Positions 1-64,000 of a stretch of DNA of 64,000 bases are shown one piece after another. Position numbers and translations under genes: made by a program. This DNA is from Kribbella sindirgiensis (lineage in GTDB: Bacteria > Actinomycetota > Actinomycetes > Propionibacteriales > Kribbellaceae): positions 434,001-498,000 of the forward strand of contig NZ_SJKA01000007.1 in assembly GCF_004331435.1 (NCBI RefSeq). The letters run 5' to 3'. Position 1 is the first letter of the stretch. The number at the start of each line of letters is the position of its first letter. The notes beneath the pieces are model-generated. The model was not told the DNA's origin. It saw nothing but the letters and a program-made list of their open reading frames with translations, and ran no database searches.

Positions 1-636
1 CTGGTGAACCCGATCCAGGTCGCGGTCTCGTTCCTGCTCGCGGTCCTCTTCACCCAACGGGCCGCGGGCGCGAAGCTCTGGCGCACGCTCGTGATCCTGC
101 CGATAGCCACCCCGCCTGCGGTGTCGGCAGTGATCTGGAGCGTCATCTACCGGCCCGACGGCTTGGCGAACGGCGTACTGGAACGGCTGGGCCTGCCGGC
201 GCAGCCGTTCCTCACCTCGCCGAGTCAGGTGCTGCCGTCGCTGATCGTGCTGCTGTCCTGGATCGGTGTCGGGTACTGGATGCTGTTCCTGATCGCGGGG
301 ATCCAGGAGGTTCCGGAAGAGGTCCGCGAGGCCGCGCTGCTCGACGGCGCGGGCCCGTGGCGGCGGATGATCTCCGTCGTCCTTCCGCTGGTACGGCGTC
401 CGCTCGCGTTCGTCCTGGTCGCCGACACGGTGTCGAACCTGCTCGTGTTCGCGCCGGTGCAGATCCTCACCAAGGGTGGCCCGAACGGCAACAGCAACCT
501 GCTGATGTACGACGTCTACAGCCGCGCGTACGCGATCGGCGACATCCACGTCGCGCAGGCCGAGGTCGTCATCCTGGTCGCGCTGACGCTGGCGATCGTG
601 GCCGCGCAGTTCCGGCTGCTGCGAGGTGACCAGTGA
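1..636 (+). CDS. ABC sugar/nucleoside transporter permease, MalF type (5' end cut off)
   Basis: This is an inner-membrane permease subunit of a carbohydrate-type ABC importer. The frame is open to base 1, so the N-terminus lies outside the window; 211 residues are visible where the family usually has about 300. Several hydrophobic segments are present, and the EAA loop that contacts the ATPase reads EEVREAALLDGAGPWRRM. It overlaps the next permease by four bases (GTGA). With the second permease, a nucleoside hydrolase and a LacI regulator it forms one unit, so nucleosides are the likely cargo, by inference. The substrate-binding protein is probably just upstream of the window. Confidence 0.9.
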   Translation: MVNPIQVAVSFLLAVLFTQRAAGAKLWRTLVILPIATPPAVSAVIWSVIYRPDGLANGVLERLGLPAQPFLTSPSQVLPSLIVLLSWIGVGYWMLFLIAGIQEVPEEVREAALLDGAGPWRRMISVVLPLVRRPLAFVLVADTVSNLLVFAPVQILTKGGPNGNSNLLMYDVYSRAYAIGDIHVAQAEVVILVALTLAIVAAQFRLLRGDQ

Positions 637-1451
637 AGCGGATCAGCCTCTCGGTGCTCGGCGGCGCGGTCGGCATCCTGTTCTTCCTGCCGTTGCTCTG
701 GGTCGTCACGAACTCGCTGCGCCCCGGCTCGGAGACGTTCGCCAACCTCAGTCCGCTGTCCTGGCAGACGTTCCTCGAACTGCGCCCGACCCTCACCAAC
801 TACTCCGCGCTGCTGAACAGCCCGATCGGTCGCGCGACGCTCAACTCGATCCTGGTCAGCGCGGCCACCGTCGTCATCGGTCTGGCGGTCTGCGCGACCG
901 CGGCCTTCGGGCTCGCCGCGTTCCAGTTCCGCGGGCGCGGGCTGGTGTTCGGCATCGTCGTACTGAGCTTCCTGGTGCCGTTCGACGCGATCGCGATCCC
1001 GCTGTCGACGATGTTCCGGGACTGGCAGCTGACCAACACGTTCGCGGGTCTGGTGCTGCCGGGGATCGGCAACGGGATGGCGATCTTCCTGCTCCGGCAG
1101 TTCTTCCTCGGCATCCCGGCCGAACTGGTCGAGGCCGGGCGGCTCGACGGGCTCGGCTGGTTCGGGGTGTTCCGCTGGATCTACCTGCCGCTGTCGAAAC
1201 CCGCGCTGATCGGCGCCGGGCTGATGCTGTTCCTCTTCCAGTGGCAGGCCTACGTCTGGCCGCTGCTGATCGGCACCGACGCCAACCACATCCTCGGCCC
1301 GGTCGCGCTGTCCAACCTGCAAGGCCAGAACTTCACCGACTACGGTCTCGTGTTCGCGGGCGCCGTGGTCCTCACCGTCATCCCGCTGGTCGTCATCGCC
1401 GGCTTCCAGCGGTACTTCGTCCAGTCCGTGTCGAGTACCGGGCTCAAGTAA
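633..1451 (+). CDS. ABC sugar/nucleoside transporter permease, MalG type
   Basis: This is the second permease subunit of the importer, 272 residues and full length for the family. It has six hydrophobic segments, beginning with one right after the start (LGGAVGILFFLPLLWVV). The EAA loop near residue 170 reads ELVEAGRLDGLGWF. The GTG start overlaps the stop of the upstream permease, which suggests translational coupling. No ATPase gene is next to it; in actinomycetes such importers often share one MsiK-like ATPase encoded elsewhere (established knowledge). The nucleoside hydrolase follows after seven bases. Confidence 0.93.
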   Translation: MKRISLSVLGGAVGILFFLPLLWVVTNSLRPGSETFANLSPLSWQTFLELRPTLTNYSALLNSPIGRATLNSILVSAATVVIGLAVCATAAFGLAAFQFRGRGLVFGIVVLSFLVPFDAIAIPLSTMFRDWQLTNTFAGLVLPGIGNGMAIFLLRQFFLGIPAELVEAGRLDGLGWFGVFRWIYLPLSKPALIGAGLMLFLFQWQAYVWPLLIGTDANHILGPVALSNLQGQNFTDYGLVFAGAVVLTVIPLVVIAGFQRYFVQSVSSTGLK

Positions 1452-1458
1452 GGAGAAC

Positions 1459-2376
1459 ATGCGCTCCCTCATCCTGGACACCGATATCGGGTCCGACGTC
1501 GACGACGCCATGGCGCTCGCCCAGCTCCTCGGCAGCCCGGAGATCGACCTCGCCGAGGTGCACACCGTGTACGGCGACACGCGGCTGCGGGCCCAGTTGG
1601 CTCGACGGTACGGCGTACTCGCCGGCCGCTCACTGGACGTGGTACCGGGGCTCGCCGAACCGTTGTCGGGGCGGGAGGTCTGGTGGGCCGGGCACGAGGG
1701 CACGCTGCACGACGATCTGTCCGAGGAGACCATCAGCGCCGACAGCGCGCCGGAACGACTGGTCGCACGGCTCCGCGAGCAACCTGGTGAGCTCGACGTG
1801 GCTGCGATCGGTCCGCTGACGAACGTGGCCGCCGCACTGGCCCTCGAACCGCAGGCGGCCTGGTGGATCCGGCACCTGTGGGTGATGGGTGGATCGTTCG
1901 GCGACGACGTGTGCGAGCACAACTTCAAGTCCGACGACGTGGCCGCGCGGGCCGTGCTGAACGCGGGGATCCCGACCACGATCACCGGGCTGGAGATCAC
2001 CCAGCAGGTCACGATCGAGGCGGCGCGACTGGAGCGGATCCGCGCCGCGGGCCCGCTCGGTGCCGCGCTCGGGGCGGACATCGAGCAGTGGTGGGCGTAC
2101 TGGAACGAGACGTGGAACGTGCCGCACGACCCGGTCGCGGTCCTCGCGCTGAGTCGCCCGGAACTGTTCACCTTCTCCAAGCTCGGGCGAGTGTCGATCG
2201 AGGTCGGGGGAGCGCAGGCCGGGCACAGCACGTTCGCGCCCGATGCGGACGGCACCGTGCGGATCGTCACCGCGGTGGAGGCCGAGCACGTGGCCGAGGA
2301 GATCACGGCGCGGATCGTGGCCGCGGGGACGGCATACGCTGTGGCTCGTGGGGAGATCGATGGCGACCGCACGTGA
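1459..2376 (+). CDS. Nucleoside hydrolase (inosine/uridine-preferring family)
   Basis: The enzyme splits the N-glycosidic bond of ribonucleosides to give a free base and ribose. At residues 7-16 it carries the DTDxGxDxDD calcium-binding signature that defines the family, and near residue 222 it has the PHDPVAV segment that supplies the last metal ligand in relatives. At 305 residues it is the usual length. The ATG start has a ribosome site (AAGGAG) just upstream. It sits between a sugar-type ABC importer and a LacI repressor, which fits uptake and breakdown of nucleosides. The exact substrate cannot be read from sequence. Confidence 0.93.
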   Translation: MRSLILDTDIGSDVDDAMALAQLLGSPEIDLAEVHTVYGDTRLRAQLARRYGVLAGRSLDVVPGLAEPLSGREVWWAGHEGTLHDDLSEETISADSAPERLVARLREQPGELDVAAIGPLTNVAAALALEPQAAWWIRHLWVMGGSFGDDVCEHNFKSDDVAARAVLNAGIPTTITGLEITQQVTIEAARLERIRAAGPLGAALGADIEQWWAYWNETWNVPHDPVAVLALSRPELFTFSKLGRVSIEVGGAQAGHSTFAPDADGTVRIVTAVEAEHVAEEITARIVAAGTAYAVARGEIDGDRT

Positions 2377-3361
2377 CGTCGCGGAACGCGCCGGCACGTC
2401 CACGGCGGTCGTCAGCTACGTCTTCAACAACGGCCCCCGGCCCGTGTCGGCGGAGACCCGCCGACGCGTGCTGGAGGCCGCGGCGGAGCTGGAGTACCGG
2501 CCGAACATCCTCGCCCGGGCGCTGAGCGCGGGCCGCACGTACTCGCTCGGGCTGCTGATCCCGCAGATCCGCAACCCGTACTTCGCCACGCTCGCCGAAC
2601 ACCTGGAGAACTACGCGCGGCAGCACGACCACCTACTGCTGATCGGCGACTCGGCCGGCGATCCGGAACAGGAGTCGGCCCACATCGGGTCGTTCATCGA
2701 ACGCAAGGTCGACGGCGTCGTCCTCGTCTCGCTGCTCGTCGCGCCGGCGATCCAGCGCTTCGCGACGGCCGGCGTACCGGTTGTCGCTCTGCATCCGGTG
2801 CCCGACGGAGTGACGGTCTCCACGCTCTCCATCGACTACGTCGCGGCCGCGGAGACCTCGGCAGACCATCTGCTGTCACACGGCTACCGGACCCTCGGCG
2901 TCGTCACCGGCCCCGAGGATTCACCCGGTACGGCGGAACACCGCCGCGGCATCGAACGCGCGCTGAAGGCACACCCGCGAGCCTCGGCGCGGTACGTCGC
3001 GTCGCCCGTGTCACGGTTCGCCGCGCGGGACGCCGTACGCCCGTGGTTCGCGCAGAAGCGCCCGCCGCGGGCGATCTACTGCTCGACGGACGAGCAGGCG
3101 TTCGGCGTACTGTTCGCAGCCTGGGAGGCCGGGCTGCAGGTGCCCGACGACGTCGCCGTGATGGGTTTCGACGGCACCAGCGAGTGCACCGTGACGATCC
3201 CGCCGCTGGCCAGCGTCCGCCAGCCCATCGAGGAAACCGCACGCCAGGCGGTCGAACTACTGCTCGACCGCACCAACCCGCCCGCAGCCCGCCACGTGCT
3301 CGACTACGAACTGGTCCCGAGTACGTCGTGTGGTTGTCAGGCAGGCGTCGGGTCGGACTGA
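2360..3361 (+). CDS. LacI family transcriptional regulator
   Basis: A 333-residue repressor with an N-terminal helix-turn-helix (residues 3-25, TARDVAERAGTSTAVVSYVF), a hinge helix ending near LARALSAGRT, and a periplasmic-binding-like ligand domain. I chose the ATG at 2360 because the DNA-binding domain begins right after it; a longer frame open from 2243 would add unrelated residues. It overlaps the end of the nucleoside hydrolase gene by 17 bases, so it is the last gene of the unit and probably controls it. The C-terminus ends in SCGC, as in many actinobacterial LacI proteins. Its tail overlaps the convergent gene below by 25 bases. Confidence 0.92.
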   Translation: MATARDVAERAGTSTAVVSYVFNNGPRPVSAETRRRVLEAAAELEYRPNILARALSAGRTYSLGLLIPQIRNPYFATLAEHLENYARQHDHLLLIGDSAGDPEQESAHIGSFIERKVDGVVLVSLLVAPAIQRFATAGVPVVALHPVPDGVTVSTLSIDYVAAAETSADHLLSHGYRTLGVVTGPEDSPGTAEHRRGIERALKAHPRASARYVASPVSRFAARDAVRPWFAQKRPPRAIYCSTDEQAFGVLFAAWEAGLQVPDDVAVMGFDGTSECTVTIPPLASVRQPIEETARQAVELLLDRTNPPAARHVLDYELVPSTSCGCQAGVGSD

Positions 3362-3906
3362 GACGCCCCCGGCTGCGGCAGCGCTCGCCGCACCGACAGA
3401 CCGACACCGATCAGTACGGCGCCCCAAACGATGGCTGTCACGCCGAGCAGCGTCGCAACGGTCACCGCGCCCGCGCCCGGGTTGGCGGCGAAGAGCACGC
3501 CGATGAAGATCGAGAGCAAACCGCTCAGCAGCAGCAACCAGCGTGGCATCATCTGGTGACTGCTGAAGGCGCCGGCGAACTCGAAGATGCCCCGGATGAT
3601 CAGCCAGATCCCGAGGATCCAGGTCAGCGTCTTCGCCGTCATCCCCGGACTGGTGATCGCGAAGAACGCCGCGATCAACGCGATCACCCCGAGGGTGACC
3701 AGGAAGAGCCGACTGCCCTTCGCCTCCGGCTGGAAGGCCTGCGCGATCGATCCGATCCCGTCGGTGAGAGCCCAGAACCCCCAGAGCAGCGCGAGCGCGA
3801 TCGCCGTGGAGATCGGCCACGCGATCGCGAGAATCCCGAACACGATGCCGATCGCACCGCGTACCAGCAGCATCTTCCATCCCAGCGTCAACCAGTCCCG
3901 CTCCAT
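3337..3906 (-). CDS. DUF308 / HdeD-like membrane protein
   Basis: A 189-residue integral membrane protein built from pairs of hydrophobic helices, matching the HdeD/DUF308 family, six predicted helices in all. In enteric bacteria HdeD is linked to acid resistance; no role is established for actinobacterial relatives. The start at MERDWLTLG is chosen because a strong GAGGAGG ribosome site lies seven bases upstream; the frame extends 20 codons further without support. It is convergent with the LacI gene and overlaps its 3' end, with no room for a separate terminator. Confidence 0.85.
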   Translation of the reverse strand: MERDWLTLGWKMLLVRGAIGIVFGILAIAWPISTAIALALLWGFWALTDGIGSIAQAFQPEAKGSRLFLVTLGVIALIAAFFAITSPGMTAKTLTWILGIWLIIRGIFEFAGAFSSHQMMPRWLLLLSGLLSIFIGVLFAANPGAGAVTVATLLGVTAIVWGAVLIGVGLSVRRALPQPGASQSDPTPA

Positions 3907-3994
3907 GTCGGACCTCCTCGAGGCGCTCGTTCTCCTCATGGTGATCCGATTGCTCACCCACGGCAATCACCCGCGGCCCGAGTAGCCTGAGGGA

Positions 3995-4384
3995 ATGGCC
4001 GTCGAGTTCAACCACACGATCGTGAATTCCAGCGACAAGGAGGCGTCGGCGCGCTTTCTGGCCGGCATCCTGGGCCTCCCGGAGCCGAGCAGCTACGGGC
4101 CGTTCGCGGTCGTTCAACTGGGGAACGGGACCTCGTTGGACTTCGCCGACGCCCACGGGGAGCCGCGGTCGCAGCACTACGCGTTTCTGGTGAGCGAGGA
4201 CGAGTTCGACCAGATTCACGCGCGGATCGTCGAGCGGGGCCTGACCTACTGGGCGGACCCGTTCCATCGGCAGGAGCGCGAGATCAACACCAACGACGGC
4301 GGGCGCGGCCTCTACTGGGTCGACCCCGACGGGCACAACCTCGAGATCCTCACAGTTCCGTACGGCGGCTGGCAGTCGGCCTGA
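3995..4384 (+). CDS. VOC family (glyoxalase/dioxygenase fold) protein
   Basis: A 129-residue protein with the paired beta-alpha-beta-beta-beta units of the vicinal-oxygen-chelate fold. Likely metal ligands are His7 (EFNHTIV), a histidine in QHYAF and the glutamate of HNLEIL near the end. The closing YWVDPDGHNLEIL is typical of the family. Members include dioxygenases, glyoxalases and resistance proteins, so no reaction can be assigned. It stands alone between two minus-strand genes. Confidence 0.85.
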   Translation: MAVEFNHTIVNSSDKEASARFLAGILGLPEPSSYGPFAVVQLGNGTSLDFADAHGEPRSQHYAFLVSEDEFDQIHARIVERGLTYWADPFHRQEREINTNDGGRGLYWVDPDGHNLEILTVPYGGWQSA

Positions 4385-4389
4385 AGCTG

Positions 4390-5109
4390 CTACTCGGAGG
4401 CGCGGCGGAGGGCCTCGGAGAGGCGTTCGGCGGCGGCCATCACGGCGGGGGCGTGCATGCGCCCGGGCTGGCGGGAGAGGCGCTCGATCGGGCCGGAGAC
4501 CGACACGGCGGCGATCACCTTGCCGCTGGGGGAGCGGACCGGGGCGGAGACCGACGCGACGCCCTGCTCGCGTTCGCCGACCGAGTGCGCCCAGCCGCGA
4601 CGCCGTACGCCGGCCAGTGCGGCGGCGTTGAACGAGGCGTTGTGCAGACCGCGGTGCATCCGCTCCGGGTCTTCCCAGGCAAGCAGTATTTGAGCGGCCG
4701 ACCCGGCCGCCATGGTCAGCTGGCTGCCCACGGGGACGGTGTCGCGCAGACCGGACGGACGCTCGGCGGCGGCGACGCACACCCGGTACTCACCCTGGCG
4801 GCGGAACAGTTGCGCCGACTCACCGGTGATGTCCCGCAGTCGCGCCAGCACCGGGCCGGCGGTCGCGAGCAGCCGGTCCTCACCGGCTGCGGAGGCCAAC
4901 TCGCTGAGTCGCGGGCCGAGCACGAAGCGTCCCTGCATGTCGCGGCCGACCAGGCGGTGGTGCTCGAGCGCGACCGCCAGACGATGTGCCGTCGGGCGCG
5001 CCAGCCCCGTGGCCGCCACCAGTCCGGCCAGGGTCGCCGGCCCGGACTCGAGTGCGGACAGAACGAGAGCTGCTTTGTCGAGAACGCCGACTCCGCTAGA
5101 GTTGTCCAT
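4390..5109 (-). CDS. ndgR: IclR family regulator, probably NdgR
   Basis: A 239-residue IclR regulator with an N-terminal winged helix (about residues 8-70, with [22 protein letters not shown]) and a C-terminal effector domain. It lies divergently 109 bases from leuC. That is the fixed location in actinomycetes of NdgR/LtbR, which regulates leucine biosynthesis and other amino-acid genes in Streptomyces and Corynebacterium (established knowledge). The start at [10 protein letters not shown] was taken because the conserved part begins there; the open frame runs 26 codons further into the intergenic region. Confidence 0.88.
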
Positions 5110-5218
5110 GAGACGATACTGCCGTCTCGAATCGTGGAACGCAAGTCGCTTCAGCCGCCCAATCGAGAGCACTGTGAGCGAAAGCACTCAGCACGCAACC
5201 ATCTCAAAGGAGAGTCTG

Positions 5219-6643
5219 ATGGGTAGGACGTTGTCGGAAAAGGTCTGGGATGCGCACGTCGTGCGCCATGCCGACGGAGAGCCCGACCTCCTCTACATCG
5301 ACCTCCACCTGGTGCACGAGGTGACCAGTCCACAGGCGTTCGACGGGCTGCGGCTCGCGAACCGCCCGGTCCGGCGGCCGGACCTGACCATCGCCACCGA
5401 GGACCACAACGTCCCGACGTACGACGTGGACAAGCCGATCGCCGACCCGGTGTCGCGGACGCAGGTGGACACGCTGCGCAAGAACGCCGAGGAGTTCGGC
5501 ATCCGGATCCACACCCTCGGCGACCCGGACCAGGGCGTCGTGCACGTGATCGGCCCGCAGCTCGGCCTGACCCAGCCCGGGATGACCGTGGTCTGCGGTG
5601 ACAGCCACACCTCCACCCACGGCGCGTTCGGGGCGATTGCCTTCGGCATCGGTACCAGCGAGGTCGAGCACGTGCTGGCCACCCAGACGCTGATGCAGGC
5701 CCGCCCGAAGACGATGGCCGTCACCGTCGACGGCGTACTGCCGGACGGCGTCTCGGCCAAGGACCTGGTGCTGGCGCTGATCGCACAGGTCGGCACCGGC
5801 GGCGGCCAGGGCTACATCGTCGAGTATCGCGGCGAGGCGATCCGGGCGCTCAGCATGGAAGCCCGGATGACGATCTGCAACATGTCGATCGAGTGGGGCG
5901 CGAAGGCCGGCATGATCGCGCCGGACGAGACCACGTTCGCGTACCTGAAGGACAAGCCGCACGCGCCGCAGGGCGTCGACTGGGAAGCCGCCGTCGAGTA
6001 CTGGAAGAGCCTGGCCACCGACGCCGACGCCACCTTCGACCGTGAGGTCGTGCTGCGCGCCGAGGACATCGCGCCGTTCGTCACCTGGGGCACCAACCCC
6101 GGCCAGGGCGTCCCGCTGTCCGCGACCGTGCCGTCGCCGGACGACTTCGACAACGAGAACGACAAGGTCGCCGCCGAGCGCGCCCTGGAGTACATGGGCC
6201 TGACCGCCGGTACGCCGCTGCGCGAGATCCACGTGGACACGGTGTTCCTGGGGTCCTGCACGAACGGCCGGATCGAGGACCTGCGGGCCGCGGCCGGCGT
6301 ACTGGCCGGGCGGAAGGTTGCCGAGGGCACCCGGATGCTCGTCGTCCCGGGCTCCGGCCGGGTCCGGCTGCAGGCCGAGGCCGAGGGCCTGGACGCGATC
6401 TTCAAGGGCGCCGGCGCCGAGTGGCGCGGCGCCGGATGCTCGATGTGCCTGGGCATGAACCCGGACCAGCTGGCCCCGGGCGAGCGCAGCGCCTCCACCT
6501 CGAACCGGAACTTCGAAGGCCGGCAGGGCAAGGGCGGACGCACCCACCTGGTGTCGCCGCTCGTCGCCGCCGCGACCGCCGTTACCGGGACCCTGGCCGC
6601 TCCGGCCGACCTGCCGCCCGTCGCCGTACCTGCGAACGTCTGA
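5219..6643 (+). CDS. leuC: 3-isopropylmalate dehydratase large subunit
   Basis: The large, iron-sulfur-bearing subunit of isopropylmalate isomerase in leucine biosynthesis; it interconverts 2- and 3-isopropylmalate with LeuD. The three cysteines that hold the 4Fe-4S cluster are Cys347 (GSCTNGR), Cys407 and Cys410 (CSMC). Its 474 residues are the normal length. The ATG at 5219 is preceded by AAAGGAG, and the upstream open frame overlaps the divergent regulator gene. leuD follows after 14 bases. Confidence 0.98.
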
Positions 6644-6657
6644 GGAGCAACGCAATC

Positions 6658-7257
6658 ATGGAAGCCTTCACCCAGCACATCGGTACGGCGGCTCCGCTGC
6701 GCCGCAGCAACGTCGACACCGACCAGATCATCCCGGCCGTGTACCTGAAGCGGGTCACCCGCACCGGCTTCGAGGACGGGCTGTTCGCGGCCTGGCGCAA
6801 CGATCCGTCCTTCGTACTCAACCAGCCCGAGTACGACGGTGTCTCGGTGCTCGTGGCGGGACCGGACTTCGGTACCGGATCCTCCCGGGAGCACGCGGTC
6901 TGGGCCCTGCTCGACTACGGGTTCCGCGTCGTCGTGTCGTCGCGGTTCGGCGACATCTTCCGCGGGAACTCCGGCAAGGCCGGTCTGCTCGCGGCCCTGG
7001 TGACGCAGGACGTCGTGGAGCAGCTGTGGACCGCGATCGAGGCCGACCCGGGGACCAAGGTCACGGTCGACCTGGAGAACAAGACGATCTCGGCCGGTGA
7101 CGTCGCGGCGCCGTTCGAGATCGACGACTACACGCGCTACCGGCTGCTGAACGGTCTGGACGACGTCGGCATCACGCTGTCGCACGCGGACGAGATCGCT
7201 GCCTACGAAGCGACCCGGCCCTCCTTCAAGCCCGCAACCCTTCCTGCGAAGGCCTGA
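6658..7257 (+). CDS. leuD: 3-isopropylmalate dehydratase small subunit
   Basis: The small subunit of isopropylmalate isomerase, 199 residues and full length, ending in a short basic tail. The swivelling aconitase domain shows [13 protein letters not shown] near the N-terminus and the [13 protein letters not shown] substrate loop. A GAGGAG ribosome site precedes the ATG at 6658. It forms an operon with leuC and is followed by a strong stem-loop that probably ends the transcript. Confidence 0.98.
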
Positions 7258-7263
7258 AGCTCT

Positions 7264-7316
7264 ACCAGAGTTATCGCCCCCGTAACGTTCGGGTGGGCGG
7301 GGGCGATAACTCTGGT
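7264..7316 (+). terminator. Stem-loop terminator after leuD
   Basis: A perfect 19-base inverted repeat (7264-7282 with 7298-7316) encloses a 15-base loop, starting six bases after the leuD stop. No T-run follows, which is usual for actinobacterial terminators. Confidence 0.8.
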
Positions 7317-7360
7317 GTTACCCTTGCGTGGTTGCCTGGAACATCATCAGAACAAGGCTT

Positions 7361-7513
7361 GCGAGACCGAGGAGGTGAGGCGCTCATGACCAACAGCAGC
7401 GATCCCTCCAGACATACGGGTCTCGCTCGACCTGTGGGGGACTGACTTTCTCCAGCAGTAGCGGTCGGGCAGACGTGCGCTCATCACTCTCACGTTTCCA
7501 CCGCACCTGGAGG
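7361..7513 (+). promoter_or_regulatory. corA leader with short reading frame and pairing elements
   Basis: The 5' leader of corA contains a 19-codon reading frame (7386-7445) with its own GAGGAGG ribosome site. GCGAGACC (7361-7368) can pair with GGTCTCGC (7419-7426), which would place that ribosome site and start in a loop. CTCCAG occurs inside the short frame (about 7406-7411) and again at 7450-7455. Both are complementary to CTGGAG (7507-7512), part of the corA ribosome site. This layout would suit translation-coupled control of a magnesium transporter, but the role is inference. No known magnesium riboswitch was recognised. Confidence 0.45.
7386..7445 (+). CDS. Candidate 19-residue leader peptide upstream of corA
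   Basis: A short frame from ATG to TGA encodes MTNSSDPSRHTGLARPVGD. A near-perfect GAGGAGG ribosome site ends ten bases before the ATG, which is stronger than for many real genes here. The peptide has two prolines and no hydrophobic stretch. It ends 72 bases before corA. Leader peptides are known for mgtA and corA in Salmonella (corL), although this one shares no recognisable sequence with them. It could also be a chance frame. Confidence 0.5.
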   Translation: MTNSSDPSRHTGLARPVGD

Positions 7514-7517
7514 ACTC

Positions 7518-8684
7518 ATGTCCGACCTGCGCCTGCGTTCGCTTCGCGCGTTCAGCCGCACCCCGTCACTGCGTGCCGCCGCCCGTAAGCACGCCGCATC
7601 CGCTGCCGCGACAGCGATCGAGCCGGCCGAGAAGCTGTCCCGCGATCACCAGAAGCCCAAGGGACACAGCGTCGTCGACAGCGCGATCTACTGCGGCGGC
7701 AACCGGATCGCGTCCCCGGACTCACTCGCGGACACGTACGCCGCGCTGCACGACTCCCCGCAGAGCCTGGCCTGGATCGGCCTGTACCGGCCGGACCGCC
7801 GCGAGCTCGCCTCGCTGGCGCAGGAGTTCGACCTGCACGAGCTCGCGATCGAGGACGCAGGAGAGGCGCACCAGCGGCCCAAGCTGGAGCGGTACGGCGA
7901 CACGTTGTTCGTCGTACTGAAGGCCGCGCGGTACCGGGACGCGACCGAGGAGGTCGAGTTCGGTGAGGTGCACGTCTTCGTCGGCCCGGACTTCGTGGTG
8001 ACGGTCCGGCACGCCGAAGCGCCCAATCTGGCCGCGGTACGGCGCCGGGTCGAACGCGACCCCGAACTCCTCGGCCGCGGCGCCGAGGCGGTGCTGTACG
8101 CGATCATGGACAAGGTCGTCGACGGGTACGCGCCGGTGGTCGCCGGTCTGGAGAACGACATCGACGAGATCGAGACCGAGGTGTTCCGCGGCGACCCGAA
8201 GGTCTCGCGGCGCATCTACGAACTGTCCCGCGAGGTGATCGAGTTCCAGCGCGCGACCCGGCCGCTGATCGGCATGCTCGAGCAGCTCCGCGGCGGTTTC
8301 CAGAAGTACGGCGTCGACGAGGAACTGCAACGTTCACTGCGTGACGTGGCCGATCACGTCACCGAAGTGGTGGAGAAGGTCGACGGCTTCCGGGAGTTGC
8401 TGCGCGACATCCTGACCGTGAACGCGACCCTGGTGGCCCAGCAGCAGAACGAGGAGATGAAGAGCCTCGCGATCGCCAGCAGCGAGCAGAACGAAGAGGT
8501 GAAGCGGATCTCTGCCTGGGCGGCGATCCTGTTCGCCCCGACGCTGATCGGCACCGTCTACGGGATGAACTTCGACAAGATGCCGGAGCTGCACTGGGAG
8601 TACGGATACCCCTTCGCGATCGGCCTGATGGCCTTGGTGTGTGGAGGTCTGCACCAGATCTTCAAGCGTCGCGGATGGCTCTGA
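7518..8684 (+). CDS. corA: CorA-type magnesium/divalent cation transporter
   Basis: A pentameric inner-membrane channel for magnesium, and often cobalt or nickel. The 388-residue protein has a large cytoplasmic domain, a long stalk helix and two C-terminal transmembrane helices. The defining GMN motif is at residues 349-351 (YGMNF) at the end of the first helix, and the protein ends in a basic tail (KRRGWL). The N-terminal ~55 residues are basic and not conserved in the family. A CTGGAGG ribosome site fixes the ATG at 7518. The long leader suggests post-transcriptional control. Confidence 0.95.
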   Translation: MSDLRLRSLRAFSRTPSLRAAARKHAASAAATAIEPAEKLSRDHQKPKGHSVVDSAIYCGGNRIASPDSLADTYAALHDSPQSLAWIGLYRPDRRELASLAQEFDLHELAIEDAGEAHQRPKLERYGDTLFVVLKAARYRDATEEVEFGEVHVFVGPDFVVTVRHAEAPNLAAVRRRVERDPELLGRGAEAVLYAIMDKVVDGYAPVVAGLENDIDEIETEVFRGDPKVSRRIYELSREVIEFQRATRPLIGMLEQLRGGFQKYGVDEELQRSLRDVADHVTEVVEKVDGFRELLRDILTVNATLVAQQQNEEMKSLAIASSEQNEEVKRISAWAAILFAPTLIGTVYGMNFDKMPELHWEYGYPFAIGLMALVCGGLHQIFKRRGWL

Positions 8685-8761
8685 AACGCCTTCTGGGGCC
8701 CGAATCGGGCGAAATTGTGGCACGAATCGCCTAAAACAAGGCCGAATTGCCGCGTTGGTGT

Positions 8762-8790
8762 TTGTGAACGGCGTGTTGAGTCCATAACGT
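8762..8790 (+). promoter_or_regulatory. Sigma-70-type promoter for hup
   Basis: TTGTGA (8762-8767) and TAACGT (8785-8790) are separated by 17 bases, a good housekeeping promoter match, about 50 bases upstream of the HU start codon. Confidence 0.6.
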
Positions 8791-8841
8791 TCCTGTGAGA
8801 TCGAGCGCTGTGCTCGACGCCTACGTTCACGGAGGGAAGCA

Positions 8842-9411
8842 GTGAACAAGAGCCAGTTGGTCGAAGCGCTCGCAGTGCACTTCGACGGAAACCGCCGCCA
8901 GGCCCAGCACGCACTGGAGTCGGTGATCGACACCGTCCAGCGCGAGCTGACCAAGAAGGGTGGCAAGGTCGCCATCACCGGTTTCGGTGCCTTCGAGGCC
9001 ATCGAGCGTGGCGCGCGCATCGTGCGCAACCCGCGGACCGGTGAGACCAAGCGCGCCAAGAAGACCACGGTTCCGAAGTTCCGCGCGGGTGCGGAGCTGA
9101 AGGCCGTCGTCTCCGGCGCCAAGAAGCTGCCGAAGCTGGTAGCCCCGAAGCCGGCCGCGACCGCCACCAAGGCGGCTGCCCCGGCGAAGAAGGCCGCACC
9201 GGCCAAGGCCGCTGCGACGAAGACCGCCGCTGCGAAGAAGACGGTCGCGAAGAAGGCCCCGGCCAAGACGGTCGCCAAGAAGGCTCCGGCGAAGACCGTT
9301 GCCAAGAAGGCCCCGGCGAAGAAGGCCCCGGCCAAGAAGGTCGTCGCGAAGAAGGCGCCGGCCAAGAAGGCCCCCGCCAAGAAGACCGCGGCGAAGCGCA
9401 CCGCTCGCTGA
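8842..9411 (+). CDS. hup: HU-family nucleoid protein with lysine-rich tail
   Basis: The first 93 residues are a complete HU fold, including the DNA-gripping arm with RNPRTGE near residue 62. The remaining ~95 residues are a repetitive Lys/Ala/Pro tail built from AKKAPAK-like units, resembling a histone H1 tail. This two-part design matches actinobacterial HupS and mycobacterial HupB, which compact and protect DNA (established knowledge). The GTG start at 8842 follows a GGAGGG ribosome site. A promoter is visible upstream and a terminator downstream, so the gene is monocistronic. Confidence 0.95.
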   Translation: MNKSQLVEALAVHFDGNRRQAQHALESVIDTVQRELTKKGGKVAITGFGAFEAIERGARIVRNPRTGETKRAKKTTVPKFRAGAELKAVVSGAKKLPKLVAPKPAATATKAAAPAKKAAPAKAAATKTAAAKKTVAKKAPAKTVAKKAPAKTVAKKAPAKKAPAKKVVAKKAPAKKAPAKKTAAKRTAR

Positions 9412-9441
9412 TCTTCACGCACTGCGGCATACCGCACAACA

Positions 9442-9484
9442 GCGAAGGCCGGTCACCCCACTCCAGGGGTTGACCGGCCTTCGC
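9442..9484. terminator. Bidirectional terminator between hup and the convergent gene
   Basis: A 14-base perfect stem (GCGAAGGCCGGTCA with its complement) extends by four more C-G pairs across one bulged T, with a six-base loop. It lies between two converging genes. Confidence 0.85.
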
Positions 9485-9503
9485 CGTTGTTCGGGGCAAC
9501 CGA

Positions 9504-9710
9504 CTACAGACGGGTGCCGAACTCCAGCTTGGTAATTGCGAGCTCGGCACCCGAGCCGGTGGTCTCGATCCGCACCCGTTGCCCCACCCGCAGATGCCGG
9601 ACCGGGGTGTCGGAGACGGCGTGCACGGTGAACGGAAGCTCGATCCCCGTGTCCGTCAGCACCGCACCGGAGAACGTCTCGCCGTCGTACCGGCTCACTG
9701 TCGCTTGCAT
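9504..9710 (-). CDS. Small hypothetical protein, OB-fold-like
   Basis: A 68-residue protein I cannot assign to a named family. The alternation of beta-strand-like segments (ATVSRYDGETFSGAVLTD, then LRVGQRVRIETTG) resembles an OB or cold-shock-like fold, but the RNA-binding motifs of cold-shock proteins are missing. Its ATG lies one base after the stop of cofC, so it is almost certainly translated with cofC and may work in the same context. Role unknown. Confidence 0.65.
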   Translation of the reverse strand: MQATVSRYDGETFSGAVLTDTGIELPFTVHAVSDTPVRHLRVGQRVRIETTGSGAELAITKLEFGTRL

Positions 9711-9711
9711 G

Positions 9712-10383
9712 TCAGCAGGCTAGCCCCTCGGTACCCGTCGCGGCGCCGAGCACCAGCGACATCACGTCCGCGGTCGCCGGACCGACTCCCAGCTGTACGG
9801 CGTGTGCGAGGTCGGCGGCCGTGTCGACGTCACGTCGTACCGACTCGATCGCGGTCAGCTCGATCGGCGTCGCCCCGGACGCCTGGTGCGCCAGGGCGGA
9901 ACCGACACCGAAGCGCGGATCCAGCGCCACCCCGGGCGCCGCGGCGAGCAACGTCGTACCGGTGCCGGGCTGGTCGATCACGAACGAGCGCGGCGCCGTA
10001 CAGGCCGCGAGGACAGCGGTCAGTTCGGCCGGGCGGAGCGCGGGGAGATCAGCCGAGAGGGCCGCGATTCCGTTGCCACCGAACTCGGCAGCGGCCACAG
10101 TGGCTCCATGCAGCAAGGCTTCGTTCAGACCGGTGGCGGGCAGGTCCGGGACCACGTGCGCGCCGGCGGTGGTGACGTCCGCGGCGACCAGCGGGTCGTC
10201 CGTGACCACCAGGACCGTCCGCACCAGGGGAGAACCGAGAGCGGCCGCAGTAGTGTCGACAGCGAACGCGCGGGCCAGTTCGGGACGGTGCTGAGGGTAG
10301 GCCGGAGCGAGCCGGCTCTTCGCGATCGCCGTACGCTTCACCGGGATCACCAGGGTCCAGGGAGCGACCTGTAGGTCTGCCAT
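9712..10383 (-). CDS. cofC: 2-phospho-L-lactate / phosphoenolpyruvate guanylyltransferase (F420 biosynthesis)
   Basis: CofC activates 2-phospholactate or phosphoenolpyruvate with GTP as the first step toward the F420 side chain. The 223-residue protein has a nucleotidyltransferase-like fold: WTLVIPVKRTAIAKSRL at the N-terminus, then VVTDDPLV and ALSADLPALRP, all typical of the family. I took the start at MADLQ because GGGAG lies upstream; an in-frame ATG six codons earlier has no ribosome site and would overlap the divergent gene. Other F420 genes are not in the window. Confidence 0.9.
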   Translation of the reverse strand: MADLQVAPWTLVIPVKRTAIAKSRLAPAYPQHRPELARAFAVDTTAAALGSPLVRTVLVVTDDPLVAADVTTAGAHVVPDLPATGLNEALLHGATVAAAEFGGNGIAALSADLPALRPAELTAVLAACTAPRSFVIDQPGTGTTLLAAAPGVALDPRFGVGSALAHQASGATPIELTAIESVRRDVDTAADLAHAVQLGVGPATADVMSLVLGAATGTEGLAC

Positions 10384-10435
10384 CAGGCAGGATTCTCCCA
10401 TGACCGACGGCCATCATCAGCACCAGGAGGCAGCT

Positions 10436-11191
10436 GTGGACGCGAGGCAGGCGGACCCACGGCCGCCGCGTGGGTTCTGGTTCGGGGTGATCGTCGCGAT
10501 CGTCAAGCCGTTCATGATCGTGTTCACCAAGTGCCGGTTCACCGGCCGGGAGAACATGCCGCGGACCGGCGGCGTGGTGTACGTGCCCAACCACATCTCG
10601 CATTTCGACCCGGTCGTGCTCGGGTACTTCATCTGGGAGTGCCGGCGGATCCCGCGGTTCCTCGGCAAGGCGTCGGTGTTCAAGATCCCGGTGGCCGGGA
10701 AGATCATCAGCGGCGCCGGGCAGATCCCGGTGTACCGGGAGTCCGCGCAGGCCGCGGACGCGTTCCGGGACGCGGTGGCGGCGGTCGAACGCGGTGAGTG
10801 TGTGGGCGTTTACCCGGAAGGGACGATCACCCGCGATCCCGAGCTGTGGCCGATGACCGGCAAGACCGGCGCCGCGCGGATCGCGTTGATGACCGGCTGC
10901 CCGGTGATCCCGGTCGCGAACTGGGGAGCGCAGGAGATCCTCAGGTCCTACACCGGCAAGGTGCGCTTCCGGTTGCTGCCGCGCAAGACGCTGCAGGTGC
11001 GGGCGGGTACGCCGGTCGACCTGAGCGCCTTCGAGGGCAAGCCGCTGACGAACCAGCTGTTGCACGAGGCAACCGAGGTGATCATGGCCCGGGTCGCCGA
11101 GACCCTCGGCGAACTGCGCGGCGAGACCCCGCCCAAGGAGCTCTACGACCTGCGCAAGGCCCGCAAGGCTCAAGGTGAGGAGAAGGAATGA
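10436..11191 (+). CDS. plsC: 1-acyl-sn-glycerol-3-phosphate acyltransferase
   Basis: Transfers an acyl group to lysophosphatidic acid at the membrane in phospholipid synthesis. The catalytic NHxxxxD motif is at residues 52-58 (NHISHFD) and the EGT substrate motif at 128-130. The GTG at 10436 is chosen because a perfect AGGAGG lies five bases upstream; an ATG 36 bases earlier lacks one. The gene is 251 residues and overlaps gpsA by four bases. The pairing makes sense, since GpsA supplies the glycerol-3-phosphate backbone. Confidence 0.93.
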
Positions 11192-12192
11192 CCAAAGTCG
11201 CGGTGTTCGGCGCCGGGTCCTGGGGTACGGCGTTCGCCACGGTGCTGGCGAACGCGGGGAACCAGGTGTCGGTGTGGGCCCGGCGGGAGGACGTGTGCGA
11301 CGCGATCAACGCGCGGCACGAGAACGCCGAGTACCTGCCCGGGATCGAGCTGCCGGACGCGATCACCGCGACGCACGACCCGGCCGCGGCGGCCGACGGG
11401 GCGGAGGCCGTCGTCCTCGCGGTGCCGTCGCAGTCGCTGCGTGAGAACCTCGCGGACTGGGCCGGCGTGCTGCCGAACGCCGTACCGCTGGTCAGCCTGA
11501 TGAAGGGCGTCGAGCTCGGTACGACGCAGCGGATGAGCGAGGTGATCGCGGAGCTGACCGGTGCCGGTCCCGAACGGATCGCGGTGGTGTCTGGCCCGAA
11601 CCTGGCGCGCGAGATCGCCGAGGGGCAGCCGGCCGCGTCTGTGGTGGCCTGCGCCGACGAGGGGACCGCGGCGCGGTTGCAGAAGCTGTGCCATTCCCCG
11701 ACGTTCCGCCCGTACACGAACAACGACGTCGTCGGCTGCGAACTCGGCGGCGCCTGCAAGAACGTGATCGCACTCGCGGTCGGGATGGCCGTCGGCCTCG
11801 GGTTCGGCGACAACGCCCGGGCGTCGGTGATCACCCGCGGCCTGGCCGAGATCGCCCGTCTGGGTACGGCGCTGGGCGCGGACGAGCACACGTTCTCGGG
11901 GCTGGCCGGGCTGGGCGACCTCGTGGCCACGTGCTCGTCGCCGCTGTCGCGGAACCGGACCTTCGGCGAGAAACTCGGCCAGGGCATGACAGTCGCGGAC
12001 ATCGCGGCCGGAACCCGGCAGGTCGCCGAGGGCGTGAAGTCCTGCGCGTCGATCAGCGAACTGGCGCACCGTCACGACGTGGAGATGCCGATCGCGGAGC
12101 ACGTCACCAAGGTCGTCGCCGGTGAGATGACCCCGAAGGACATGCTGTTCAGCCTGGTGTCCCGCTCGGCGAAGTCGGAGCGCTGGGGTTGA
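11188..12192 (+). CDS. gpsA: NAD(P)H-dependent glycerol-3-phosphate dehydrogenase
   Basis: Reduces dihydroxyacetone phosphate to sn-glycerol 3-phosphate for phospholipid synthesis in the cytoplasm. The Rossmann glycine motif GAGSWGTA lies at residues 8-15, and the catalytic lysine is probably Lys191 in GGACKNVIA. Its 334 residues are the normal length. The ATG overlaps the plsC stop, and the stop in turn overlaps the start of the next gene. Confidence 0.97.
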
Positions 12193-13100
12193 TCCCGGAA
12201 GCGTTCGCCCGGAGCACCGTTGCGCGTGAGGGTGCGGCCGGGGCAGCGTGGCTGGCCGAGTTGCCCGGGATCATCGAGGATCTGCTGGCGCGTTGGCACT
12301 GCACGGTCGACGGCCAGGTCGCGTACGGCCAGGTCGGCGTGGTCGTGCCCGTGCGTGATGCTGCGTTGAAGGTGTCGTTCCCGCATCCTGGCAACGATCA
12401 CGAGCCGGATGCGTTCGAGGCGTGGCGCGGTCGCGGTGCGGTCAAGCTGTACGAACGCGACGACGCCCACTACGCCATGCTCCTGGAGCGGGCTCATCCC
12501 TCGACGCTGCTCGAGTCCGACCAGGACGTCGTCACGATCGCCGGCGTACTGCATCGCCGGCTGACCATGCCGGCTCCTGACGGCCTGCCGCGGTTGTCGG
12601 AGCAGGCCGACGGGTGGGCGGAGAAACTCCGCAAGGACGCTGCGGAGCTGGATCATCCGTTGCCCGCAGCGGTGGTCGACGCGGCGCTGGCGGTCGTCGA
12701 CGACCTCGGCCGCGATCAGCCGGAGATCCTGATCCACGGCGACTTCCACCCGCGCAACATCCTGAGCGCGGACCGCGAGCCCTGGCTGGCCGTAGACCCG
12801 AAGGGCTACGTCGGCGACCCGGCGTACGACGCCGCGATCTTTCTCCGCACCCGGGCCTACCACCTGTTCGCCGCGGGCGGTCTACTCACGGACGACCTGC
12901 TGCGGCAGTTGCGCGCCGAGCTCGAGCAGTTCGCCGAGGTATCAGGCATCGACCCCGAACACATCAACCGTTGGCTCCAGTTGATCGCCGTACAGTCCTC
13001 GTTCTGGGGCCGCCGCAACGGCTTCGGCCGAGCCCGCAGCGGCCCCCGACTCGAACAGATCATCAGCCTGATCGACGAACTCGCTGTGCAGTGGATGTGA
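12189..13100 (+). CDS. Aminoglycoside/hydroxyurea phosphotransferase-like kinase
   Basis: A 303-residue kinase of the APH fold, closest in pattern to the streptomycin 6-phosphotransferase/hydroxyurea resistance group. The catalytic loop HGDFHPRN starts at His183 with Asp185 as base, and the metal-binding segment is [13 protein letters not shown]. The TTG start overlaps the gpsA stop, with GGAG a few bases upstream. It may give resistance or may phosphorylate a metabolite; the sequence does not decide. It marks the start of the accessory block that follows the lipid genes. Confidence 0.85.
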
Positions 13101-13125
13101 CCCGGCGTAGATCTAGCGTTGCGGT

Positions 13126-14919
13126 GTGGACGCGATCGAAGACTTCGTAGGCCGGATCCCGGCCTGGATGGATGAGACCGGCGCCGGCGGGGAGCCGGAT
13201 CTCAGGTTGATCCGGGACCTGCTCGAGGCCCGTGCCGACGTGCTCGAGCCGCTCGATCTCCCCGTCGACGACTGGAAGATCCCGGCGTGCTTCGTCTGGC
13301 CGAACCAGTACCTGTGGCGGACCGTGCTCGAGGTCGCGCCGTTCAAGTTCCACTGCGACGCCGACGTCCGCGAGGCGCTGATCCGCACGGTGCCGATCCT
13401 CGGTGGCTTCATCCGGATGCGATGCACTCTGGAGACGGACTCGACGATCAGCGCCGAGGTCGAGGATGTCGTACGGATCCTTCGCAGCCCAGCGGCCGAA
13501 GAGCTGGGGACGCCATGGGTCTGGGCGCTGAAGCTGCGCTCGCGCGATCCGAAGGTGAAGGCCGTCGAGCTTCCCGAAGGCGAGCCCGGCATGGGGTGGA
13601 ACGCACGGTTCGGTCAATTGCCGTGGGAGCGTCGGGACGAGTTGATCGGTCCGATGCCGCGGTCGTTGGTGACGATCCCGGACACCTTGTGGGAGAAGCC
13701 GGCGCCGGTGCTCACGCTGCCGTCGAGCCTCGTTGCGGCGGCGCGGCAGGCGCCGTTGATGGCCGCGGTGGTCGAGGTGGCCGAGTTCCTTGCCGACCGG
13801 CCAGGGGTGTGGACGGGAGCGCGCCTGGCGGAGGACGTCGTCCAGCAGGTTCTCGACGGAACGAGCCTCACCGATACGGACGCCGTACAGGAAGCCTGGC
13901 GGTTGGCGGTTCTGGCCGAGTTCCTGTGGCCGACGCCGGAACGCGCCTTCCGGGGCGAGCAGCTGGACCAGTGGGCCGATCCTGACAAGGTCGTGGGCCG
14001 GTGGACCGAAACGGCCAGGGTCCTGATCCGCGACCTGCCGGACCCGTTACGCGACGAGGTTGTCCGGTTGATCATCGCGGCGTACTCGCCGGGTATCGAC
14101 GAGACGGCCGATGTCCTCGCCACCGCTGAAGGGCGTCAGGCTGTCGACGGCCTGCGCCGCATCGGTGTCCTCGATGGCTTCATGCTGACCCCGCTCGGAC
14201 TGCAGGGGCTGTTGTTCAGCTGGGCCGGCTGGAAGCGTGACGAGACTCTGCGCCTGGAGGCGGGGGAGTGGCGGGCGGACCTGACCGTCGCCGACGTGCG
14301 CGAGTGGTTGCGGGCGGCTGTGCAAGGCGTCCTGGATCCGGCCGGGCTCAACTGGAAGGCCACCGCCGACCCGCAACTGTTCGCCGGGCAGCTGGTCGAC
14401 ACGATGCTCGCGGTCGACGACGGCGTGCTGCGCGCGGCTGCGTACAACTTCCTCGCGCAACTCGGGCCTGCCGTCACGCCGGCGGTCGATCGGTTGGCCG
14501 GCACCTCGCTCCGGGCCTACCGCGCCTCGTGGCCGGGCGGTGCCGAGATGCCGGACCCCAGCGCAGCGGAACTGAAGCGCTTCCTGACTGATTATCTGGA
14601 GTTCTTCGACGCGTTCGAGGACGTTTTCGTGGCGCAGGTACGGCCTGGCACGAAGGTCACTACCGGTGCATTCGACCTCCTCGGGGTCAGTGCGGACAGC
14701 GTGCCCAGCCACCTCCGCAATGGCGAGCCGATGTCGGCCGACGACGTCGCCGAGTTGCGCCGCTCACTCGCCGAGAGCCGTCGCGGAATGGCTGAGTTGC
14801 TCGCGCAGGTCTCGACGGTGGACGCGCCGGCGTCGCTGGACAGCTCAGACGGTTCAGACGGTTCGGACGGCTCAGACGGCGAGGACGAACTGCCGGACCA
14901 GGGTGACGGCGCCCAGTAG
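13126..14919 (+). CDS. Hypothetical 597-residue protein, family not recognised
   Basis: I do not recognise this protein. It has no signal peptide or membrane segment and looks mostly helical and cytoplasmic. It contains WPxx-type aromatic motifs (CFVWPNQYLWRTV, EFLWPTPERAF). The C-terminus has an acidic tail of four SDG units followed by EDELPDQGDGAQ. The GTG start has no ribosome site, but a TAGCGT -10-like box ends six bases upstream, which suggests a leaderless message. Codon use matches the neighbours, so it is a real gene. Its last 48 bases overlap the convergent ROK gene. Confidence 0.8.
   Translation: MDAIEDFVGRIPAWMDETGAGGEPDLRLIRDLLEARADVLEPLDLPVDDWKIPACFVWPNQYLWRTVLEVAPFKFHCDADVREALIRTVPILGGFIRMRCTLETDSTISAEVEDVVRILRSPAAEELGTPWVWALKLRSRDPKVKAVELPEGEPGMGWNARFGQLPWERRDELIGPMPRSLVTIPDTLWEKPAPVLTLPSSLVAAARQAPLMAAVVEVAEFLADRPGVWTGARLAEDVVQQVLDGTSLTDTDAVQEAWRLAVLAEFLWPTPERAFRGEQLDQWADPDKVVGRWTETARVLIRDLPDPLRDEVVRLIIAAYSPGIDETADVLATAEGRQAVDGLRRIGVLDGFMLTPLGLQGLLFSWAGWKRDETLRLEAGEWRADLTVADVREWLRAAVQGVLDPAGLNWKATADPQLFAGQLVDTMLAVDDGVLRAAAYNFLAQLGPAVTPAVDRLAGTSLRAYRASWPGGAEMPDPSAAELKRFLTDYLEFFDAFEDVFVAQVRPGTKVTTGAFDLLGVSADSVPSHLRNGEPMSADDVAELRRSLAESRRGMAELLAQVSTVDAPASLDSSDGSDGSDGSDGEDELPDQGDGAQ
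14845..14880 (+). repeat. Four 9-base direct repeats coding Ser-Asp-Gly units
   Basis: Four near-identical copies of TCAGACGGT lie at the 3' end of the 597-residue gene. The last copy is also within the antisense 3' end of the ROK gene. Copy number could change by slippage. Confidence 0.7.
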
Positions 14920-15990
14920 CGCGGCGTCCCGGCCGGTGGTCGAGCGGGCGACGCGGAGGTGGGTCGTGGCCAGGGGCAACGATCTGGCGTAGATCGCTTC
15001 GCGGAGGCCGGCCAGCAGGCTGTCGCCGGCCTGGGAGAGGGAGCCGCCGACGACGATCACGGACGGGTTGAGCAGGCTGACTGCGGCGGCGAGGACCGTG
15101 CCGATCTCGCGGCCCGCTTGGCGTACGGCGGTTGTCGCGGTCGTGTTGCCCGCTCGGACCAGGTCGACGATGTCCTGGCTGGTCTCGACGCCTAGCGTGG
15201 CGGCGAGTGCGGCCGCCGACGCGATCGCTTCCAGGCAGCCGGTGTTGCCGCAGCGGCAGAGTTCGGTGTGGCCGGGCGCCTGGATGTGGCCGATGTCGCC
15301 GGCCGCTCCTTGGGCGCCGCGGTGCAACCGGCCGCCGCTGATCACACCCGCTCCGATGCCGGTGGCAACCTTCACGAACAGCAGGTGCTCGACGTCCGGG
15401 TACGTCGTCGCGTGCTCGCCGAGCGCCATGATGTTCACGTCGTTGTCGACCAGCACCGGGCCCGGCAGCTCCCGGCTGAGTCGGCCGACGACGTCGTACG
15501 AGTCCCAGCCCGGCATGATCGGCGGATGGTTCGGCCGGCCCGTGCTGTGTTCGACCGGTCCGGGCAGCCCGACCCCTGTGCCCGCCAGATCGTCCGGTGA
15601 TCTCCGGGCCTCGCGCAGCAACGCGTGTCCGGCCTCGCCGACCGCGGCGAGGACGACCTCGGGCCCTTCGGCGATCTCGAGCGGCGTCGTCGACCGGTGC
15701 AGGATCTCGCCGGCCAGGTCGGTGAGCGCGACGGACAGGTGCGTCGCGCCGACGTCCGCGGCGAGCACGAGCCGCGCGACCGGATTGAACCGGAACCGCG
15801 CCGGCGGCCGGCCACCCGTCGACGCCGCCTCACCCGACGGCACCACGAGCCCGTCGGCGAGCAACGCCTCGATCCGCCCGGTCACCGTGGACCGCGCGAG
15901 ACCGCTGCGCTCGATCAGTTCGGCGCGCGTCCGCGGTTGCCCGTCGAGGAGCAGCCGCAACACCGCGTCCGCCGTACCGAGATCGCTCAT
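14872..15990 (-). CDS. ROK family transcriptional regulator
   Basis: A 372-residue ROK (NagC/XylR-type) repressor with an N-terminal winged helix (about residues 5-60, RAELIERSGLARSTVTGRIEALL) and a sugar-kinase-like domain. The ROK zinc motif CRCGNTGCLEA is present. It is divergent from the oxidoreductase/isomerase pair and probably represses it in response to a sugar or derivative. The ATG at 15990 was preferred to the GTG one codon earlier because of GGAAG spacing. Its 3' end overlaps the upstream unknown gene. Confidence 0.9.
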   Translation of the reverse strand: MSDLGTADAVLRLLLDGQPRTRAELIERSGLARSTVTGRIEALLADGLVVPSGEAASTGGRPPARFRFNPVARLVLAADVGATHLSVALTDLAGEILHRSTTPLEIAEGPEVVLAAVGEAGHALLREARRSPDDLAGTGVGLPGPVEHSTGRPNHPPIMPGWDSYDVVGRLSRELPGPVLVDNDVNIMALGEHATTYPDVEHLLFVKVATGIGAGVISGGRLHRGAQGAAGDIGHIQAPGHTELCRCGNTGCLEAIASAAALAATLGVETSQDIVDLVRAGNTTATTAVRQAGREIGTVLAAAVSLLNPSVIVVGGSLSQAGDSLLAGLREAIYARSLPLATTHLRVARSTTGRDAALLGAVTLVRQFVLAV

Positions 15991-16026
15991 CACCGGACTT
16001 CCGTCGTACTGGCCGTGGACTTTTGC

Positions 16027-16056
16027 TTGACAGGGTTCAAAAGGGTCCCATAGCGT
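16027..16056 (+). promoter_or_regulatory. Promoter of the oxidoreductase/isomerase operon
   Basis: TTGACA (16027-16032) and TAGCGT (16051-16056) are 18 bases apart, close to consensus. The start codon of the next gene lies only eight bases beyond the -10 box, so transcription should begin at or next to it. Confidence 0.7.
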
Positions 16057-16064
16057 CCTACGAC

Positions 16065-17177
16065 GTGTCCACCAAACGGCTCAGGGTAGGGATCGTCGGC
16101 GGCGGCTTCATGGGCCAGGTCCACGGCAGGTCCGCGTTGGTCTCCGGAGCGACCGTGGTCGGCGCTGTCGGCTCGTCGCCCGCGAGAGCCGAAGCCGCGG
16201 CGGAGGCGACCGGTGCCGAGCGCGGCTTCGCGTCCCTCGACGACCTGCTGGCCGCCGACCTCGACGTGGTCCACATCTGTACGCCGAACAACACGCATCG
16301 CGAGGTCGCGCTGAAGGCGCTCGAAGCCGGCAAGCACGTGGTCTGCGAGAAGCCGCTCGCCACCTCGGTGCAGGACGCGGCAGGTCTGCACGCCGCTGCG
16401 GTCGAGGCCGGGCTGGTGGGCGCGGTGCCGTTCGTGTACCGGTACCACCCGATGGTCCGCGAGCTGCGTACCCGGATCGCCGCGGGCGACGCCGGCGTGA
16501 TCACCAGCCTGCACGGTTCGTACCTGCAGGACTGGCTCGCCGGCGCGGACGACCAGAACTGGCGCGTGGACGACACGACCGGTGGGCCGTCGCGGACCTT
16601 CGCCGACATCGGATCGCACTGGTGCGACCTGACCGAGTTCGTGACGGGTGACCGGATCGCCGCGATCAGCGCCCAGCTGCGGACGGTACGTTCGACCCGT
16701 GGTGGGGTGGAGGTCCGCACCGAGGACCTCGCCACCGCGCAGTTCCGGACCGAGGCCGGTGTGGTCGGGACGATCGTGGTCAGCCAGGTCGCGGCCGGCC
16801 GGAAGAACCGGCTGTACCTCGAGGTGTCCGGCACCGAGTCGAGCTTCGGCTTCGACCAGGAGGATCCGGATCGCCTGTGGGTCGGCCGTCGTTCTGCGTC
16901 CCAGCTGCTGACGCGCGACCCCGAGACCTTGAGCCCGCCCGCGGCCCGGGTGAACCGGCTGCCGGCCGGCCACGCGCAGGGGTACCAGGACGCGTTCGAC
17001 TCGTTCGTCGCGGACAGCTATGCCGCCGTACTGGGTGACCGCCCGGACGGCCTGCCCGATTTCGCCGCCGGAGCGCGGTCCGCTCGCGTGGTCGACGCCG
17101 TACTGCGGTCCGCCGCGGACGACAGCGCGTGGACCACCGTCGACAACCCTGTCGACCACACCGTAGACAACGCCTAG
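16065..17177 (+). CDS. Gfo/Idh/MocA family oxidoreductase
   Basis: An NAD(P)-dependent sugar or inositol dehydrogenase-like protein of 370 residues. The Rossmann motif is VGIVGGGFMG (residues 8-17), the family CEKPLA motif follows near residue 103, and the C-terminal sheet domain is complete. I chose the GTG at 16065: there is no ribosome site, but the promoter places transcription start there, so it should be leaderless. It is followed by a sugar isomerase gene after 11 bases, and the pair probably degrades a cyclic sugar or polyol. Confidence 0.9.
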   Translation: MSTKRLRVGIVGGGFMGQVHGRSALVSGATVVGAVGSSPARAEAAAEATGAERGFASLDDLLAADLDVVHICTPNNTHREVALKALEAGKHVVCEKPLATSVQDAAGLHAAAVEAGLVGAVPFVYRYHPMVRELRTRIAAGDAGVITSLHGSYLQDWLAGADDQNWRVDDTTGGPSRTFADIGSHWCDLTEFVTGDRIAAISAQLRTVRSTRGGVEVRTEDLATAQFRTEAGVVGTIVVSQVAAGRKNRLYLEVSGTESSFGFDQEDPDRLWVGRRSASQLLTRDPETLSPPAARVNRLPAGHAQGYQDAFDSFVADSYAAVLGDRPDGLPDFAAGARSARVVDAVLRSAADDSAWTTVDNPVDHTVDNA

Positions 17178-17188
17178 GAGCTCAGTAG

Positions 17189-18196
17189 ATGCCTCGTCCG
17201 ATCACGCTCTTCACCGGTCAGTGGGCCGACCTGCCGTTCGAGGAGGTCTGTCAGTTCGCCTCCGAGGCCGGGTACGACGGCGTCGAGATCGCCTGCTCGG
17301 GTGACCACTTCGACGTCCAGCAGGCCGTCGACGACGACTCGTACGTCCAGGGCCGCAAGGACATCCTGGAGAAGTACAACCTGCAGGTGTTCGCGATCTC
17401 CAACCACCTGGTGGGGCAGGCGGTCTGCGACAACCCGATCGACTTCCGGCACCAGGCGATCGTGCCGTCCCGGATCTGGGGCGACGGCGACGGCGAGGGC
17501 GTCCGGCAGCGCGCCGCCGAGGACCTGAAGAACACCGCCCGCGCGGCCCGGAAGCTCGGCGTGGACACCGTCATCGGCTTCACCGGCTCGTCGATCTGGC
17601 AGTACGTCGCGATGTTCCCGCCGGTGCCGGCGGAGCGGATCGAGGCCGGGTACCAGGACTTCGCCGACCGGTGGAACCCGATCCTCGACGTGTTCGACGC
17701 CGAAGGTGTCCGGTTCGCGCACGAGGTGCACCCGTCGGAGATCGCGTACGACTACTGGACCACCACGCTCACCCTCGAGGCGATCGGCCACCGCGAGGCG
17801 TTCGGCCTGAACTGGGACCCGTCGCACATGGTGTGGCAGGACATCGACCCGGTCGCGTTCCTGTGGGACTTCAAGGACCGGATCTACCACGTGGACTGCA
17901 AGGACACCCGGATGCGGGTCGGCGGCGGACGCAACGGCCGGCTCGGCTCGCACCTGCCGTGGGGCGACCCGCGCCGCGGCTGGGACTTCTACTCCACCGG
18001 GCACGGCGACGTGCAGTGGGAGGACTGCTTCCGGGTGCTGAACTCGATCGGCTACGACGGGCCGATCTCGGTCGAGTGGGAGGACGCCGGCATGGAGCGC
18101 AAGGTCGGCGCGGCGGAGGCGGTCAACGTCATCCGCGCGCTCGCCTTCGACAAGCCGGAAGCCGCCTTCGACGCCGCCTTCGCCACGGACAAGTAG
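17189..18196 (+). CDS. Sugar phosphate isomerase/epimerase (TIM barrel)
   Basis: A 335-residue AP-endonuclease-2-like TIM-barrel protein of the group that includes inosose dehydratase and tagatose epimerase. Likely metal ligands are in [23 protein letters not shown] and the late [13 protein letters not shown] ribosome site precedes the ATG. It is in an operon with the Gfo/Idh/MocA dehydrogenase and opposite a ROK regulator. The actual substrate is unknown. It ends three bases from the convergent MFS gene. Confidence 0.9.
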
Positions 18197-18199
18197 GTT

Positions 18200-19381
18200 T
18201 CAGCGGCTGTCGCGGCCCGCGACGAAACCCAGCGTGACCTGTGTGGCTGCGAGTACGGCGAACACGATCAGCGTCGTACTCCAGCCGCCGGTCACCTGGG
18301 TCAGGTAGCCGGCGACGACCGGACCGGCGGCGGCCAGCGTGTAGCCGACCGCCTGCGCCATCCCGGACAGCTGGGTGGTCTCGTGGTGCCCGCGGCCGCG
18401 AAGACTGATGAGCGAGAGCGCAGCGACCAGCCCGGCGCCCTGACCTAGCCCGCCGACGATCGCCCAGACGATCGCGAGGGGCGGCGCCAGCAGAAGTCCT
18501 AGCAGTGCTAGCAGAATCGGCAGGCTCGCGGTCATCAACCCGGCCCGCTGGTTGGTCGGGTGCTTCAGCAGCAACGGAATGCTGAGCCCGCCGATCAGGC
18601 CGCACACCTGGAAGATGAACAGGTGCACTCCGGTGGACCGCTCCGAGACGCCGCCGGTCGCGATCTCGATGGTCGGCAGCCAGTTCACGAACAGGTAGAA
18701 GCTCGTGGACTGCAGGCCCATGAACCCGGTCACCAGCCAGGCCGTCGGCTGCCGCCAGACGCTCACTGTTCGCGCCCCGTCGTCCGTCGTTGCCGCCGGC
18801 ATCGGTTCGGGCGACAGCGTCCGCGGCAGCCAGATCACGGCGACCAGTACGGCGAGCCCGCCCCAGACCGCGAGGGACAGCCGCCAGTCGACCGCGTCGG
18901 CGATCGGTACGGCGAGGATCGAGGCGATCGCGGCGCCGCCGGTGATGAACGCCGTGTAGACGCCGGTCGCGCGGGACACGTGCGCGGCGTAGTCACGTTT
19001 GATGATGACGGGCACCAGGACGTTGCCGACCGCGATCGCGGCGCCGACCACCGCCGTACCGATCCAGAGACCGGCCTGACCCGTGTACGGGCGGAGCGCG
19101 CTGCTCGCCGCGAGCACCAGGAGCGACACGAACACCGCCCGCTCCATCCCGAACCGCCGCGACGCGAGGTGGACCAGGGGAGAGGCGACCGCGAACGCGA
19201 GCAGCGGCAGCGTGCCCAGCAATCCCTGCGCGGCCTCACCGAGGTGCAGATCGAGCCCGATCCGCGGCAGCACCGGACCGACCGCGGTCAGCGCCGGCCG
19301 CAGGCTCAGCGCGACCACGAAGGCGGTCGCGGTGATCAGCGCCGACCGCTCTCGAGCCACCGGTTCGGTCAGCACCGCCAC
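18200..19381 (-). CDS. MFS transporter, CynX/NimT type
   Basis: A 393-residue, twelve-helix major facilitator protein. The opening TAFVVALSLRPALTAVGPVLP matches the cyanate/nitroimidazole transporter subfamily (CynX, NimT). Substrates of this group are poorly defined. A GTG start follows AGGAGAGG with a six-base gap. It is divergent from a GntR regulator with 55 bases between them, so that regulator probably controls it. Confidence 0.88.
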   Translation of the reverse strand: MAVLTEPVARERSALITATAFVVALSLRPALTAVGPVLPRIGLDLHLGEAAQGLLGTLPLLAFAVASPLVHLASRRFGMERAVFVSLLVLAASSALRPYTGQAGLWIGTAVVGAAIAVGNVLVPVIIKRDYAAHVSRATGVYTAFITGGAAIASILAVPIADAVDWRLSLAVWGGLAVLVAVIWLPRTLSPEPMPAATTDDGARTVSVWRQPTAWLVTGFMGLQSTSFYLFVNWLPTIEIATGGVSERSTGVHLFIFQVCGLIGGLSIPLLLKHPTNQRAGLMTASLPILLALLGLLLAPPLAIVWAIVGGLGQGAGLVAALSLISLRGRGHHETTQLSGMAQAVGYTLAAAGPVVAGYLTQVTGGWSTTLIVFAVLAATQVTLGFVAGRDSR

Positions 19382-19410
19382 GACACACCTCTCCTTGCCT
19401 TCCGTGCAGA

Positions 19411-19429
19411 TGTCCTACATTTATATACT
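19411..19429. promoter_or_regulatory. -10 box and possible GntR site between MFS and gntR
   Basis: TATACT (19424-19429) sits seven bases before the gntR start codon. TGTCCTACA (19411-19419) is a short TGT-N3-ACA dyad of the kind FadR-type GntR proteins bind. The dyad is too short to be sure. Confidence 0.4.
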
Positions 19430-19436
19430 CTATGCC

Positions 19437-20120
19437 ATGGAGTCGAGTTCCTTGGTGCGGCAGGTGCCGCTCGTGCTGCAGGTCACGGAGCGCTTCCGCG
19501 CGCAGATCGAGTCCGGGGTGTGGCCGCGCGGGTCGCGGATCCCTGGTGAGAATCAGCTCGCGAGCGAGCTGGGGGTCAGCCGCGGCACGGTGCGGGAGGC
19601 GTTGCGTTCGCTGAGCCTGACCGGCCTGCTCGAGCCGCGCGTCGGCGACGGCACCTATGTGCGCGCGACCAATGAGATCAGCGGCGTACTTGTCCGGGAC
19701 GAGCTGTCAGCGTCGCTCACCCACGTCCTCGACGCGCGGGCCGGCATCGAGGCGGCAGCGGCCCGGCTGGCCGCTCAGTACGCCGATCCGGACAGCCTGA
19801 CGCCGCTCACCGACGCGCTCGACCGCCGCGGTGTCGCGCTTGCGGACGGTGACATGGACGCGTTCGTCGCCGCCGACACGGAGTTCCACCGCGGCGTCGT
19901 CGTCGCGAGCGGGAACCCGTTGTTGCTGCGGTTGTACGACGCCCTCGCCGAGGTGCTCGCCGCGTCGATCCACCAGACCGCGACGATCCCCGAGGACCAC
20001 CGGATCCTCGACGCGCACGTCGACGTACTGAACGCGATCCGGGCCGGTGATCCCGAGGCGGCGAGTCAGGCGTCGTACGCGCTGATCGAGTCCGTCAAGG
20101 TCGCGGGATCCGGCCAGTAG
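19437..20120 (+). CDS. GntR family regulator, FadR subfamily
   Basis: A 227-residue regulator with a winged-helix DNA-binding domain (residues 10-75, GSRIPGENQLASELGVSRGTVREALRSL) and an all-helical FCD effector domain with metal-binding histidines (EFHRGVV, HRILDAH). The ATG at 19437 lies seven bases after a TATACT box, so the message is probably leaderless. It is divergent from the CynX-like transporter. The last 55 bases overlap the convergent acetyltransferase gene. Confidence 0.92.
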   Translation: MESSSLVRQVPLVLQVTERFRAQIESGVWPRGSRIPGENQLASELGVSRGTVREALRSLSLTGLLEPRVGDGTYVRATNEISGVLVRDELSASLTHVLDARAGIEAAAARLAAQYADPDSLTPLTDALDRRGVALADGDMDAFVAADTEFHRGVVVASGNPLLLRLYDALAEVLAASIHQTATIPEDHRILDAHVDVLNAIRAGDPEAASQASYALIESVKVAGSGQ

Positions 20121-20626
20121 TACCTGAAGCAGGCGGGCCGGCCGTTGAGGCGGCGCGGTTCGCCACCCGGCGGCGGGACCTCTTTGCGCTCACCTTGGAT
20201 GCCGCCGCGCGCCTCGTAGAAGCCTTGGGCGGCGGTGTTCTGCTCGAGGACCCACAGGTAGATCCCCGAACCCGGCGACGCCTCCTGCAGCGCCTCGGCT
20301 GTCAACGCCAGGAGCTGCGTCCCGATGCCTTGCCGCTTGAGTGGCGCGCGGACATGCAGGTTGTCGACCAGCGCACCGAACTTCGGGTCCGCGTCGAGCA
20401 CCAGGTGCGAGAGTCCGACCAGTTGCCCGTCGTACTCCGCCACTGTCGTCCGCGTACCCTCCTGCGCGGCGAGCCGCTTGGCCCACATGCCGCCGAGATA
20501 CTCGGGCGACTCGTCGTCGAGGAAGGCGTCCGCGTAGGCACCCCGGTAGTGCCGCCGCCAGCTGTCCCCGTGCAGCTCCGCAACCGCCGCCGCGTCGTCC
20601 GCCCCAGCCACCCTGAAAGTCGTCAC
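20066..20626 (-). CDS. GNAT family N-acetyltransferase
   Basis: A 186-residue acetyltransferase with the acetyl-CoA loop RAPLKRQGIGTQLL and the terminal LEQNTAAQGFYEARGG segment typical of the fold. The substrate is unknown. It starts with GTG and overlaps the end of the gntR gene on the other strand by 55 bases. The last ~20 residues lie past the usual end of the domain. Confidence 0.88.
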   Translation of the reverse strand: MTTFRVAGADDAAAVAELHGDSWRRHYRGAYADAFLDDESPEYLGGMWAKRLAAQEGTRTTVAEYDGQLVGLSHLVLDADPKFGALVDNLHVRAPLKRQGIGTQLLALTAEALQEASPGSGIYLWVLEQNTAAQGFYEARGGIQGERKEVPPPGGEPRRLNGRPACFRYYWPDPATLTDSISAYDA

Positions 20627-20693
20627 CCAACGATTCGTACCACCCGCCGCTGCTCCGCCTCCGGTGTTGTCCAGTCGCTGGTACGGCCTGAGG

Positions 20694-21860
20694 TCAGTCG
20701 GCGACGCGGGTGTGGCTGCGGGTGCGGAGGACCGGCGCGAAGACGGCCAGGCCGGCCGCGAGGGCGGTGACGACGATGAACGAGATGGTCAGGTTGCTGG
20801 CCTGGGCGATGCCGCCGATGATCGACGGGGCGACCAGGCCGGAGGCGTACGTGATGGTGGCGACGCCGGCGATCGCATGGCTGGAGTTGCCCTCGGCGTG
20901 GCCCGCGGCGGCGAAGGCGAGCGGTACGACGACCGCGATGCCGACGCCGATCAGGCCGAAGCCGGCCATCGCGGCGATCGCGTTTGGCGCCAGGACGACG
21001 AGCAGACCGCCGAGCGCCGCGATCACGCCGCTCCAGCGCACCGTGCGGACGGCGCCGAACCGGTCGACGACCGCGTCGCCGGTGATCCGGGCGATCGCCA
21101 TCGTCAACGCGAACCCGGTCGTCGCGCCGGCCGCGACACCCGCTGAGCTGTCCAGGATGTCGCGCAGGTACACAGCCGACCAGTCCAGGCTGGCGCCCTC
21201 CGCGAACACCGCGCAGAACCCGACCGCCCCGATCAGCAACGCCGACTTCGGCGGCAGCGCGAACCGCGCCGGCGGCTCCTCGTCGTCCTCGGGATGGATG
21301 TTCAGCACGAACTGACACACCACCGCCCCGACGACGGTCAGTACGACGGCCGCGACCGCGTGGTGGACCTGCGCACTGAGACCGGCATGCGCCGCGACCG
21401 TCCCGACCGCGGAGCCGAGCAGCGCGCCCACACTCCACAGGCCGTGCAGTCCGGACATGATCGACTTCTTCAGCCGGTGCTCGACCTCCACGCCGAGCGC
21501 GTTCATCGCCACATCGGCCATCCCCGCCGTACCGCCGTAGATCAGCAGTGCGGCGCACAACGTCAGCAGGCCCGGGGCGAGCGACGGCAGGATCAGCGCG
21601 AGCGTCCAGAGCGCGAGCAATCCGCGCAGCGCGGTGCGGGTGCCGAGACGGTGACTGACCCGGGCGGCGAGCGGCATCATCAGCGCCGCGCCGAGCGCCG
21701 GGAACGCGAGCGCGAGGCCGAGCTGGCCGGCGGACACCCCCGCGTGCTCCTGGATCCAGGGCACCCGGGTCGCGAACGACCCGGTCACGGACCCGTGCAC
21801 GCAGAAGACCGCGGCGACGGCGTACCGCGACCGTTTGACGAGGAGGGTGTCATCAATCAC
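20694..21860 (-). CDS. MFS transporter, YbjJ/FucP-like (paralog 1)
   Basis: A 388-residue, twelve-helix major facilitator protein. Segments such as DVAMNALGVEVEHRLKK and LDWSAVYLRDIL line up with the transporter at 22671, so the two are paralogs on either side of a DeoR regulator. I chose the GTG at 21860: a TAGTGT box ends eight bases upstream, while the longer frame would start inside that box. The substrate is unknown, possibly a sugar or sugar-like drug. Confidence 0.87.
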   Translation of the reverse strand: MIDDTLLVKRSRYAVAAVFCVHGSVTGSFATRVPWIQEHAGVSAGQLGLALAFPALGAALMMPLAARVSHRLGTRTALRGLLALWTLALILPSLAPGLLTLCAALLIYGGTAGMADVAMNALGVEVEHRLKKSIMSGLHGLWSVGALLGSAVGTVAAHAGLSAQVHHAVAAVVLTVVGAVVCQFVLNIHPEDDEEPPARFALPPKSALLIGAVGFCAVFAEGASLDWSAVYLRDILDSSAGVAAGATTGFALTMAIARITGDAVVDRFGAVRTVRWSGVIAALGGLLVVLAPNAIAAMAGFGLIGVGIAVVVPLAFAAAGHAEGNSSHAIAGVATITYASGLVAPSIIGGIAQASNLTISFIVVTALAAGLAVFAPVLRTRSHTRVAD

Positions 21861-21863
21861 AAG

Positions 21864-21882
21864 CAAACACACTATCTGTTTG
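21864..21882. promoter_or_regulatory. Candidate DeoR operator overlapping the MFS -10 box
   Basis: CAAACA (21864-21869) and TGTTTG (21877-21882) form a perfect dyad with a seven-base spacer between divergent MFS and deoR genes. The likely -10 box of the MFS gene lies inside it, so binding would block that promoter. Confidence 0.6.
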
Positions 21883-21912
21883 AACGATCAGGCGGATGGT
21901 AGTTTTTTGCGC

Positions 21913-22674
21913 ATGAGAAGTGCGGAACGGCACCAAGTGATCGTAGAACGACTACGAGTCGTGGACCGAGTGTCGGTCCAGGAACTGGTCGAGGCGACCG
22001 AGGCCTCGGATATGACCGTCCGTCGCGACCTCGACTTCCTGGCGGCCCAGGGTGTTCTGAAGCGCATCCACGGCGGTGCGGTGTCCGCGATGCCGTCCGG
22101 TCTCGAGCCGCCGCACTCGCTGCGTGCCCAGGCCGCGGTCGCCGCCAAGCAGGCGATCGCCCGCGCCGCCGTCGAGCATCTTCGCGACGGCGAGACGATC
22201 GTGCTCGACAGCGGTACGACGGCCCTCGAGACCGCGAAGCTCCTGCACGACCGCGCGATGACGGTGATGCCGCTCTCGCTGCACGTCGCGCACGAGTTGG
22301 CCGACGCGCCGCGGATCCGGCTGCTGATGCCGGGCGGCGAGGCGCGCAAGGGGGAGCTGTCACTGGTCGGTCCGCTGACCGTTGCCTCGCTGCGGGCGCT
22401 GCGCTTCGACGCCGCCGTACTCAGCCCGTGCGCGTTCAGCCTCGACGCCGGGCTGACCGCCTTCGATCTCGGCGACGCGGAGGTCAAGCAGGAGGCGATG
22501 AACGTCGCCACCCGCACCATCGTGCTCGCCGACGGCGCCAAGTGGGACCGCGCCGCCCTCGCCTACGTCTGCCCCGCAGAACGCCCCGACCTGATCATCA
22601 CCGACGACTCTGCCCCCGAGGACCAACGAACCATGCTGACCCAACGCGGCGTACTGGTCGAGGTGGCAGGTTGA
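21913..22674 (+). CDS. DeoR family transcriptional regulator
   Basis: A 253-residue regulator with a DeoR winged helix (residues 3-57, VSVQELVEATEASDMTVRRDL) and a sugar-phosphate-sensing domain. The DSGTTALE and LADGAKW motifs are typical of that domain. The ATG lies seven bases after TAGTTT with no ribosome site, so the message may be leaderless. It lies between two paralogous MFS genes, one divergent and one co-transcribed, and probably controls both. Confidence 0.92.
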   Translation: MRSAERHQVIVERLRVVDRVSVQELVEATEASDMTVRRDLDFLAAQGVLKRIHGGAVSAMPSGLEPPHSLRAQAAVAAKQAIARAAVEHLRDGETIVLDSGTTALETAKLLHDRAMTVMPLSLHVAHELADAPRIRLLMPGGEARKGELSLVGPLTVASLRALRFDAAVLSPCAFSLDAGLTAFDLGDAEVKQEAMNVATRTIVLADGAKWDRAALAYVCPAERPDLIITDDSAPEDQRTMLTQRGVLVEVAG

Positions 22675-23852
22675 CCGCCACTGAACAGTTGCAGACCGCA
22701 CCACCCCGAGCCGCTCGTGTCGCCACCTGGTTGTACTTCGGGCTGAACGGGTTCGCCGTCGGGATGTGGGTCGTGCACATCCCGAGCATCGAGCAGAAGA
22801 CCGGGATCACGCACAGCACGCTCGGACTGCTCCTGCTGGTTCTCGGTGGCGCTGCCTTCCTCGGTATGCAGGTCGCCGGACCGCTCGTCGACAAACTCGG
22901 TCAACGCCGGCTCGTTCCGGCAGCCGGCATCCTGCTCGGCATCGCGCTCTTCGGCCCCGGACTGGCCACGAACTGGTGGACGCTCGGGCTCACGCTGATC
23001 CTCGTCGGCTTCGGCAACGGGTCGATCGACGTCGGGATGAACGCGCAGGCCGTCGTCGTCGAGCGCGGCTATCCGCGACCGATCATGGCCGCCTTCCACG
23101 CGATGTGGTCGATCGGCGGCGCGATCGCCGCGGTCATCGGTGCGGCCACGCTGCGCGCCGACGTACCGACCGAGGTCACGCTCGCCCTGTCCGGCCTGCT
23201 GTGCATCGCGATCGCGCTGGCCGCCAGCCGGTTCTTGCTGGAGGCAACGGTTCCCGACGAGGCGGACGCGGACGACGGTGCGCCGCGGGAGAAGCCGCCG
23301 GCGAAGCTGGTCTGGGCGCTCGGCGCGCTCGCGTTCGGGCTGATGCTGTCCGAGGGTGTGGCCAACGACTGGGCCGCGCTGCACTTCCGCGACATCCTCG
23401 GCACCTCGGTCAGTACGGCGGCCTTCGCCTACGGCGCGTTCGCGGTCGCGATGACCGTGGGACGGTTCCTCACCGACCGGGTCGCGGCCGTCGTCGGCCC
23501 GGCCGCGATCGTGCGCTGGGGCGCCGCGATGGCCGCGGTCGGTCTGACGCTCGTGATCGTCGTACCGTGGGTGCCCGTCGCGCTCGTCGGCTGGGCGATC
23601 TTCGGCCTCGGCCTCGCGGGCGGCGTACCGCAGCTGTTCACCGCCGCCGGCAACCTCGACCCGCGCTCGTCCGGCGCCCTGATGGCGCGCGTCGTCGGCC
23701 TCGGGTACGTCGGCCTGCTCGCGGGTCCCGCACTGATCGGGGGCCTCGCGCACTGGATGCCGCTGAACATCGCGTTCATCCTGCCGGTCGTGCTGTGCGT
23801 GCTGACCTTCTTCGGCGGCCCCATCCTCAAGCGCGCCCCAGCCAACCGCTGA
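22671..23852 (+). CDS. MFS transporter, YbjJ/FucP-like (paralog 2)
   Basis: A 393-residue twelve-helix transporter. IDVGMNAQAVVVERGYPRP and VANDWAALHFRDILG align with the same positions of the paralog at 20694-21860. I took the TTG at 22671, which overlaps the DeoR stop and follows GAGGTGG, so the two genes are translationally coupled. The stop codon is the first part of a long inverted repeat that separates it from the next, convergent gene. Confidence 0.87.
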   Translation: MTATEQLQTAPPRAARVATWLYFGLNGFAVGMWVVHIPSIEQKTGITHSTLGLLLLVLGGAAFLGMQVAGPLVDKLGQRRLVPAAGILLGIALFGPGLATNWWTLGLTLILVGFGNGSIDVGMNAQAVVVERGYPRPIMAAFHAMWSIGGAIAAVIGAATLRADVPTEVTLALSGLLCIAIALAASRFLLEATVPDEADADDGAPREKPPAKLVWALGALAFGLMLSEGVANDWAALHFRDILGTSVSTAAFAYGAFAVAMTVGRFLTDRVAAVVGPAAIVRWGAAMAAVGLTLVIVVPWVPVALVGWAIFGLGLAGGVPQLFTAAGNLDPRSSGALMARVVGLGYVGLLAGPALIGGLAHWMPLNIAFILPVVLCVLTFFGGPILKRAPANR

Positions 23853-23929
23853 TGGGTAAGCGTCCGAGATGCCGGGTTCGCCCACCAGATCCCGGGCGCC
23901 AACCCTGCATCTCGGACGTCAACCCATCA
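23850..23929. terminator. Long imperfect inverted repeat between converging genes
   Basis: Two 23-base arms (23850-23872 and 23907-23929) match except for one 3-base mismatch (AAG/TCA). They enclose a 34-base loop that can itself pair through CCGGG/CCCGG. The left arm begins with the TGA stop of the MFS gene. It is probably a bidirectional terminator. Confidence 0.7.
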
Positions 23930-23941
23930 GATGCAGGGAGG

Positions 23942-25048
23942 TCAGCGGGTGAGGGCTTGCTCGAGGTCGCTCCACAGGTCGCCGGGGTGCTCGATCCCGA
24001 CGGACAGCCGGATCAGGTCCTCGGGGATCGTCGGGGCCTCGATCGGCCAGCGGCGGCGGCGTTCCAGCATGGACTCGACGCCGCCGAGGCTGGTCGCGTG
24101 CACCCAGAGTTCGGTGCGCTCGCAGACCCGCTGGGCGCCGGCCGCGTCGCCGCCGAGCTCGAAGGCGAGGATCGCGCCGAAGCCGGACATCTGCGCCGCG
24201 GCCCGGTCGTGACCCGGATCGTCGAGCAGGCCGGGGTAGCGGACCCGGCTGACCCGCGGATGCGCGCGCAGCCGCTCGGCCAGGAACGCGGCGTTCGACT
24301 GGGCGCGTTCGAGGCGGAGGGCGAGCGTGCGCAGGCCGCGGAGCGCGAGCCAGGCCTCCATCGGGCCCGGGATCGCGCCGAGGCTGCGGCGGCGCAGATC
24401 GATCGCCGACCACAGGTCGTCGTCCGCGGTGACGACCGCGCCGAGGACGACGTCCGAGTGCCCGGCGATGAACTTGGTGGCCGAGTGCATCACGACATCC
24501 GCGCCGAGGCCGAGCGGCTGCTGGAGCAGGGGAGTCGCGAACGTGTTGTCGACGACGACGGTCGCGCCGGCGGCCCGGCCGGCCGCGGCGAGGGCCGGGA
24601 TGTCGGCGACCTCCATCGCGGGGTTCGTCGGTGACTCGATCCACAGCATGTCGGCGGTCGCGACCGCTCGGGCGGCTGCTTGGGTGTCGGCGATGTTCAC
24701 ACGCTCGACCTTGAGCCGGCCGGTGCCCGTCTGCTGGTCGAGCAGCGCGAGTACGCCGGAGTACGCGTGCTGCGGCGCGACCACCCGGCCGCCGACCGGG
24801 ACCAGGTCGATGACCGCCGCCGCGGCTGCCATTCCGGACGCGAACGTCAGCCCGCGCCCGCCCTCCAGCTCGCCGAGCGTTTCCTCGAGCGCGGTCCAGG
24901 CGTCGTTCCCGAACCGCCCGTAGCCGCGGTCCCCGCCGGCGACGTACGTCGAGCTGAACACCGGCGACCCGCCGAGCGGCGCATCCGGCACCCGCTCGGG
25001 CCGGCCCGCGTGCACGACGACGGTGGACGGATCGAGGTCAGGAGTCAT
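23942..25048 (-). CDS. Cys/Met metabolism PLP-dependent enzyme (cystathionine lyase/synthase type)
   Basis: A 368-residue fold-type-I PLP enzyme of the transsulfuration family. The lysine that binds the cofactor is Lys192 in HSATKFIAGHSD; VVVDNTFATP and the closing TSLGGVESM and LIRLSVGIE motifs are also present. The family includes cystathionine gamma-synthase, gamma-lyase and beta-lyase, which cannot be told apart by eye. It is somewhat shorter than the ~390 residues usual for MetB. It stands alone, with the TetR gene 43 bases upstream on the same strand. Confidence 0.9.
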   Translation of the reverse strand: MTPDLDPSTVVVHAGRPERVPDAPLGGSPVFSSTYVAGGDRGYGRFGNDAWTALEETLGELEGGRGLTFASGMAAAAAVIDLVPVGGRVVAPQHAYSGVLALLDQQTGTGRLKVERVNIADTQAAARAVATADMLWIESPTNPAMEVADIPALAAAGRAAGATVVVDNTFATPLLQQPLGLGADVVMHSATKFIAGHSDVVLGAVVTADDDLWSAIDLRRRSLGAIPGPMEAWLALRGLRTLALRLERAQSNAAFLAERLRAHPRVSRVRYPGLLDDPGHDRAAAQMSGFGAILAFELGGDAAGAQRVCERTELWVHATSLGGVESMLERRRRWPIEAPTIPEDLIRLSVGIEHPGDLWSDLEQALTR

Positions 25049-25091
25049 GCCCCGAATTGTCCCTGCCCGTTCGGGGGTGGCAGCGGGTGGG

Positions 25092-25700
25092 TCAGGCGTC
25101 GTGGGTGCCGGGCAGGGGGACGCCGCCGCTGGACAGCAGGCGCATCGCCTGACGGGCCAGGGTCTTCGCGTCGACTGTGCCCGGATGGTCCACCCAGACG
25201 CGCACGACGTTCTCGATGACGTTCATCGCGATCCCCGCGGACAGCGCCGCGACGAACTCGAGGTTACGCAGGTCGTCGCCGGGCAACCGGCGGATCAGCA
25301 CGTCGGCCAGGTCGTTGCGGAACCGCCAGATCAGCTCGTTGAGATGAGCGCTCACCGAACCGTTCTGCTCCGCGAGGTCGAAGACCGCGCGGACCCGGTC
25401 CGGGTTGGCCTCGAGTTGCTCGAGGACCCGCTCGATGACCGCCCGCAGCCCGTCCGGCAACTCCATGGAGGGCTGCTGGTGGAACCAGTCGACCGCGTCC
25501 GCCAGGCAGTCGTCGACGAACTCGAGGACCAGCCCCTCCTTGGTCGGGAAGTACCGGTACAGCGTGCTCGGCCCGACCTCGGCCGCCGCCGCGATCTGCT
25601 CGACCGTCGTCCGGCCGAACCCGTTGTCGCTGAACAGCTCGAACGCCTTGTCCGCGATCAGCCGGCGGGTCCGCTCCCGCTTCACCTCGCGCAGTCCCAT
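25092..25700 (-). CDS. TetR family transcriptional regulator
   Basis: A 202-residue repressor with an N-terminal helix-turn-helix (about residues 10-55, TTVEQIAAAAEVGPSTLYRYFPTKEGL) and a variable ligand domain. The ATG at 25700 is chosen for its GGAGG ribosome site five bases upstream; two earlier codons are in frame. It is divergent from a cytochrome P450 gene and a 15-base palindrome lies between them, so it most likely represses the P450. Confidence 0.93.
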   Translation of the reverse strand: MGLREVKRERTRRLIADKAFELFSDNGFGRTTVEQIAAAAEVGPSTLYRYFPTKEGLVLEFVDDCLADAVDWFHQQPSMELPDGLRAVIERVLEQLEANPDRVRAVFDLAEQNGSVSAHLNELIWRFRNDLADVLIRRLPGDDLRNLEFVAALSAGIAMNVIENVVRVWVDHPGTVDAKTLARQAMRLLSSGGVPLPGTHDA

Positions 25701-25772
25701 CAGCACCTCCGCGGGCAGGGTATCGCCTCCGACGCGCCGCAGCCCTGTTCCTCATCGGAAGTGTCAGCCATA

Positions 25773-25787
25773 TGGTAGTCACTACCA
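25773..25787. promoter_or_regulatory. Candidate TetR operator
   Basis: TGGTAGT and ACTACCA form a perfect 15-base palindrome around a single C, in the gap between divergent tetR and P450 genes and 22 bases before the P450 start. Confidence 0.7.
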
Positions 25788-25809
25788 AAATCCTAGGAGA
25801 GGGCGCCCG

Positions 25810-27027
25810 ATGACCGAGAGTTTCCCCGTCCGCAGGCCGTCCGGTTGCCCCTTCGACCCGGCGCGGGAGTACGCCGCGTACCGCCGTACCGAGGCGCCCG
25901 CGAAGGTGTCCACACCGGCCGGCGTCGACGCGTACGTGATCAGCCGGTACGACGACGTCCGCACCTTGCTCCGGGACAGCCGGCTGAGTTCGCGGCTGGC
26001 GCCGTCCGATCACGTCGTACCGGACGCGGATCTGGACCGGGAGGCGGAGTCGGGGTCGATCCTGCAGGTGGACGGGGCGGCGCACAAACGATTGCGCAGG
26101 ATGCTGGCGACCGAGTTCGCGGTCAAGCGGATGGAGGCGATGCGGCCGCGGATCGCCGAGATGATCGAGGCACGGATCGACGCGATGCTGGCCGCCGGCG
26201 GGCCGGTGGACCTGGTCCAGGAGTTCGCGTTGCCGATCCCGTCGCTGGTGATCTGCGAACTGCTCGGCGTTCCGTACGAGGACCGCGACGAGTTCCAGGA
26301 GCGCAGCGCCCTGCTCGTCCGGGTGGACGGGTGGACCGACGAGATCGGCCGGGCCAGTGACGAGCTGAACCAGTACATCGTCGGGTTGGTGCTGGCGAAG
26401 CAGGCGCATCGCGAGGACGACCTGCTGTCCCGGCTCATCACCCGCGGCGAGGAACTCGGTACGCCGTTGAGCCTGGAGGAGCTGGTGACGGTCGGGGTCA
26501 CGCTGCTGATCGCGGGCCACGAGACGACCGCGAACATGATCGCGCTCAGCACGCTAGCGCTGCTAGCGAATCCAACGCAGCTCGATGCGCTGCGGGCCGA
26601 TCCATCGCTCGCACCGGCCGCGGTCGAAGAGCTGTTGCGGTACCTGTCCGTGGTGCACTTCGGGCTGTTCCGGTACGTCACCGACGACCTGCCCGTAGGT
26701 CCGCTGACGATCGACGCCGGCGGTTACCTGATCGCGGCGCTGTCCTCGGCCAACCGCGACGAGAGCGTGTTCCCGGACCCGGACCGGCTGGATCTGGAAC
26801 GGGACGCCGCGGCGCACGTGGCCTTCGGGTTCGGGCCGCACCAGTGCATCGGCCAGCAGCTCGCGCGGGTCGAACTGCAGGAGGTGTTCACGCGGTTGTT
26901 CGCCCGCATTCCGACGCTGCGACTCGCCGTACCGTTCGAGGAGATCGACTACAGAGACAACACGCTCGTGTACGGAGTGACAGCGTTGCCAGTCACCTGG
27001 GACGGGTCGCTACCTACTGCGATCTGA
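25810..27027 (+). CDS. Cytochrome P450
   Basis: A soluble 405-residue bacterial P450. The oxygen-binding I-helix motif AGHETT is at residues 235-240, the K-helix follows in EELLRYLS, and the haem thiolate is Cys346 in FGFGPHQCIGQ. The ATG at 25810 has AGGAGAGGG upstream. No ferredoxin or reductase is nearby, so electrons must come from elsewhere. The K-helix reads EELLRY, as in CYP105/CYP107-like enzymes. It lies opposite a TetR repressor, which suggests induction by the substrate. Confidence 0.95.
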   Translation: MTESFPVRRPSGCPFDPAREYAAYRRTEAPAKVSTPAGVDAYVISRYDDVRTLLRDSRLSSRLAPSDHVVPDADLDREAESGSILQVDGAAHKRLRRMLATEFAVKRMEAMRPRIAEMIEARIDAMLAAGGPVDLVQEFALPIPSLVICELLGVPYEDRDEFQERSALLVRVDGWTDEIGRASDELNQYIVGLVLAKQAHREDDLLSRLITRGEELGTPLSLEELVTVGVTLLIAGHETTANMIALSTLALLANPTQLDALRADPSLAPAAVEELLRYLSVVHFGLFRYVTDDLPVGPLTIDAGGYLIAALSSANRDESVFPDPDRLDLERDAAAHVAFGFGPHQCIGQQLARVELQEVFTRLFARIPTLRLAVPFEEIDYRDNTLVYGVTALPVTWDGSLPTAI

Positions 27028-27028
27028 A

Positions 27029-27046
27029 GGGTTCTTAACCGAACCC
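27029..27046 (+). terminator. Short stem-loop after the P450 gene
   Basis: GGGTTC and GAACCC pair around a six-base loop directly after the stop codon. The stem is short and the function uncertain. Confidence 0.35.
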
Positions 27047-27085
27047 CGGTCGGAACCTGATCTCGGGGCCGCTACAGTCGAGCCG

Positions 27086-28216
27086 GTGAGTGAGTACCCA
27101 GAGAGTCAGCGGAAGCCCCGTGTCGCGGTCGTGTTCGGCGGTCGGTCGAGCGAGCACGCCATCTCGTGCGTGACCGCCGCGAACGTCCTGCAGGTGATCG
27201 ACCGGGACAAGTACGACGTGGTTCCGGTCGGTATCAGTACCAGCGGGCACTGGGTGCTCGAGAGCGGTGACCCCGAGCGGCTGTCGATCACCGACGGCAA
27301 GCTTCCCGAGGTGGACGTGACCGCGATGCCGGTGCTGTTCGGCGCGAACCGCGAACTCGTGGTCAGCGAACCCGACCAGGTGCCGAGCACGCTCGGCGAG
27401 GTCGACGTGGTCTTCCCGCTGCTGCACGGCCCGTGGGGTGAGGACGGCACCATCCAGGGCCTGCTCGAGATGTCCGACATCCGGTACGTCGGCTCCGGCG
27501 TCCTCGCCAGTGCCGTCGGCATGGACAAGCACTACATGAAGGTCGTGTTCCAGGCCGCCGGCCTCGAGGTCACGCCGTACGTCGTGATCCGCGACCGCGA
27601 CTGGATGCGGGACGCCGACGCCTGCCGCGCGGCGGTGAACGCGCTCGGCTACCCGGTGTTCGTGAAACCGGCCCGCGGCGGGTCGAGCCTCGGGATCAGC
27701 AAGGTGAACAGCCTGGACGAGCTCGACGAGGCGGTCGCGGTGGCGCGGGCGCACGACCCGAAGGTGATCGTCGAGGCGTCGGCGAAGAGCCCGCGGGAGA
27801 TCGAGGTCGGGGTCCTCGGCGGCCTCGGCGGCGGCAACCCGGAGGTCAGCGTCTGCGGCGAGATCGAGGTCTCCGGCGGCGGGCACGACTTCTACGACTT
27901 CGAGACCAAGTACCTGCCGGAGGGTGAGGAGTACACGGCGCTCTCGGTGCCGGCCGACCTGCCTTCGGAGATCGCGGACGAGGTCCGCGCGAAGGCCCTG
28001 ATCGCATTCGACGCGATCGAGGCCGAGGGGCTGGCGCGGGTCGACTTCTTCCTGGACGCCGACCACCGCGTGATCATCAACGAGATCAACACGATGCCCG
28101 GGTTCACGCCGACCAGCATGTTCCCGCGGCTGTGGGCGGCCGCCGGCAAGGACTACGCGGCCCTCGTCGAGCACCTCCTGCAGCTGGCCATGACCAGGCC
28201 CACCGGCCTTCGCTGA
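27086..28216 (+). CDS. ddl: D-alanine--D-alanine ligase
   Basis: Joins two D-alanines for peptidoglycan precursors in the cytoplasm, using ATP. The 376-residue protein opens with VAVVFGGRSSEHAIS, and the ATP-grasp domain shows VFVKPARGGSSLGISKV and the metal-binding INEINTMPGFTPTSM. It is full length. The GTG start has no ribosome site, but TACAGT ends seven bases upstream, so the message is probably leaderless. In related actinomycetes ddl directly neighbours gpsA and the DUF3515 gene; here accessory genes separate them on both sides. Confidence 0.97.
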   Translation: MSEYPESQRKPRVAVVFGGRSSEHAISCVTAANVLQVIDRDKYDVVPVGISTSGHWVLESGDPERLSITDGKLPEVDVTAMPVLFGANRELVVSEPDQVPSTLGEVDVVFPLLHGPWGEDGTIQGLLEMSDIRYVGSGVLASAVGMDKHYMKVVFQAAGLEVTPYVVIRDRDWMRDADACRAAVNALGYPVFVKPARGGSSLGISKVNSLDELDEAVAVARAHDPKVIVEASAKSPREIEVGVLGGLGGGNPEVSVCGEIEVSGGGHDFYDFETKYLPEGEEYTALSVPADLPSEIADEVRAKALIAFDAIEAEGLARVDFFLDADHRVIINEINTMPGFTPTSMFPRLWAAAGKDYAALVEHLLQLAMTRPTGLR

Positions 28217-28225
28217 CCGCAGCGG

Positions 28226-29689
28226 ATGGCGCTCGCGAGCACGCAGTACGGGCCAGTCCTGGGGACCGGCGACGACGTCCTGTCCTTCAAGGGCATCCCG
28301 TACGCCGCGCCGCCGGTCGGCCCGAACCGCTTTCAGCCGCCACGCCCACCGGAGCCGTGGACGTCGCCCCGTGACTCGCGTCATTACGGGGCGACCGCGC
28401 CGCAGACCTCGACCGAGGGCGCGATGGCTGAGCTCATCCCGCGGACGATCATCCCGGGCGACGACTACCTGAACCTGAACGTCTGGACACCGGGTCTGAC
28501 CGGGCGGGCACCGGTCATGGTGTTCATCCACGGCGGCTCGTTCACGAGCGGCTCCGGAGCGCTGGCGGTGTACGACGGCACGCGGTTCGCGCGCGACGGC
28601 GTCGTACTGGTGACGATCAACTACCGGCTGGGCGCCGACGGGTTCCTGTGGTTCGGCGACGGTACGCCGAATCTCGGGCTGCTCGATCAGATCGCCGCGT
28701 TGACCTGGGTCCGCGACAACATCGCCGGCTTCGGCGGCGACCCCGGCAACGTGACGGTCTTCGGTGAGTCGGCCGGTGCGATGAGCGTCTGCACGCTGCT
28801 CGCGATGCCCGCGGCCGAGGGCCTGTTCCATCGGGCGATCGCCGAGTCGGGCGCCGCGCACAACACGATCAGCCCTTCGAGCGCCCGGCTGGTCGGCACC
28901 CGTCTGGCGGCGGCGCTCGGTACGGCGCCGACGCGTGAGGCGATCGCCGACGTACCGGTTCCGCAGCTGCTCGCGGCTGCGGACAAACTCACCCAGCAGG
29001 TGGCCGCGAAGCCGCGGCGCAAGCTGTGGGGTGATGTTGCCCGCACGTTGCTGCCGTTCAGTCCTGTGGTCGACGGTGACCTGCTGCCCGGGGCGCCTCT
29101 TGACCGCATCCGGTCCGGCGCCGGCGCTGACGTCGACCTCATGATCGGCACGAACAGCGAGGAGGCGCGTCTCTTCCTCGTACCGACCGGCGTCGCCGCC
29201 AAGCTGAACACACCGCTCCTGTACGCCGCCGCGGGTCTCCGCTTCGGGTTACCCGTGGCCGGCGTACGTCGGTATCGCGCCAACCGCCCCGGCGCCACGG
29301 CGGGTGATGTGCTGGCAGCCGTCATGACGGACTCGTACTACCGCATCCCCGCGATCCGCCTCGCCGAGGCCCACCCTGGCTCGTACATGTACGAGTTCGC
29401 CTGGCGATCACCCGCGTGCGGCGGCCAACTCGGCGCCTGCCACGGCCTCGAACTCGCCTTCGTCTTCGACAACCTGGACGAACCGTCCGCGGCCGGAATG
29501 CTCGGTCCCGCACCACCCCAACACCTAGCGGACCTACTCCACAAAACCTGGATAACCTTCGCCACCACCGGCAACCCCGGCTGGCCCCCCTACACCCCAC
29601 CCCACCGCACCAGCCGCCACTTCAACACAGCCTCCGGCACCACCACCAACAACCGCCCCGACGAACGCCTAACCTGGCACCACCACTAA
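28226..29689 (+). CDS. Type-B carboxylesterase
   Basis: A 487-residue alpha/beta-hydrolase of the carboxylesterase/cholinesterase family. The nucleophile is Ser182 in GESAG, the base is His406 in GACHGLELAF, and the acid is Glu312 or Glu313 in NSEEARLF. The oxyanion hole is in FIHGGSF. There is no signal peptide, so it should be cytoplasmic. The last ~30 codons use ACC/CAC-rich codons (HRTSRHFNTASGTTTNN) that look unlike the rest and run into repetitive DNA. The substrate is unknown. Confidence 0.92.
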   Translation: MALASTQYGPVLGTGDDVLSFKGIPYAAPPVGPNRFQPPRPPEPWTSPRDSRHYGATAPQTSTEGAMAELIPRTIIPGDDYLNLNVWTPGLTGRAPVMVFIHGGSFTSGSGALAVYDGTRFARDGVVLVTINYRLGADGFLWFGDGTPNLGLLDQIAALTWVRDNIAGFGGDPGNVTVFGESAGAMSVCTLLAMPAAEGLFHRAIAESGAAHNTISPSSARLVGTRLAAALGTAPTREAIADVPVPQLLAAADKLTQQVAAKPRRKLWGDVARTLLPFSPVVDGDLLPGAPLDRIRSGAGADVDLMIGTNSEEARLFLVPTGVAAKLNTPLLYAAAGLRFGLPVAGVRRYRANRPGATAGDVLAAVMTDSYYRIPAIRLAEAHPGSYMYEFAWRSPACGGQLGACHGLELAFVFDNLDEPSAAGMLGPAPPQHLADLLHKTWITFATTGNPGWPPYTPPHRTSRHFNTASGTTTNNRPDERLTWHHH

Positions 29690-29700
29690 CCACAGGCGCT

Positions 29701-29967
29701 GCACAGGAACTGGTGCGAGTGCCCAACAAATAACCTGTCCAACACCCCCGCCGCACAGCCACCGCCCCAACACAAGCGGGACACGGCCGGGCGCAGTCGC
29801 GTGGCGAGAACCCGGGGGCATGGGGCGGACCGCGGCGCGCGACCACGCGGGCGGTTGCACAGGAACTGGTGCGAGCGCCCACCAAATAACCTGTTCAACA
29901 CCCCCGCCGCGCAGGCACCGCCCCGACACAGGCGGGTCTCGGCCGGGCGCAGGCGCAGGGCGAGTAT
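29701..29967. repeat. Two direct repeats of about 110 bases, period 156
   Basis: A unit starting GCACAGGAACTGGTGCGAG occurs at 29701 and again at 29857. The two share most positions over about 110 bases, then diverge. The unit also contains AAATAACCTG, an AT-rich island unusual in this DNA. Frames on the minus strand here only translate the repeats and I reject them as genes. No transposase or tRNA-like fold was seen. Confidence 0.75.
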
Positions 29968-30175
29968 GCGGGGCGCGGGGCGGGAACGCGGGGCGGGGAG
30001 GGCGCGGGTGGGGTGCGGGATGCAGCGTGTGGTGAGCGGGCGAAGGGCGCGGCGCGGCGGAGCGGGGCCGCGCGGGCAGGGCGCGTTACCGACGCGGGCG
30101 CGGTGCGGGCGCGGTGCGGTGCTGGCGCGGGTGGGGTGAAGGGGTGCGTGGGTGGGGGTTAGGGGGTGGGGAGGG
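29968..30175. other. G-rich, gene-free stretch with two G-quadruplex-like motifs
   Basis: Part of the 469-base gap between two converging genes. Runs of three to five G occur at 29970-29998 and 30150-30175, with loops of one to five bases on the plus strand, fitting the quadruplex pattern. The second overlaps the stop codon of the sigma factor gene on the other strand. No gene is convincing between 29690 and 30158. Confidence 0.6.
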
Positions 30176-31367
30176 AGTTGGCTCGGGAGCGTAGGTAGCG
30201 TTGTTGGGGGAGGCTGGGGGTTCGGGTGGCTGCTTCTTCGTAGGCTGCTCGGGCGCCCTCCGCGTCACCGGACATTTCTAGGAGGTGGGCTCGGACTGCT
30301 GATAGGCGGTGGTCTTTGGTGAGGTGGTCGTTGTGTTCGATGGACGCCAGTAACGTGAGGCCCTCTTCGGGGCCTCGTGCCATGGCGACCGCGACCACGT
30401 GGTTGAGGGCGACCATTGGGTTGTCGGTGAGTTGCAGCAGGACCTCGTACAGCGCGACGATCTGCTGCCAGTCGGTCTCCTCGGCGGTCGGCGACTCGTC
30501 GTGTACGGCCGCGATCGCCGCCTGCAGTTGGTACTGCCCGACCGGCCCGCGCGGCAGTGTCGCGGTGATCAGTTCGACGCCCTCCTGGATCAGCTCCGGG
30601 ATCCACAGTGACCGGTCCTGTTCCGCCATTGGCACCAGCTCGCCGAGCGGTCCCGTCCGCGCCGGGCGCCGCGCGTCCGTCAGGAGTAACAACGCCAGCA
30701 ACCCGGCGACCTCGGCGTCGTCCGGCAGCAGCCTGTGCAGCATCCGAGCCAACCGGATCCCCTCGGCCGCCAGCTCGACGCGTTGCAGGCTCGGCCCCGT
30801 CGTACTCGTGTAGCCCTCGTTGAAGATCAGGTACACGACCTTCAGCACGGCTCCCAGCCGCTCCTCGCGATCGGCCGGCATCGTGAACCGCGCGCCGCTG
30901 GCCTGCACGCTCGTCTTCGCCCGGGTGATCCGCCGCGTCATGGTTGCCTCCGGCACCAGGAACGCCCGCGCGATCTCCGCGGTCGTCAGACCACCGACCG
31001 CCCGCAACGTCAACGCGATCTGCGACGCCGGCGACAACGACGGATGGCAGCACAGGAACAACAGCACCAATGTGTCGTCCGCGTCGCCGACCGGCTCACC
31101 CTGCAGCGCCCAGGCCGCGACCCGGTCCTCCCGCCGCTGACGGGCCTGCTCCCGCCGAAGCAGATCCGTCAGCCGGCGAGAAGCGACCGTGATCAGCCAC
31201 CCGCGCGGATTGTCGGGCACCCCGTCCACCGGCCACTGCTGCGCCGCCGCGAGCAGCGCCTCCTGCACCGCGTCCTCAGCCGTGTCGAAATGCCCGTACC
31301 GCCGGACCAGCGCCCCGAGAACCTGCGGCGCCAACTCCCGCGTCAGCTCCTCGAGCGGCACGGTCAT
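30159..31367 (-). CDS. ECF sigma factor with C-terminal extension (ECF42-like)
   Basis: A 402-residue RNA polymerase sigma factor. Residues ~1-70 hold region 2 (YGHFDTAEDAVQEALLAAAQQWP) and ~105-165 hold region 4 (LTTAEIARAFLVPEATMTRRITRAK). The remaining ~230 residues form a helical, TPR-like domain, as in the ECF42 group. These sigmas lack an anti-sigma factor, and the extension is needed for activity (established knowledge). The YCII/DGPF gene immediately upstream is the classic ECF42 partner. The ATG at 31367 lies in a short spacer with weak ribosome signals. Confidence 0.93.
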   Translation of the reverse strand: MTVPLEELTRELAPQVLGALVRRYGHFDTAEDAVQEALLAAAQQWPVDGVPDNPRGWLITVASRRLTDLLRREQARQRREDRVAAWALQGEPVGDADDTLVLLFLCCHPSLSPASQIALTLRAVGGLTTAEIARAFLVPEATMTRRITRAKTSVQASGARFTMPADREERLGAVLKVVYLIFNEGYTSTTGPSLQRVELAAEGIRLARMLHRLLPDDAEVAGLLALLLLTDARRPARTGPLGELVPMAEQDRSLWIPELIQEGVELITATLPRGPVGQYQLQAAIAAVHDESPTAEETDWQQIVALYEVLLQLTDNPMVALNHVVAVAMARGPEEGLTLLASIEHNDHLTKDHRLSAVRAHLLEMSGDAEGARAAYEEAATRTPSLPQQRYLRSRANSLPTP

Positions 31368-31423
31368 GAGTCACCGCCCCATGACCACGCCGGCAGCCCA
31401 TCCAGAAGCGCGGTCATCGTCAC

Positions 31424-31840
31424 TCACTCCACCAGTTCGTCGCGACCCTCGACGAGCGGCCGGATGTCCGCGTACGCCGTCGCGCGGGCGAACTCGGGCG
31501 CCGGCGTGTCGGCGAGCCGCGACGCGATCTCGGTGGCCCGGTCGAAGGACTCGCACTCGACGATCCAGTACCCCGCGAGCACCTCCTGCGTCTCGGCGTA
31601 CGGCCCGTCGGTCACCACCGACTGCCCGTCCTTCGAGCCCAGCCGCCGGGTCAGCACCGGCGCCGCCAGCCCGCGCGTCTCGACCAGCTCACCCGACTCG
31701 ATCAGCTCGTTGTTGAACTTCTCCATGAACGCCCCCATCGCCGCGAAGTCCTCCGGCTTCCAGGCAGGCTTGCCCGTGTCCTTCCCCGCCATCCCGTCGT
31801 AGTCCTGCTGCGACGCGTACGTCAGGATCATGTACTTCAT
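31424..31840 (-). CDS. YCII-related (DGPF) domain protein
   Basis: A 138-residue YCII-like protein (MKYMILTYAS at the start, DGPYAETQEVLAGYWIVE in the middle). DGPF proteins are the usual target and neighbour of ECF42 sigma factors; their reaction is not settled. I chose the ATG at 31840, with GGGAGAAG upstream; the frame stays open a further 104 codons without support. It precedes the sigma gene by 56 bases on the same strand. Confidence 0.88.
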   Translation of the reverse strand: MKYMILTYASQQDYDGMAGKDTGKPAWKPEDFAAMGAFMEKFNNELIESGELVETRGLAAPVLTRRLGSKDGQSVVTDGPYAETQEVLAGYWIVECESFDRATEIASRLADTPAPEFARATAYADIRPLVEGRDELVE

Positions 31841-31976
31841 CAACTTCTCCCGTCCTCCGAGCACCCCACCGCAAGGGGCGCTTCCACCCGAGACGTCGCC
31901 TCCCAACTCCCCGACCGGACACGACCGGACACGAGCGGCAGAGAAAATTTCGATCTCGCCAAGGAGTATGCAGTCG

Positions 31977-32444
31977 TCAGGTGCAGGGCGTGACGAGTTT
32001 GTCGAATCTGTGGACGGCGTCGGCGACGTCGGTGAGGGCGTTGGCTTCGGGGGTGTACTTGGCGGGGACGGCGACCTCGAAGTAGAGGGAGCGGCCGATG
32101 GTGGTGAAGATGAAGCCGTTCTCGACCTGCTTGGCGAACCAGCCGACGCCATTGACCTCGAAGCACTGGGACTGGGCCTCGGCCATGCCGGCCGGGGGTG
32201 TGACGCCGCAGGTCATTTCGATCGGCGGGTCGCCGTACGCCGTGGTCAGCGGGCTGTTCGGGGAGGCCTCACGGCGCTTCGCGTCCAGGACCTTGGCGGG
32301 GAGTGCTTTCACCAGGTCGGCGCAGGCGGCGGCAACCTCGGGCGCGGGGGAGGGCACAGGCACCGGCGTCGGCCCCGGGCTGCACCCCGCGATCAGCAGC
32401 AGACAGAGTGCAGCACCAATGGTCCGGGATGCGAGTTTGGGCAT
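31977..32444 (-). CDS. DUF3515-type lipoprotein
   Basis: A 155-residue secreted lipoprotein: an N-terminal signal (ASRTIGAALCLLLIAGC) with the lipobox cysteine at position 21, a Pro/Val-rich linker, then a small domain with two further cysteine pairs possible. It matches the DUF3515 family, which sits between ddl and the thiL region in many actinomycetes. Function unknown, at the outer face of the membrane. The next gene upstream on this strand is the one-domain AsnC protein. Confidence 0.8.
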   Translation of the reverse strand: MPKLASRTIGAALCLLLIAGCSPGPTPVPVPSPAPEVAAACADLVKALPAKVLDAKRREASPNSPLTTAYGDPPIEMTCGVTPPAGMAEAQSQCFEVNGVGWFAKQVENGFIFTTIGRSLYFEVAVPAKYTPEANALTDVADAVHRFDKLVTPCT

Positions 32445-32474
32445 GCTGAGAAGTGGCGGGTCCCGTGTGGAGGG

Positions 32475-32723
32475 TCAGATGTGGACGACGGGGCAGGTCA
32501 GGGTGCGCGTGATGCCGGGAACGTTCTGGACCCGGGCAACCACCAGCTTGCCCAGTTCGTCGACGTTGCGGGCTTCCGCGCGGACGATCACGTCGTACGG
32601 ACCGGTGACGTCCTCGGCCAGGGTGACGCCCTGGACCTCGGCGATCTGTGCCGCGACGTCGGCCGCACGGCCGACTTCGGTCTGGATCAGGATGTAGGCC
32701 TGGACCACCACGTCGTTCTCCAC
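32475..32723 (-). CDS. Stand-alone AsnC/Lrp ligand-binding (RAM) domain protein
   Basis: An 82-residue protein that is only the C-terminal effector/oligomerisation domain of an Lrp regulator, with no helix-turn-helix. Typical motifs are AYILIQTEVGRAADVA and GPYDVIVRAEA. The GTG start follows GAGGAC. Such short members bind amino acids or metabolites and assemble into rings; they may modify full-length Lrp proteins. It is conserved at this place, divergent from thiL. Confidence 0.88.
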   Translation of the reverse strand: MENDVVVQAYILIQTEVGRAADVAAQIAEVQGVTLAEDVTGPYDVIVRAEARNVDELGKLVVARVQNVPGITRTLTCPVVHI

Positions 32724-32810
32724 TCAGTCGTCCTCAGCTGGCTCCGGGCACCCACAGGCGTACTGCGGGAGCGCCGGGCGTACTCTTCGTTGCCCGGTCA
32801 CGGTACCGCC

Positions 32811-32816
32811 TAGACT
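32811..32816 (+). promoter_or_regulatory. -10 box for thiL
   Basis: TAGACT lies 30 bases before the thiL start. TTGCCC at 32790-32795 could be the -35 element but leaves only 15 bases of spacing. Confidence 0.4.
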
Positions 32817-32845
32817 CCGCCTAGCGATATGGGAGGTCTGCTGAC

Positions 32846-33808
32846 GTGACAGAGACGTTGGGGAGCACGGGTGAGTTCGGCCTGATCGCGGCCGTCACCA
32901 AAGGGCTGTCCACAGGTGAGGACGTCCTGGTCGGTCCCGGTGACGACGCGGCCGTGATGGCGGTGCCGGACGGCCGCATGGTGATCACGACGGACCTGCT
33001 GGTCGAGGGCCGCCACTTCCGCCAGGACTGGTCGTCGGCGTACGACGTGGGTCGCAAGGCCGCCGCACAGAACCTGGCCGACGTGGTGGCGATGGGTGCC
33101 CGGCCGACCGCGCTCGTGGTGGGTTTCGGCGGCCCTGCCGACCTGCCGACCGCCTGGGCGCTGGAACTGAACCAGGGCCTTGTCGACGAGTGCGAACTGG
33201 TCGAGGCGAGCATCATCGGCGGTGACACCGTTCAGTCCGACAAGATCGTCGTCTCGGTGACCGCGTTCGGCTCGCTGGACGGCCGTCCGCCGGTGCTGCG
33301 TTCCGGCGCCCGCCCGGGGGACGAGGTCGCGTACGCCGGGCGGCTCGGCTGGGCCGAGGCCGGCTGGGCGGTGCTCGCTCGCGGGTTCCGCTCGCCACGG
33401 GCCGTCGTCGAGGCACACCGGCGCCCGCAACCGCCGTACGCCGAAGGGCCGCGGGCAGCGCTCGCCGGGGCCTCCTCGATGTGTGACGTGAGCGACGGCC
33501 TGCTGTCCGATCTGGGCCATATCGCGGCGGCGAGCCAGGTGATCATCGACGTGCACACGAAGGCGCTGACCGTGCCCGAGCCGCTGCAGGCGGTGGCCGC
33601 GGCGACCGGTGTGGACGCTCTGCGGTTCGTGCTGACCGGCGGCGAGGACCACGCCCTGGTGGGTACCTTCGAGCCGGCCGACGTCCCCGAGGGCTGGACC
33701 GTGATCGGCTCGGTTGCTGAGGGCAACGAGGAGCGACCGGCCGGGACGGTGACCGTGGACGGCGCGCCGTATGCTGCGGACACCGGACACGCCCATTTCA
33801 GGAGTTGA
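32846..33808 (+). CDS. thiL: Thiamine-monophosphate kinase
   Basis: Phosphorylates thiamine monophosphate to thiamine diphosphate, the active cofactor. The 320-residue protein shows the PurM-like fold motifs GPGDDAAVM near residue 31, [11 protein letters not shown], and [14 protein letters not shown]. The GTG start at 32846 follows GGGAGG. thiD follows one base after the stop codon, so the two thiamine genes form an operon. No thiamine riboswitch is visible in the leader. Confidence 0.96.
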
Positions 33809-33809
33809 G

Positions 33810-34616
33810 ATGCCGCCCCCCAGAGTGCTGACGATCGCCGGTTCCGACTCCGGCGGCGGGGCCGGGATCCAGGCGGACCTGAAGGCGATGCTCGCCAACG
33901 GCGTCCACGGGATGAGCGTGCTGACCGCGATCACCGCGCAGAACAGCGTCGGCGTCCAGGGAGCCTGGGAGCTGCCGGAGGAGCAGGTCCGCGCCCAGTT
34001 CCGCAGCGTGGTGGACGACATCGGGGTCGACGCGGTGAAGACGGGCATGCTGGCGTCCGAGTCGATGGTCCGGGTCGTCGCGTCGCTGCTGCGGACGCTG
34101 CCGCCGGACGTGCCGGTCGTGGTCGATCCGGTGTCGGTGTCCAAGCACGGCGACGCTCTGCTGGCGGCCGACGCGATGGAGGCGGTGCGCGCGGAGATCG
34201 TCCCGCTGGCCACGGTCCTCACTCCGAACCTCACTGAGCTCGGTCCGGTCTCTGGCGTTGACTTGGAGACCGTAGAGGACCGGGAGCTCGCTGCGAAGGC
34301 TCTGCTGGAGGCAGGCGCGTCCTGGGTGCTGGTGAAGGGCGGCCACGATGTCGGTACGGCGTCCGTCGACGTACTGCACGGACCAGGGGTACGGCGTTCG
34401 TACAGCGCGCTCCGAGCCGACAACAGGCACACGCACGGCACGGGATGCACGCTGGCGAGCACCATCGCGTCGTACCTTGCTCGTGGGTACGACGTACCGG
34501 GTGCCGTCGGCGCTGCGAAGGAGTACGTGACCGGGGCGATCGCGGCCGGGTTCGCGCTCGGCGATGGCATCGGCCCGGTCGATCACGCATGGAGATTCAG
34601 AGGGAGCAGCAGTTGA
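33810..34616 (+). CDS. thiD: Hydroxymethylpyrimidine/phosphomethylpyrimidine kinase
   Basis: Phosphorylates the pyrimidine half of thiamine twice. The 268-residue ribokinase-fold enzyme opens with [20 protein letters not shown] and ends its active site with [18 protein letters not shown]. The ATG at 33810 has AGGAG upstream; an earlier in-frame start lies inside thiL. It is the second gene of the thiL operon and overlaps the next gene. Confidence 0.96.
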
Positions 34617-35236
34617 GTAAGCAGCCCCCGGTGGACGGGTACTGCGAGCAGTGCGGTTTCAGCTACGACACCGGGACCTTGCAGGGGACGGTGACGCTGC
34701 TCGTCCGGCAGTCGGCGGACTGCAGCATGGCGCTGACGAAGGCCGCGGCCGGTCCGGACCCGAACGTGGTGCGGCTGCGGCCGGAGCCGGACGTGTGGTC
34801 GGCGATCGAGTACGCGTGCCACGTGCGCGACGTACTCGAGGTGCAGCGGCTCCGTATCGCGCAGTGCCTGGCTGAGGACCGGCCGGTGTACGCACCGATG
34901 GACCGGACCGGGCGGGTGAAGCAGGAGAAGTACGAGAACCAGGACCCGATGGAGGTCGCGGCCGCGCTGGTGCGGTTCGCGCGCGAGTTCGGGGCGGCGG
35001 CGCGAGTGCTGCAGCCGCAGGAGCTGGGGAAGCTCGGGCTGTACAACTATCCGGTCCGGGCGCCGCGCACGCTGGGCTGGATCATCCGGCACACCGCCCA
35101 CGAGATCCAGCACCACCGCCACGACATCCTCGAGATCCTGGCGAAGGTAGAACCCCCGATCGTCCCCAAGCCTCGTACTGAAGAGAAAGAGGCCGCTGAA
35201 GAAGAGGCTGCTGAAGAAGTCGAGGTCGCCGACTAG
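34613..35236 (+). CDS. DinB-like (DUF664) protein
   Basis: A 207-residue helical-bundle protein of the DinB/YfiT group, with histidines likely to bind metal in [11 protein letters not shown] and [13 protein letters not shown]. Some relatives are thiol-S-transferases in mycothiol-using bacteria; others are undefined. The N-terminus has a CEQC pair and the C-terminus is a Glu-rich tail. The TTG at 34613 (GGGAG seven bases before, overlapping the thiD stop) is preferred; an in-frame ATG at 34589 is possible. Its stop codon shares three bases with that of the convergent ROK gene. Confidence 0.78.
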
Positions 35237-36390
35237 CGCTGGGCGACCCAGGCTGCGATGGCCTGCTCAGTGGTCAGCTGGTCGAGGGCCAGCGCGGCGG
35301 CGCCACGTAGCGGTCCGTCCGGCTGGTAGGTGGCCGGCAGGACCGGTGGGGGAGTACTGCGGTGGAACGTCATCAGACCGCTCTCGTACGCCTCCGCGAA
35401 GGTCTCCTCCGCAGCTGCTCGCAGGGGGATGGCTAGGCCGCCGATCGTGACCACATCCGGGTCGTGCGCGTTGACGAGGCCCGCGATGCCGTAGCCGAGT
35501 GCGGTGACCACCCTGGTCACTGCGGCACGGGCAGCCCGGTCGCCGCGCCGGAGTACCTCTTCGGCGTAGGCAACGGGGTCGTCCGGCGTCGGCTGCTTCA
35601 GGTAGCGGGCCAGGGCGCGTCCGTCGATCTCCAAGTCCCAGCAGCCACGGGCACCGCACGGACAGGTACGGGACCGGTCACCGAAGGGCATGTGGCCGTA
35701 CTCGCCGCCTGCTCCCGACGCGCCCTGTGCCGGCACCCCGTCGATCAGCAGCGTCCCGCCGATCCCCACCTCGATGATCAGGTGTACCGCCGTACCGGCT
35801 CCCGCAGCAGCGCCCGTACGCGCCTCAGCCACCCCACTCAGCGTCGCGTCGTTGCCGGCGAGCAGCGGTACGCCGGTGTCGCCCGTGACCTGTGCAAGGT
35901 CCAGCTCGACCCACTCCAGCGTCGGCGCCTGCATCAGGCGGTTGTCACGGACGGTGCCCGGTACGGCGAGGCTGACCATCTGGAGCCGAGCGCCGTACCG
36001 CTGCTGCGCCTGCTCCACCTCACGCCGCAGGTTGTTCAGCACGACCTGCGCACGCCGACTCCGGTGTCGCCTGTACTGCGGTTCTTGCAGCGACCCGTCG
36101 AGCGCTACCACCGCGCTCCGCCAGCTGCTCTGCCGGAGGTCGAGGGCGAGAACCACAGGTCCCTGAGGGTGCGGCTGCAGCACTGTGGTCGGCCGACCAC
36201 GCCCCTGACTGGGAGCAGGTACCTCAGTCAGCAGTTGTACGTCGCGTAGCCGGGCGGTGACCTCGGTCGCGGAACCCGTGCTCAGCCGCAGCGCCCGCGC
36301 GACCGCGGCCCGTGTGATCCCGGGCTGACGGGTGAGCTGAGTCAGCACGTCCGCAGCCGTCTGCCACTGTCCACGGCGTACTGGAGTCAT
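35233..36390 (-). CDS. ROK family transcriptional regulator
   Basis: A 385-residue ROK protein with an N-terminal winged helix (about residues 8-65, ITRAAVARALRLSTGSATEVTARL) and a sugar-kinase-like domain holding the zinc motif CPCGARGCWD. The usual Glu after GC is replaced by Trp-Asp. It is divergent from a HAD phosphatase and an MFS transporter, with a large palindrome in between, and probably represses them. The ATG at 36390 was preferred to the GTG one codon before. Confidence 0.9.
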   Translation of the reverse strand: MTPVRRGQWQTAADVLTQLTRQPGITRAAVARALRLSTGSATEVTARLRDVQLLTEVPAPSQGRGRPTTVLQPHPQGPVVLALDLRQSSWRSAVVALDGSLQEPQYRRHRSRRAQVVLNNLRREVEQAQQRYGARLQMVSLAVPGTVRDNRLMQAPTLEWVELDLAQVTGDTGVPLLAGNDATLSGVAEARTGAAAGAGTAVHLIIEVGIGGTLLIDGVPAQGASGAGGEYGHMPFGDRSRTCPCGARGCWDLEIDGRALARYLKQPTPDDPVAYAEEVLRRGDRAARAAVTRVVTALGYGIAGLVNAHDPDVVTIGGLAIPLRAAAEETFAEAYESGLMTFHRSTPPPVLPATYQPDGPLRGAAALALDQLTTEQAIAAWVAQR

Positions 36391-36400
36391 CACTGCCCTT

Positions 36401-36431
36401 CCCGTTATGCTCGGAGAACGAGTTTAACGGG
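36401..36431. promoter_or_regulatory. Candidate ROK operator
   Basis: A nested dyad: CCCGTTA/TAACGGG outside (36401-36407 and 36425-36431) and CTCG/CGAG inside (36410-36413 and 36419-36422). The centre is GAGAA. It fills the gap between the divergent ROK and HAD genes and includes the AT-rich step likely used as a promoter. Confidence 0.6.
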
Positions 36432-36438
36432 AGGGGTC

Positions 36439-37059
36439 ATGGAGATCCGGGACATCCGCGCGGTGCTGTTCGACATGGACGGCACGCTGGTCGATTCCGA
36501 CGCGGTCGTCGACCGGAGCTGGGGCCGGTGGGCGACCGAGTACGGTCTGGTGCCGGCCGACGTACTCGCGGTCGCGCACGGGAACCCGGCGATGGCGACC
36601 GTGACGCATTTCCTGCCGGACGCGTCGCCGGCGGAACGGACCGCGGCCTGGGCGCGAGTGTTCGATCTCGAGGTCAACGACGTCGACGGGGTGGTGGCGA
36701 AGCCTGGTGCGCTGGACCTCCTTGGGACGCTCGGGCGGATCGGTGTGCCGTGGGCGGTCTACACCAGTGCGCCGGCCCAACTGGCGAAGGTACGGCTGAC
36801 CGCGGCCGGGATCGCGCCGTCGGTCCTCGTGACGGTCGACGATGTGAGCCGTGGCAAGCCGGACCCGGAGGGGTACCTGCGGGCGGCGGAGCTGCTCGGC
36901 GTACCTGTGACTGAGTGCCTGGTGGTCGAGGACACCGTTGTCGGGTTGTCGGCAGGGCAGGCGTCTGGTGCGCTCACGGCCGGTCTGAAGGGTATTGCGG
37001 CGGATATCGAGCTGGCTGACCTGCACCGGCTCGACACGCTGTTCAAAGGTCTGGAATGA
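36439..37059 (+). CDS. HAD superfamily phosphatase (sugar-phosphatase-like)
   Basis: A 206-residue haloacid-dehalogenase-fold phosphatase. The nucleophile is in motif I FDMDGTLVDSD; the motif II serine/threonine follows in VYTSAPAQ, the lysine in RGKPDPEGY, and the acid pair in VVEDTVVG. It resembles phosphatases that act on sugar phosphates (YfbT type). A strong GGGAGGGG ribosome site precedes the ATG. It overlaps the MFS gene by four bases and is controlled, by inference, by the adjacent ROK protein. Confidence 0.9.
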   Translation: MEIRDIRAVLFDMDGTLVDSDAVVDRSWGRWATEYGLVPADVLAVAHGNPAMATVTHFLPDASPAERTAAWARVFDLEVNDVDGVVAKPGALDLLGTLGRIGVPWAVYTSAPAQLAKVRLTAAGIAPSVLVTVDDVSRGKPDPEGYLRAAELLGVPVTECLVVEDTVVGLSAGQASGALTAGLKGIAADIELADLHRLDTLFKGLE

Positions 37060-38249
37060 CCGCGGGCGCTCAGGCCCCGCCGCGGAGCGGTGCCCGCGGC
37101 GACGAGGTACGCATCGGTATCGCGCTGTCCGCGATGGGGTTCGTGCTGGCCGGGCTCGGTGCGTGTGTGGCGATCCTTGCGCGGGATCTTGACGAGCCGA
37201 CGAGCCGGCTGGCGCTGCTGTCCTCGGGGTTCGCTGTTGGGTTGATGCTGGTCGCGGTGGTTGGTCCGCGGATGCTCAAGCTGTGGTCGATGCCTACGGT
37301 GCTTGGGCTTGGGTCGGTTGTGTGTGCGATGGGTGCGGTCCTCATTGCGGTCGCGCCGGTGTACGCGGTCGCTATCGCCGGCGGGCTGCTGGTTGGGCTT
37401 GGCGGCGCGCTGCTTGTCTTGGTTGCTCCGCTGATGCTCAACGGCCCGACTGCGGCTGCTCGCCTCAGTCGGGTCAACGCGGTCGCCAGCGGGACCGGAA
37501 TCCTGGCGCCGCTGGCTATCGGCACGCTGGACGGTCTCGGTCCGAGCGGCCGGTACGCCATGCTCGCCGCGGCACCTCCCCTCCTTCTCCTAGCAGTACT
37601 GAACCGGCGCTCCAGCCCACTCCAGCCAACAGAGAAAGCGGTGCCGGTGTTGATTGATTCGGCGCCGGCGGTTGGGTTGGGGCGGAAGTGGCGGCGGGTG
37701 GGGCGGCGGGTCGTGATGGACGTCGGCGCGGGGTGGCTCCGGGTTGTGCTCGCGGTGTCGGTCGAGTTCTGCTTCGTGGTGTGGGCGGTGGCGCGGCTGG
37801 TGGCGAGTGGGTTGCCTACTGCGGCGGCCGCGCTGCTCGGCAGTGCGTTCCCGATCGGTATGGCGGTCGGCCGCGCGATCGGACCGATCCGCTACCGCGG
37901 CTGGTCGCCGGTCTTTCCGTCCGGAGCACTCGCCGCCTGCGGCACGCTGCTGGTGAGCCTGTTCGACGCACCGGCCGTGGTCGCGCTCGGCCTGGTCGTA
38001 GCAGGTCTCGGAGTGGCCCCGCTGTACCCGGTAACGCTCGCAGCCCTCGTAGCTATCCCCGGTCTCAGCTCGGCTCGTCTCGCCGCGGTCGGTGCGATGG
38101 CCTCCGGTACGGCGATCCTGGTCGCGCCGGCGCTCCTCGCCGTACTAGCACGTGTCGTCGACCTGCGGACGGCGTACCTGGTGACGTTGCCGCTGATCGC
38201 GATACTTTTTCTGCTCAGCCGTCGATCTGACCGGGCCGCGTTCGTGTAG
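37056..38249 (+). CDS. MFS transporter
   Basis: A 397-residue twelve-helix major facilitator protein without a clear substrate subgroup. The central loop (about residues 190-235) is basic and unusually rich in Arg (GRKWRRVGRRVV). The ATG overlaps the HAD phosphatase stop, so the two are co-translated. A sugar-phosphatase plus exporter pair under ROK control could drain excess sugar phosphate, but that is speculation. Confidence 0.87.
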   Translation: MTAGAQAPPRSGARGDEVRIGIALSAMGFVLAGLGACVAILARDLDEPTSRLALLSSGFAVGLMLVAVVGPRMLKLWSMPTVLGLGSVVCAMGAVLIAVAPVYAVAIAGGLLVGLGGALLVLVAPLMLNGPTAAARLSRVNAVASGTGILAPLAIGTLDGLGPSGRYAMLAAAPPLLLLAVLNRRSSPLQPTEKAVPVLIDSAPAVGLGRKWRRVGRRVVMDVGAGWLRVVLAVSVEFCFVVWAVARLVASGLPTAAAALLGSAFPIGMAVGRAIGPIRYRGWSPVFPSGALAACGTLLVSLFDAPAVVALGLVVAGLGVAPLYPVTLAALVAIPGLSSARLAAVGAMASGTAILVAPALLAVLARVVDLRTAYLVTLPLIAILFLLSRRSDRAAFV

Positions 38250-38287
38250 GGGGTGAACGAGCCCGCAACGACGAACGAGGTGACGTG

Positions 38288-39121
38288 ATGAAGCTTCTGC
38301 TGGACGGCCTGGCCTTTCCCGAAGGAGCACGCTGGCACGACGGCCGGTTGTGGTTCTGCCACTGGATCGCGCAGCAGATCATCGCCGTCGACGCCGACGG
38401 CAAGACCGAGACCTTCGAGGCGCCGGTCGGACGCCTGATGGGTTGGTCCGTCGACTGGCTGCCGGACGGCCGAATGCTGACCACCGGCGACAAACTGCGC
38501 CGGTACGAGCCCGACGGCTCGATCACCGTGCTCGCCGAGCAGGGCGCGAACGAGATCGTGGTGGGTGCCCAGGGCAACATCTATCTGGACGGCGCGGACT
38601 TCGACTTCGCCGGCGGTGCGGAGCCGGTCCCCGGCTGGATCAAGCTGGTCACGCCGGACGGCCAGGCGCGGCAGGTCGCCGGCGACATCCAGTTCCCGAA
38701 CGGGATGGTGCTGACGCCGGACGGCAGGACGCTGGTGATCGCGGAGTCGTTCGCCGGGCGGCTGACCGCGTTCGACGTCGAGCCGGACGGCGGGTTGTCG
38801 AACCGGCGCGTGTACGCCGAGAACCTCGGCCCGGACGGCATCGTCCTCGACGCGGAGGGTGCGATCTGGTCCCAGACCTGGGGTGAGGGCGTGGTCCGCA
38901 TCGCGCCGGACGGCGAGATCCTCGAGCGGATCGAGATCCCCGAGAACCGGGCGCCGTTCTCGCTCGGCCTGGTCGACTTCGACGGTCCGACGCTCTGCAT
39001 CCTGACCGCGGAATGGCGGTCGGACGACAGCATCACCGACAACCTCGACCGCCTCACCAACGGCCCGCGAACCGGTCAGGTCCACACGATTCCGGTCGCC
39101 GTGCCGCCGGTGACCCTCTAA
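38288..39121 (+). CDS. SMP-30/gluconolactonase family protein
   Basis: A 277-residue six-bladed beta-propeller lactonase or related hydrolase. Metal-binding residues fit FPEGARWHDGRLWFCHW at the N-terminus (the Glu), NEIVVG near the centre and the Asn of QFPNGMVL, with Asp in LGPDGIVLD. It is likely cytoplasmic and opens sugar lactones. The ATG at 38288 has GAGGTGA upstream and is preferred to an overlapping GTG. A short hairpin follows the stop. Confidence 0.9.
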   Translation: MKLLLDGLAFPEGARWHDGRLWFCHWIAQQIIAVDADGKTETFEAPVGRLMGWSVDWLPDGRMLTTGDKLRRYEPDGSITVLAEQGANEIVVGAQGNIYLDGADFDFAGGAEPVPGWIKLVTPDGQARQVAGDIQFPNGMVLTPDGRTLVIAESFAGRLTAFDVEPDGGLSNRRVYAENLGPDGIVLDAEGAIWSQTWGEGVVRIAPDGEILERIEIPENRAPFSLGLVDFDGPTLCILTAEWRSDDSITDNLDRLTNGPRTGQVHTIPVAVPPVTL

Positions 39122-39146
39122 CATCGCGGACATGGAGTGCTTCGCC

Positions 39147-39162
39147 GCCGGGCGTACCCGGC
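39147..39162 (+). terminator. Hairpin after the SMP-30 gene
   Basis: GCCGGG and CCCGGC pair around a four-base loop (CGTA) 26 bases after the stop codon, without a T-run. Confidence 0.45.
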
Positions 39163-39248
39163 GCTGATCCCGGACCCATCGCCGCCTGTGCGCGGTGGGC
39201 CGGTCGCGCCTGCCCGGATTTCTCCTTCGCTCGCGAGAGGCACGCTCC

Positions 39249-39731
39249 ATGCACATTCGTTCGTACGTCGACGCTGACCTGGCCCGGCTGATCGACCTCA
39301 CCATCGACACGTTCGGGCCGTTCTACGAGGAATCGTTCCGGCCCCTGGTCGGCGAGCTGATCTTCACCCGCCAGCACGGCGACTGGCGCGGCGACTACCG
39401 CACCCAGGTCGCCGGGTTGCACGATCCCGCCGCACACAAGTACGTCGCCGTTGCCGTCGCAGACGACGTACCCGCCGGGTACGTCGCCTGGTGGCTCGAC
39501 ACCGCCCGCCGGCACGCGACGGTCGAGCTCTTGGCGGTCGCGCGCGAGCATCGCGGGGCCGGCATCGCTACCGCGCTCTGTGAGCACGCGTTCGCGGCGA
39601 TGCGCGCGGCAGGTGCGGAGTACGTCGAGATCGGCACCGGCGGGGACGACTTCCACGCGCCGGCGCGGGCGTTCTACGAATCAATCGGATGTGTGAAATT
39701 GCCGGTGGCGGTGTACTTCCGTGAGCTGTAG
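39249..39731 (+). CDS. GNAT family N-acetyltransferase
   Basis: A 160-residue acetyltransferase. VELLAVAREHRGAGIATALCEHA holds the acetyl-CoA loop, and the fold ends with ARAFYESIGCVKLPVAVYFREL. The ATG at 39249 has GAGAGG upstream; the frame extends 18 codons further without support. It is a single gene with no informative neighbours, so the substrate is unknown. Confidence 0.88.
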   Translation: MHIRSYVDADLARLIDLTIDTFGPFYEESFRPLVGELIFTRQHGDWRGDYRTQVAGLHDPAAHKYVAVAVADDVPAGYVAWWLDTARRHATVELLAVAREHRGAGIATALCEHAFAAMRAAGAEYVEIGTGGDDFHAPARAFYESIGCVKLPVAVYFREL

Positions 39732-39807
39732 TCGAAGCTCACGGGCCGGAGCATGATGGAGGGATCAGGGCTGGGGGCTTTCATCGTGGGCAGGGGGAGG
39801 CATTGCC

Positions 39808-40029
39808 ATGACCGACAACGGGCGGCCGTCGCTGGAAGAGCTGGACGAGTTGCCGGACGAGATGACGCAGGAAGAGCAGGCCGCGTTGCTCGTCGAACCG
39901 AGCTTCGACCACGACATCGACAACGAGGCGGCGGAGCTGGAGGCCGAGTTCGGGCCTGCCGAAGACGGGGAGTACGGGCGGGCGTCGGGCGACCTGGCAC
40001 CGGCGTACACCGGCGAGGCCGGATCATGA
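39808..40029 (+). CDS. Small acidic hypothetical protein coupled to the CHAP hydrolase
   Basis: A 73-residue, very acidic protein (about 22 Asp/Glu against 2-3 basic residues) with no signal or membrane segment. GGGGGAGG precedes the ATG. It overlaps the start of the CHAP hydrolase gene by four bases, so the two are made together. The charge suggests a chaperone, inhibitor or protein-binding role, but I do not recognise the family. Confidence 0.7.
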   Translation: MTDNGRPSLEELDELPDEMTQEEQAALLVEPSFDHDIDNEAAELEAEFGPAEDGEYGRASGDLAPAYTGEAGS

Positions 40030-40769
40030 GCGGCCTCGAGGACATGATCCACACCGCCGAACTCGACCTCGGGCTCGGCGAACCGAACAAGATCCAGAAG
40101 TGGTACCGCGACCGCAACGGCCCGGCGTTCAACGGAAACTTCGCCTGGTGCGACGCATCGATCACGTTCTGGGCGTTCAACTCGGGCAACCACAGCACGG
40201 TCACGTTCGGGAAGGACTTCGCGCTGACCACGGCGCACGCGAAGGCGTTCAAGAACCACGGCCAGTGGCACGTCGACGTCGCGGGGATCCGGCGCGGTGA
40301 CATCGTCTTCTTCGACTGGGACGGCACCGATCTCAAGTCCCGGATCGACCACGTCGGCCTGGTCACCGGGGTCAGCGGCTCGAAGGTCTACACGATCGAG
40401 GGCAACTACAGCAACAAGTGCGGCCGGCACACCCGGATGGCGAGCACGATCGCCGGCTACGGGCGCCCGACGTACGTCCACTCGCCCGGGCCGCGGACCG
40501 GGCTCGTGACGTTCCCCGGCAAGTCGTTCTTCGTGATGGGCCGCAAGAGCCCGATCATCGCGGCGATGCACCAACGGCTCCTGGACGTCGACTGCAACCG
40601 GTACGAAACCCAGACTAACAAGGACACCTGGGGGACCGGCGACCTCAAGTCCTACTCGGCCTGGCAACGGAAACTCGGCTTCCAGGGCTCGGTCGCACAG
40701 CCCGGCAGCGATGCCGACGGAATCCCGGGCAAGCAGACCTGGGACAAGCTCAAGGTCCCCCGCACCTGA
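40026..40769 (+). CDS. CHAP-domain peptidoglycan hydrolase with C-terminal cell-wall-binding domain
   Basis: A 247-residue endolysin-like protein. The CHAP domain (about residues 15-150) has the cysteine nucleophile Cys42 in AWCDAS, the base His109 in DHVGLVTG, and Glu125/Asn127 in EGNYSN. The C-terminal ~70 residues resemble a peptidoglycan-binding domain (GSDADGIPGKQTWDKL). No signal peptide is visible, as in phage lysins that need a holin. No holin or other phage gene is nearby. The partner is the small acidic protein just upstream. Confidence 0.85.
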   Translation: MSGLEDMIHTAELDLGLGEPNKIQKWYRDRNGPAFNGNFAWCDASITFWAFNSGNHSTVTFGKDFALTTAHAKAFKNHGQWHVDVAGIRRGDIVFFDWDGTDLKSRIDHVGLVTGVSGSKVYTIEGNYSNKCGRHTRMASTIAGYGRPTYVHSPGPRTGLVTFPGKSFFVMGRKSPIIAAMHQRLLDVDCNRYETQTNKDTWGTGDLKSYSAWQRKLGFQGSVAQPGSDADGIPGKQTWDKLKVPRT

Positions 40770-40776
40770 ACGACGA

Positions 40777-42351
40777 CTACGGTCTGGCGTGCTTGCCGAC
40801 CATGCGCACCAAGGTGTCCGGCGGGACGACCTTGACGTGAGGGGCGAGTCCGTCGACGACGGAGAGGACGTTGTCGACGGACTTGCTCCACGCGTGCCAG
40901 ACGACGATCGAGTAGCCGGCCGTGGAGAAGGGGTTGCGGGTCGCGGCGTTCAGTTCCGCGGTGACCGAGGCCTCGTCGGCGCCGTCGAGCCCCTCCCAGA
41001 GCATGGTCCGGGCGGAGATCACCGGCTTGCCCTCGGACCAGACGACCTTGCCCTTGAGACCGTCGTACCGCGAGTACTCGAGGTAGATCAGGCCGTCGAT
41101 CTCGGGCCGCTTGAGGTACGACGACCACAGCCGGGTGTTCTCGAACGCGTCGAAGTCGATGATTTGCGCGACCGACAGATCGGACCGCCCCATGGCCCGC
41201 GCGAGGGATGCGGTGTGCTTGTCCAGCGCGGCGGCCGGGTAGCGGCTCGGGTACATGTATCCGCCGCCCGACGGACCGACCACCCAGCGATCCTTGCGCG
41301 ACTGGTCGTAGAACCAGCGCATGACGGACGGTGCGAGATCGATCAGCGACGGTGAGATGCCCCAGCCGAGGTCGACCTCACCCCGGCGCGGGCTCCCGAA
41401 CCACCGCGGATCGGTCGGAAAGTCGCCGAGTGCCCACTGGATGTTGTCGCCGTCGGTGATCAGGAAGCTGACGTAATGCGCGTCGGGATCCGGCGTCGGA
41501 GGTTGCGCCGGGACGTGCTGCGACAGGCGGTCTTCGGTGATGCCTGACAGCACCGAGAGGTTGCGGGCGTGGTCGGCGGGCAGGGCCTTGACGCCGGTGG
41601 CCGAGTTCACGCCGATGAAGGCGTCCTCGCCCGCCGAGGCGTCGCCCCAGCCGATGACCGTGCCGTCGTCGTCCAGCGCGTCGACCACCTCGGCGCGGAA
41701 CTCCGAGTTGCCGTCGAAGAAGGCGAACGTCCCCGCCATCGTGACGTAGTCCCGGAGCCGCTCCGGGATGTCCGCGCGCTGCTCGACCGCGACGTCGTGC
41801 CGCAGCCGGGGCCAGTACGTCTCGAACACCCAGCGGTCGTCCTTGTCCCGCACGTCCAGGACCTTGCGCAATCCGTGCTGGATCGCGAGTGCCTCCAAGC
41901 TTTCCTCGATCGCCACGGCACCCGTGACGCCCGCGAGCGTGGTCGCGACGTTGACCGACGGGGTGCCCGTACGGAAGAGAACATATCCGGTGACGCCGGA
42001 CCGCTGAACGGTTTTCCACAGGTCCCCGGTCCGCGTCCGGACGCCGTACTGCGACACCAGGCCGTCGAGCCAGTGCTGGTACCCGAGCGTCGGCAGGTTC
42101 AGGTACAGCGATTCGCCGCCGCGCCGCGCCATCAGGCCCTGCAGCGTCGTCGCCAGCGTCCGCTCCGGCAGGCTCAGCGTGGACTCGTCGAAGACGTTCA
42201 GCATCCGCGGCCGCTGTCCCTTGGGGTACGCCGACAAGGCCGCCGGAGCGGGCGCGGCGCCGAACGCCAAGGACGGTGAGACGGTCGCGGCCAGACCCAG
42301 GCCGGCGGTGAGGCCCAGCGCGGTACGGCGGGAAAATCGGCGATCGGACAT
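40777..42351 (-). CDS. Secreted GxGYxYP-domain protein (putative glycoside hydrolase)
   Basis: A 524-residue exported protein with a Tat signal (SRRTALGLTAGLGLAATVS, twin arginine at residues 8-9) and the name-giving motif GGGYMYPSRYP near residue 363. The family is predicted to act on polysaccharides but has little biochemistry. The mature part has two domains. It lies close to a sugar ABC importer and a dehydrogenase fusion, which is consistent with a role in glycan use. The next gene on the strand is a HAD phosphatase. Confidence 0.85.
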   Translation of the reverse strand: MSDRRFSRRTALGLTAGLGLAATVSPSLAFGAAPAPAALSAYPKGQRPRMLNVFDESTLSLPERTLATTLQGLMARRGGESLYLNLPTLGYQHWLDGLVSQYGVRTRTGDLWKTVQRSGVTGYVLFRTGTPSVNVATTLAGVTGAVAIEESLEALAIQHGLRKVLDVRDKDDRWVFETYWPRLRHDVAVEQRADIPERLRDYVTMAGTFAFFDGNSEFRAEVVDALDDDGTVIGWGDASAGEDAFIGVNSATGVKALPADHARNLSVLSGITEDRLSQHVPAQPPTPDPDAHYVSFLITDGDNIQWALGDFPTDPRWFGSPRRGEVDLGWGISPSLIDLAPSVMRWFYDQSRKDRWVVGPSGGGYMYPSRYPAAALDKHTASLARAMGRSDLSVAQIIDFDAFENTRLWSSYLKRPEIDGLIYLEYSRYDGLKGKVVWSEGKPVISARTMLWEGLDGADEASVTAELNAATRNPFSTAGYSIVVWHAWSKSVDNVLSVVDGLAPHVKVVPPDTLVRMVGKHARP

Positions 42352-42439
42352 GTGGTGCCTCCAGTGAGCGGCTGGTGGACTGTCCTACGTTGTCAGTTGC
42401 CCGGTGACGATGTCACAGCCTTCACGTCCTTACAAGACC

Positions 42440-43051
42440 TCAGAGGGTGTCTGCCAGGTCATGACGCCGAAACAGCTCGATGAGCGCCGGTACGCCGGCC
42501 GACAGGTCGTACAGCTCCGCGCGCAGCCCGACGCTCGCGGCGCCCTCCACATTGGCCACGTTGTCGTCGATGAACAGCACGGAGGAGGCGGGCAGATCGA
42601 GCGCACCGAGGATCGCCCGGAAGTACGCCGGGTCCGGCTTGGCGAGCCCGAGGTCGCACGAGTAGAACGTCTGGTCGAACCATGCGCCGTACCCGCGCTC
42701 GTCCTGCATGATCGCCCGCCGGTATCCCTGCTGATTGGTCGCCAGGTGGCACCCGATGCCGGCCGCGCGCAGGGACTGGACGAGCGCGATCACCGCGGGC
42801 TCCGCGACGAACCAGCTCCACGGCTCGAGCGCTTCGTCGACGGAAACCGGCGAGTTCCAGCGCCGCAGTACGTCGCCCAGCGCGTCCCGGAAATCGACTT
42901 TCCCGACCAGCGCGGGCTTCTCGGCCGCCATCAGGTCCGCGACGAACGCGTCGCCGTCGGTGGGTACGAGGGAGGTCAAACGGGCCGACCAGTCGCGATC
43001 GGGTCGCTGGACGACCCCGTCGGCGTCGAAGAGGACTGCGCTGGGTCTCAT
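42440..43051 (-). CDS. HAD superfamily phosphatase
   Basis: A 203-residue HAD protein. Motif I is FDADGVV (an Asp-x-Asp core with Ala-Asp), the lysine is in LAKPDPAYF, and the acid pair in FIDDNVANVEGA. Epoxide-hydrolase-like and YihX-type phosphatases resemble it. The start at MRPSAV is preferred, though an ATG six codons earlier is possible. It is divergent from the ABC importer operon, with about 120 bases between. Confidence 0.85.
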   Translation of the reverse strand: MRPSAVLFDADGVVQRPDRDWSARLTSLVPTDGDAFVADLMAAEKPALVGKVDFRDALGDVLRRWNSPVSVDEALEPWSWFVAEPAVIALVQSLRAAGIGCHLATNQQGYRRAIMQDERGYGAWFDQTFYSCDLGLAKPDPAYFRAILGALDLPASSVLFIDDNVANVEGAASVGLRAELYDLSAGVPALIELFRRHDLADTL

Positions 43052-43171
43052 GGCATCCCATCTTGTCATCGGAGGCTTGACCGGTTCAGTCGGTATGCGC
43101 TTACCTAATGGCTACGTAAACATATGTGGACACCTTCCGGCGAAAACCAACAGAAAGCGCCAGGTGAGGTT

Positions 43172-44446
43172 ATGACCCTGAGCAGAAGGCACTTCCTCGC
43201 GGCCGGCTCCGCCGTCGCCGCCGCGGGTCTCACCGGCTGCGGATCCCGCAGCTCGCTGGGCGGATCGAACGAGCTCAGCATGTGGACCTGGGTCGGGTCC
43301 GTCAACGACGACCTGATCGGCCAGGCGGAGAAGGCGATTCCCGGGTACGACGGCATGAAGCTGGCAATGACCCGGATCGGCTCCAACTACAAGACCAAGG
43401 TGCTGACCGCCCTGGCCGGCAAGTCCCTGGTCCCGGACATCGTCGCGATCAACGACGACGTCGCGACGTACTTCCCGAACGCGGACCAGTTCCACGACCT
43501 GTACGACCTCGGCGCGAAGGAGCTGGAGAAGGACTTCCTGCCCTGGAAGTGGAAGTGGGGGGTCACGCCGCAGGGCAAGATGATGGCCTACCCGATGGAC
43601 ACCGGGCCGACCGCGTTGTTCTACCGGACCGACATCTTCCAGAAGGCGGGCGTCGACATCGACCCGGCCGCGGTTGCGGGGATCGCCCCGGACTGGGACG
43701 CCTTCATCACGCTCGGCAAGAAGCTCAAGCAGGCCGTGCCCGGCTCCGCGATCACCGACAACATCACCAGTATCTACGGCTACCGGATGGCGCAGCAGTC
43801 CAAGCGCTACATGACGCCGGACGGCCAGTACCTGGGCGATCAGGACCACGTCCGGCAATCGTTCGATCTCGCGGTCCGGGTGGTCAAGGAAGGGCTCTCG
43901 GCCAACGCCCAGAACTCGACCGACAAGAACGCGGTCGTCACCAACGGCCAGCTCGTCGCGTACAACGGGGCCGTCTGGTGGGCGCAGCTCGGGCCGAAGA
44001 ACGCGGCGCCGAAGACCAAGGGACTCTGGCGGGTGACGGCGGCTCCTGGTGGCGCCGGCAACAAGGGCGGGTCCTTCCTGGCGATCACGAAGTACTGCAA
44101 GAACCCGAAGGCGGCGTTCGCGTTCATCAGCTGGCTGGAGTCGGCGAAGAACCAGGCCCAGGCGTTCCTGGACCCGGTGCTGTTCCCGTCCACGCCGGCC
44201 AGCTACACCGACTCGCGGCTGAGTGCGCCGGATCCGTTCTTCGGCGGTCAGAAGATCGTCGACGTGTTCGCGGAGTCCGCGAAGAAGTACCCGGGCGCGT
44301 ACTTCTCGCCGTACGACACCATCATCGACACCCCGATCGGCGCCGAACTGGTGAACGTCGAGGCGTCCGGCAAGGACCCGGATCAGGCCTGGGCCGACGC
44401 CCAGCACCAGATCGAACGCGAACTGACCCGAGCGGGGGCGATCTGA
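43172..44446 (+). CDS. ABC sugar importer, substrate-binding lipoprotein
   Basis: A 424-residue extracellular solute-binding protein, family 1. The signal contains a twin arginine (residues 5-6) and a lipobox ending in Cys23 (LTGC), so it is probably a Tat-exported lipoprotein on the outer face. The mature part has the two-lobed fold (ELSMWTWVG, DIVAINDDVATYF, YPMDTGPTALFYRTDIF). The ATG at 43172 has AGGTGAGG upstream. It is the first gene of a four-gene operon; cellobiose-type (CebE) or related sugars are likely cargo. Confidence 0.93.
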   Translation: MTLSRRHFLAAGSAVAAAGLTGCGSRSSLGGSNELSMWTWVGSVNDDLIGQAEKAIPGYDGMKLAMTRIGSNYKTKVLTALAGKSLVPDIVAINDDVATYFPNADQFHDLYDLGAKELEKDFLPWKWKWGVTPQGKMMAYPMDTGPTALFYRTDIFQKAGVDIDPAAVAGIAPDWDAFITLGKKLKQAVPGSAITDNITSIYGYRMAQQSKRYMTPDGQYLGDQDHVRQSFDLAVRVVKEGLSANAQNSTDKNAVVTNGQLVAYNGAVWWAQLGPKNAAPKTKGLWRVTAAPGGAGNKGGSFLAITKYCKNPKAAFAFISWLESAKNQAQAFLDPVLFPSTPASYTDSRLSAPDPFFGGQKIVDVFAESAKKYPGAYFSPYDTIIDTPIGAELVNVEASGKDPDQAWADAQHQIERELTRAGAI

Positions 44447-44447
44447 C

Positions 44448-45491
44448 ATGGCTGTCACCAGCAAGACGGCCCCGGCCGCCATCACCCGGCCGTCCGCCGC
44501 CGCGGAGAAGCCGCCGAACAAGTACCGGCAGGCGTTCCCGCAGTACGCCGCGGTCTCGCCGTTCTTCATCCTGTTCGCGATCTTCGGCGCGTTCCCGGTG
44601 CTGTTCTCGATCTGGATCTCGTTCCACTCCTGGGACGGCATCGGGCAGATGAAGTGGGTCGGCCTCGAGCAGTACCGCTACCTGCTCACCGACGAGACGT
44701 TCTGGAAGACCATCGGCAACACGATGATCATCTGGGTGCTCTCGACGGTCCCGATGCTGCTGCTGGCGCTGGTGATCGCCAACGCCCTGCACAACGCGAC
44801 CCGGTTGCGCACCTTCTACCGGATCGCCTACTTCATCCCGAACGTCACCTCGGTGGTCGCGATCACCCTGGTGTTCGGCTCGATCTTCAGCAACAACTTC
44901 GGCCTGCTGAACGCGTTCCTGCGCTCGATCGGCGTCGGCGAGGTGCAATGGCTGACCTCGCCGTGGGGGATCAAGATCGCGATCGCCACCATCGTCACCT
45001 GGCGCTGGGTCGGCTACAACGCGATCATCTACCTGGCCGGCCTGCAGGCGATCTCCGCCGACGTGTACGAGGCCGCCAAGGTGGACGGCGCGAGCCCGCG
45101 GCAGACGTTCTGGCGGATCACCGTCCCGATGATGCGGCCGGTGATCCTGTTCACCGCGGTCACCTCGACGATCGGCGGACTGCAGATCTTCACCGAGTCC
45201 CGGGTGCTGTTCGGCGACACCTCGAACATCGGCGGCCCCGGCGACGCCGGCCTGACCATCGTGTCGTACCTGTACCAGAGCGCGTTCATCAAGAACCAGT
45301 TCGGGTACGGCGCCGCGATCGGCTGGGCGCTGTTCATCCTGATCGTGCTGTTCAGCATCATCAACTGGCGGCTGATCGGCGGAAACGACGACGAACGACT
45401 GACCCGACGCGCCGCTCGGCGGGTGGAACGCAGGATCGCAGCCCAGAATGCCAAGAGGGAGGCCGCAGATGTCCATGCAAACGTCGACTGA
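44448..45491 (+). CDS. ABC sugar importer permease, MalF/CebF type
   Basis: A 347-residue permease with six core helices and a cytoplasmic N-terminal extension of ~28 residues. The EAA loop is VYEAAKVDGASPRQTFWRI, typical of CebF-like permeases. It starts two bases after the binding protein gene and overlaps the next permease by 23 bases. The C-terminal tail is highly basic (RRAARRVERRIAAQNAKRE). Confidence 0.94.
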   Translation: MAVTSKTAPAAITRPSAAAEKPPNKYRQAFPQYAAVSPFFILFAIFGAFPVLFSIWISFHSWDGIGQMKWVGLEQYRYLLTDETFWKTIGNTMIIWVLSTVPMLLLALVIANALHNATRLRTFYRIAYFIPNVTSVVAITLVFGSIFSNNFGLLNAFLRSIGVGEVQWLTSPWGIKIAIATIVTWRWVGYNAIIYLAGLQAISADVYEAAKVDGASPRQTFWRITVPMMRPVILFTAVTSTIGGLQIFTESRVLFGDTSNIGGPGDAGLTIVSYLYQSAFIKNQFGYGAAIGWALFILIVLFSIINWRLIGGNDDERLTRRAARRVERRIAAQNAKREAADVHANVD

Positions 45492-46308
45492 GCGCATTCG
45501 CACCGCCGTCGGTCACATCGTGCTGATGTTCGGCGTGCTGGTCTCGCTGTTCCCGTTCTACTGGATGGTGGTGATGGCCTCCAACACCACCCCGGACATC
45601 TTCAGCTACCCGCCGAAGCTGCTGATCGGCTCGCACCTGTTCGAGAACATGGGCAAGGTGCTCGACAACATCGACTTCTTCGGCTCGATGCTGCTCACGC
45701 TGATCGCCTCGCTCGGCGTCACGGTCCTGGTGCTGTTCTTCGACTCGCTGGCCGCGTTCGCGTTCGCGAAGTACGAGTTCCCGGGCCGGAACCTGCTGTT
45801 CGGCCTGCTGCTCGCGACCTTCATGATCCCGGCGCAGCTGTCGCTGGTACCGCAGTTCGTGACGCTGGCCGAGTTCGGCTGGATCGGGTCGCTGAAGGCC
45901 CTCATCATCCCGGGCGCGGCGAACGCGTTCGGGATCTTCTGGATGCGCCAGTACGCCAAGGGCGCCATCCCCGACGAACTCATCTCGGCCGCCAAGGTCG
46001 ACGGCGCCGGATTCTTCCGGCAGTACCTGACCGTCGGCCTGCCGGTGCTCCGGCCCGGTCTGGCCTTCCTCGGCATCTTCACCTTCATCAACGTCTGGAA
46101 CGACTACCTCTGGCCGTTGATCGTGATGACCGACCCGAACCGCCTCACCCTCCAGGTCGCACTCGACCAGCTGAACGGCATCTACGGCACCGACTACTCG
46201 ATGGTGATGGCCGGTGCGCTGATGAGCGTCGTCCCGCTGATCGGCGTCTTCCTGATCGGCGCCCGTTCGTTCATCGCCGACCTGGCCGCGGGCGCCATGA
46301 AGTTCTGA
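45469..46308 (+). CDS. ABC sugar importer permease, MalG/CebG type
   Basis: The second permease, 279 residues, with the EAA loop ELISAAKVDGAGFFRQYL. The ATG at 45469 follows GGGAGG and lies inside the end of the upstream gene; the frame itself starts slightly earlier. As with the first importer, no ATPase gene is present, so a shared ATPase is expected. The fused dehydrogenase follows after about 30 bases. Confidence 0.94.
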   Translation: MSMQTSTERIRTAVGHIVLMFGVLVSLFPFYWMVVMASNTTPDIFSYPPKLLIGSHLFENMGKVLDNIDFFGSMLLTLIASLGVTVLVLFFDSLAAFAFAKYEFPGRNLLFGLLLATFMIPAQLSLVPQFVTLAEFGWIGSLKALIIPGAANAFGIFWMRQYAKGAIPDELISAAKVDGAGFFRQYLTVGLPVLRPGLAFLGIFTFINVWNDYLWPLIVMTDPNRLTLQVALDQLNGIYGTDYSMVMAGALMSVVPLIGVFLIGARSFIADLAAGAMKF

Positions 46309-46339
46309 CCCAACCGACAAACCAGACACGGGATCTCTT

Positions 46340-48328
46340 TTGACTGACCACAAGCTCCGCTGGGGCATCATCGGCACCGGCAACATCGCGTCCCGGTTCG
46401 CCAGCCAGGTGCCGACGTCGAAGACCAACGAGGTCGTCGCCGTCGGCAGCCGGTCCCTCGACTCGGCGAACGCCTTCGCCGACAAGTGGGACATCGCGAA
46501 CCGGCACGGTTCGTACGACGACCTGCTCGCCGACGAGACCGTCGACGCCGTCTACATCGCCACACCGCACCCGATGCACGTCGAGTGGGCGATCAAGACG
46601 GCCGAGGCCGGTAAGCACGTGCTGTGCGAGAAGCCGCTCGCGATCAACCGCGCGTGGGCCGAGGCGATGATCGAGGCCGCCGTCCGCAACGACGTCTTCC
46701 TGATGGAGGCGTACATGTACCGGTGCCTGCCGCAGACCAAGCTGGTCGCGCAGCTGGTCCGCGACGGCGAGATCGGCACCGTCCACCAGATCCAGGCCAC
46801 GTTCGCGTTCGCCGCCGGGTACCGGCCGGAGAGCCGGATCTTCGCCGACGACCTGGCCGGCGGCGGCATCCTCGACGTCGGCGGCTACCCGGTGTCGATG
46901 GCCCGCCTGATCGCCGGCGCGGCCACCGGGCAGCCGTTCCAGGACCCGGCCGCGGTGTCCGCGGTCGGCACCGTGGGCGAGACCGGTGTCGACGAGTGGA
47001 CGGTGGCGACGCTGTTCTTCGACGGCGGCGTGACCGCCCAGGTGAGCACCGGCGTACGGCTCGGTGACAAGAACCAGGTCCGGGTCTACGGCAGCAAGGG
47101 CTACCTGCAGGTCGACGACCCGTGGTTCGGCGGCGACGGCAAGCCGACCCACGTCACGCTGCACAAGGTCGGGGAGGAGCCGCGGGACATCTCCGCGGAG
47201 CCGGCGCTGATCTACACCGCGGAGGCCGAGGCGGTGCAGGCGGCGATCGTCGCCGGCGCGAAGGAGGCGCCGGAGATGAGCTGGGCGGACACGCTCGGCA
47301 ACCTCACCGTCCAGGACCAGTGGCGGGCCGCGATCGGGCAGCAGTACGCGAGCGAGCGGGACGACGCGATCATCCCGACCGCGACCGGGCGCCCGCTCAG
47401 CCGCCGGGACGACGCCCCGATGACGTACGGCCACGTGCCGGGCGTCGACAAGCAGGTGTCCCGGCTCGTGATGGGTGTCGACAACCAGCAGACGCTCCCG
47501 CACGCGGCGGTCGTCTTCGACGACTTCGTCGAGCGCGGCGGTACGACGTTCGACACGGCGTACATCTACGGCGGCGGCAGGGGCGAGAAGCTGCTCGGGC
47601 AGTGGATGACGTCCCGCGGCAACCGGGACGAGGTCGTCGTGATCGGCAAGGGCGCGCACACGCCGTACTGCGACCCCGAGTCGATCACCCGGCAGCTGCA
47701 CGAGAGCCTCGACCGGCTGCAGACCGACCACGTCGACCTGTACTTCATGCACCGCGACAACGAGGACATCGCGGTCTCGGAGTTCGTCGACGTCCTCGAC
47801 GAGCACTTCAAGGCCGGCCGGATCAAGGCGTTCGGCGGCTCGAACTGGTCCACCGCGCGCTTCGACGAGGCGAACGCGTACGCCGAGGCGAACAGCAAGC
47901 AGCCGTTCACTCTGCTCAGCAACCACCTCAGCCTCGCGCGGGCGTACGACGTACCGTGGGCCGGCTGCCGGCACGTGGCTGACGACGAGTCGCAGGAATG
48001 GCTGCGGGAGCGGCAGGTCGCGCTGTTCCCGTGGTCGAGCCAGGCCCGCGGGTTCTTCACCGGACGGGCCAAGCCGGAGGACACCTCGGACGCCGAGCTC
48101 GTGCGCTGCTTCTACTCCGACGAGAACTTCCGCCGGCTCGACCGGGCGCGGGAGCTGGCGGCCGCCAAGGGCGTCGAGCCGACCGCGATCGCTTTGGCGT
48201 GGCTGCTGCACCAGCCGTATCCTGTATTTCCGCTGATCGGGCCGCGGCACGTCAGCGAAACCCGGACCTCGACTCCGGGGCTCTCGGTGTCCTTGACGGA
48301 CGACGAAGTGGCCTACCTCACTGCCTGA
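46340..48328 (+). CDS. Fused Gfo/Idh/MocA oxidoreductase and aldo/keto reductase
   Basis: A 662-residue protein in one uninterrupted frame. Residues ~1-335 are a Gfo/Idh/MocA dehydrogenase (WGIIGTGNIASRF Rossmann motif, VLCEKPLAINRAWAEAM). Residues ~370-660 resemble an aldo/keto reductase TIM barrel (TTFDTAYIYGGGRGEKLLG with Asp-Tyr, GKGAHTPYCDPESI, LQTDHVDLYFMHRDN). The TTG start has only a weak ribosome site. Codons run through the linker, so it is a genuine fusion. Placed after the sugar importer, it probably oxidises and reduces an imported sugar while recycling NAD(P). Confidence 0.9.
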   Translation: MTDHKLRWGIIGTGNIASRFASQVPTSKTNEVVAVGSRSLDSANAFADKWDIANRHGSYDDLLADETVDAVYIATPHPMHVEWAIKTAEAGKHVLCEKPLAINRAWAEAMIEAAVRNDVFLMEAYMYRCLPQTKLVAQLVRDGEIGTVHQIQATFAFAAGYRPESRIFADDLAGGGILDVGGYPVSMARLIAGAATGQPFQDPAAVSAVGTVGETGVDEWTVATLFFDGGVTAQVSTGVRLGDKNQVRVYGSKGYLQVDDPWFGGDGKPTHVTLHKVGEEPRDISAEPALIYTAEAEAVQAAIVAGAKEAPEMSWADTLGNLTVQDQWRAAIGQQYASERDDAIIPTATGRPLSRRDDAPMTYGHVPGVDKQVSRLVMGVDNQQTLPHAAVVFDDFVERGGTTFDTAYIYGGGRGEKLLGQWMTSRGNRDEVVVIGKGAHTPYCDPESITRQLHESLDRLQTDHVDLYFMHRDNEDIAVSEFVDVLDEHFKAGRIKAFGGSNWSTARFDEANAYAEANSKQPFTLLSNHLSLARAYDVPWAGCRHVADDESQEWLRERQVALFPWSSQARGFFTGRAKPEDTSDAELVRCFYSDENFRRLDRARELAAAKGVEPTAIALAWLLHQPYPVFPLIGPRHVSETRTSTPGLSVSLTDDEVAYLTA

Positions 48329-48413
48329 CTGTGTGCCTTACAGCCGAATTGGTGGGGCGCTGACACGCATGTAACATGGTCTGTCGGTGTCTCGACCCTG
48401 AACACGGAGAATC

Positions 48414-48635
48414 ATGTCTAAGAAGTGCGATGTCTGCGGCAAGCAGCCGACGTTCGGCAACAGCGTTGCCCGCCTGGGTAAGGGCGCGATGATCCGGCGG
48501 GTCAAGGCTCGTACGCCCCGCCGGTTCAACCCCAACATCCAGCCGGTCCGCGCGATCATCAAGGGCACGCCCACCAAGATGAAGGTGTGCACCTCCTGCA
48601 TCAAGGCCGGCAAGGTCCAGCGCGTCGTCGGCTGA
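48414..48635 (+). CDS. rpmB: 50S ribosomal protein L28
   Basis: A 73-residue L28 of the zinc-binding type: CDVC near the N-terminus and CTSC near the C-terminus, with RTPRRFNPNIQPVRA between. Compared with the short actinobacterial form I remember, it has about nine extra residues after FGNSV (LGKGAMIRRVK region). AACACGGAGA precedes the ATG. A strong terminator follows. Confidence 0.95.
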   Translation: MSKKCDVCGKQPTFGNSVARLGKGAMIRRVKARTPRRFNPNIQPVRAIIKGTPTKMKVCTSCIKAGKVQRVVG

Positions 48636-48663
48636 CCTGAAGCTCTCCTCCGTGTAGGGCCTT

Positions 48664-48698
48664 CGACAGGCGCCCGGTTCACCCCGGGCGCCTTGTCG
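48664..48698 (+). terminator. Terminator after rpmB
   Basis: A nine-base GC stem extends by five more pairs past one bulged T (CGACA with TGTCG), with a six-base loop, followed by GTGTTTG. Confidence 0.85.
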
Positions 48699-48951
48699 TG
48701 TTTGCCCAGTCTCCTCGTCGCCCGGACCGGCGCGAGGCCGCTCCGGACCTCGCGGCGCAGCTGAGGGTCATCCCCGGACTGCAGGGTTCCCTGCTCGTAT
48801 ACGAGGGGAGAACCCACCACGCGAGCGGCTCGTCACGTGGGCTCTCCGGAACATTTTCGTCACCTGCTGCAACATTTGTTCCGCAAACCACCACCCGCGG
48901 ACCAGTCACCTGAACCGGTATCCGCTCATGTGCTGTGGGTGGTGCTGTGGG
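48699..48951. other. Gap without a convincing gene
   Basis: Open frames on both strands here are short, overlap each other and have no ribosome sites. I see no RNA gene or strong structure apart from the rpmB terminator at the left edge. Confidence 0.5.
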
Positions 48952-49965
48952 TCAGTGGCGGTGCGCGACGACCGTGATCTCGTTCCGGTTGTGGTGCAAC
49001 TGCCGGGCGTGCCGTACGTCGTACCGCTCGCCGAGGATCTCGATACCGCGGCGGGCGCCGTCCAGCGGGTTCCTGCCGCCGCCCTTGAGCGTCACGATCG
49101 CGAGCCCGCCGCGCCGCAGGTGCGCCGCCGCGTCCAGCATCATCCGGGCGCTCGTCACCTGGTCCATCCGCATGTCGTTGACAGCCACGTCGAAGCGGAC
49201 CCGGTTCGCGTTCGCCGCGAAGAAGCGGCCCGCCGTCGTCGCCTCGTGATGGATCCGGCGATCGCCCCGCAGCCGCGGGTCCAGCGACCCCGGGTCGACC
49301 GACCACACCTCCTGCCCGTGCTGCCGCAGGATCCGCGTCCAGCCGCCCGGCGAGGCGCCGAGGTCGACGGCCTTCCCGCCGCGGGGCAGCTCCAGCCCGA
49401 ACGTCGCGATCGCCTCTTCCAGCTTGAACTCCGACCGCGAGACCCGCTCGTCACCCCGGGCCAGCCGCATCCGCCCGCCCGGCCAGTCGGACAGGCTGTC
49501 CGCGAGCCGGTTCAGCCCGAGCAGCACGGCCTTGCGCCCCGCGAAGCACGAGACGACGTACTCCTGCCCGGAACGCGTGACGGCCACTCCGCGGCCGGCC
49601 AGCGCCTCCTCCAGGCGGTGGTAGTACGATCCGCCGGTGCCGGCCGCGTCGGTCCAGGCCTGGACCGCCAGCGCCTTCGGATACTCCGGCAGCTCGCCCA
49701 GCACGACCTCAGCCAGCTCGTACTCCGGCGGCAGCTCCTCGAAGCTCGCGATCTCCACCGTCAGATGCCGGACGAACATGATCCGCCCCGCGTCACACGC
49801 CGCCGCGAACGCCTCCACGGGCGGCCCTTCGACCCGCCCGAGCTCCGCACCGACCCGCTGGACCCGCACGTCCCGCCCGAACTCGCCCCGGATCTCCCGC
49901 ACAGCGAGCTCGTAACTGTCGGCCGCGGCCGAGAACAACACACTCCTGCCACCGCCCACAACCAC
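48952..49965 (-). CDS. FtsJ-like SAM methyltransferase, RlmM-like
   Basis: A ~337-residue methyltransferase in which the RlmM/FtsJ catalytic tetrad can be read: Lys in SRSEFKLEEA, Asp in NDMRMD, Lys in VTLKGG and Glu in NEITVV. The SAM-binding loop is DLGASPGGW. RlmM methylates the 2'-hydroxyl of C2498 in 23S rRNA in E. coli; the target here is inferred. The start is uncertain: several GTG codons lie at 49965-49959 behind GAGAGG and GGGAG, and the frame is open to 50019. Confidence 0.8.
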   Translation of the reverse strand: MVVGGGRSVLFSAAADSYELAVREIRGEFGRDVRVQRVGAELGRVEGPPVEAFAAACDAGRIMFVRHLTVEIASFEELPPEYELAEVVLGELPEYPKALAVQAWTDAAGTGGSYYHRLEEALAGRGVAVTRSGQEYVVSCFAGRKAVLLGLNRLADSLSDWPGGRMRLARGDERVSRSEFKLEEAIATFGLELPRGGKAVDLGASPGGWTRILRQHGQEVWSVDPGSLDPRLRGDRRIHHEATTAGRFFAANANRVRFDVAVNDMRMDQVTSARMMLDAAAHLRRGGLAIVTLKGGGRNPLDGARRGIEILGERYDVRHARQLHHNRNEITVVAHRH

Positions 49966-50014
49966 TCCCACCTCTCGCCGCCACCCCGACCCTATCCACC
50001 CCGCCCCGCCCCCT

Positions 50015-50107
50015 CCCAAACCGGTTTGGGGAGCCCTACTGCCCGATTCAGGGGGGTATGCCTCCCCAGTTCAGGCCGGGGTCCTCCCCAAACCGGTTTG
50101 GGGAGGA
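50015..50107. repeat. Palindromic GC repeat cluster A
   Basis: Two palindromes around CCCAAACCGGTTTGGG: 50015-50030 (16 bases) and 50082-50107 (26 bases, all paired). Between them is a GCCCGATT/GGGGGG/GCCTCCCC module. The cluster lies between two divergent genes. A second cluster of the same kind is at 61.9 kb. Confidence 0.8.
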
Positions 50108-50184
50108 TGTCGGGCGTGGGAGGAGGGCGTGGGACGGGCGTGGGAGGGGGTGAGGGGATGGGCGTCTGTTGGGGTGTGGACGAG

Positions 50185-50190
50185 TAGCCT
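50185..50190 (+). promoter_or_regulatory. -10 box of the DAK2 gene
   Basis: TAGCCT ends seven bases before the GTG start and there is no ribosome site, so a leaderless message is expected. Confidence 0.45.
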
Positions 50191-50197
50191 TCCGGGC

Positions 50198-51799
50198 GTG
50201 GAGGAATTGACCGTCGACGTGCTGCGGGCCTGGGCTCGGACCGCACTGGCCGACCTGGCCCGGGCCCGGACCGAGATCGACGAGCTGAACGTGTACCCGG
50301 TACCGGACGGCGACACCGGCACCAACCTCTACCTGACCTGGGAAGCCGCCTGCGACGCGCTGCCCAAGGGCGAACTGACCTTCACCGAGGCGATCCAGGC
50401 ATTCGGCCGCGGCGCCCTGCTCGGCGCCCGCGGCAACTCCGGCGTCATCACCTCCCAGCTGATCCGCGCCTGCGGCCTCCGCCTCGACGAGAACCTCCCG
50501 CACCACACAGCCGCTGATCCTCAGATGAGCGAGGCCGCCGCGTTCGCCGACGCGCTCAGGTACGCCGCCGACGCCGCGTACGGGGCCGTCGCGCAGCCCG
50601 TCGAAGGCACGATGCTCACCGTCGCCCGTGCCGCCGCCACCGGCGCGATGACCGCCGCGAACGACGGCAAGACACTCGCCGACGTCTGCCTCGCCGCGGT
50701 CGCCTCCGCCCGCCAGGCCCTCACGAGGACGACCGAACAACTCGACGTACTGCGTCGCGCGGGCGTCGTCGACGCCGGGGGAGCGGGCCTCGTCGTCATC
50801 CTGGGTGCGATGGAATCGGTCCTCACCGGGCAGCACGTGCGGGTCGACGTACCGGCCAGGGTCGAGCCGCAGGGCGAGAGCGCCCAGAGCCAGGAGGGAC
50901 CGGCGTACGAGGTGATGTACCTGCTCGACGCGCCCGACGACAAGATCGGCGACTTCCGGCAGGCTCTGGCCGCGCTCGGCGACTCGGTCGTCGTGGTCGG
51001 CGGCGACGCACTCTGGAACGTCCACGTGCACACCGACGACGTCGGCGCCGCGATCGAGCACGGCATCGACATCGGCCGCCCGCACCGGATCCGGGTCACC
51101 CACTTCGACGACCAGGCGCACCACCACGAGCCCGCTCCCGGCCGGGCCGTGATCGCGGTCGTGGCCGGGGAGGGACTCGCCGGCCTGTTCAGCGAGGCCG
51201 GCGCCCGGATCATCCGCGGTGGCCCCGGGCGCCGCTGCTCCACCGGCGAACTGCTGCAGGCGATCGAGCAGTCCCAGGCGCCCGAGATCGTGATCCTGCC
51301 CAACGACCAGGACTCGATCGCGGTCGCCGAGGCCGCCGCCACCGCCGCCCGCCAGGACGGGATCCGGGTCGCCGTGATCCCGACCCGCGCCCAGGTCCAG
51401 GGCCTCGCGGCGATCGCCGTCCACGACGCGGACCGCAGCTTCGACGACGACGTCGTGCACCTCTCGGCCGCCGCCGGGCAGACCCGGCACGGCGCCGTCA
51501 CGATCGCGGTCAAGGACGCCTGGACGATGGCCGGCCGGTGCCGGATCGGCGACGCACTCGGCGTCGTCGACGGCGACTTCGCGCTGATCACCGCGGACCT
51601 CGAGGAGGCGGCGCTGGAGGTCGTCGACCGGCTGCTCGGCGGCGGTGGCGAGCTGCTCACGATCGTCACCGGCCGCGACGCCGACCCGGCCCTGGCCGAC
51701 GCCGTGGAGCGGCACGTCCGCCGGCAACGCAAAGATGTCGACGTCGTGGTGTACGACGGAGGACAGGACAGGTATCCGCTCCTGATCGGGGTCGAATGA
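50198..51799 (+). CDS. DAK2-domain protein, FakA-like kinase
   Basis: A 533-residue protein with an N-terminal DAK2 nucleotide-binding domain (NVYPVPDGDTGTNLYLT, key aspartates about residues 37-39; ARGNSGVI), a middle domain, and a C-terminal DegV-interacting-type domain. It resembles FakA, the kinase of the bacterial fatty-acid kinase system, and YloV. A FakB partner is not in the window. The gene directly precedes recG, as in many Gram-positives, and overlaps it by four bases. Confidence 0.85.
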   Translation: MEELTVDVLRAWARTALADLARARTEIDELNVYPVPDGDTGTNLYLTWEAACDALPKGELTFTEAIQAFGRGALLGARGNSGVITSQLIRACGLRLDENLPHHTAADPQMSEAAAFADALRYAADAAYGAVAQPVEGTMLTVARAAATGAMTAANDGKTLADVCLAAVASARQALTRTTEQLDVLRRAGVVDAGGAGLVVILGAMESVLTGQHVRVDVPARVEPQGESAQSQEGPAYEVMYLLDAPDDKIGDFRQALAALGDSVVVVGGDALWNVHVHTDDVGAAIEHGIDIGRPHRIRVTHFDDQAHHHEPAPGRAVIAVVAGEGLAGLFSEAGARIIRGGPGRRCSTGELLQAIEQSQAPEIVILPNDQDSIAVAEAAATAARQDGIRVAVIPTRAQVQGLAAIAVHDADRSFDDDVVHLSAAAGQTRHGAVTIAVKDAWTMAGRCRIGDALGVVDGDFALITADLEEAALEVVDRLLGGGGELLTIVTGRDADPALADAVERHVRRQRKDVDVVVYDGGQDRYPLLIGVE

Positions 51800-54033
51800 A
51801 AACGGATATGGACCGCAAGCTCCGGGACTTCCTCGGGGCCAAGACCGCCAAGACCTTCGCGGACGTGCTCGAGATCGAGACCGTCGGCGAGTTGCTGCGG
51901 CACTACCCGCGGCGGTACCTGAAGAAGGGCGAGCTGACCCCGTTCGACGAGCTCGAGGTCGGCGACCAGGCGACCGTCAGCGGCCGGGTCAAGAAGGTCA
52001 CGGCCCGCGCGCTGGACACCAAGGTCGAGATCAAGGCCGACGACGTCTACAAGTTCCGCAAGAAGCGGACGATCACCAAGGTCGTGGTCACCGACGGCCG
52101 CAACGACCTGGAGCTGGCGTTCTTCAACCAGCCCTGGCTGCTGACCAAGCTGACCCCCGGCACCGCCGCGCTGTTCTGGGGCGAGGTGACGATGTTCCGC
52201 GACACCATGCAGCTGAAGGGGCCCGGCACCGAGATCCTGGACGAGGACGACCTCACCGAGGCCGAGATCGAACGCCGGGCCCGGCCGTTCCGCCCGCTCT
52301 ACCCGGCGACCGGGAAGTTGCCGACCGCAACGATCGAGCGCTCGGTCAAGATCGTCCTGGACAGCCTCGACGACCGCATCGACGATCCCGTGCCGGACCT
52401 CGTGCTGCGCAACGAGAAGCTGCTCGGTCTGCGCGAAGCCCTGCAGAAGGTGCATCTTCCGGACACCGAGAAGGACATTCACGACGCGCAGCAGCGGTTC
52501 CGGTTCGAGGAAGCGCTGGTGATGCAGACGATCCTCGCCCAGCGCCGCGCGGTGACCGACGCGCTGAGCGCCGTACCGCGGCCGCGGCAGGCCGGTGGGC
52601 TGCTCGACGACTTCGACCAGCGGCTGCCGTTCGAGCTGACCGAAGGCCAGGCCGAGGTGGGGGAGGAGATCTTCGCCGACCTCGCCCGGCCGCACCCGAT
52701 GCACCGGCTGCTGCAGGGCGAGGTCGGCTCCGGCAAGACCGTGGTCGCGCTGCGGGCGATGCTGTCCGTGGTCGACAACGGCGGCCAGGCGGCCCTGCTC
52801 GCGCCGACGGAGGTGCTGGCCGTCCAGCACCACAAGACGCTCACCAAGATGCTCGGCGACCTGGCCGAGCAGGGCATGCTCGGCGGCGCGGAGCATGCCA
52901 CCAAGATCGGGTTGCTGACCGGTTCGCTGAACACCGCGTCCCGCCGTACGGCGATGCTCGACGCGGCCAGCGGCGCGGCCGGAATCGTGGTCGGGACGCA
53001 CGCGCTGCTCGAGGACAAGGTCCAGTTCGCGGATCTCGGGCTCGTGGTGGTCGACGAGCAGCACCGCTTCGGGGTCGAGCAGCGGGCCGCGCTGAGCGCG
53101 AAATCCGGGGCGAACACGCCGCACGTGCTGGTGATGACCGCGACGCCGATCCCGCGCACGGTGGCGATGACAGTGTTCGGCGACCTCGCGGTCTCGACGC
53201 TCACCCAGTTGCCGGCCGGGCGGTCGCCGATCCAGTCGTCCGTGGTGCCCGCGAAGGAGCGGCCGGACTGGCTGCAGCGGGCCTGGGCGCGGGTCCGCGA
53301 GGAGGTCGGCAAGGGCCACCAGGCGTACGTGGTGTGCCCGCGGATCGGCGACGACGTCAAGAACGCGAAGGACGAGGAGGGCGAGCTCCTCGAGACCGAC
53401 GAAGGCGGGAAGAAGCAGGCGCGGCCGCCGATCTCGGTGCTGCAGGTGTCCGAGGCGCTGGCCGAGATCCTGCACGACCTGCGCGTCGAGATCCTGCACG
53501 GGCGGCTCCCTGCCGAGGAGAAGGACGCGGTGATGTCCCGGTTCGCGGCCGGCGACATCGACGTCCTGATCGCCACCACGGTCATCGAGGTCGGGGTCGA
53601 CGTACCGAACGCCTCGACGATGGTGATCATGGACGCCGACCGGTTCGGCATCTCGCAGCTGCATCAGCTGCGCGGCCGGGTCGGGCGGGGCAAGGTGCCC
53701 GGGCTGTGCCTGCTGGTCACGGACCTGTGGGCCGGATCGAAGTCGTACGGGCGCCTGGACGCGGTCGCGTCGACGACCGACGGGTTCGAGCTGTCGCGGA
53801 TCGACCTGGAGACCCGCCGCGAGGGCGACGTACTGGGTGTCGCGCAGTCCGGGCGGCGCAGCAGCCTCAAACTGCTCAGCGTGCTGCGGGACGAGGACAT
53901 CATCCTCGCGGCCCGGCACGAGGCCACCAGGATCGTCGGAGTCGACCCCGCCCTGTCCGAGTTCCCGGAGCTCCTCGCGATCGTCCGAAGCGCCCTGCAG
54001 TCCGAGACCACCGAATACCTGGAGAAGCATTGA
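51796..54033 (+). CDS. recG: ATP-dependent DNA helicase RecG
   Basis: A 745-residue branch-migrating helicase that rescues stalled replication forks. It has the N-terminal wedge/OB domain (VSGRVKKVTARAL), Walker A with Lys314 (GEVGSGKT), the DEQH box at about residue 420, and TATPIPRT. It continues with the C-terminal helicase half (TTVIEVGVDVPNA, HQLRGRVGRG). The ATG overlaps the DAK2 stop. rsmD overlaps its end. Confidence 0.97.
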   Translation: MKTDMDRKLRDFLGAKTAKTFADVLEIETVGELLRHYPRRYLKKGELTPFDELEVGDQATVSGRVKKVTARALDTKVEIKADDVYKFRKKRTITKVVVTDGRNDLELAFFNQPWLLTKLTPGTAALFWGEVTMFRDTMQLKGPGTEILDEDDLTEAEIERRARPFRPLYPATGKLPTATIERSVKIVLDSLDDRIDDPVPDLVLRNEKLLGLREALQKVHLPDTEKDIHDAQQRFRFEEALVMQTILAQRRAVTDALSAVPRPRQAGGLLDDFDQRLPFELTEGQAEVGEEIFADLARPHPMHRLLQGEVGSGKTVVALRAMLSVVDNGGQAALLAPTEVLAVQHHKTLTKMLGDLAEQGMLGGAEHATKIGLLTGSLNTASRRTAMLDAASGAAGIVVGTHALLEDKVQFADLGLVVVDEQHRFGVEQRAALSAKSGANTPHVLVMTATPIPRTVAMTVFGDLAVSTLTQLPAGRSPIQSSVVPAKERPDWLQRAWARVREEVGKGHQAYVVCPRIGDDVKNAKDEEGELLETDEGGKKQARPPISVLQVSEALAEILHDLRVEILHGRLPAEEKDAVMSRFAAGDIDVLIATTVIEVGVDVPNASTMVIMDADRFGISQLHQLRGRVGRGKVPGLCLLVTDLWAGSKSYGRLDAVASTTDGFELSRIDLETRREGDVLGVAQSGRRSSLKLLSVLRDEDIILAARHEATRIVGVDPALSEFPELLAIVRSALQSETTEYLEKH

Positions 54034-54590
54034 CGCGCGTGATCGGGGGAGCGGCCGGTGGGAGGCGGATCGGCGTACCGCCGGGGAGTGGGACGCGGCC
54101 GACCGCGGACCGGGTGCGGGAGGCGTTGTTCTCGTCGCTGGAATCCGAGTTCGGGAGCTTCCACGGGCTCGCGGTGCTCGACCTGTACGCCGGATCGGGC
54201 GCGATCGGGCTGGAGGCACTGTCCCGTGGTGCCGCGAGGGTCGTGCTGGTCGAATCGGACCGGAAAGCGGCCGAGGTGATCGCGGCCAACATCAAGGTCG
54301 TGGGCCTGCCGGGGGCGACGCTCCTGACCCGGCCCGTGGAGAAGGTGACGGCCGGTGACGCCCCCGCGGTGTTCGACCTGGTGTTCGCGGACCCGCCGTA
54401 CAAGCTGGAGACCGCCGAGCTGCAGGACGTGCTGACCGGCCTGGTGGCGCACGGCTGGCTCGCAGACGACGCGGTGGTGGTCGTGGAACGCGGGAAACGG
54501 GAGCCGTGGGACTGGCCCGAGGGGTTCGCCGCGCTGCGGGACCGCAAGTACGGCGAGGCCCGGCTTTGGTACGGTCACCGCCATGGTTAA
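54030..54590 (+). CDS. rsmD: 16S rRNA (guanine-966-N2)-methyltransferase
   Basis: Methylates G966 of 16S rRNA. The 186-residue protein has the SAM motif DLYAGSGAIGLEALSRGA and the catalytic DPPY at about residue 121. I chose the TTG at 54030, which overlaps the recG stop and has GGAG five bases before; a GTG nine bases later is less well placed. The stop comes nine bases before coaD, so the three genes are one operon. Confidence 0.93.
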   Translation: MTRVIGGAAGGRRIGVPPGSGTRPTADRVREALFSSLESEFGSFHGLAVLDLYAGSGAIGLEALSRGAARVVLVESDRKAAEVIAANIKVVGLPGATLLTRPVEKVTAGDAPAVFDLVFADPPYKLETAELQDVLTGLVAHGWLADDAVVVVERGKREPWDWPEGFAALRDRKYGEARLWYGHRHG

Positions 54591-54599
54591 GGCTGGCCA

Positions 54600-55070
54600 A
54601 TGATCAGAGCTGTTTTTCCAGGGACCTTCGACCCGCCAACGGTCGGGCACCTCGACGTCATCACGAGGGCGGCTGCCGCCTTCGACGAGCTGATCGTCGC
54701 GACCGGGGTGAACCAGTCGAAGAACCGGCTGTTCGGGCCGCAGGAGCGGATCGAGATGCTCACCGAGCTGGTCGAGCCGTTCCCGAACGTCCGGATCGGC
54801 TCCTTCGAAGGGCTCGTGGTCGACTACTGCCGGGCCGAGGGCGCCGAGGTGATGGTCAAGGGCCTGCGGTCGGCTGCCGACTACGACTACGAACTGCAGA
54901 TGGCGCAGCTGAACCGGCGGATGACCGGCGTCGACACGTTCTTCCTGCCGACCGCGCCGGAACACGCGTTCATCTCGTCCAGCTGGGTCAAGGAGATCGC
55001 CCGCCTCGGCGGCGACGTCAGCACGTTCGTGACCCCGGCCGTTCACGCACGGTTACTGAACACGCTGTGA
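54600..55070 (+). CDS. coaD: Phosphopantetheine adenylyltransferase
   Basis: Makes dephospho-CoA from phosphopantetheine and ATP. The 156-residue enzyme has PGTFDPPTVGH (the nucleotidyl-transfer H-x-G-H-like motif) at residues 8-18 and ISSSWVKE near residue 125. Its length is normal. It follows rsmD closely, the standard actinobacterial order. Confidence 0.97.
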   Translation: MIRAVFPGTFDPPTVGHLDVITRAAAAFDELIVATGVNQSKNRLFGPQERIEMLTELVEPFPNVRIGSFEGLVVDYCRAEGAEVMVKGLRSAADYDYELQMAQLNRRMTGVDTFFLPTAPEHAFISSSWVKEIARLGGDVSTFVTPAVHARLLNTL

Positions 55071-55118
55071 CCGTCCCCGGATTGGGCGCAGCGCCGGGGA
55101 GTTGGTAGTGTAGATCAC

Positions 55119-55135
55119 CGGTCTCGACGAGACCG
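55119..55135. promoter_or_regulatory. Short palindrome before yceD-rpmF
   Basis: CGGTCTCG and CGAGACCG pair around a single A, with TAGATC just upstream resembling a -10 box. It may be an operator or the stem of a leader for the yceD-rpmF operon. Confidence 0.4.
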
Positions 55136-55177
55136 AGTTCTTGCCTGCCCACGCCTGAAAGGGATGTTCTGAGCGTC

Positions 55178-55714
55178 TTGGACCCGCGGTCCCCACTCGT
55201 GATCGATACCCACGAGCTGACCCGCCGCGCAGGGTCCCAACGCGAAGTCACCTTCTCGAGCCCGGCGCCGGCGGATCTCGGAATCGACGTGATCGGCGTC
55301 CCCGAAGGCGATCCGATCCAGTTCGATCTACGGCTGGAATCGGTGGTCGAAGGGGTGCTCGTCACCGGAACGGCCCGCGGCCGTCTGGTCGGGGAGTGCG
55401 CGCGGTGCCTGGTCGATATCGAGGACGAGTTCCTCGCTGACGTCCAGGAGCTGTACGTCTACCCGGAGAGCGAAGCCGAGCCGGACGAGGCCAGCCGGAT
55501 GGAGGGCGATCTGATCGACCTCGAGCCGGTGCTGAGGGACCAGGTGGTGCTCGCGCTGCCGTTCCAGCCGTTGTGTACGGACGACTGTCCGGGTCTGTGC
55601 CCCGAGTGCGGGGTACGCCTGGCGGACGAGCCCGGCCACAAGCACGAGGACGGGACCGACCCACGCTGGGCCGCCCTCGGAAACCTGCTCCAGCAGGACC
55701 AGCAGGACAACTGA
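55178..55714 (+). CDS. yceD: YceD/DUF177 family protein
   Basis: A 178-residue protein of the DUF177 family, linked to rRNA processing or 23S accumulation and usually encoded directly before rpmF. It has CARCLVD in the middle and a CPGLCPECG zinc-like motif near the end. The start is a guess: the TTG at 55178 is in frame, CTG at 55169 sits nearer to AAGGG, and GTG at 55199 also fits. Confidence 0.88.
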
Positions 55715-55805
55715 ACAGCTCCACCACGCACCATCGAAGTACCGAAATCGTCAGACTGAGCCGGCCGGGTCCACCAGCCCCCGGCCGAACCGAGGAGTCA
55801 TAACC

Positions 55806-55997
55806 GTGGCCGTTCCGAAGCGGAAGATGTCGCGCAGCAACACCCGGAGCCGCCGGGCGCAGTGGAAGACGACTGCCCCGTCGCTGGTGACCTGCGTGAA
55901 CCCCGCCTGCCGCGCGAAGCACCTGCAGCACACCGTCTGCCCGAACTGCGGCCAGTACGGCGCCAAGGGCGAGCGCCGCCAGGTCGTCGAGAGCTAA
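55806..55997 (+). CDS. rpmF: 50S ribosomal protein L32
   Basis: A 63-residue L32 of the zinc type, with cysteines in TCVNPAC and CPNCGQYG. It begins [16 protein letters not shown]. The GTG at 55806 follows GAGGAG. It lies in the usual place after yceD and before rnc. Confidence 0.97.
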
Positions 55998-56012
55998 ACG
56001 GCCACCTTCACA

Positions 56013-56744
56013 GTGAACTCTGCCAACGAAACGGGGCTCTACGCCGAGCTGAACCAGCGGCTCGGCGTATCGCTGGCTGACGAACTGCTGGAGCACGCCT
56101 TCACCCACCGCTCGTACGCGTACGAGAACGGCGGGCTGCCGACGAACGAGCGACTGGAGTTCCTCGGGGACTCCGTGCTCGGCGTCATCGTCACGGAGTC
56201 GTTGTTCCGGAACCACCCGGACCTGTCCGAGGGCCGACTGGCCAAGCTACGGGCCGCGGTGGTCAACATGCGTGCGCTCGCGGGTGTCGCCCGCGAGCTC
56301 AAGCTGGGCAAGTACCTGCGGCTCGGCCGCGGGGAAGAGGCCACCGGCGGCCGGGACAAGTCGTCGATCCTTGCCGACTGTGTCGAGGCGCTGATCGGCG
56401 CCGTGTACCTGGACCGCGGCTTCGAGGTCGCGGGCGGGGTCGTGCACCGGCTGTTCGACGACCTGATGGAGTCCTCGGCCCGGCTCGGCGCCGGCCTGGA
56501 CTGGAAGACGTCGCTGCAGGAGCTGGTCGCCCAGCTCGGCGTCGGCGTCCCCGAGTACGTGATCGCGGAGTCCGGACCGGACCACGCGAAGACGTTCGAG
56601 GCGCGGGTCCGGATCGGTTCCGACACCTACGGCCACGGCATCGGCCGGAGCAAGAAGGAAGCCGAGCAGCAGGCCGCCGAGACCGCCTGGAAGGCCCTGC
56701 GCGCCGCGCATCCCGACAGCACGGACCCCTCGCAGCAGCCCTGA
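56013..56744 (+). CDS. rnc: Ribonuclease III
   Basis: The double-strand-specific endonuclease that processes rRNA and mRNA. The catalytic signature [10 protein letters not shown] is at residues 45-54, and the dsRNA-binding domain occupies about residues 165-235 ([10 protein letters not shown]). The 243 residues are full length. It begins with GTG, 15 bases after rpmF. mutM starts immediately after its stop codon. Confidence 0.97.
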
Positions 56745-57599
56745 GTGCCCGAGCTTCCCGAAGTAGAAGTCGTACGGCGGGGCCTGGTGGAGTTCCTCAC
56801 CGGGCGCACCGTCGAGAGCGTCGAGGTCCTGCACCCCCGCCCGGTACGGCGACACGCCGCCGGGCCGGAGGACTTCGTCTCGCGGCTCAAGGGCCAGGTT
56901 TTCGCGGAGCCGGCCCGGCGCGGGAAGTACCTGTGGCTGCCCCTGACGTCCGGTGACGCGGTATTGACCCACCTCGGGATGAGCGGTCAGTTCCGGGTCC
57001 AGCCGGTCGGCGCGCCCGACGAACCGCATCTCCGGGTCCGGTTCCGGTTCGCCGACGACGGCGGAGAGGTCCGTTTTGTGGACCAGCGGATGTTCGGTGG
57101 TCTGTCGTACTCCGAGGGCGGTGCCGAACTGCCCGCCGAGATCGCCCACATCGCCCGCGACCCGTTCGATCCTCTGTTCGATCCGGAGTGGGCGACGGCG
57201 AAGATCCGCCGCCGCCGGACCGGGCTCAAACGAGCGCTGCTGGACCAGACCGCGATCAGCGGAATCGGCAACATCTACGCCGACGAAGCGTTGTGGCGAG
57301 CCAAGCTGCACTACGCCCGGGCGACAGAAACGATGAAACCCTTACAAATAAAGGGCATTCTCGAGCAGGCGCAGGCCGTGATGGCCGAGGCGCTGACCGT
57401 TGGCGGTACCAGCTTCGACGCCCTGTACGTCAACGTGAACGGGGAATCCGGGTACTTCGAACGCGGCCTGAACGTCTACGGGCAGGAGGGATCGCCCTGC
57501 CCGCGGGACGGCCGGCCGATCCGTCGCGAGCCGTTCATGAACCGTTCGTCGTACCGGTGCCCGAAATGTCAGCCGGTCCCGCGCCAGGTCCGCTGGTGA
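56745..57599 (+). CDS. mutM: Formamidopyrimidine-DNA glycosylase
   Basis: Removes oxidised purines (8-oxoguanine, Fapy) from DNA. The 284-residue protein starts [13 protein letters not shown] (catalytic Pro1, Glu2), has the H2TH region ([19 protein letters not shown]), and ends with the zinc finger. In that finger the second cysteine of the usual CxxC pair is an aspartate (CPRDG), while the others are kept (YRCPKC). The GTG start directly follows the rnc stop. Confidence 0.96.
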
Positions 57600-57742
57600 G
57601 CGAGGTATCGTTAATAACCGTGGCCCAGGTTGACCCGTCGCCCTCGCCGGTGTCACCCTGAAAGACGGCACACATTTTCGGCGCTCCCTGATGACCCCGA
57701 TACGGAGCGCGACCGGCCAGAACCCTTCCGGAGGACAGCACA

Positions 57743-57943
57743 ATGGCCAAGGCTCTTCTAGGGCATCTTGGAGGCACTGACCCGCGCATGCTCGAGCAGG
57801 TTCGTCTGCTCAACCGGCGCGTCGCAGATCTGGAGGCGCACGTGATGCGGCTCCAGGCGGAGAACGACCATCTGGTGGCCCAGATCCACGAGGGTCGGCT
57901 GCTCACGGTCGACGAGGCCCTGCGCACTCCCGCTTCGGTCTGA
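57743..57943 (+). CDS. Small coiled-coil hypothetical protein before smc
   Basis: A 66-residue protein with heptad-like leucines (LNRRVADLEAHVMRLQAEN) suggesting a short coiled coil. GGAGG precedes the ATG. Similar small proteins occur between mutM and smc in related actinomycetes, from memory; the function is not known. Confidence 0.7.
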   Translation: MAKALLGHLGGTDPRMLEQVRLLNRRVADLEAHVMRLQAENDHLVAQIHEGRLLTVDEALRTPASV

Positions 57944-57986
57944 AGCACCCAGAGATTCATCTCGACCGTCCGCACTAGCTGCAGAA

Positions 57987-58016
57987 CGGCGGTGGCCCCC
58001 GTCCGGGCCTCCGCCG
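57987..58016 (+). terminator. Stem-loop after the small coiled-coil gene
   Basis: CGGCGG-T-GGCCC pairs with GGGCC-T-CCGCCG across a T/T mismatch with a six-base loop, then GTTG. Confidence 0.75.
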
Positions 58017-58103
58017 GTTGTAGATTCACCTGATGTTGTGCACCCATCTTCGCCGGCCATCTCTCAACGGCCTGGCCTCCGCTGGATTCCGCGGATCTCT
58101 TTG

Positions 58104-58109
58104 TAGACT
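58104..58109 (+). promoter_or_regulatory. -10 box upstream of smc
   Basis: TAGACT lies about 100 bases before the smc start in an otherwise gene-free stretch (57944-58209), giving a leader of about 90 bases. Confidence 0.4.
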
Positions 58110-58209
58110 GCGAAGCGGAACACCTTCCCCCGGGTAGCGGCAGCGCGACGTACAGCTACGGCGGTTCCTTCGGTACCGTCTGTCCTTTCACGGGTTGGAG
58201 AGCTTCGCC

Positions 58210-61200
58210 TTGTACCTGAAGAGCATGACGCTCCGGGGCTTCAAGTCGTTCGCGTCCGCGACGACGATGAACTTCGAACCAGGCATCACCTGCATCGTCG
58301 GGCCGAACGGCTCCGGCAAGTCCAACGTCGTGGACGCGCTGGCCTGGGTGATGGGTGAGCAGGGCGCCAAGTCGCTGCGCGGCGGCAAGATGGAGGACGT
58401 CATCTTCGCCGGCACCTCCGGCCGCGCCCCGCTGGGCCGCGCCGAGGTGGTGCTCACCATCGACAACACCGACGGCGCGCTGCCGATCGAGTACGCCGAG
58501 GTGACCATCAGCCGGACGATGTTCCGCAACGGCGGGTCCGACTACCAGATCAACGGCCAGAACTGCCGCCTGCTGGACGTCCAGGAGCTGCTCAGCGACT
58601 CCGGGATCGGCCGCGAGATGCACGTCATCGTCGGCCAGGGCCAGCTGGACTCGATCCTGCGCGCCACGCCGGAAGGCCGCCGCGGGTTCGTCGAGGAAGC
58701 CGCCGGCGTCCTGAAGCACCGCAAGCGCAAGGAAAAGGCGATCCGGAAGCTGGAGGCCACCGAGGGCAACCTGCACCGGCTCGGGGACCTGATCCAGGAG
58801 ATCCGCCGTCAGTTGAAGCCGCTCGGGCGCCAGGCGGAGGTGGCGCGCCGGGCGGTGACGATCCAGGCGGAGGTCCGGGACGGCCGCGCCCGGCTGCTCG
58901 CCGACGACATCGTCCAGGCGCAGTCCGCGCTCGAGGCGGAGCTGCGGGACGAGGCCGCGCTCACGCAGCGGCGGACCGAGACCGAGGCGAAGCTGCACGA
59001 GGCCCGCGAGCTGGAGGCCGAGCTGGAGGAGGCGCTCCGCGAGGACGCGCCGGCACTGCAGGCCGCTCAGGACACCTGGTACCAGCTGTCCGGCTTCGGC
59101 GAGAAGATCAAAGGTACGGCGCGGATCGCGGCGGACCGGATCCGGTCGCTGAACGACGAGGCCGAGGACGGGCCGCGCTCCGGTCGTGACCCCGAGGAAC
59201 TTGAGCTGGAAGCCGCCCGGGTCCGTGAGACCGAGGCGCAGATCGAGGCCGAGGTCGAGGCGCACTCCGAGCTGCTCGCCGAGTCCGTCGAGCGCCGCCA
59301 GCAGCTGGAGGCCCAGGAGGCCGAGGAGGAGCGCCGGATCTCCGCGCTGATCCGGGCGGCCGCGGACCGCCGCGAAGGACTGGCCCGGCTGACCGGTCAG
59401 GTGAACGCGCTGAAGAGTCGCGCGGCCGCCGCCGAGTCCGAGATCGGCCGGCTCGCCAACAACCGGCGCGAGGCCGAGCAGCGGGCCGCGAAGGCGCAGC
59501 ACGACTTCACCGCACTGGAGACCCAGGTCGCCGGGCTGGACGCCGGCGAGAAGGGCCTCGACGACCAGTACGAGGCCGCCCAGGCGGTTCTCGACGAGCT
59601 GGACGAGCGGCTGGCGAAGCTGCGGGCCGAGGAGCGCGACGCCGAGCGTGAGCGCACCGGTCTGGCCGCCCGCAAGGAGGCGCTCGAGCTCGGTCTGAAC
59701 CGCAAGGACGGGGCCGGTGCGCTGCTGGCCGCGTCGGAGCAGGTCAACGGGCTGATGGGCTCGGTCGCCGCTCTGCTGAGTGTGCGGTCCGGGTACGAGA
59801 CCGCGATCGCCGCGGCGCTCGGCGAGGCCGCGGACGCCGTCGCCGTCACGCACACCGACGCGGCGCTGCACGCCGTCGGTCACCTCAAGGAGCACGACCT
59901 CGGCCGCGCCGGGATGCTCCTCGGCGACGCCCCGGCCGACGACTACGCACTGTGGCCGGCGCTACCGTACGGAGCGTCGTACGCCGTGGATGTCGTGGAG
60001 TGCCCGGAGACGCTGCGGCCCGCCCTGCGGCGGCTGCTGCGCAAGGTCGCGGTCGTCGACGACGTGGCCGCGGCCCGGTCCCTGCTGCGGAACCTGCCCG
60101 ACGTCACGTGTACGACGCGCGTCGGCGACGTACTCGGAGCGCATTTCGCGTACGGCGGGTCCGACGCGGCGCCGAGCCTGATCGAGGTGCAGTCCGCGGT
60201 CGACGAGGCGGCGGAGAAGCTGACCGAGGCGACGGCGCGGAGCGAGCGGCTGCGGTTCGAGCTGCAAGGCCTGGAGGACGAGCGGACCCGCCAGAAGGAG
60301 TCCGTCGAGATCACGCTGGCCCGGCTGCACGAGTCGGACGCGTCGATGGCGGCGGTCGCGGAGCAGCTCGGGCACTTCGGGTCGCTGGCGAAGGCGTCCC
60401 GCGGTGAGGCCGAGCGGATGGCCGAGGCGATCGCCGCGGCCGAGGAGGAGCGGGACCGGAACCTGTCCGGCCTGGCCGAGCTCGAAGCGCGGCTGACGGA
60501 CGCCGAGGCGTTCGACGAGGAAGGCGACGAGCCCGACACGTCGCAGCGCGACCGGCTGGCCGAGGAGGCCAAGGCGGGGCGTGCGGCCGAGATGGAGGCG
60601 CGGCTGGCGCTGCGGACCACCGAGGAGCGGGCCCGGGCGCTGTCCGGTCGCGCGGACTCGCTGGAGCGCGCGGCCCGGCAGGAGCGCGAGGCGCGGGCCC
60701 GGTCGATCGCGCGGGCGGCACGCCGGGCGCGGCAGGCCGAGGCCGCGAACGCCGTACACCTGGCTGCTGGCCACGTGCTGGCGCGGCTGGAGTCGTCGCT
60801 GCAGCTGGCCGCGTCCGAGCGGGCGGCCATCCAGGCGCAGCGGGCCGACCGGGAGCAGGCGCTCGCGCAGGCACGCTCTGCGTCGCGGAACCTGAGCTCC
60901 GAGCTCGAGCAGCTCACGAACACCGTGCACCGGGACGCGCTGGCGCGGGCCGAGCAGAAGATGCGGCTGGAGGCGCTGTACGAGAAGGCGCTGGGTGAGA
61001 TCGGTATCGAGGTGGATGCGCTGGTCACGGAGTACGGACCGGACCAGCTGGTGCCGCCGGTGCCTACCGGTGACGACACGCTGGAGCTCGAGGGAGAGCC
61101 GTTCAACCGGACCAAGGTCGAGAAGCGGCTCAAGCAGGCCGAGCGTGCTTTGAACCAGCTCGGCAAGATCAACCCGCTCGCGCTCGAGGAGTTCGAGGCG

Positions 61201-61767
61201 ATGGAGGAGCGGCACCGGTTCCTCTCCGAGCAGCTCGAGGACCTGAAGAAGTCCCGGCGGGACCTGATGGACATCGTCAAGGAGGTCGACGAGCGGGTCG
61301 AGCAGGTCTTCACCGAGGCGTACCGGGATGTCGAGCTCGCGTTCGAGCACGTCTTCAGCCGGCTGTTCCCGGGCGGCGAGGGCCGGCTCGTGCTGACCGA
61401 CCCCGACGACATGCTCGGCACCGGGATCGACGTCGAGGCCCGGCCGCCGGGCAAGAAGGTCAAGCGGCTGTCGCTGCTGTCCGGTGGTGAGCGTTCGCTG
61501 GTCGCGGTCGCGTTCCTGGTCGCCCTGTTCAAGGCGCGCCCGTCGCCGTTCTACATCCTCGACGAGGTCGAGGCCGCGCTGGACGACACCAACCTCGGCC
61601 GCCTCCTGGAGATCTACGAGGAACTCCGCGAGAACAGCCAGCTCCTGGTCATCACCCACCAGAAACGCACCATGGAGGTCGCCGACGCCCTCTACGGCGT
61701 CACGATGCGCGGCGACGGCGTCTCCGCCGTCATCTCCCAACGCATCCGCGAACCCGAACCGGTTTAA
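58210..61767 (+). CDS. smc: Chromosome segregation protein SMC
   Basis: The ATPase that organises and segregates the chromosome with ScpA/ScpB. The 1185-residue protein begins YLKSMTLRGFKSFASATT, has Walker A GPNGSGKS near residue 32, two long coiled coils, a hinge in between (about residues 500-640, GYETAIAAALGEAADA), and the C-terminal signature LLSGGERSLVAVAFL and Walker B YILDEVEAALDD. The TTG at 58210 is chosen, with GGAGAG upstream. It ends just before the second repeat cluster. Confidence 0.97.
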   Translation: MYLKSMTLRGFKSFASATTMNFEPGITCIVGPNGSGKSNVVDALAWVMGEQGAKSLRGGKMEDVIFAGTSGRAPLGRAEVVLTIDNTDGALPIEYAEVTISRTMFRNGGSDYQINGQNCRLLDVQELLSDSGIGREMHVIVGQGQLDSILRATPEGRRGFVEEAAGVLKHRKRKEKAIRKLEATEGNLHRLGDLIQEIRRQLKPLGRQAEVARRAVTIQAEVRDGRARLLADDIVQAQSALEAELRDEAALTQRRTETEAKLHEARELEAELEEALREDAPALQAAQDTWYQLSGFGEKIKGTARIAADRIRSLNDEAEDGPRSGRDPEELELEAARVRETEAQIEAEVEAHSELLAESVERRQQLEAQEAEEERRISALIRAAADRREGLARLTGQVNALKSRAAAAESEIGRLANNRREAEQRAAKAQHDFTALETQVAGLDAGEKGLDDQYEAAQAVLDELDERLAKLRAEERDAERERTGLAARKEALELGLNRKDGAGALLAASEQVNGLMGSVAALLSVRSGYETAIAAALGEAADAVAVTHTDAALHAVGHLKEHDLGRAGMLLGDAPADDYALWPALPYGASYAVDVVECPETLRPALRRLLRKVAVVDDVAAARSLLRNLPDVTCTTRVGDVLGAHFAYGGSDAAPSLIEVQSAVDEAAEKLTEATARSERLRFELQGLEDERTRQKESVEITLARLHESDASMAAVAEQLGHFGSLAKASRGEAERMAEAIAAAEEERDRNLSGLAELEARLTDAEAFDEEGDEPDTSQRDRLAEEAKAGRAAEMEARLALRTTEERARALSGRADSLERAARQEREARARSIARAARRARQAEAANAVHLAAGHVLARLESSLQLAASERAAIQAQRADREQALAQARSASRNLSSELEQLTNTVHRDALARAEQKMRLEALYEKALGEIGIEVDALVTEYGPDQLVPPVPTGDDTLELEGEPFNRTKVEKRLKQAERALNQLGKINPLALEEFEAMEERHRFLSEQLEDLKKSRRDLMDIVKEVDERVEQVFTEAYRDVELAFEHVFSRLFPGGEGRLVLTDPDDMLGTGIDVEARPPGKKVKRLSLLSGGERSLVAVAFLVALFKARPSPFYILDEVEAALDDTNLGRLLEIYEELRENSQLLVITHQKRTMEVADALYGVTMRGDGVSAVISQRIREPEPV

Positions 61768-61880
61768 CGTCCCGCTCCTGTACCTCGCGGCACATGCCCA
61801 GGACGGCACGCACGCCGCCACGTACACCCCGGCCACCCGCGCCTGCTGCTCGCTGCTCGCTGAGCCCGTCCGTCGCACCC

Positions 61881-62033
61881 CCTCCCCAAACTGGTTTGGG
61901 GAGGATCGTCCCCCAGATTCGGGGGGCGCGGCTCCCCCAACGCGGGCGCGGAGCCTCCCCGAACTGGTTTGGGGAGGTTTTCGACGCGGACTGGGGAGCG
62001 GTGCTGCCCGATTGTGGGGGGAGGGCTCCCCAC
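61881..62033. repeat. Palindromic GC repeat cluster B
   Basis: Two 24-base palindromes of the type CCTCCCCAAACTGGTTTGGGG (61881-61904 and 61954-61977) with GATT/GGGGGG/GGCTCCCC modules between and after. The units match cluster A at 50.0 kb. Here the cluster lies between two converging genes (smc and the NTF2-like gene), so it is not simply a promoter or operator. Confidence 0.8.
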
Positions 62034-62101
62034 AACGCTGGCACGCGCAGAGCGAGCGGGTCGTCGAGCCGTTCAGGACTGCTCGCGGGTGGGCCAGGGG
62101 C

Positions 62102-62425
62102 TCAGGCGGTGATGGTCATGGAGGTCAGGGCGTCGCCTTGCACGTCGAAGGTGAAGTGGGACGGGCCGTTGAAGCCTTCGCCGCCGACCTGGGTGAGGAT
62201 CGTCAGCGGGTTGCCGGGGGCGGTGACCTGGGTGTCGGTGAACGTGGCGCGTTTGCCGATCAGTTCGTTGTCGCTCCAGGAGCGGATCCGGTCGTGGCCG
62301 CGGAACTCGCGGCCCCAGTCGTTCACGTAGCCGTCCGCGGCGAACGCCGCCACGAACGCGTCGTTGTCCACGGCGTCGATCGCGTCGAGCGCGCGCTGGA
62401 CCGCTGCGGGGATCTCATGGCTCAT
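62102..62425 (-). CDS. NTF2/SnoaL-like small protein
   Basis: A 107-residue cystatin-like-fold protein (AVDNDAFVAAFAADGYVNDWGREFRG; the final TSMTITA strand). Such proteins are ligand-binding or isomerase/cyclase-like and often undefined. I chose the ATG at 62425 at the start of the domain; the frame stays open far upstream only by chance. It faces the end of smc. Confidence 0.83.
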   Translation of the reverse strand: MSHEIPAAVQRALDAIDAVDNDAFVAAFAADGYVNDWGREFRGHDRIRSWSDNELIGKRATFTDTQVTAPGNPLTILTQVGGEGFNGPSHFTFDVQGDALTSMTITA

Positions 62426-62512
62426 GCCGACGACAATAGCGCTGCGCTGTGAACCGGTCGGTGGATCCGTACGTATGGCGGGTGACGTTCGGACCCGACC
62501 GAGGAGCCTGTG

Positions 62513-63052
62513 ATGAAGTCTGTCGTGAAGCGTGTGATGAGTGGGTTGGCCGTTGGGGTGCTGGGGCTGTCCGGCCTGACCGCATGCGGCAGCGACGACT
62601 CGCCGGCAGCCTCCGCGCCGAGCAGTTCGTCGAGCAGTTCGTCGAGCAGTTCGTCGGGCGCGGCCGCCGTGAAGCTGGCGACCGCGACGGTCGGCGACTA
62701 CGGCAAGATCATTGTCGACGGCAACGGACGGACCGTGTACGTGTTCGACAAGGACACCTCCGGTACGTCGAACTGCTCGGGCGACTGCCTCGCCAAGTGG
62801 CCGGTGGTGCCGGCTGGTGACGGCACGCCGCAACTGGAGGGCATCGACGCGTCCCTGGTCAGCACCGTGACCCGCGCGGACGGCAGCAAGCAGTTGGCCG
62901 TCAAGGGGCTGCCGCTGTACCTGTTCGCTACTGACAGCGCGGCCGGCGAGGCCAAGGGGCAGGCGGTCGGCGGTGTCTGGTGGGTCGTCGGTGCGGACGG
63001 TCAGAAGATCACCACCAAGCCGGGTGGTTCCGGCAATGGCTACGGTTACTGA
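62513..63052 (+). CDS. Lipoprotein with COG4315-type secreted repeats
   Basis: A 179-residue lipoprotein: signal with lipobox LTAC (Cys25), a Ser-rich linker, then repeats of the PF03640 type (YVFDKDTSGTSNCSGDCLAKWP; LPLYLFATDSAAGEAKGQAVGGVWWVV). The role of these secreted repeats is unknown; some neighbours suggest surface redox or haem-linked functions. GAGGAG precedes the ATG. It directly precedes the sigma/anti-sigma pair. Confidence 0.87.
   Translation: MKSVVKRVMSGLAVGVLGLSGLTACGSDDSPAASAPSSSSSSSSSSSSGAAAVKLATATVGDYGKIIVDGNGRTVYVFDKDTSGTSNCSGDCLAKWPVVPAGDGTPQLEGIDASLVSTVTRADGSKQLAVKGLPLYLFATDSAAGEAKGQAVGGVWWVVGADGQKITTKPGGSGNGYGY
62621..62656 (+). repeat. Three 12-base repeats in the lipoprotein linker
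   Basis: AGCAGTTCGTCG is repeated three times in tandem and codes for 12 serines. Changes in copy number would lengthen or shorten the linker without a frameshift. Confidence 0.8.
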
Positions 63053-63107
63053 TCTGACCGGTGCCGCCGTGGTGTGGGCGCCCGCTGATCCCGGTATCGT
63101 GCGGTCG

Positions 63108-63641
63108 GTGGCTGACAACCCAGGGCCGCACGACGCCGAGACCCTGATCCGTGCGCTGTACGCCGAGCACGGCCGCAGCCTGCTCGCGTATGCGACCCGC
63201 CTGACCGGAGACCGTGCCGCGGCCGAGGACGTCGTACAGGAGACGCTGCTACGGGCCTGGAAGCACGCGGACGACCTCACCAGCGGCAGAGGGTCGGTGC
63301 GGGGCTGGCTGCTGACGGTGGCGCGCAACCTGGTCACCGACCGGGCCCGTGCTCGTGCGGTGCGCCCGACCGAGGTGGCGGACGTCGTGGACAGGCCGCC
63401 GGTCACAGGGGACCACTCCGAGTCCGTGGTCAACACCATGGTCGTGATGGACGCGCTGGACAAGGTGTCGCCCGAGCACCGCGAAGTACTCGTGCAGCTG
63501 TACTACCGCGGCCGGTCCGTGGCGGAGGCTGCCAAAGAGCTGGGTGTTCCACCCGGTACCGTGAAATCGCGTTCGTACTACGCCCTCCGAGCTCTGCGCG
63601 CGGTGATGGCAGGGAAAGCAGCGGAGGTGTCCCATGAGTGA
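63108..63641 (+). CDS. ECF sigma factor (SigK/SigL-like)
   Basis: A 177-residue sigma factor with region 2 (LLAYATRLTGDRAAAEDVVQETLLRAWKH) and region 4 (LVQLYYRGRSVAEAAKELGVPPGTVKSRSYYALRAL). I chose the GTG at 63108, seven bases after a TATCGT box, which gives the typical ECF length; other starts at 63036 and 63099 are possible. The next gene, overlapping by eight bases, encodes its likely anti-sigma factor. Confidence 0.92.
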   Translation: MADNPGPHDAETLIRALYAEHGRSLLAYATRLTGDRAAAEDVVQETLLRAWKHADDLTSGRGSVRGWLLTVARNLVTDRARARAVRPTEVADVVDRPPVTGDHSESVVNTMVVMDALDKVSPEHREVLVQLYYRGRSVAEAAKELGVPPGTVKSRSYYALRALRAVMAGKAAEVSHE

Positions 63642-64000
63642 GCACGACCGTACGGAGCTGGGCGCCTACGCCCTCGGTGCTCTGGAGCCGGCAGAGGTAG
63701 CGGCCGTCGACGAGCACCTGGCCACCTGTGCGGAGTGCCGCGCGGAGCTGGCCGAGCTGACCGAGATGAAGGAGTTCCTGGGAGAGGTTCCACCGGAGGC
63801 GTTCCTCGAGGGACCGCCTGAGGGTGGCGACCTGTTGTTGCAGCGCACGCTGCGGGAGGTTCGCGAGCCCCAGGTGGAGGTCCCGCCGAAGCGGCGCTCC
63901 CGCTGGTTGCTGATCGCGGCCGCGTTCGTCGTGGTGGCTGGTGCGCTCGGCGGAGGAGTCGTACTCGGCCGGTCGACCGCACCGGATCCCGACCAGCCTG
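63634..64000 (+). CDS. Zinc-finger anti-sigma factor (3' end cut off)
   Basis: The first 122 residues are visible; the frame runs off the window. The N-terminal ZAS motif HX3CX2C uses His28, Cys32 and Cys35 (DEHLATCAECRAEL), which can hold zinc and release the sigma factor on oxidation. A transmembrane helix follows (WLLIAAAFVVVAGALGGGVV, about residues 90-112). GGAGGTG precedes the ATG, which overlaps the sigma gene. It is comparable to RslA/RskA of mycobacteria. Confidence 0.93.
   Translation, partial: MSEHDRTELGAYALGALEPAEVAAVDEHLATCAECRAELAELTEMKEFLGEVPPEAFLEGPPEGGDLLLQRTLREVREPQVEVPPKRRSRWLLIAAAFVVVAGALGGGVVLGRSTAPDPDQP

Follow-up and report, generated by a model that had tools for sequence, protein, structure and literature searches.

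What a small acidic protein does for an endolysin-like hydrolase whose gene it overlaps, and why a bacterium keeps the two, is the question raised by a gene pair in the chromosome of the soil bacterium Kribbella sindirgiensis. We analyzed this pair within a stretch of 64,000 nucleotides (the window, meaning the whole of that stretch), for which an earlier note had proposed that the acidic protein either holds the hydrolase inactive or carries it. The features of the locus are as follows, with the basis of each in brackets:

39763–39787, + strand: GATCAGGGCTGGGGGCTTTCATCGT, conserved upstream block, candidate control region of the pair (13-genome alignment, pattern search)
39792–39800, + strand: AGGGGGAGG, Shine-Dalgarno-like site, 7 bases 5' of the acidic ORF (read in the sequence)
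39808–40029, + strand: gene of the small acidic partner (73 aa), homologous to gp34 of the Streptomyces phage LazerLemon (ORF and profile comparison)
39865–39978, + strand: conserved core of the acidic protein, residues 20–57 (invariant columns of the alignment)
40026–40029, + strand: ATGA stop/start overlap, coupled translation expected (read in the sequence; kept in the Kribbella copies)
40026–40769, + strand: endolysin-type CHAP hydrolase, 247 aa (ORF, domain and phage-endolysin matches)
40137–40406, + strand: CHAP catalytic domain, residues 38–127 (PF05257 profile match)
40512–40757, + strand: C-terminal PG_bind_siph cell-wall-binding domain, residues 163–244 (NF038080 match)

The gene pair and its chromosomal setting

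The coordinates of the 73-residue strongly acidic ORF and of the CHAP and wall-binding hydrolase, overlapping by four bases, proved exact. The hydrolase matched CHAP (PF05257) with an E-value of 1.2e-7 and 32.5 bits, above the Pfam cut-off of 26, and PG_bind_siph (NF038080) with 1e-23 and 83.4 bits, above the cut-off of 55, as well as PHROG endolysin families with E-values down to 2.4e-33. C42, H109 and E125/N127, which from CHAP domains generally we take to be the candidate catalytic residues, are all invariant across the 13 Kribbella lysin copies. The hydrolase had been described as lacking a signal peptide, and indeed none was seen; a strongly hydrophobic 19-residue stretch is likewise absent from both proteins. 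Solved structural relatives of the lysin were limited to two weak matches (7cfl, E 0.055; 3npf, E 0.56), and none of use was obtained for the acidic protein.

The acidic protein has a computed charge of about −20 and a pI of about 4, and its core follows the pattern QEEQA..LL....(N/D)E...L...FG....G.YG with two predicted helices and a turn. Searches of Pfam and NCBIfam returned zero matches, and among the PHROGs none of known function was matched by it or by LazerLemon gp34, the lone weak match of the Kribbella protein being phrog_30270 (E 0.008, function unassigned). Modeled alone with AlphaFold, it is predicted to form three helices at a mean pLDDT of 69, where helices 21–29 and 37–48 reach moderate confidence. 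A lone 73-residue acidic ORF at 69% GC would be unremarkable; it is the linkage, the dN/dS values and the phage homologues described below that set this ORF apart.

The nine neighboring genes (35233–45491) encode a ROK protein, a HAD protein, an MFS-like protein, an SGL protein, a GNAT protein, a GxGYxYP hydrolase, a second HAD protein, an ABC solute-binding protein and an ABC permease. Their PHROG matches (E ≤ 0.001) were to HAD hydrolase, acetyltransferase or unknown-function families, with no structural, lysis or integration genes among the nine at this threshold, and no tRNA lies within the 64-kb window. The holin family phrog_9752, the LazerLemon type and the one holin family covered, was found in none of the 13 pair-bearing genomes and in two of the 38 Kribbella genomes overall, an absence that is consistent with a holin-free unit as far as this one family goes. 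The earlier statement that no holin, tail or integrase gene is near therefore stands, all nine neighbors being ordinary chromosomal genes, whereas the phrase 'no phage context' is correct for the neighborhood and wrong for the pair, which is itself phage-type. As phage-specific genes are missing among the nine neighbors and phrog_9752 is absent, we label the enzyme a captured endolysin rather than a phage endolysin.

In the alignment the upstream block is conserved in most of the 13 pair-bearing genomes and diverged in a relocated copy (G005), and a G-rich site similar to the Shine-Dalgarno-like site of the window precedes the acidic ORF in most Kribbella copies. Searching 17 genomes with up to 3 mismatches placed the block pattern before the pair in 9 of the 13 pair-bearing genomes and in none of the 4 pair-free ones; elsewhere in the 17 genomes it matched at two sites with 3 mismatches each, and a reversed control pattern gave 0 matches. 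A regulon for this block was considered and rejected, no other convincing site having been found in the 17 genomes searched. A longer upstream pattern had no match, the window's own site included, which differs from it at 4 positions, and no sigma-70-like promoter was found upstream of the pair.

Related pairs in phages, viral contigs and plasmids

A tblastn search with the lysin matched 102 of 50,697 phage records. Eleven Streptomyces phage endolysins were 52–58% identical to the hydrolase over 99% of its length, the closest being LazerLemon gp35 (LL35lys) at 58%; among the 60 of 102 matches listed, other phage records covering most of the query were 24–31% identical, and Galactica reached 62.7% in the wall-binding domain only. 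The loci of 12 of the 102 matched records were inspected (the 11 close ones and Shady), with Che8 added separately. In all 11 Streptomyces phages an acidic gene of 67–69 aa overlaps the endolysin start by 4 bases, which in phage Stuff holds only with the endolysin start 18 bases 5' of the annotated one. The order in LazerLemon is gp33, the acidic gp34 (67 aa), the endolysin gp35 overlapping it by the same 4 bases, gp36 and the holin gp37 (phrog_9752). LazerLemon and the 10 further phages thus share gene order, homologous genes and the 4-base overlap with Kribbella, whereas the phage pair sits among tail and lysis genes and the Kribbella pair alone in the chromosome. The gene 5' of the acidic one in LazerLemon, gp33 (L041:5317–5799), is called 'hydrolase' in several sister phages and is possibly a second wall enzyme; the Kribbella pair has no gp33-like gene next to it.

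When the acidic protein of the window was compared directly with the phage records by tblastn, nothing matched, and the homology of the acidic proteins is hence based on profiles and position. With Z fixed at 1e6, the Kribbella acidic HMM detected 11 of 11 phage acidic proteins (E 2e-8 to 5.5e-3) and the phage HMM all 13 Kribbella proteins (E 7e-6 to 0.017). LazerLemon gp34, searched against the 50,697 phage records, matched 11 of them, and these are precisely the records with a lysin more than 50% identical over its length; for many other phage CHAP lysins, no member of the acidic family could be detected.

Viral contigs searched with the acidic module alone gave matches in 67 stretches, six of which were confirmed, all six with a CHAP lysin: four are in-frame fusions at the lysin N terminus (L065, L066, L139, L140) and two are separate pairs overlapping by 4 bases (L143, L144). 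Duplicates were counted once (L066 and L084 are one sequence, L067/L085 and L069/L086 the same matches from two collections, and L141/L142 the same contigs as L066/L065). One open frame spans both the acidic module and the CHAP lysin in L065 and L066, with a single Shine-Dalgarno-like site, located before the acidic part, and with the usual lysin start missing; a lysin start at an internal ATG may exist in both. A 127-aa hydrophobic protein, holin-like by eye, is encoded 3' of the fused gene in L139 (3827–4210) and L140 (3791–4174). Actinomadura parmotrematis (L089) carries a further fusion with a divergent acidic form, whose acidic part matches the Actinomadura type with an E-value of 3e-13. 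The position of the module directly before the lysin N terminus in these fusions is at most suggestive of N-terminal binding. An AlphaFold model of a natural fusion reached a mean pLDDT of 66 and left the block of residues 1–70 undocked at pLDDT 26–58, on an alignment that was shallow and partly misaligned.

In L067, L069, L087, L068 and L093 the acidic ORF is separate and overlaps the start of the lysin by 4 bases; in L083, L088 and L091 it does so by 1 base. The acidic ORFs of L068, L088, L091 and L093 are of the divergent, Actinomadura-type form, whose E-values of 7 to 61 at Z 1e6 do no more than suggest homology to the main acidic family. In L092 the short acidic ORF that ends just 5' of the lysin is unrelated, and no acidic ORF was found before the lysin in L090. 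Plasmids carried both genes with 4-base overlaps in all three records inspected (the top 3 of 55 matched), in one of them with the lysin start 30 bases 5' of the annotated one; one of the three is named phiM2. The close relatives seen outside Kribbella come from phages, plasmids, viral contigs, or bacterial contigs partly coinciding with contigs of the viral collection. Separately, in Mobiluncus (L098:5895–6014) a 39-aa ORF that is acidic but unrelated in sequence lies close to where a CHAP lysin frame begins, a hint that acidic ORFs before lysins may be a wider habit.

One occurrence of the acidic core stood apart from any lysin. In G338 (L138:9635–11080, − strand) the core (TGN...DEEAELLEKEFGAPDAQGIYGAP) lies at the C-terminal end of a membrane protein of 481 aa that has no Pfam match; no lysin is nearby, and the relatives of the protein's body were three plasmid-collection records and no phage. 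This was one of 393 other genomes in the class sample, with at most 14 first-look candidates scored per genome; as it occurs without a lysin, the acidic module may serve proteins other than lysins.

Distribution and evolution in Kribbella

Lysin matches were obtained in 18 of the 38 Kribbella genomes, 13 of them at 79–100% identity over nearly the full length and five at 30–42% over parts only. The acidic family (E ≤ 0.001) was found in 13 of the 38, exactly those with the lysin, and lies directly 5' of it with a 4-base overlap in every copy (ATGA in 12, GTGA in one). The Kribbellaceae sample consists of one genus, so that the family-level search covers the same genomes as the genus-level one; in the 293 genomes covered for the order, the best lysin matches from outside Kribbella had no more than an E-value of 4e-16 and 34% identity. 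Homologues are not confined to prophages: in Kribbella the copies sit in the chromosome, apart from phage genes.

Twelve of the 13 copies share one neighborhood, with SGL and usually also GNAT ahead of the pair and GxGYxYP or HAD behind it, and 3–6 kb of extra DNA separates the lysin from GxGYxYP in five genomes. By eye, the lysin–GxGYxYP gap of G032 (L030:5728–8004) contains HNH-repeat-like and IS3-type transposase-like ORFs. In the remaining genome, G005, both genes lie together at another site and the original site is empty. The site was inspected in 11 of the 25 pair-free genomes: eight were empty, two (G003, G015) were without GNAT there and one (G020) had GNAT alone. In the nine genomes with an empty site (the eight and G005), GNAT adjoins GxGYxYP (six) or HAD (three) with gaps of 21–338 bases, and no remnant of the pair was detected at these sites, the best match being 19 bases at the end of the GNAT gene in G022 (E 2e-4). 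A tree of the two flanking proteins, with moderate support at several nodes, assigns the pair to a crown group in which several losses are probable, apparently in G033, G013, G022 and G002. In the lysin tree, also of moderate support at several nodes, the relocated G005 copy groups with G021.

The median dN/dS over 78 comparisons was 0.255 for the lysin and 0.34 for the acidic gene (0.41 in the N-terminal part, 0.23 in the 45-column core and 0.84 in the C-terminal part); purifying selection acts on both genes. Distances for the acidic gene and for the lysin correlate beyond those of the flanking proteins (partial r 0.63, P 0.0002; 5,000 permutations, 12 genomes), in a partial Mantel test that is known to be lenient and between adjacent genes that share a recombination history. 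The view of the two genes as a unit is thus borne out by the linkage in 13 of 13 copies, the identical presence and absence, the one joint relocation, the 11 of 11 phage records and the in-frame fusions. A unit whose members are gained, lost, moved and sometimes fused together suggests that the acidic protein is a dedicated helper of the enzyme.

A second type of lysin pair was present in three Kribbella genomes:

L114:10780–11762: second-type lysin pair of G007
L116:9832–10623: second-type lysin pair of G030
L115:14638–15411: second-type lysin pair of G036

Here an acidic ORF of 46–49 aa and of unrelated sequence forms an ATGA overlap with a CHAP lysin, which is about 40% identical to the first-type lysin over part of its length. 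G007 and G030 have the pair at a shared site and G036 at a different one, with no phage-like neighbor seen in any of the three. Full-length phage relatives of this lysin were at most 40% identical among the matches listed; nine further phage records matched at 60–80% identity over an unstated share of its length.

Possible roles of the acidic partner

The phage enzyme closest to the Kribbella lysin has been characterized without its partner. According to PMC11705968, LazerLemon gp35 was made alone in E. coli at 14–16 mg per litre, degrades peptidoglycan in zymograms and clears S. griseus lawns, and the purified protein easily precipitated and gave a negative lane, per a figure legend. Catalysis thus proceeds without the partner, and there is nothing that calls for a guard, which makes a chaperone or escort the likelier role. 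Searches of the open-licence PMC literature yielded no function in print for LazerLemon gp34 ('gp34' is absent from the main text of PMC11705968), no paper on an endolysin of Kribbella, no description of the acidic family among the papers listed on acidic proteins or endolysin inhibitors and chaperones, and, by title, nothing on Kribbella prophage lysins or domesticated actinobacterial endolysins.

A model for such a role is offered by Gp1 of mycobacteriophage Ms6, which binds the first 60 residues of the endolysin LysA and aids its holin-independent export via the Sec system, LysA being unstable without Gp1 (PMC6116114 and PMC3111421). We judge it somewhat probable that the Kribbella pair is a phage-captured lysin with a dedicated acidic partner, acting as a chaperone or escort like Gp1 without being similar to it in sequence. 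A two-gene piece of a phage lysis cassette would have entered the chromosome of a Kribbella ancestor, the direction of capture being presumed, and would have been retained there by selection. Coupled translation would bring the two products together, and the acidic partner would most likely bind the newly made endolysin, keep it stable and soluble and assist it in reaching the wall, much as LysA is assisted by Gp1; the host might then use the pair for controlled lysis or wall opening. What the partner probably provides is stability, solubility or delivery, and an escort role could explain why the pair is kept without a holin. The earlier suggestion that the acidic protein carries the hydrolase gains some slight weight from the Gp1 analogy. 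Electrostatic masking of a basic lysin is plausible in the phages, where the lysin charge is +10 to +14 and that of the partner −10.5 to −15.4; we rejected it, as the Kribbella lysin (+7 to −5.5) falls to −5.5 while its partner (−11 to −22) stays acidic.

The cytoplasm contains no assembled peptidoglycan substrate for a lysin, which argues against a guard, that is, an acidic protein inhibiting the endolysin in the cytoplasm until a trigger removes it. In the fused forms, moreover, such an inhibitor would be held permanently in cis on the enzyme. Overproduced by itself in E. coli, the 58%-identical phage enzyme proved active (PMC11705968), so that the earlier idea of a hydrolase held inactive loses ground. 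We regard it as unlikely, even though a guard would fit the strict linkage, the joint absence of acidic gene and lysin and the strong acidity beside a mostly basic lysin, and the Ms6 authors (PMC3111421) also weigh whether Gp1 keeps the lysin inactive. The same authors discuss translational coupling as an alternative for Gp1, and the ATGA or GTGA overlap in 13 of 13 Kribbella copies, with 4- or 1-base overlaps elsewhere, would be expected if the acidic ORF were a leader only, setting lysin translation by stop/start coupling and encoding a functionless product. Protein-level conservation (dN/dS 0.34, core 0.23), homology of the acidic proteins from phage to Kribbella and the retention of the acidic module as protein in the in-frame fusions make this explanation quite unlikely.

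The G338 membrane protein, ending in the same core with no lysin near, would instead agree with the acidic module being a general tag for docking or degradation that a host factor recognizes, rather than a lysin partner, as would the shortness of the conserved core and the poor conservation of the ends. A free-standing protein makes a poor tag, however; the lysin-free occurrence is confined to one of 393 class-sample genomes (at most 14 candidates scored in each), and all phage, viral-contig and Kribbella occurrences found accompany a CHAP lysin, leaving this reading improbable. That the pair is a neutral leftover from a decayed prophage and serves no role today is highly improbable: the genes are of phage type, patchy in presence (13 of 38 genomes) and apparently lost in four, but ORFs, catalytic residues and overlap are intact in all 13 copies, dN/dS is well below 1 for both genes, the upstream block is conserved, and no half-decayed pair was seen at the nine empty sites inspected.

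A broader and less probable scenario can be put forward tentatively. An unnamed acidic escort family, unrelated to Gp1, might give the CHAP endolysins of actinobacterial phages a holin-free way across the membrane, and Kribbella might have acquired such units at least twice, with unrelated partners (type A at this locus, type B in G007, G030 and G036), as host-controlled lysis devices. Few phages have been shown to possess endolysin helpers besides holins, and a second, sequence-unrelated family of small acidic helpers with overlapping genes, fusions and bacterial pairs would, if true, render the commonness of holin-independent delivery in actinobacterial phages testable, with the Kribbella pair as a concrete case for why bacteria keep captured lysins.

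Compared with known systems, the Kribbella pair resembles Ms6 Gp1–LysA (cluster F1, e.g. Che8 gp31–gp32) in combining a small low-pI protein with an overlapping stop/start and an endolysin without a signal peptide, whereas LysA is an amidase and the Kribbella lysin a CHAP enzyme. Che8 gp31, taken as the Gp1 homologue by position and cluster and the one representative compared, has a charge of −3.5, far less acidic than the Kribbella protein, and gave an HMM score of −1.9 and an hhalign probability of 0.1% against the acidic family; as no detectable sequence is shared with it, we do not class the acidic protein as a Gp1 member. In the multi-gene endolysin PlyC the second subunit binds the wall. 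Two genes serve one lysin function there as well; unlike PlyC, the Kribbella enzyme itself carries a binding domain, and no known domain is present in its acidic partner. Toxin–antitoxin and effector–immunity pairs, finally, imply a need for neutralization, which is disfavored here by the overproduction of LL35lys without its partner and by the fusions in cis.
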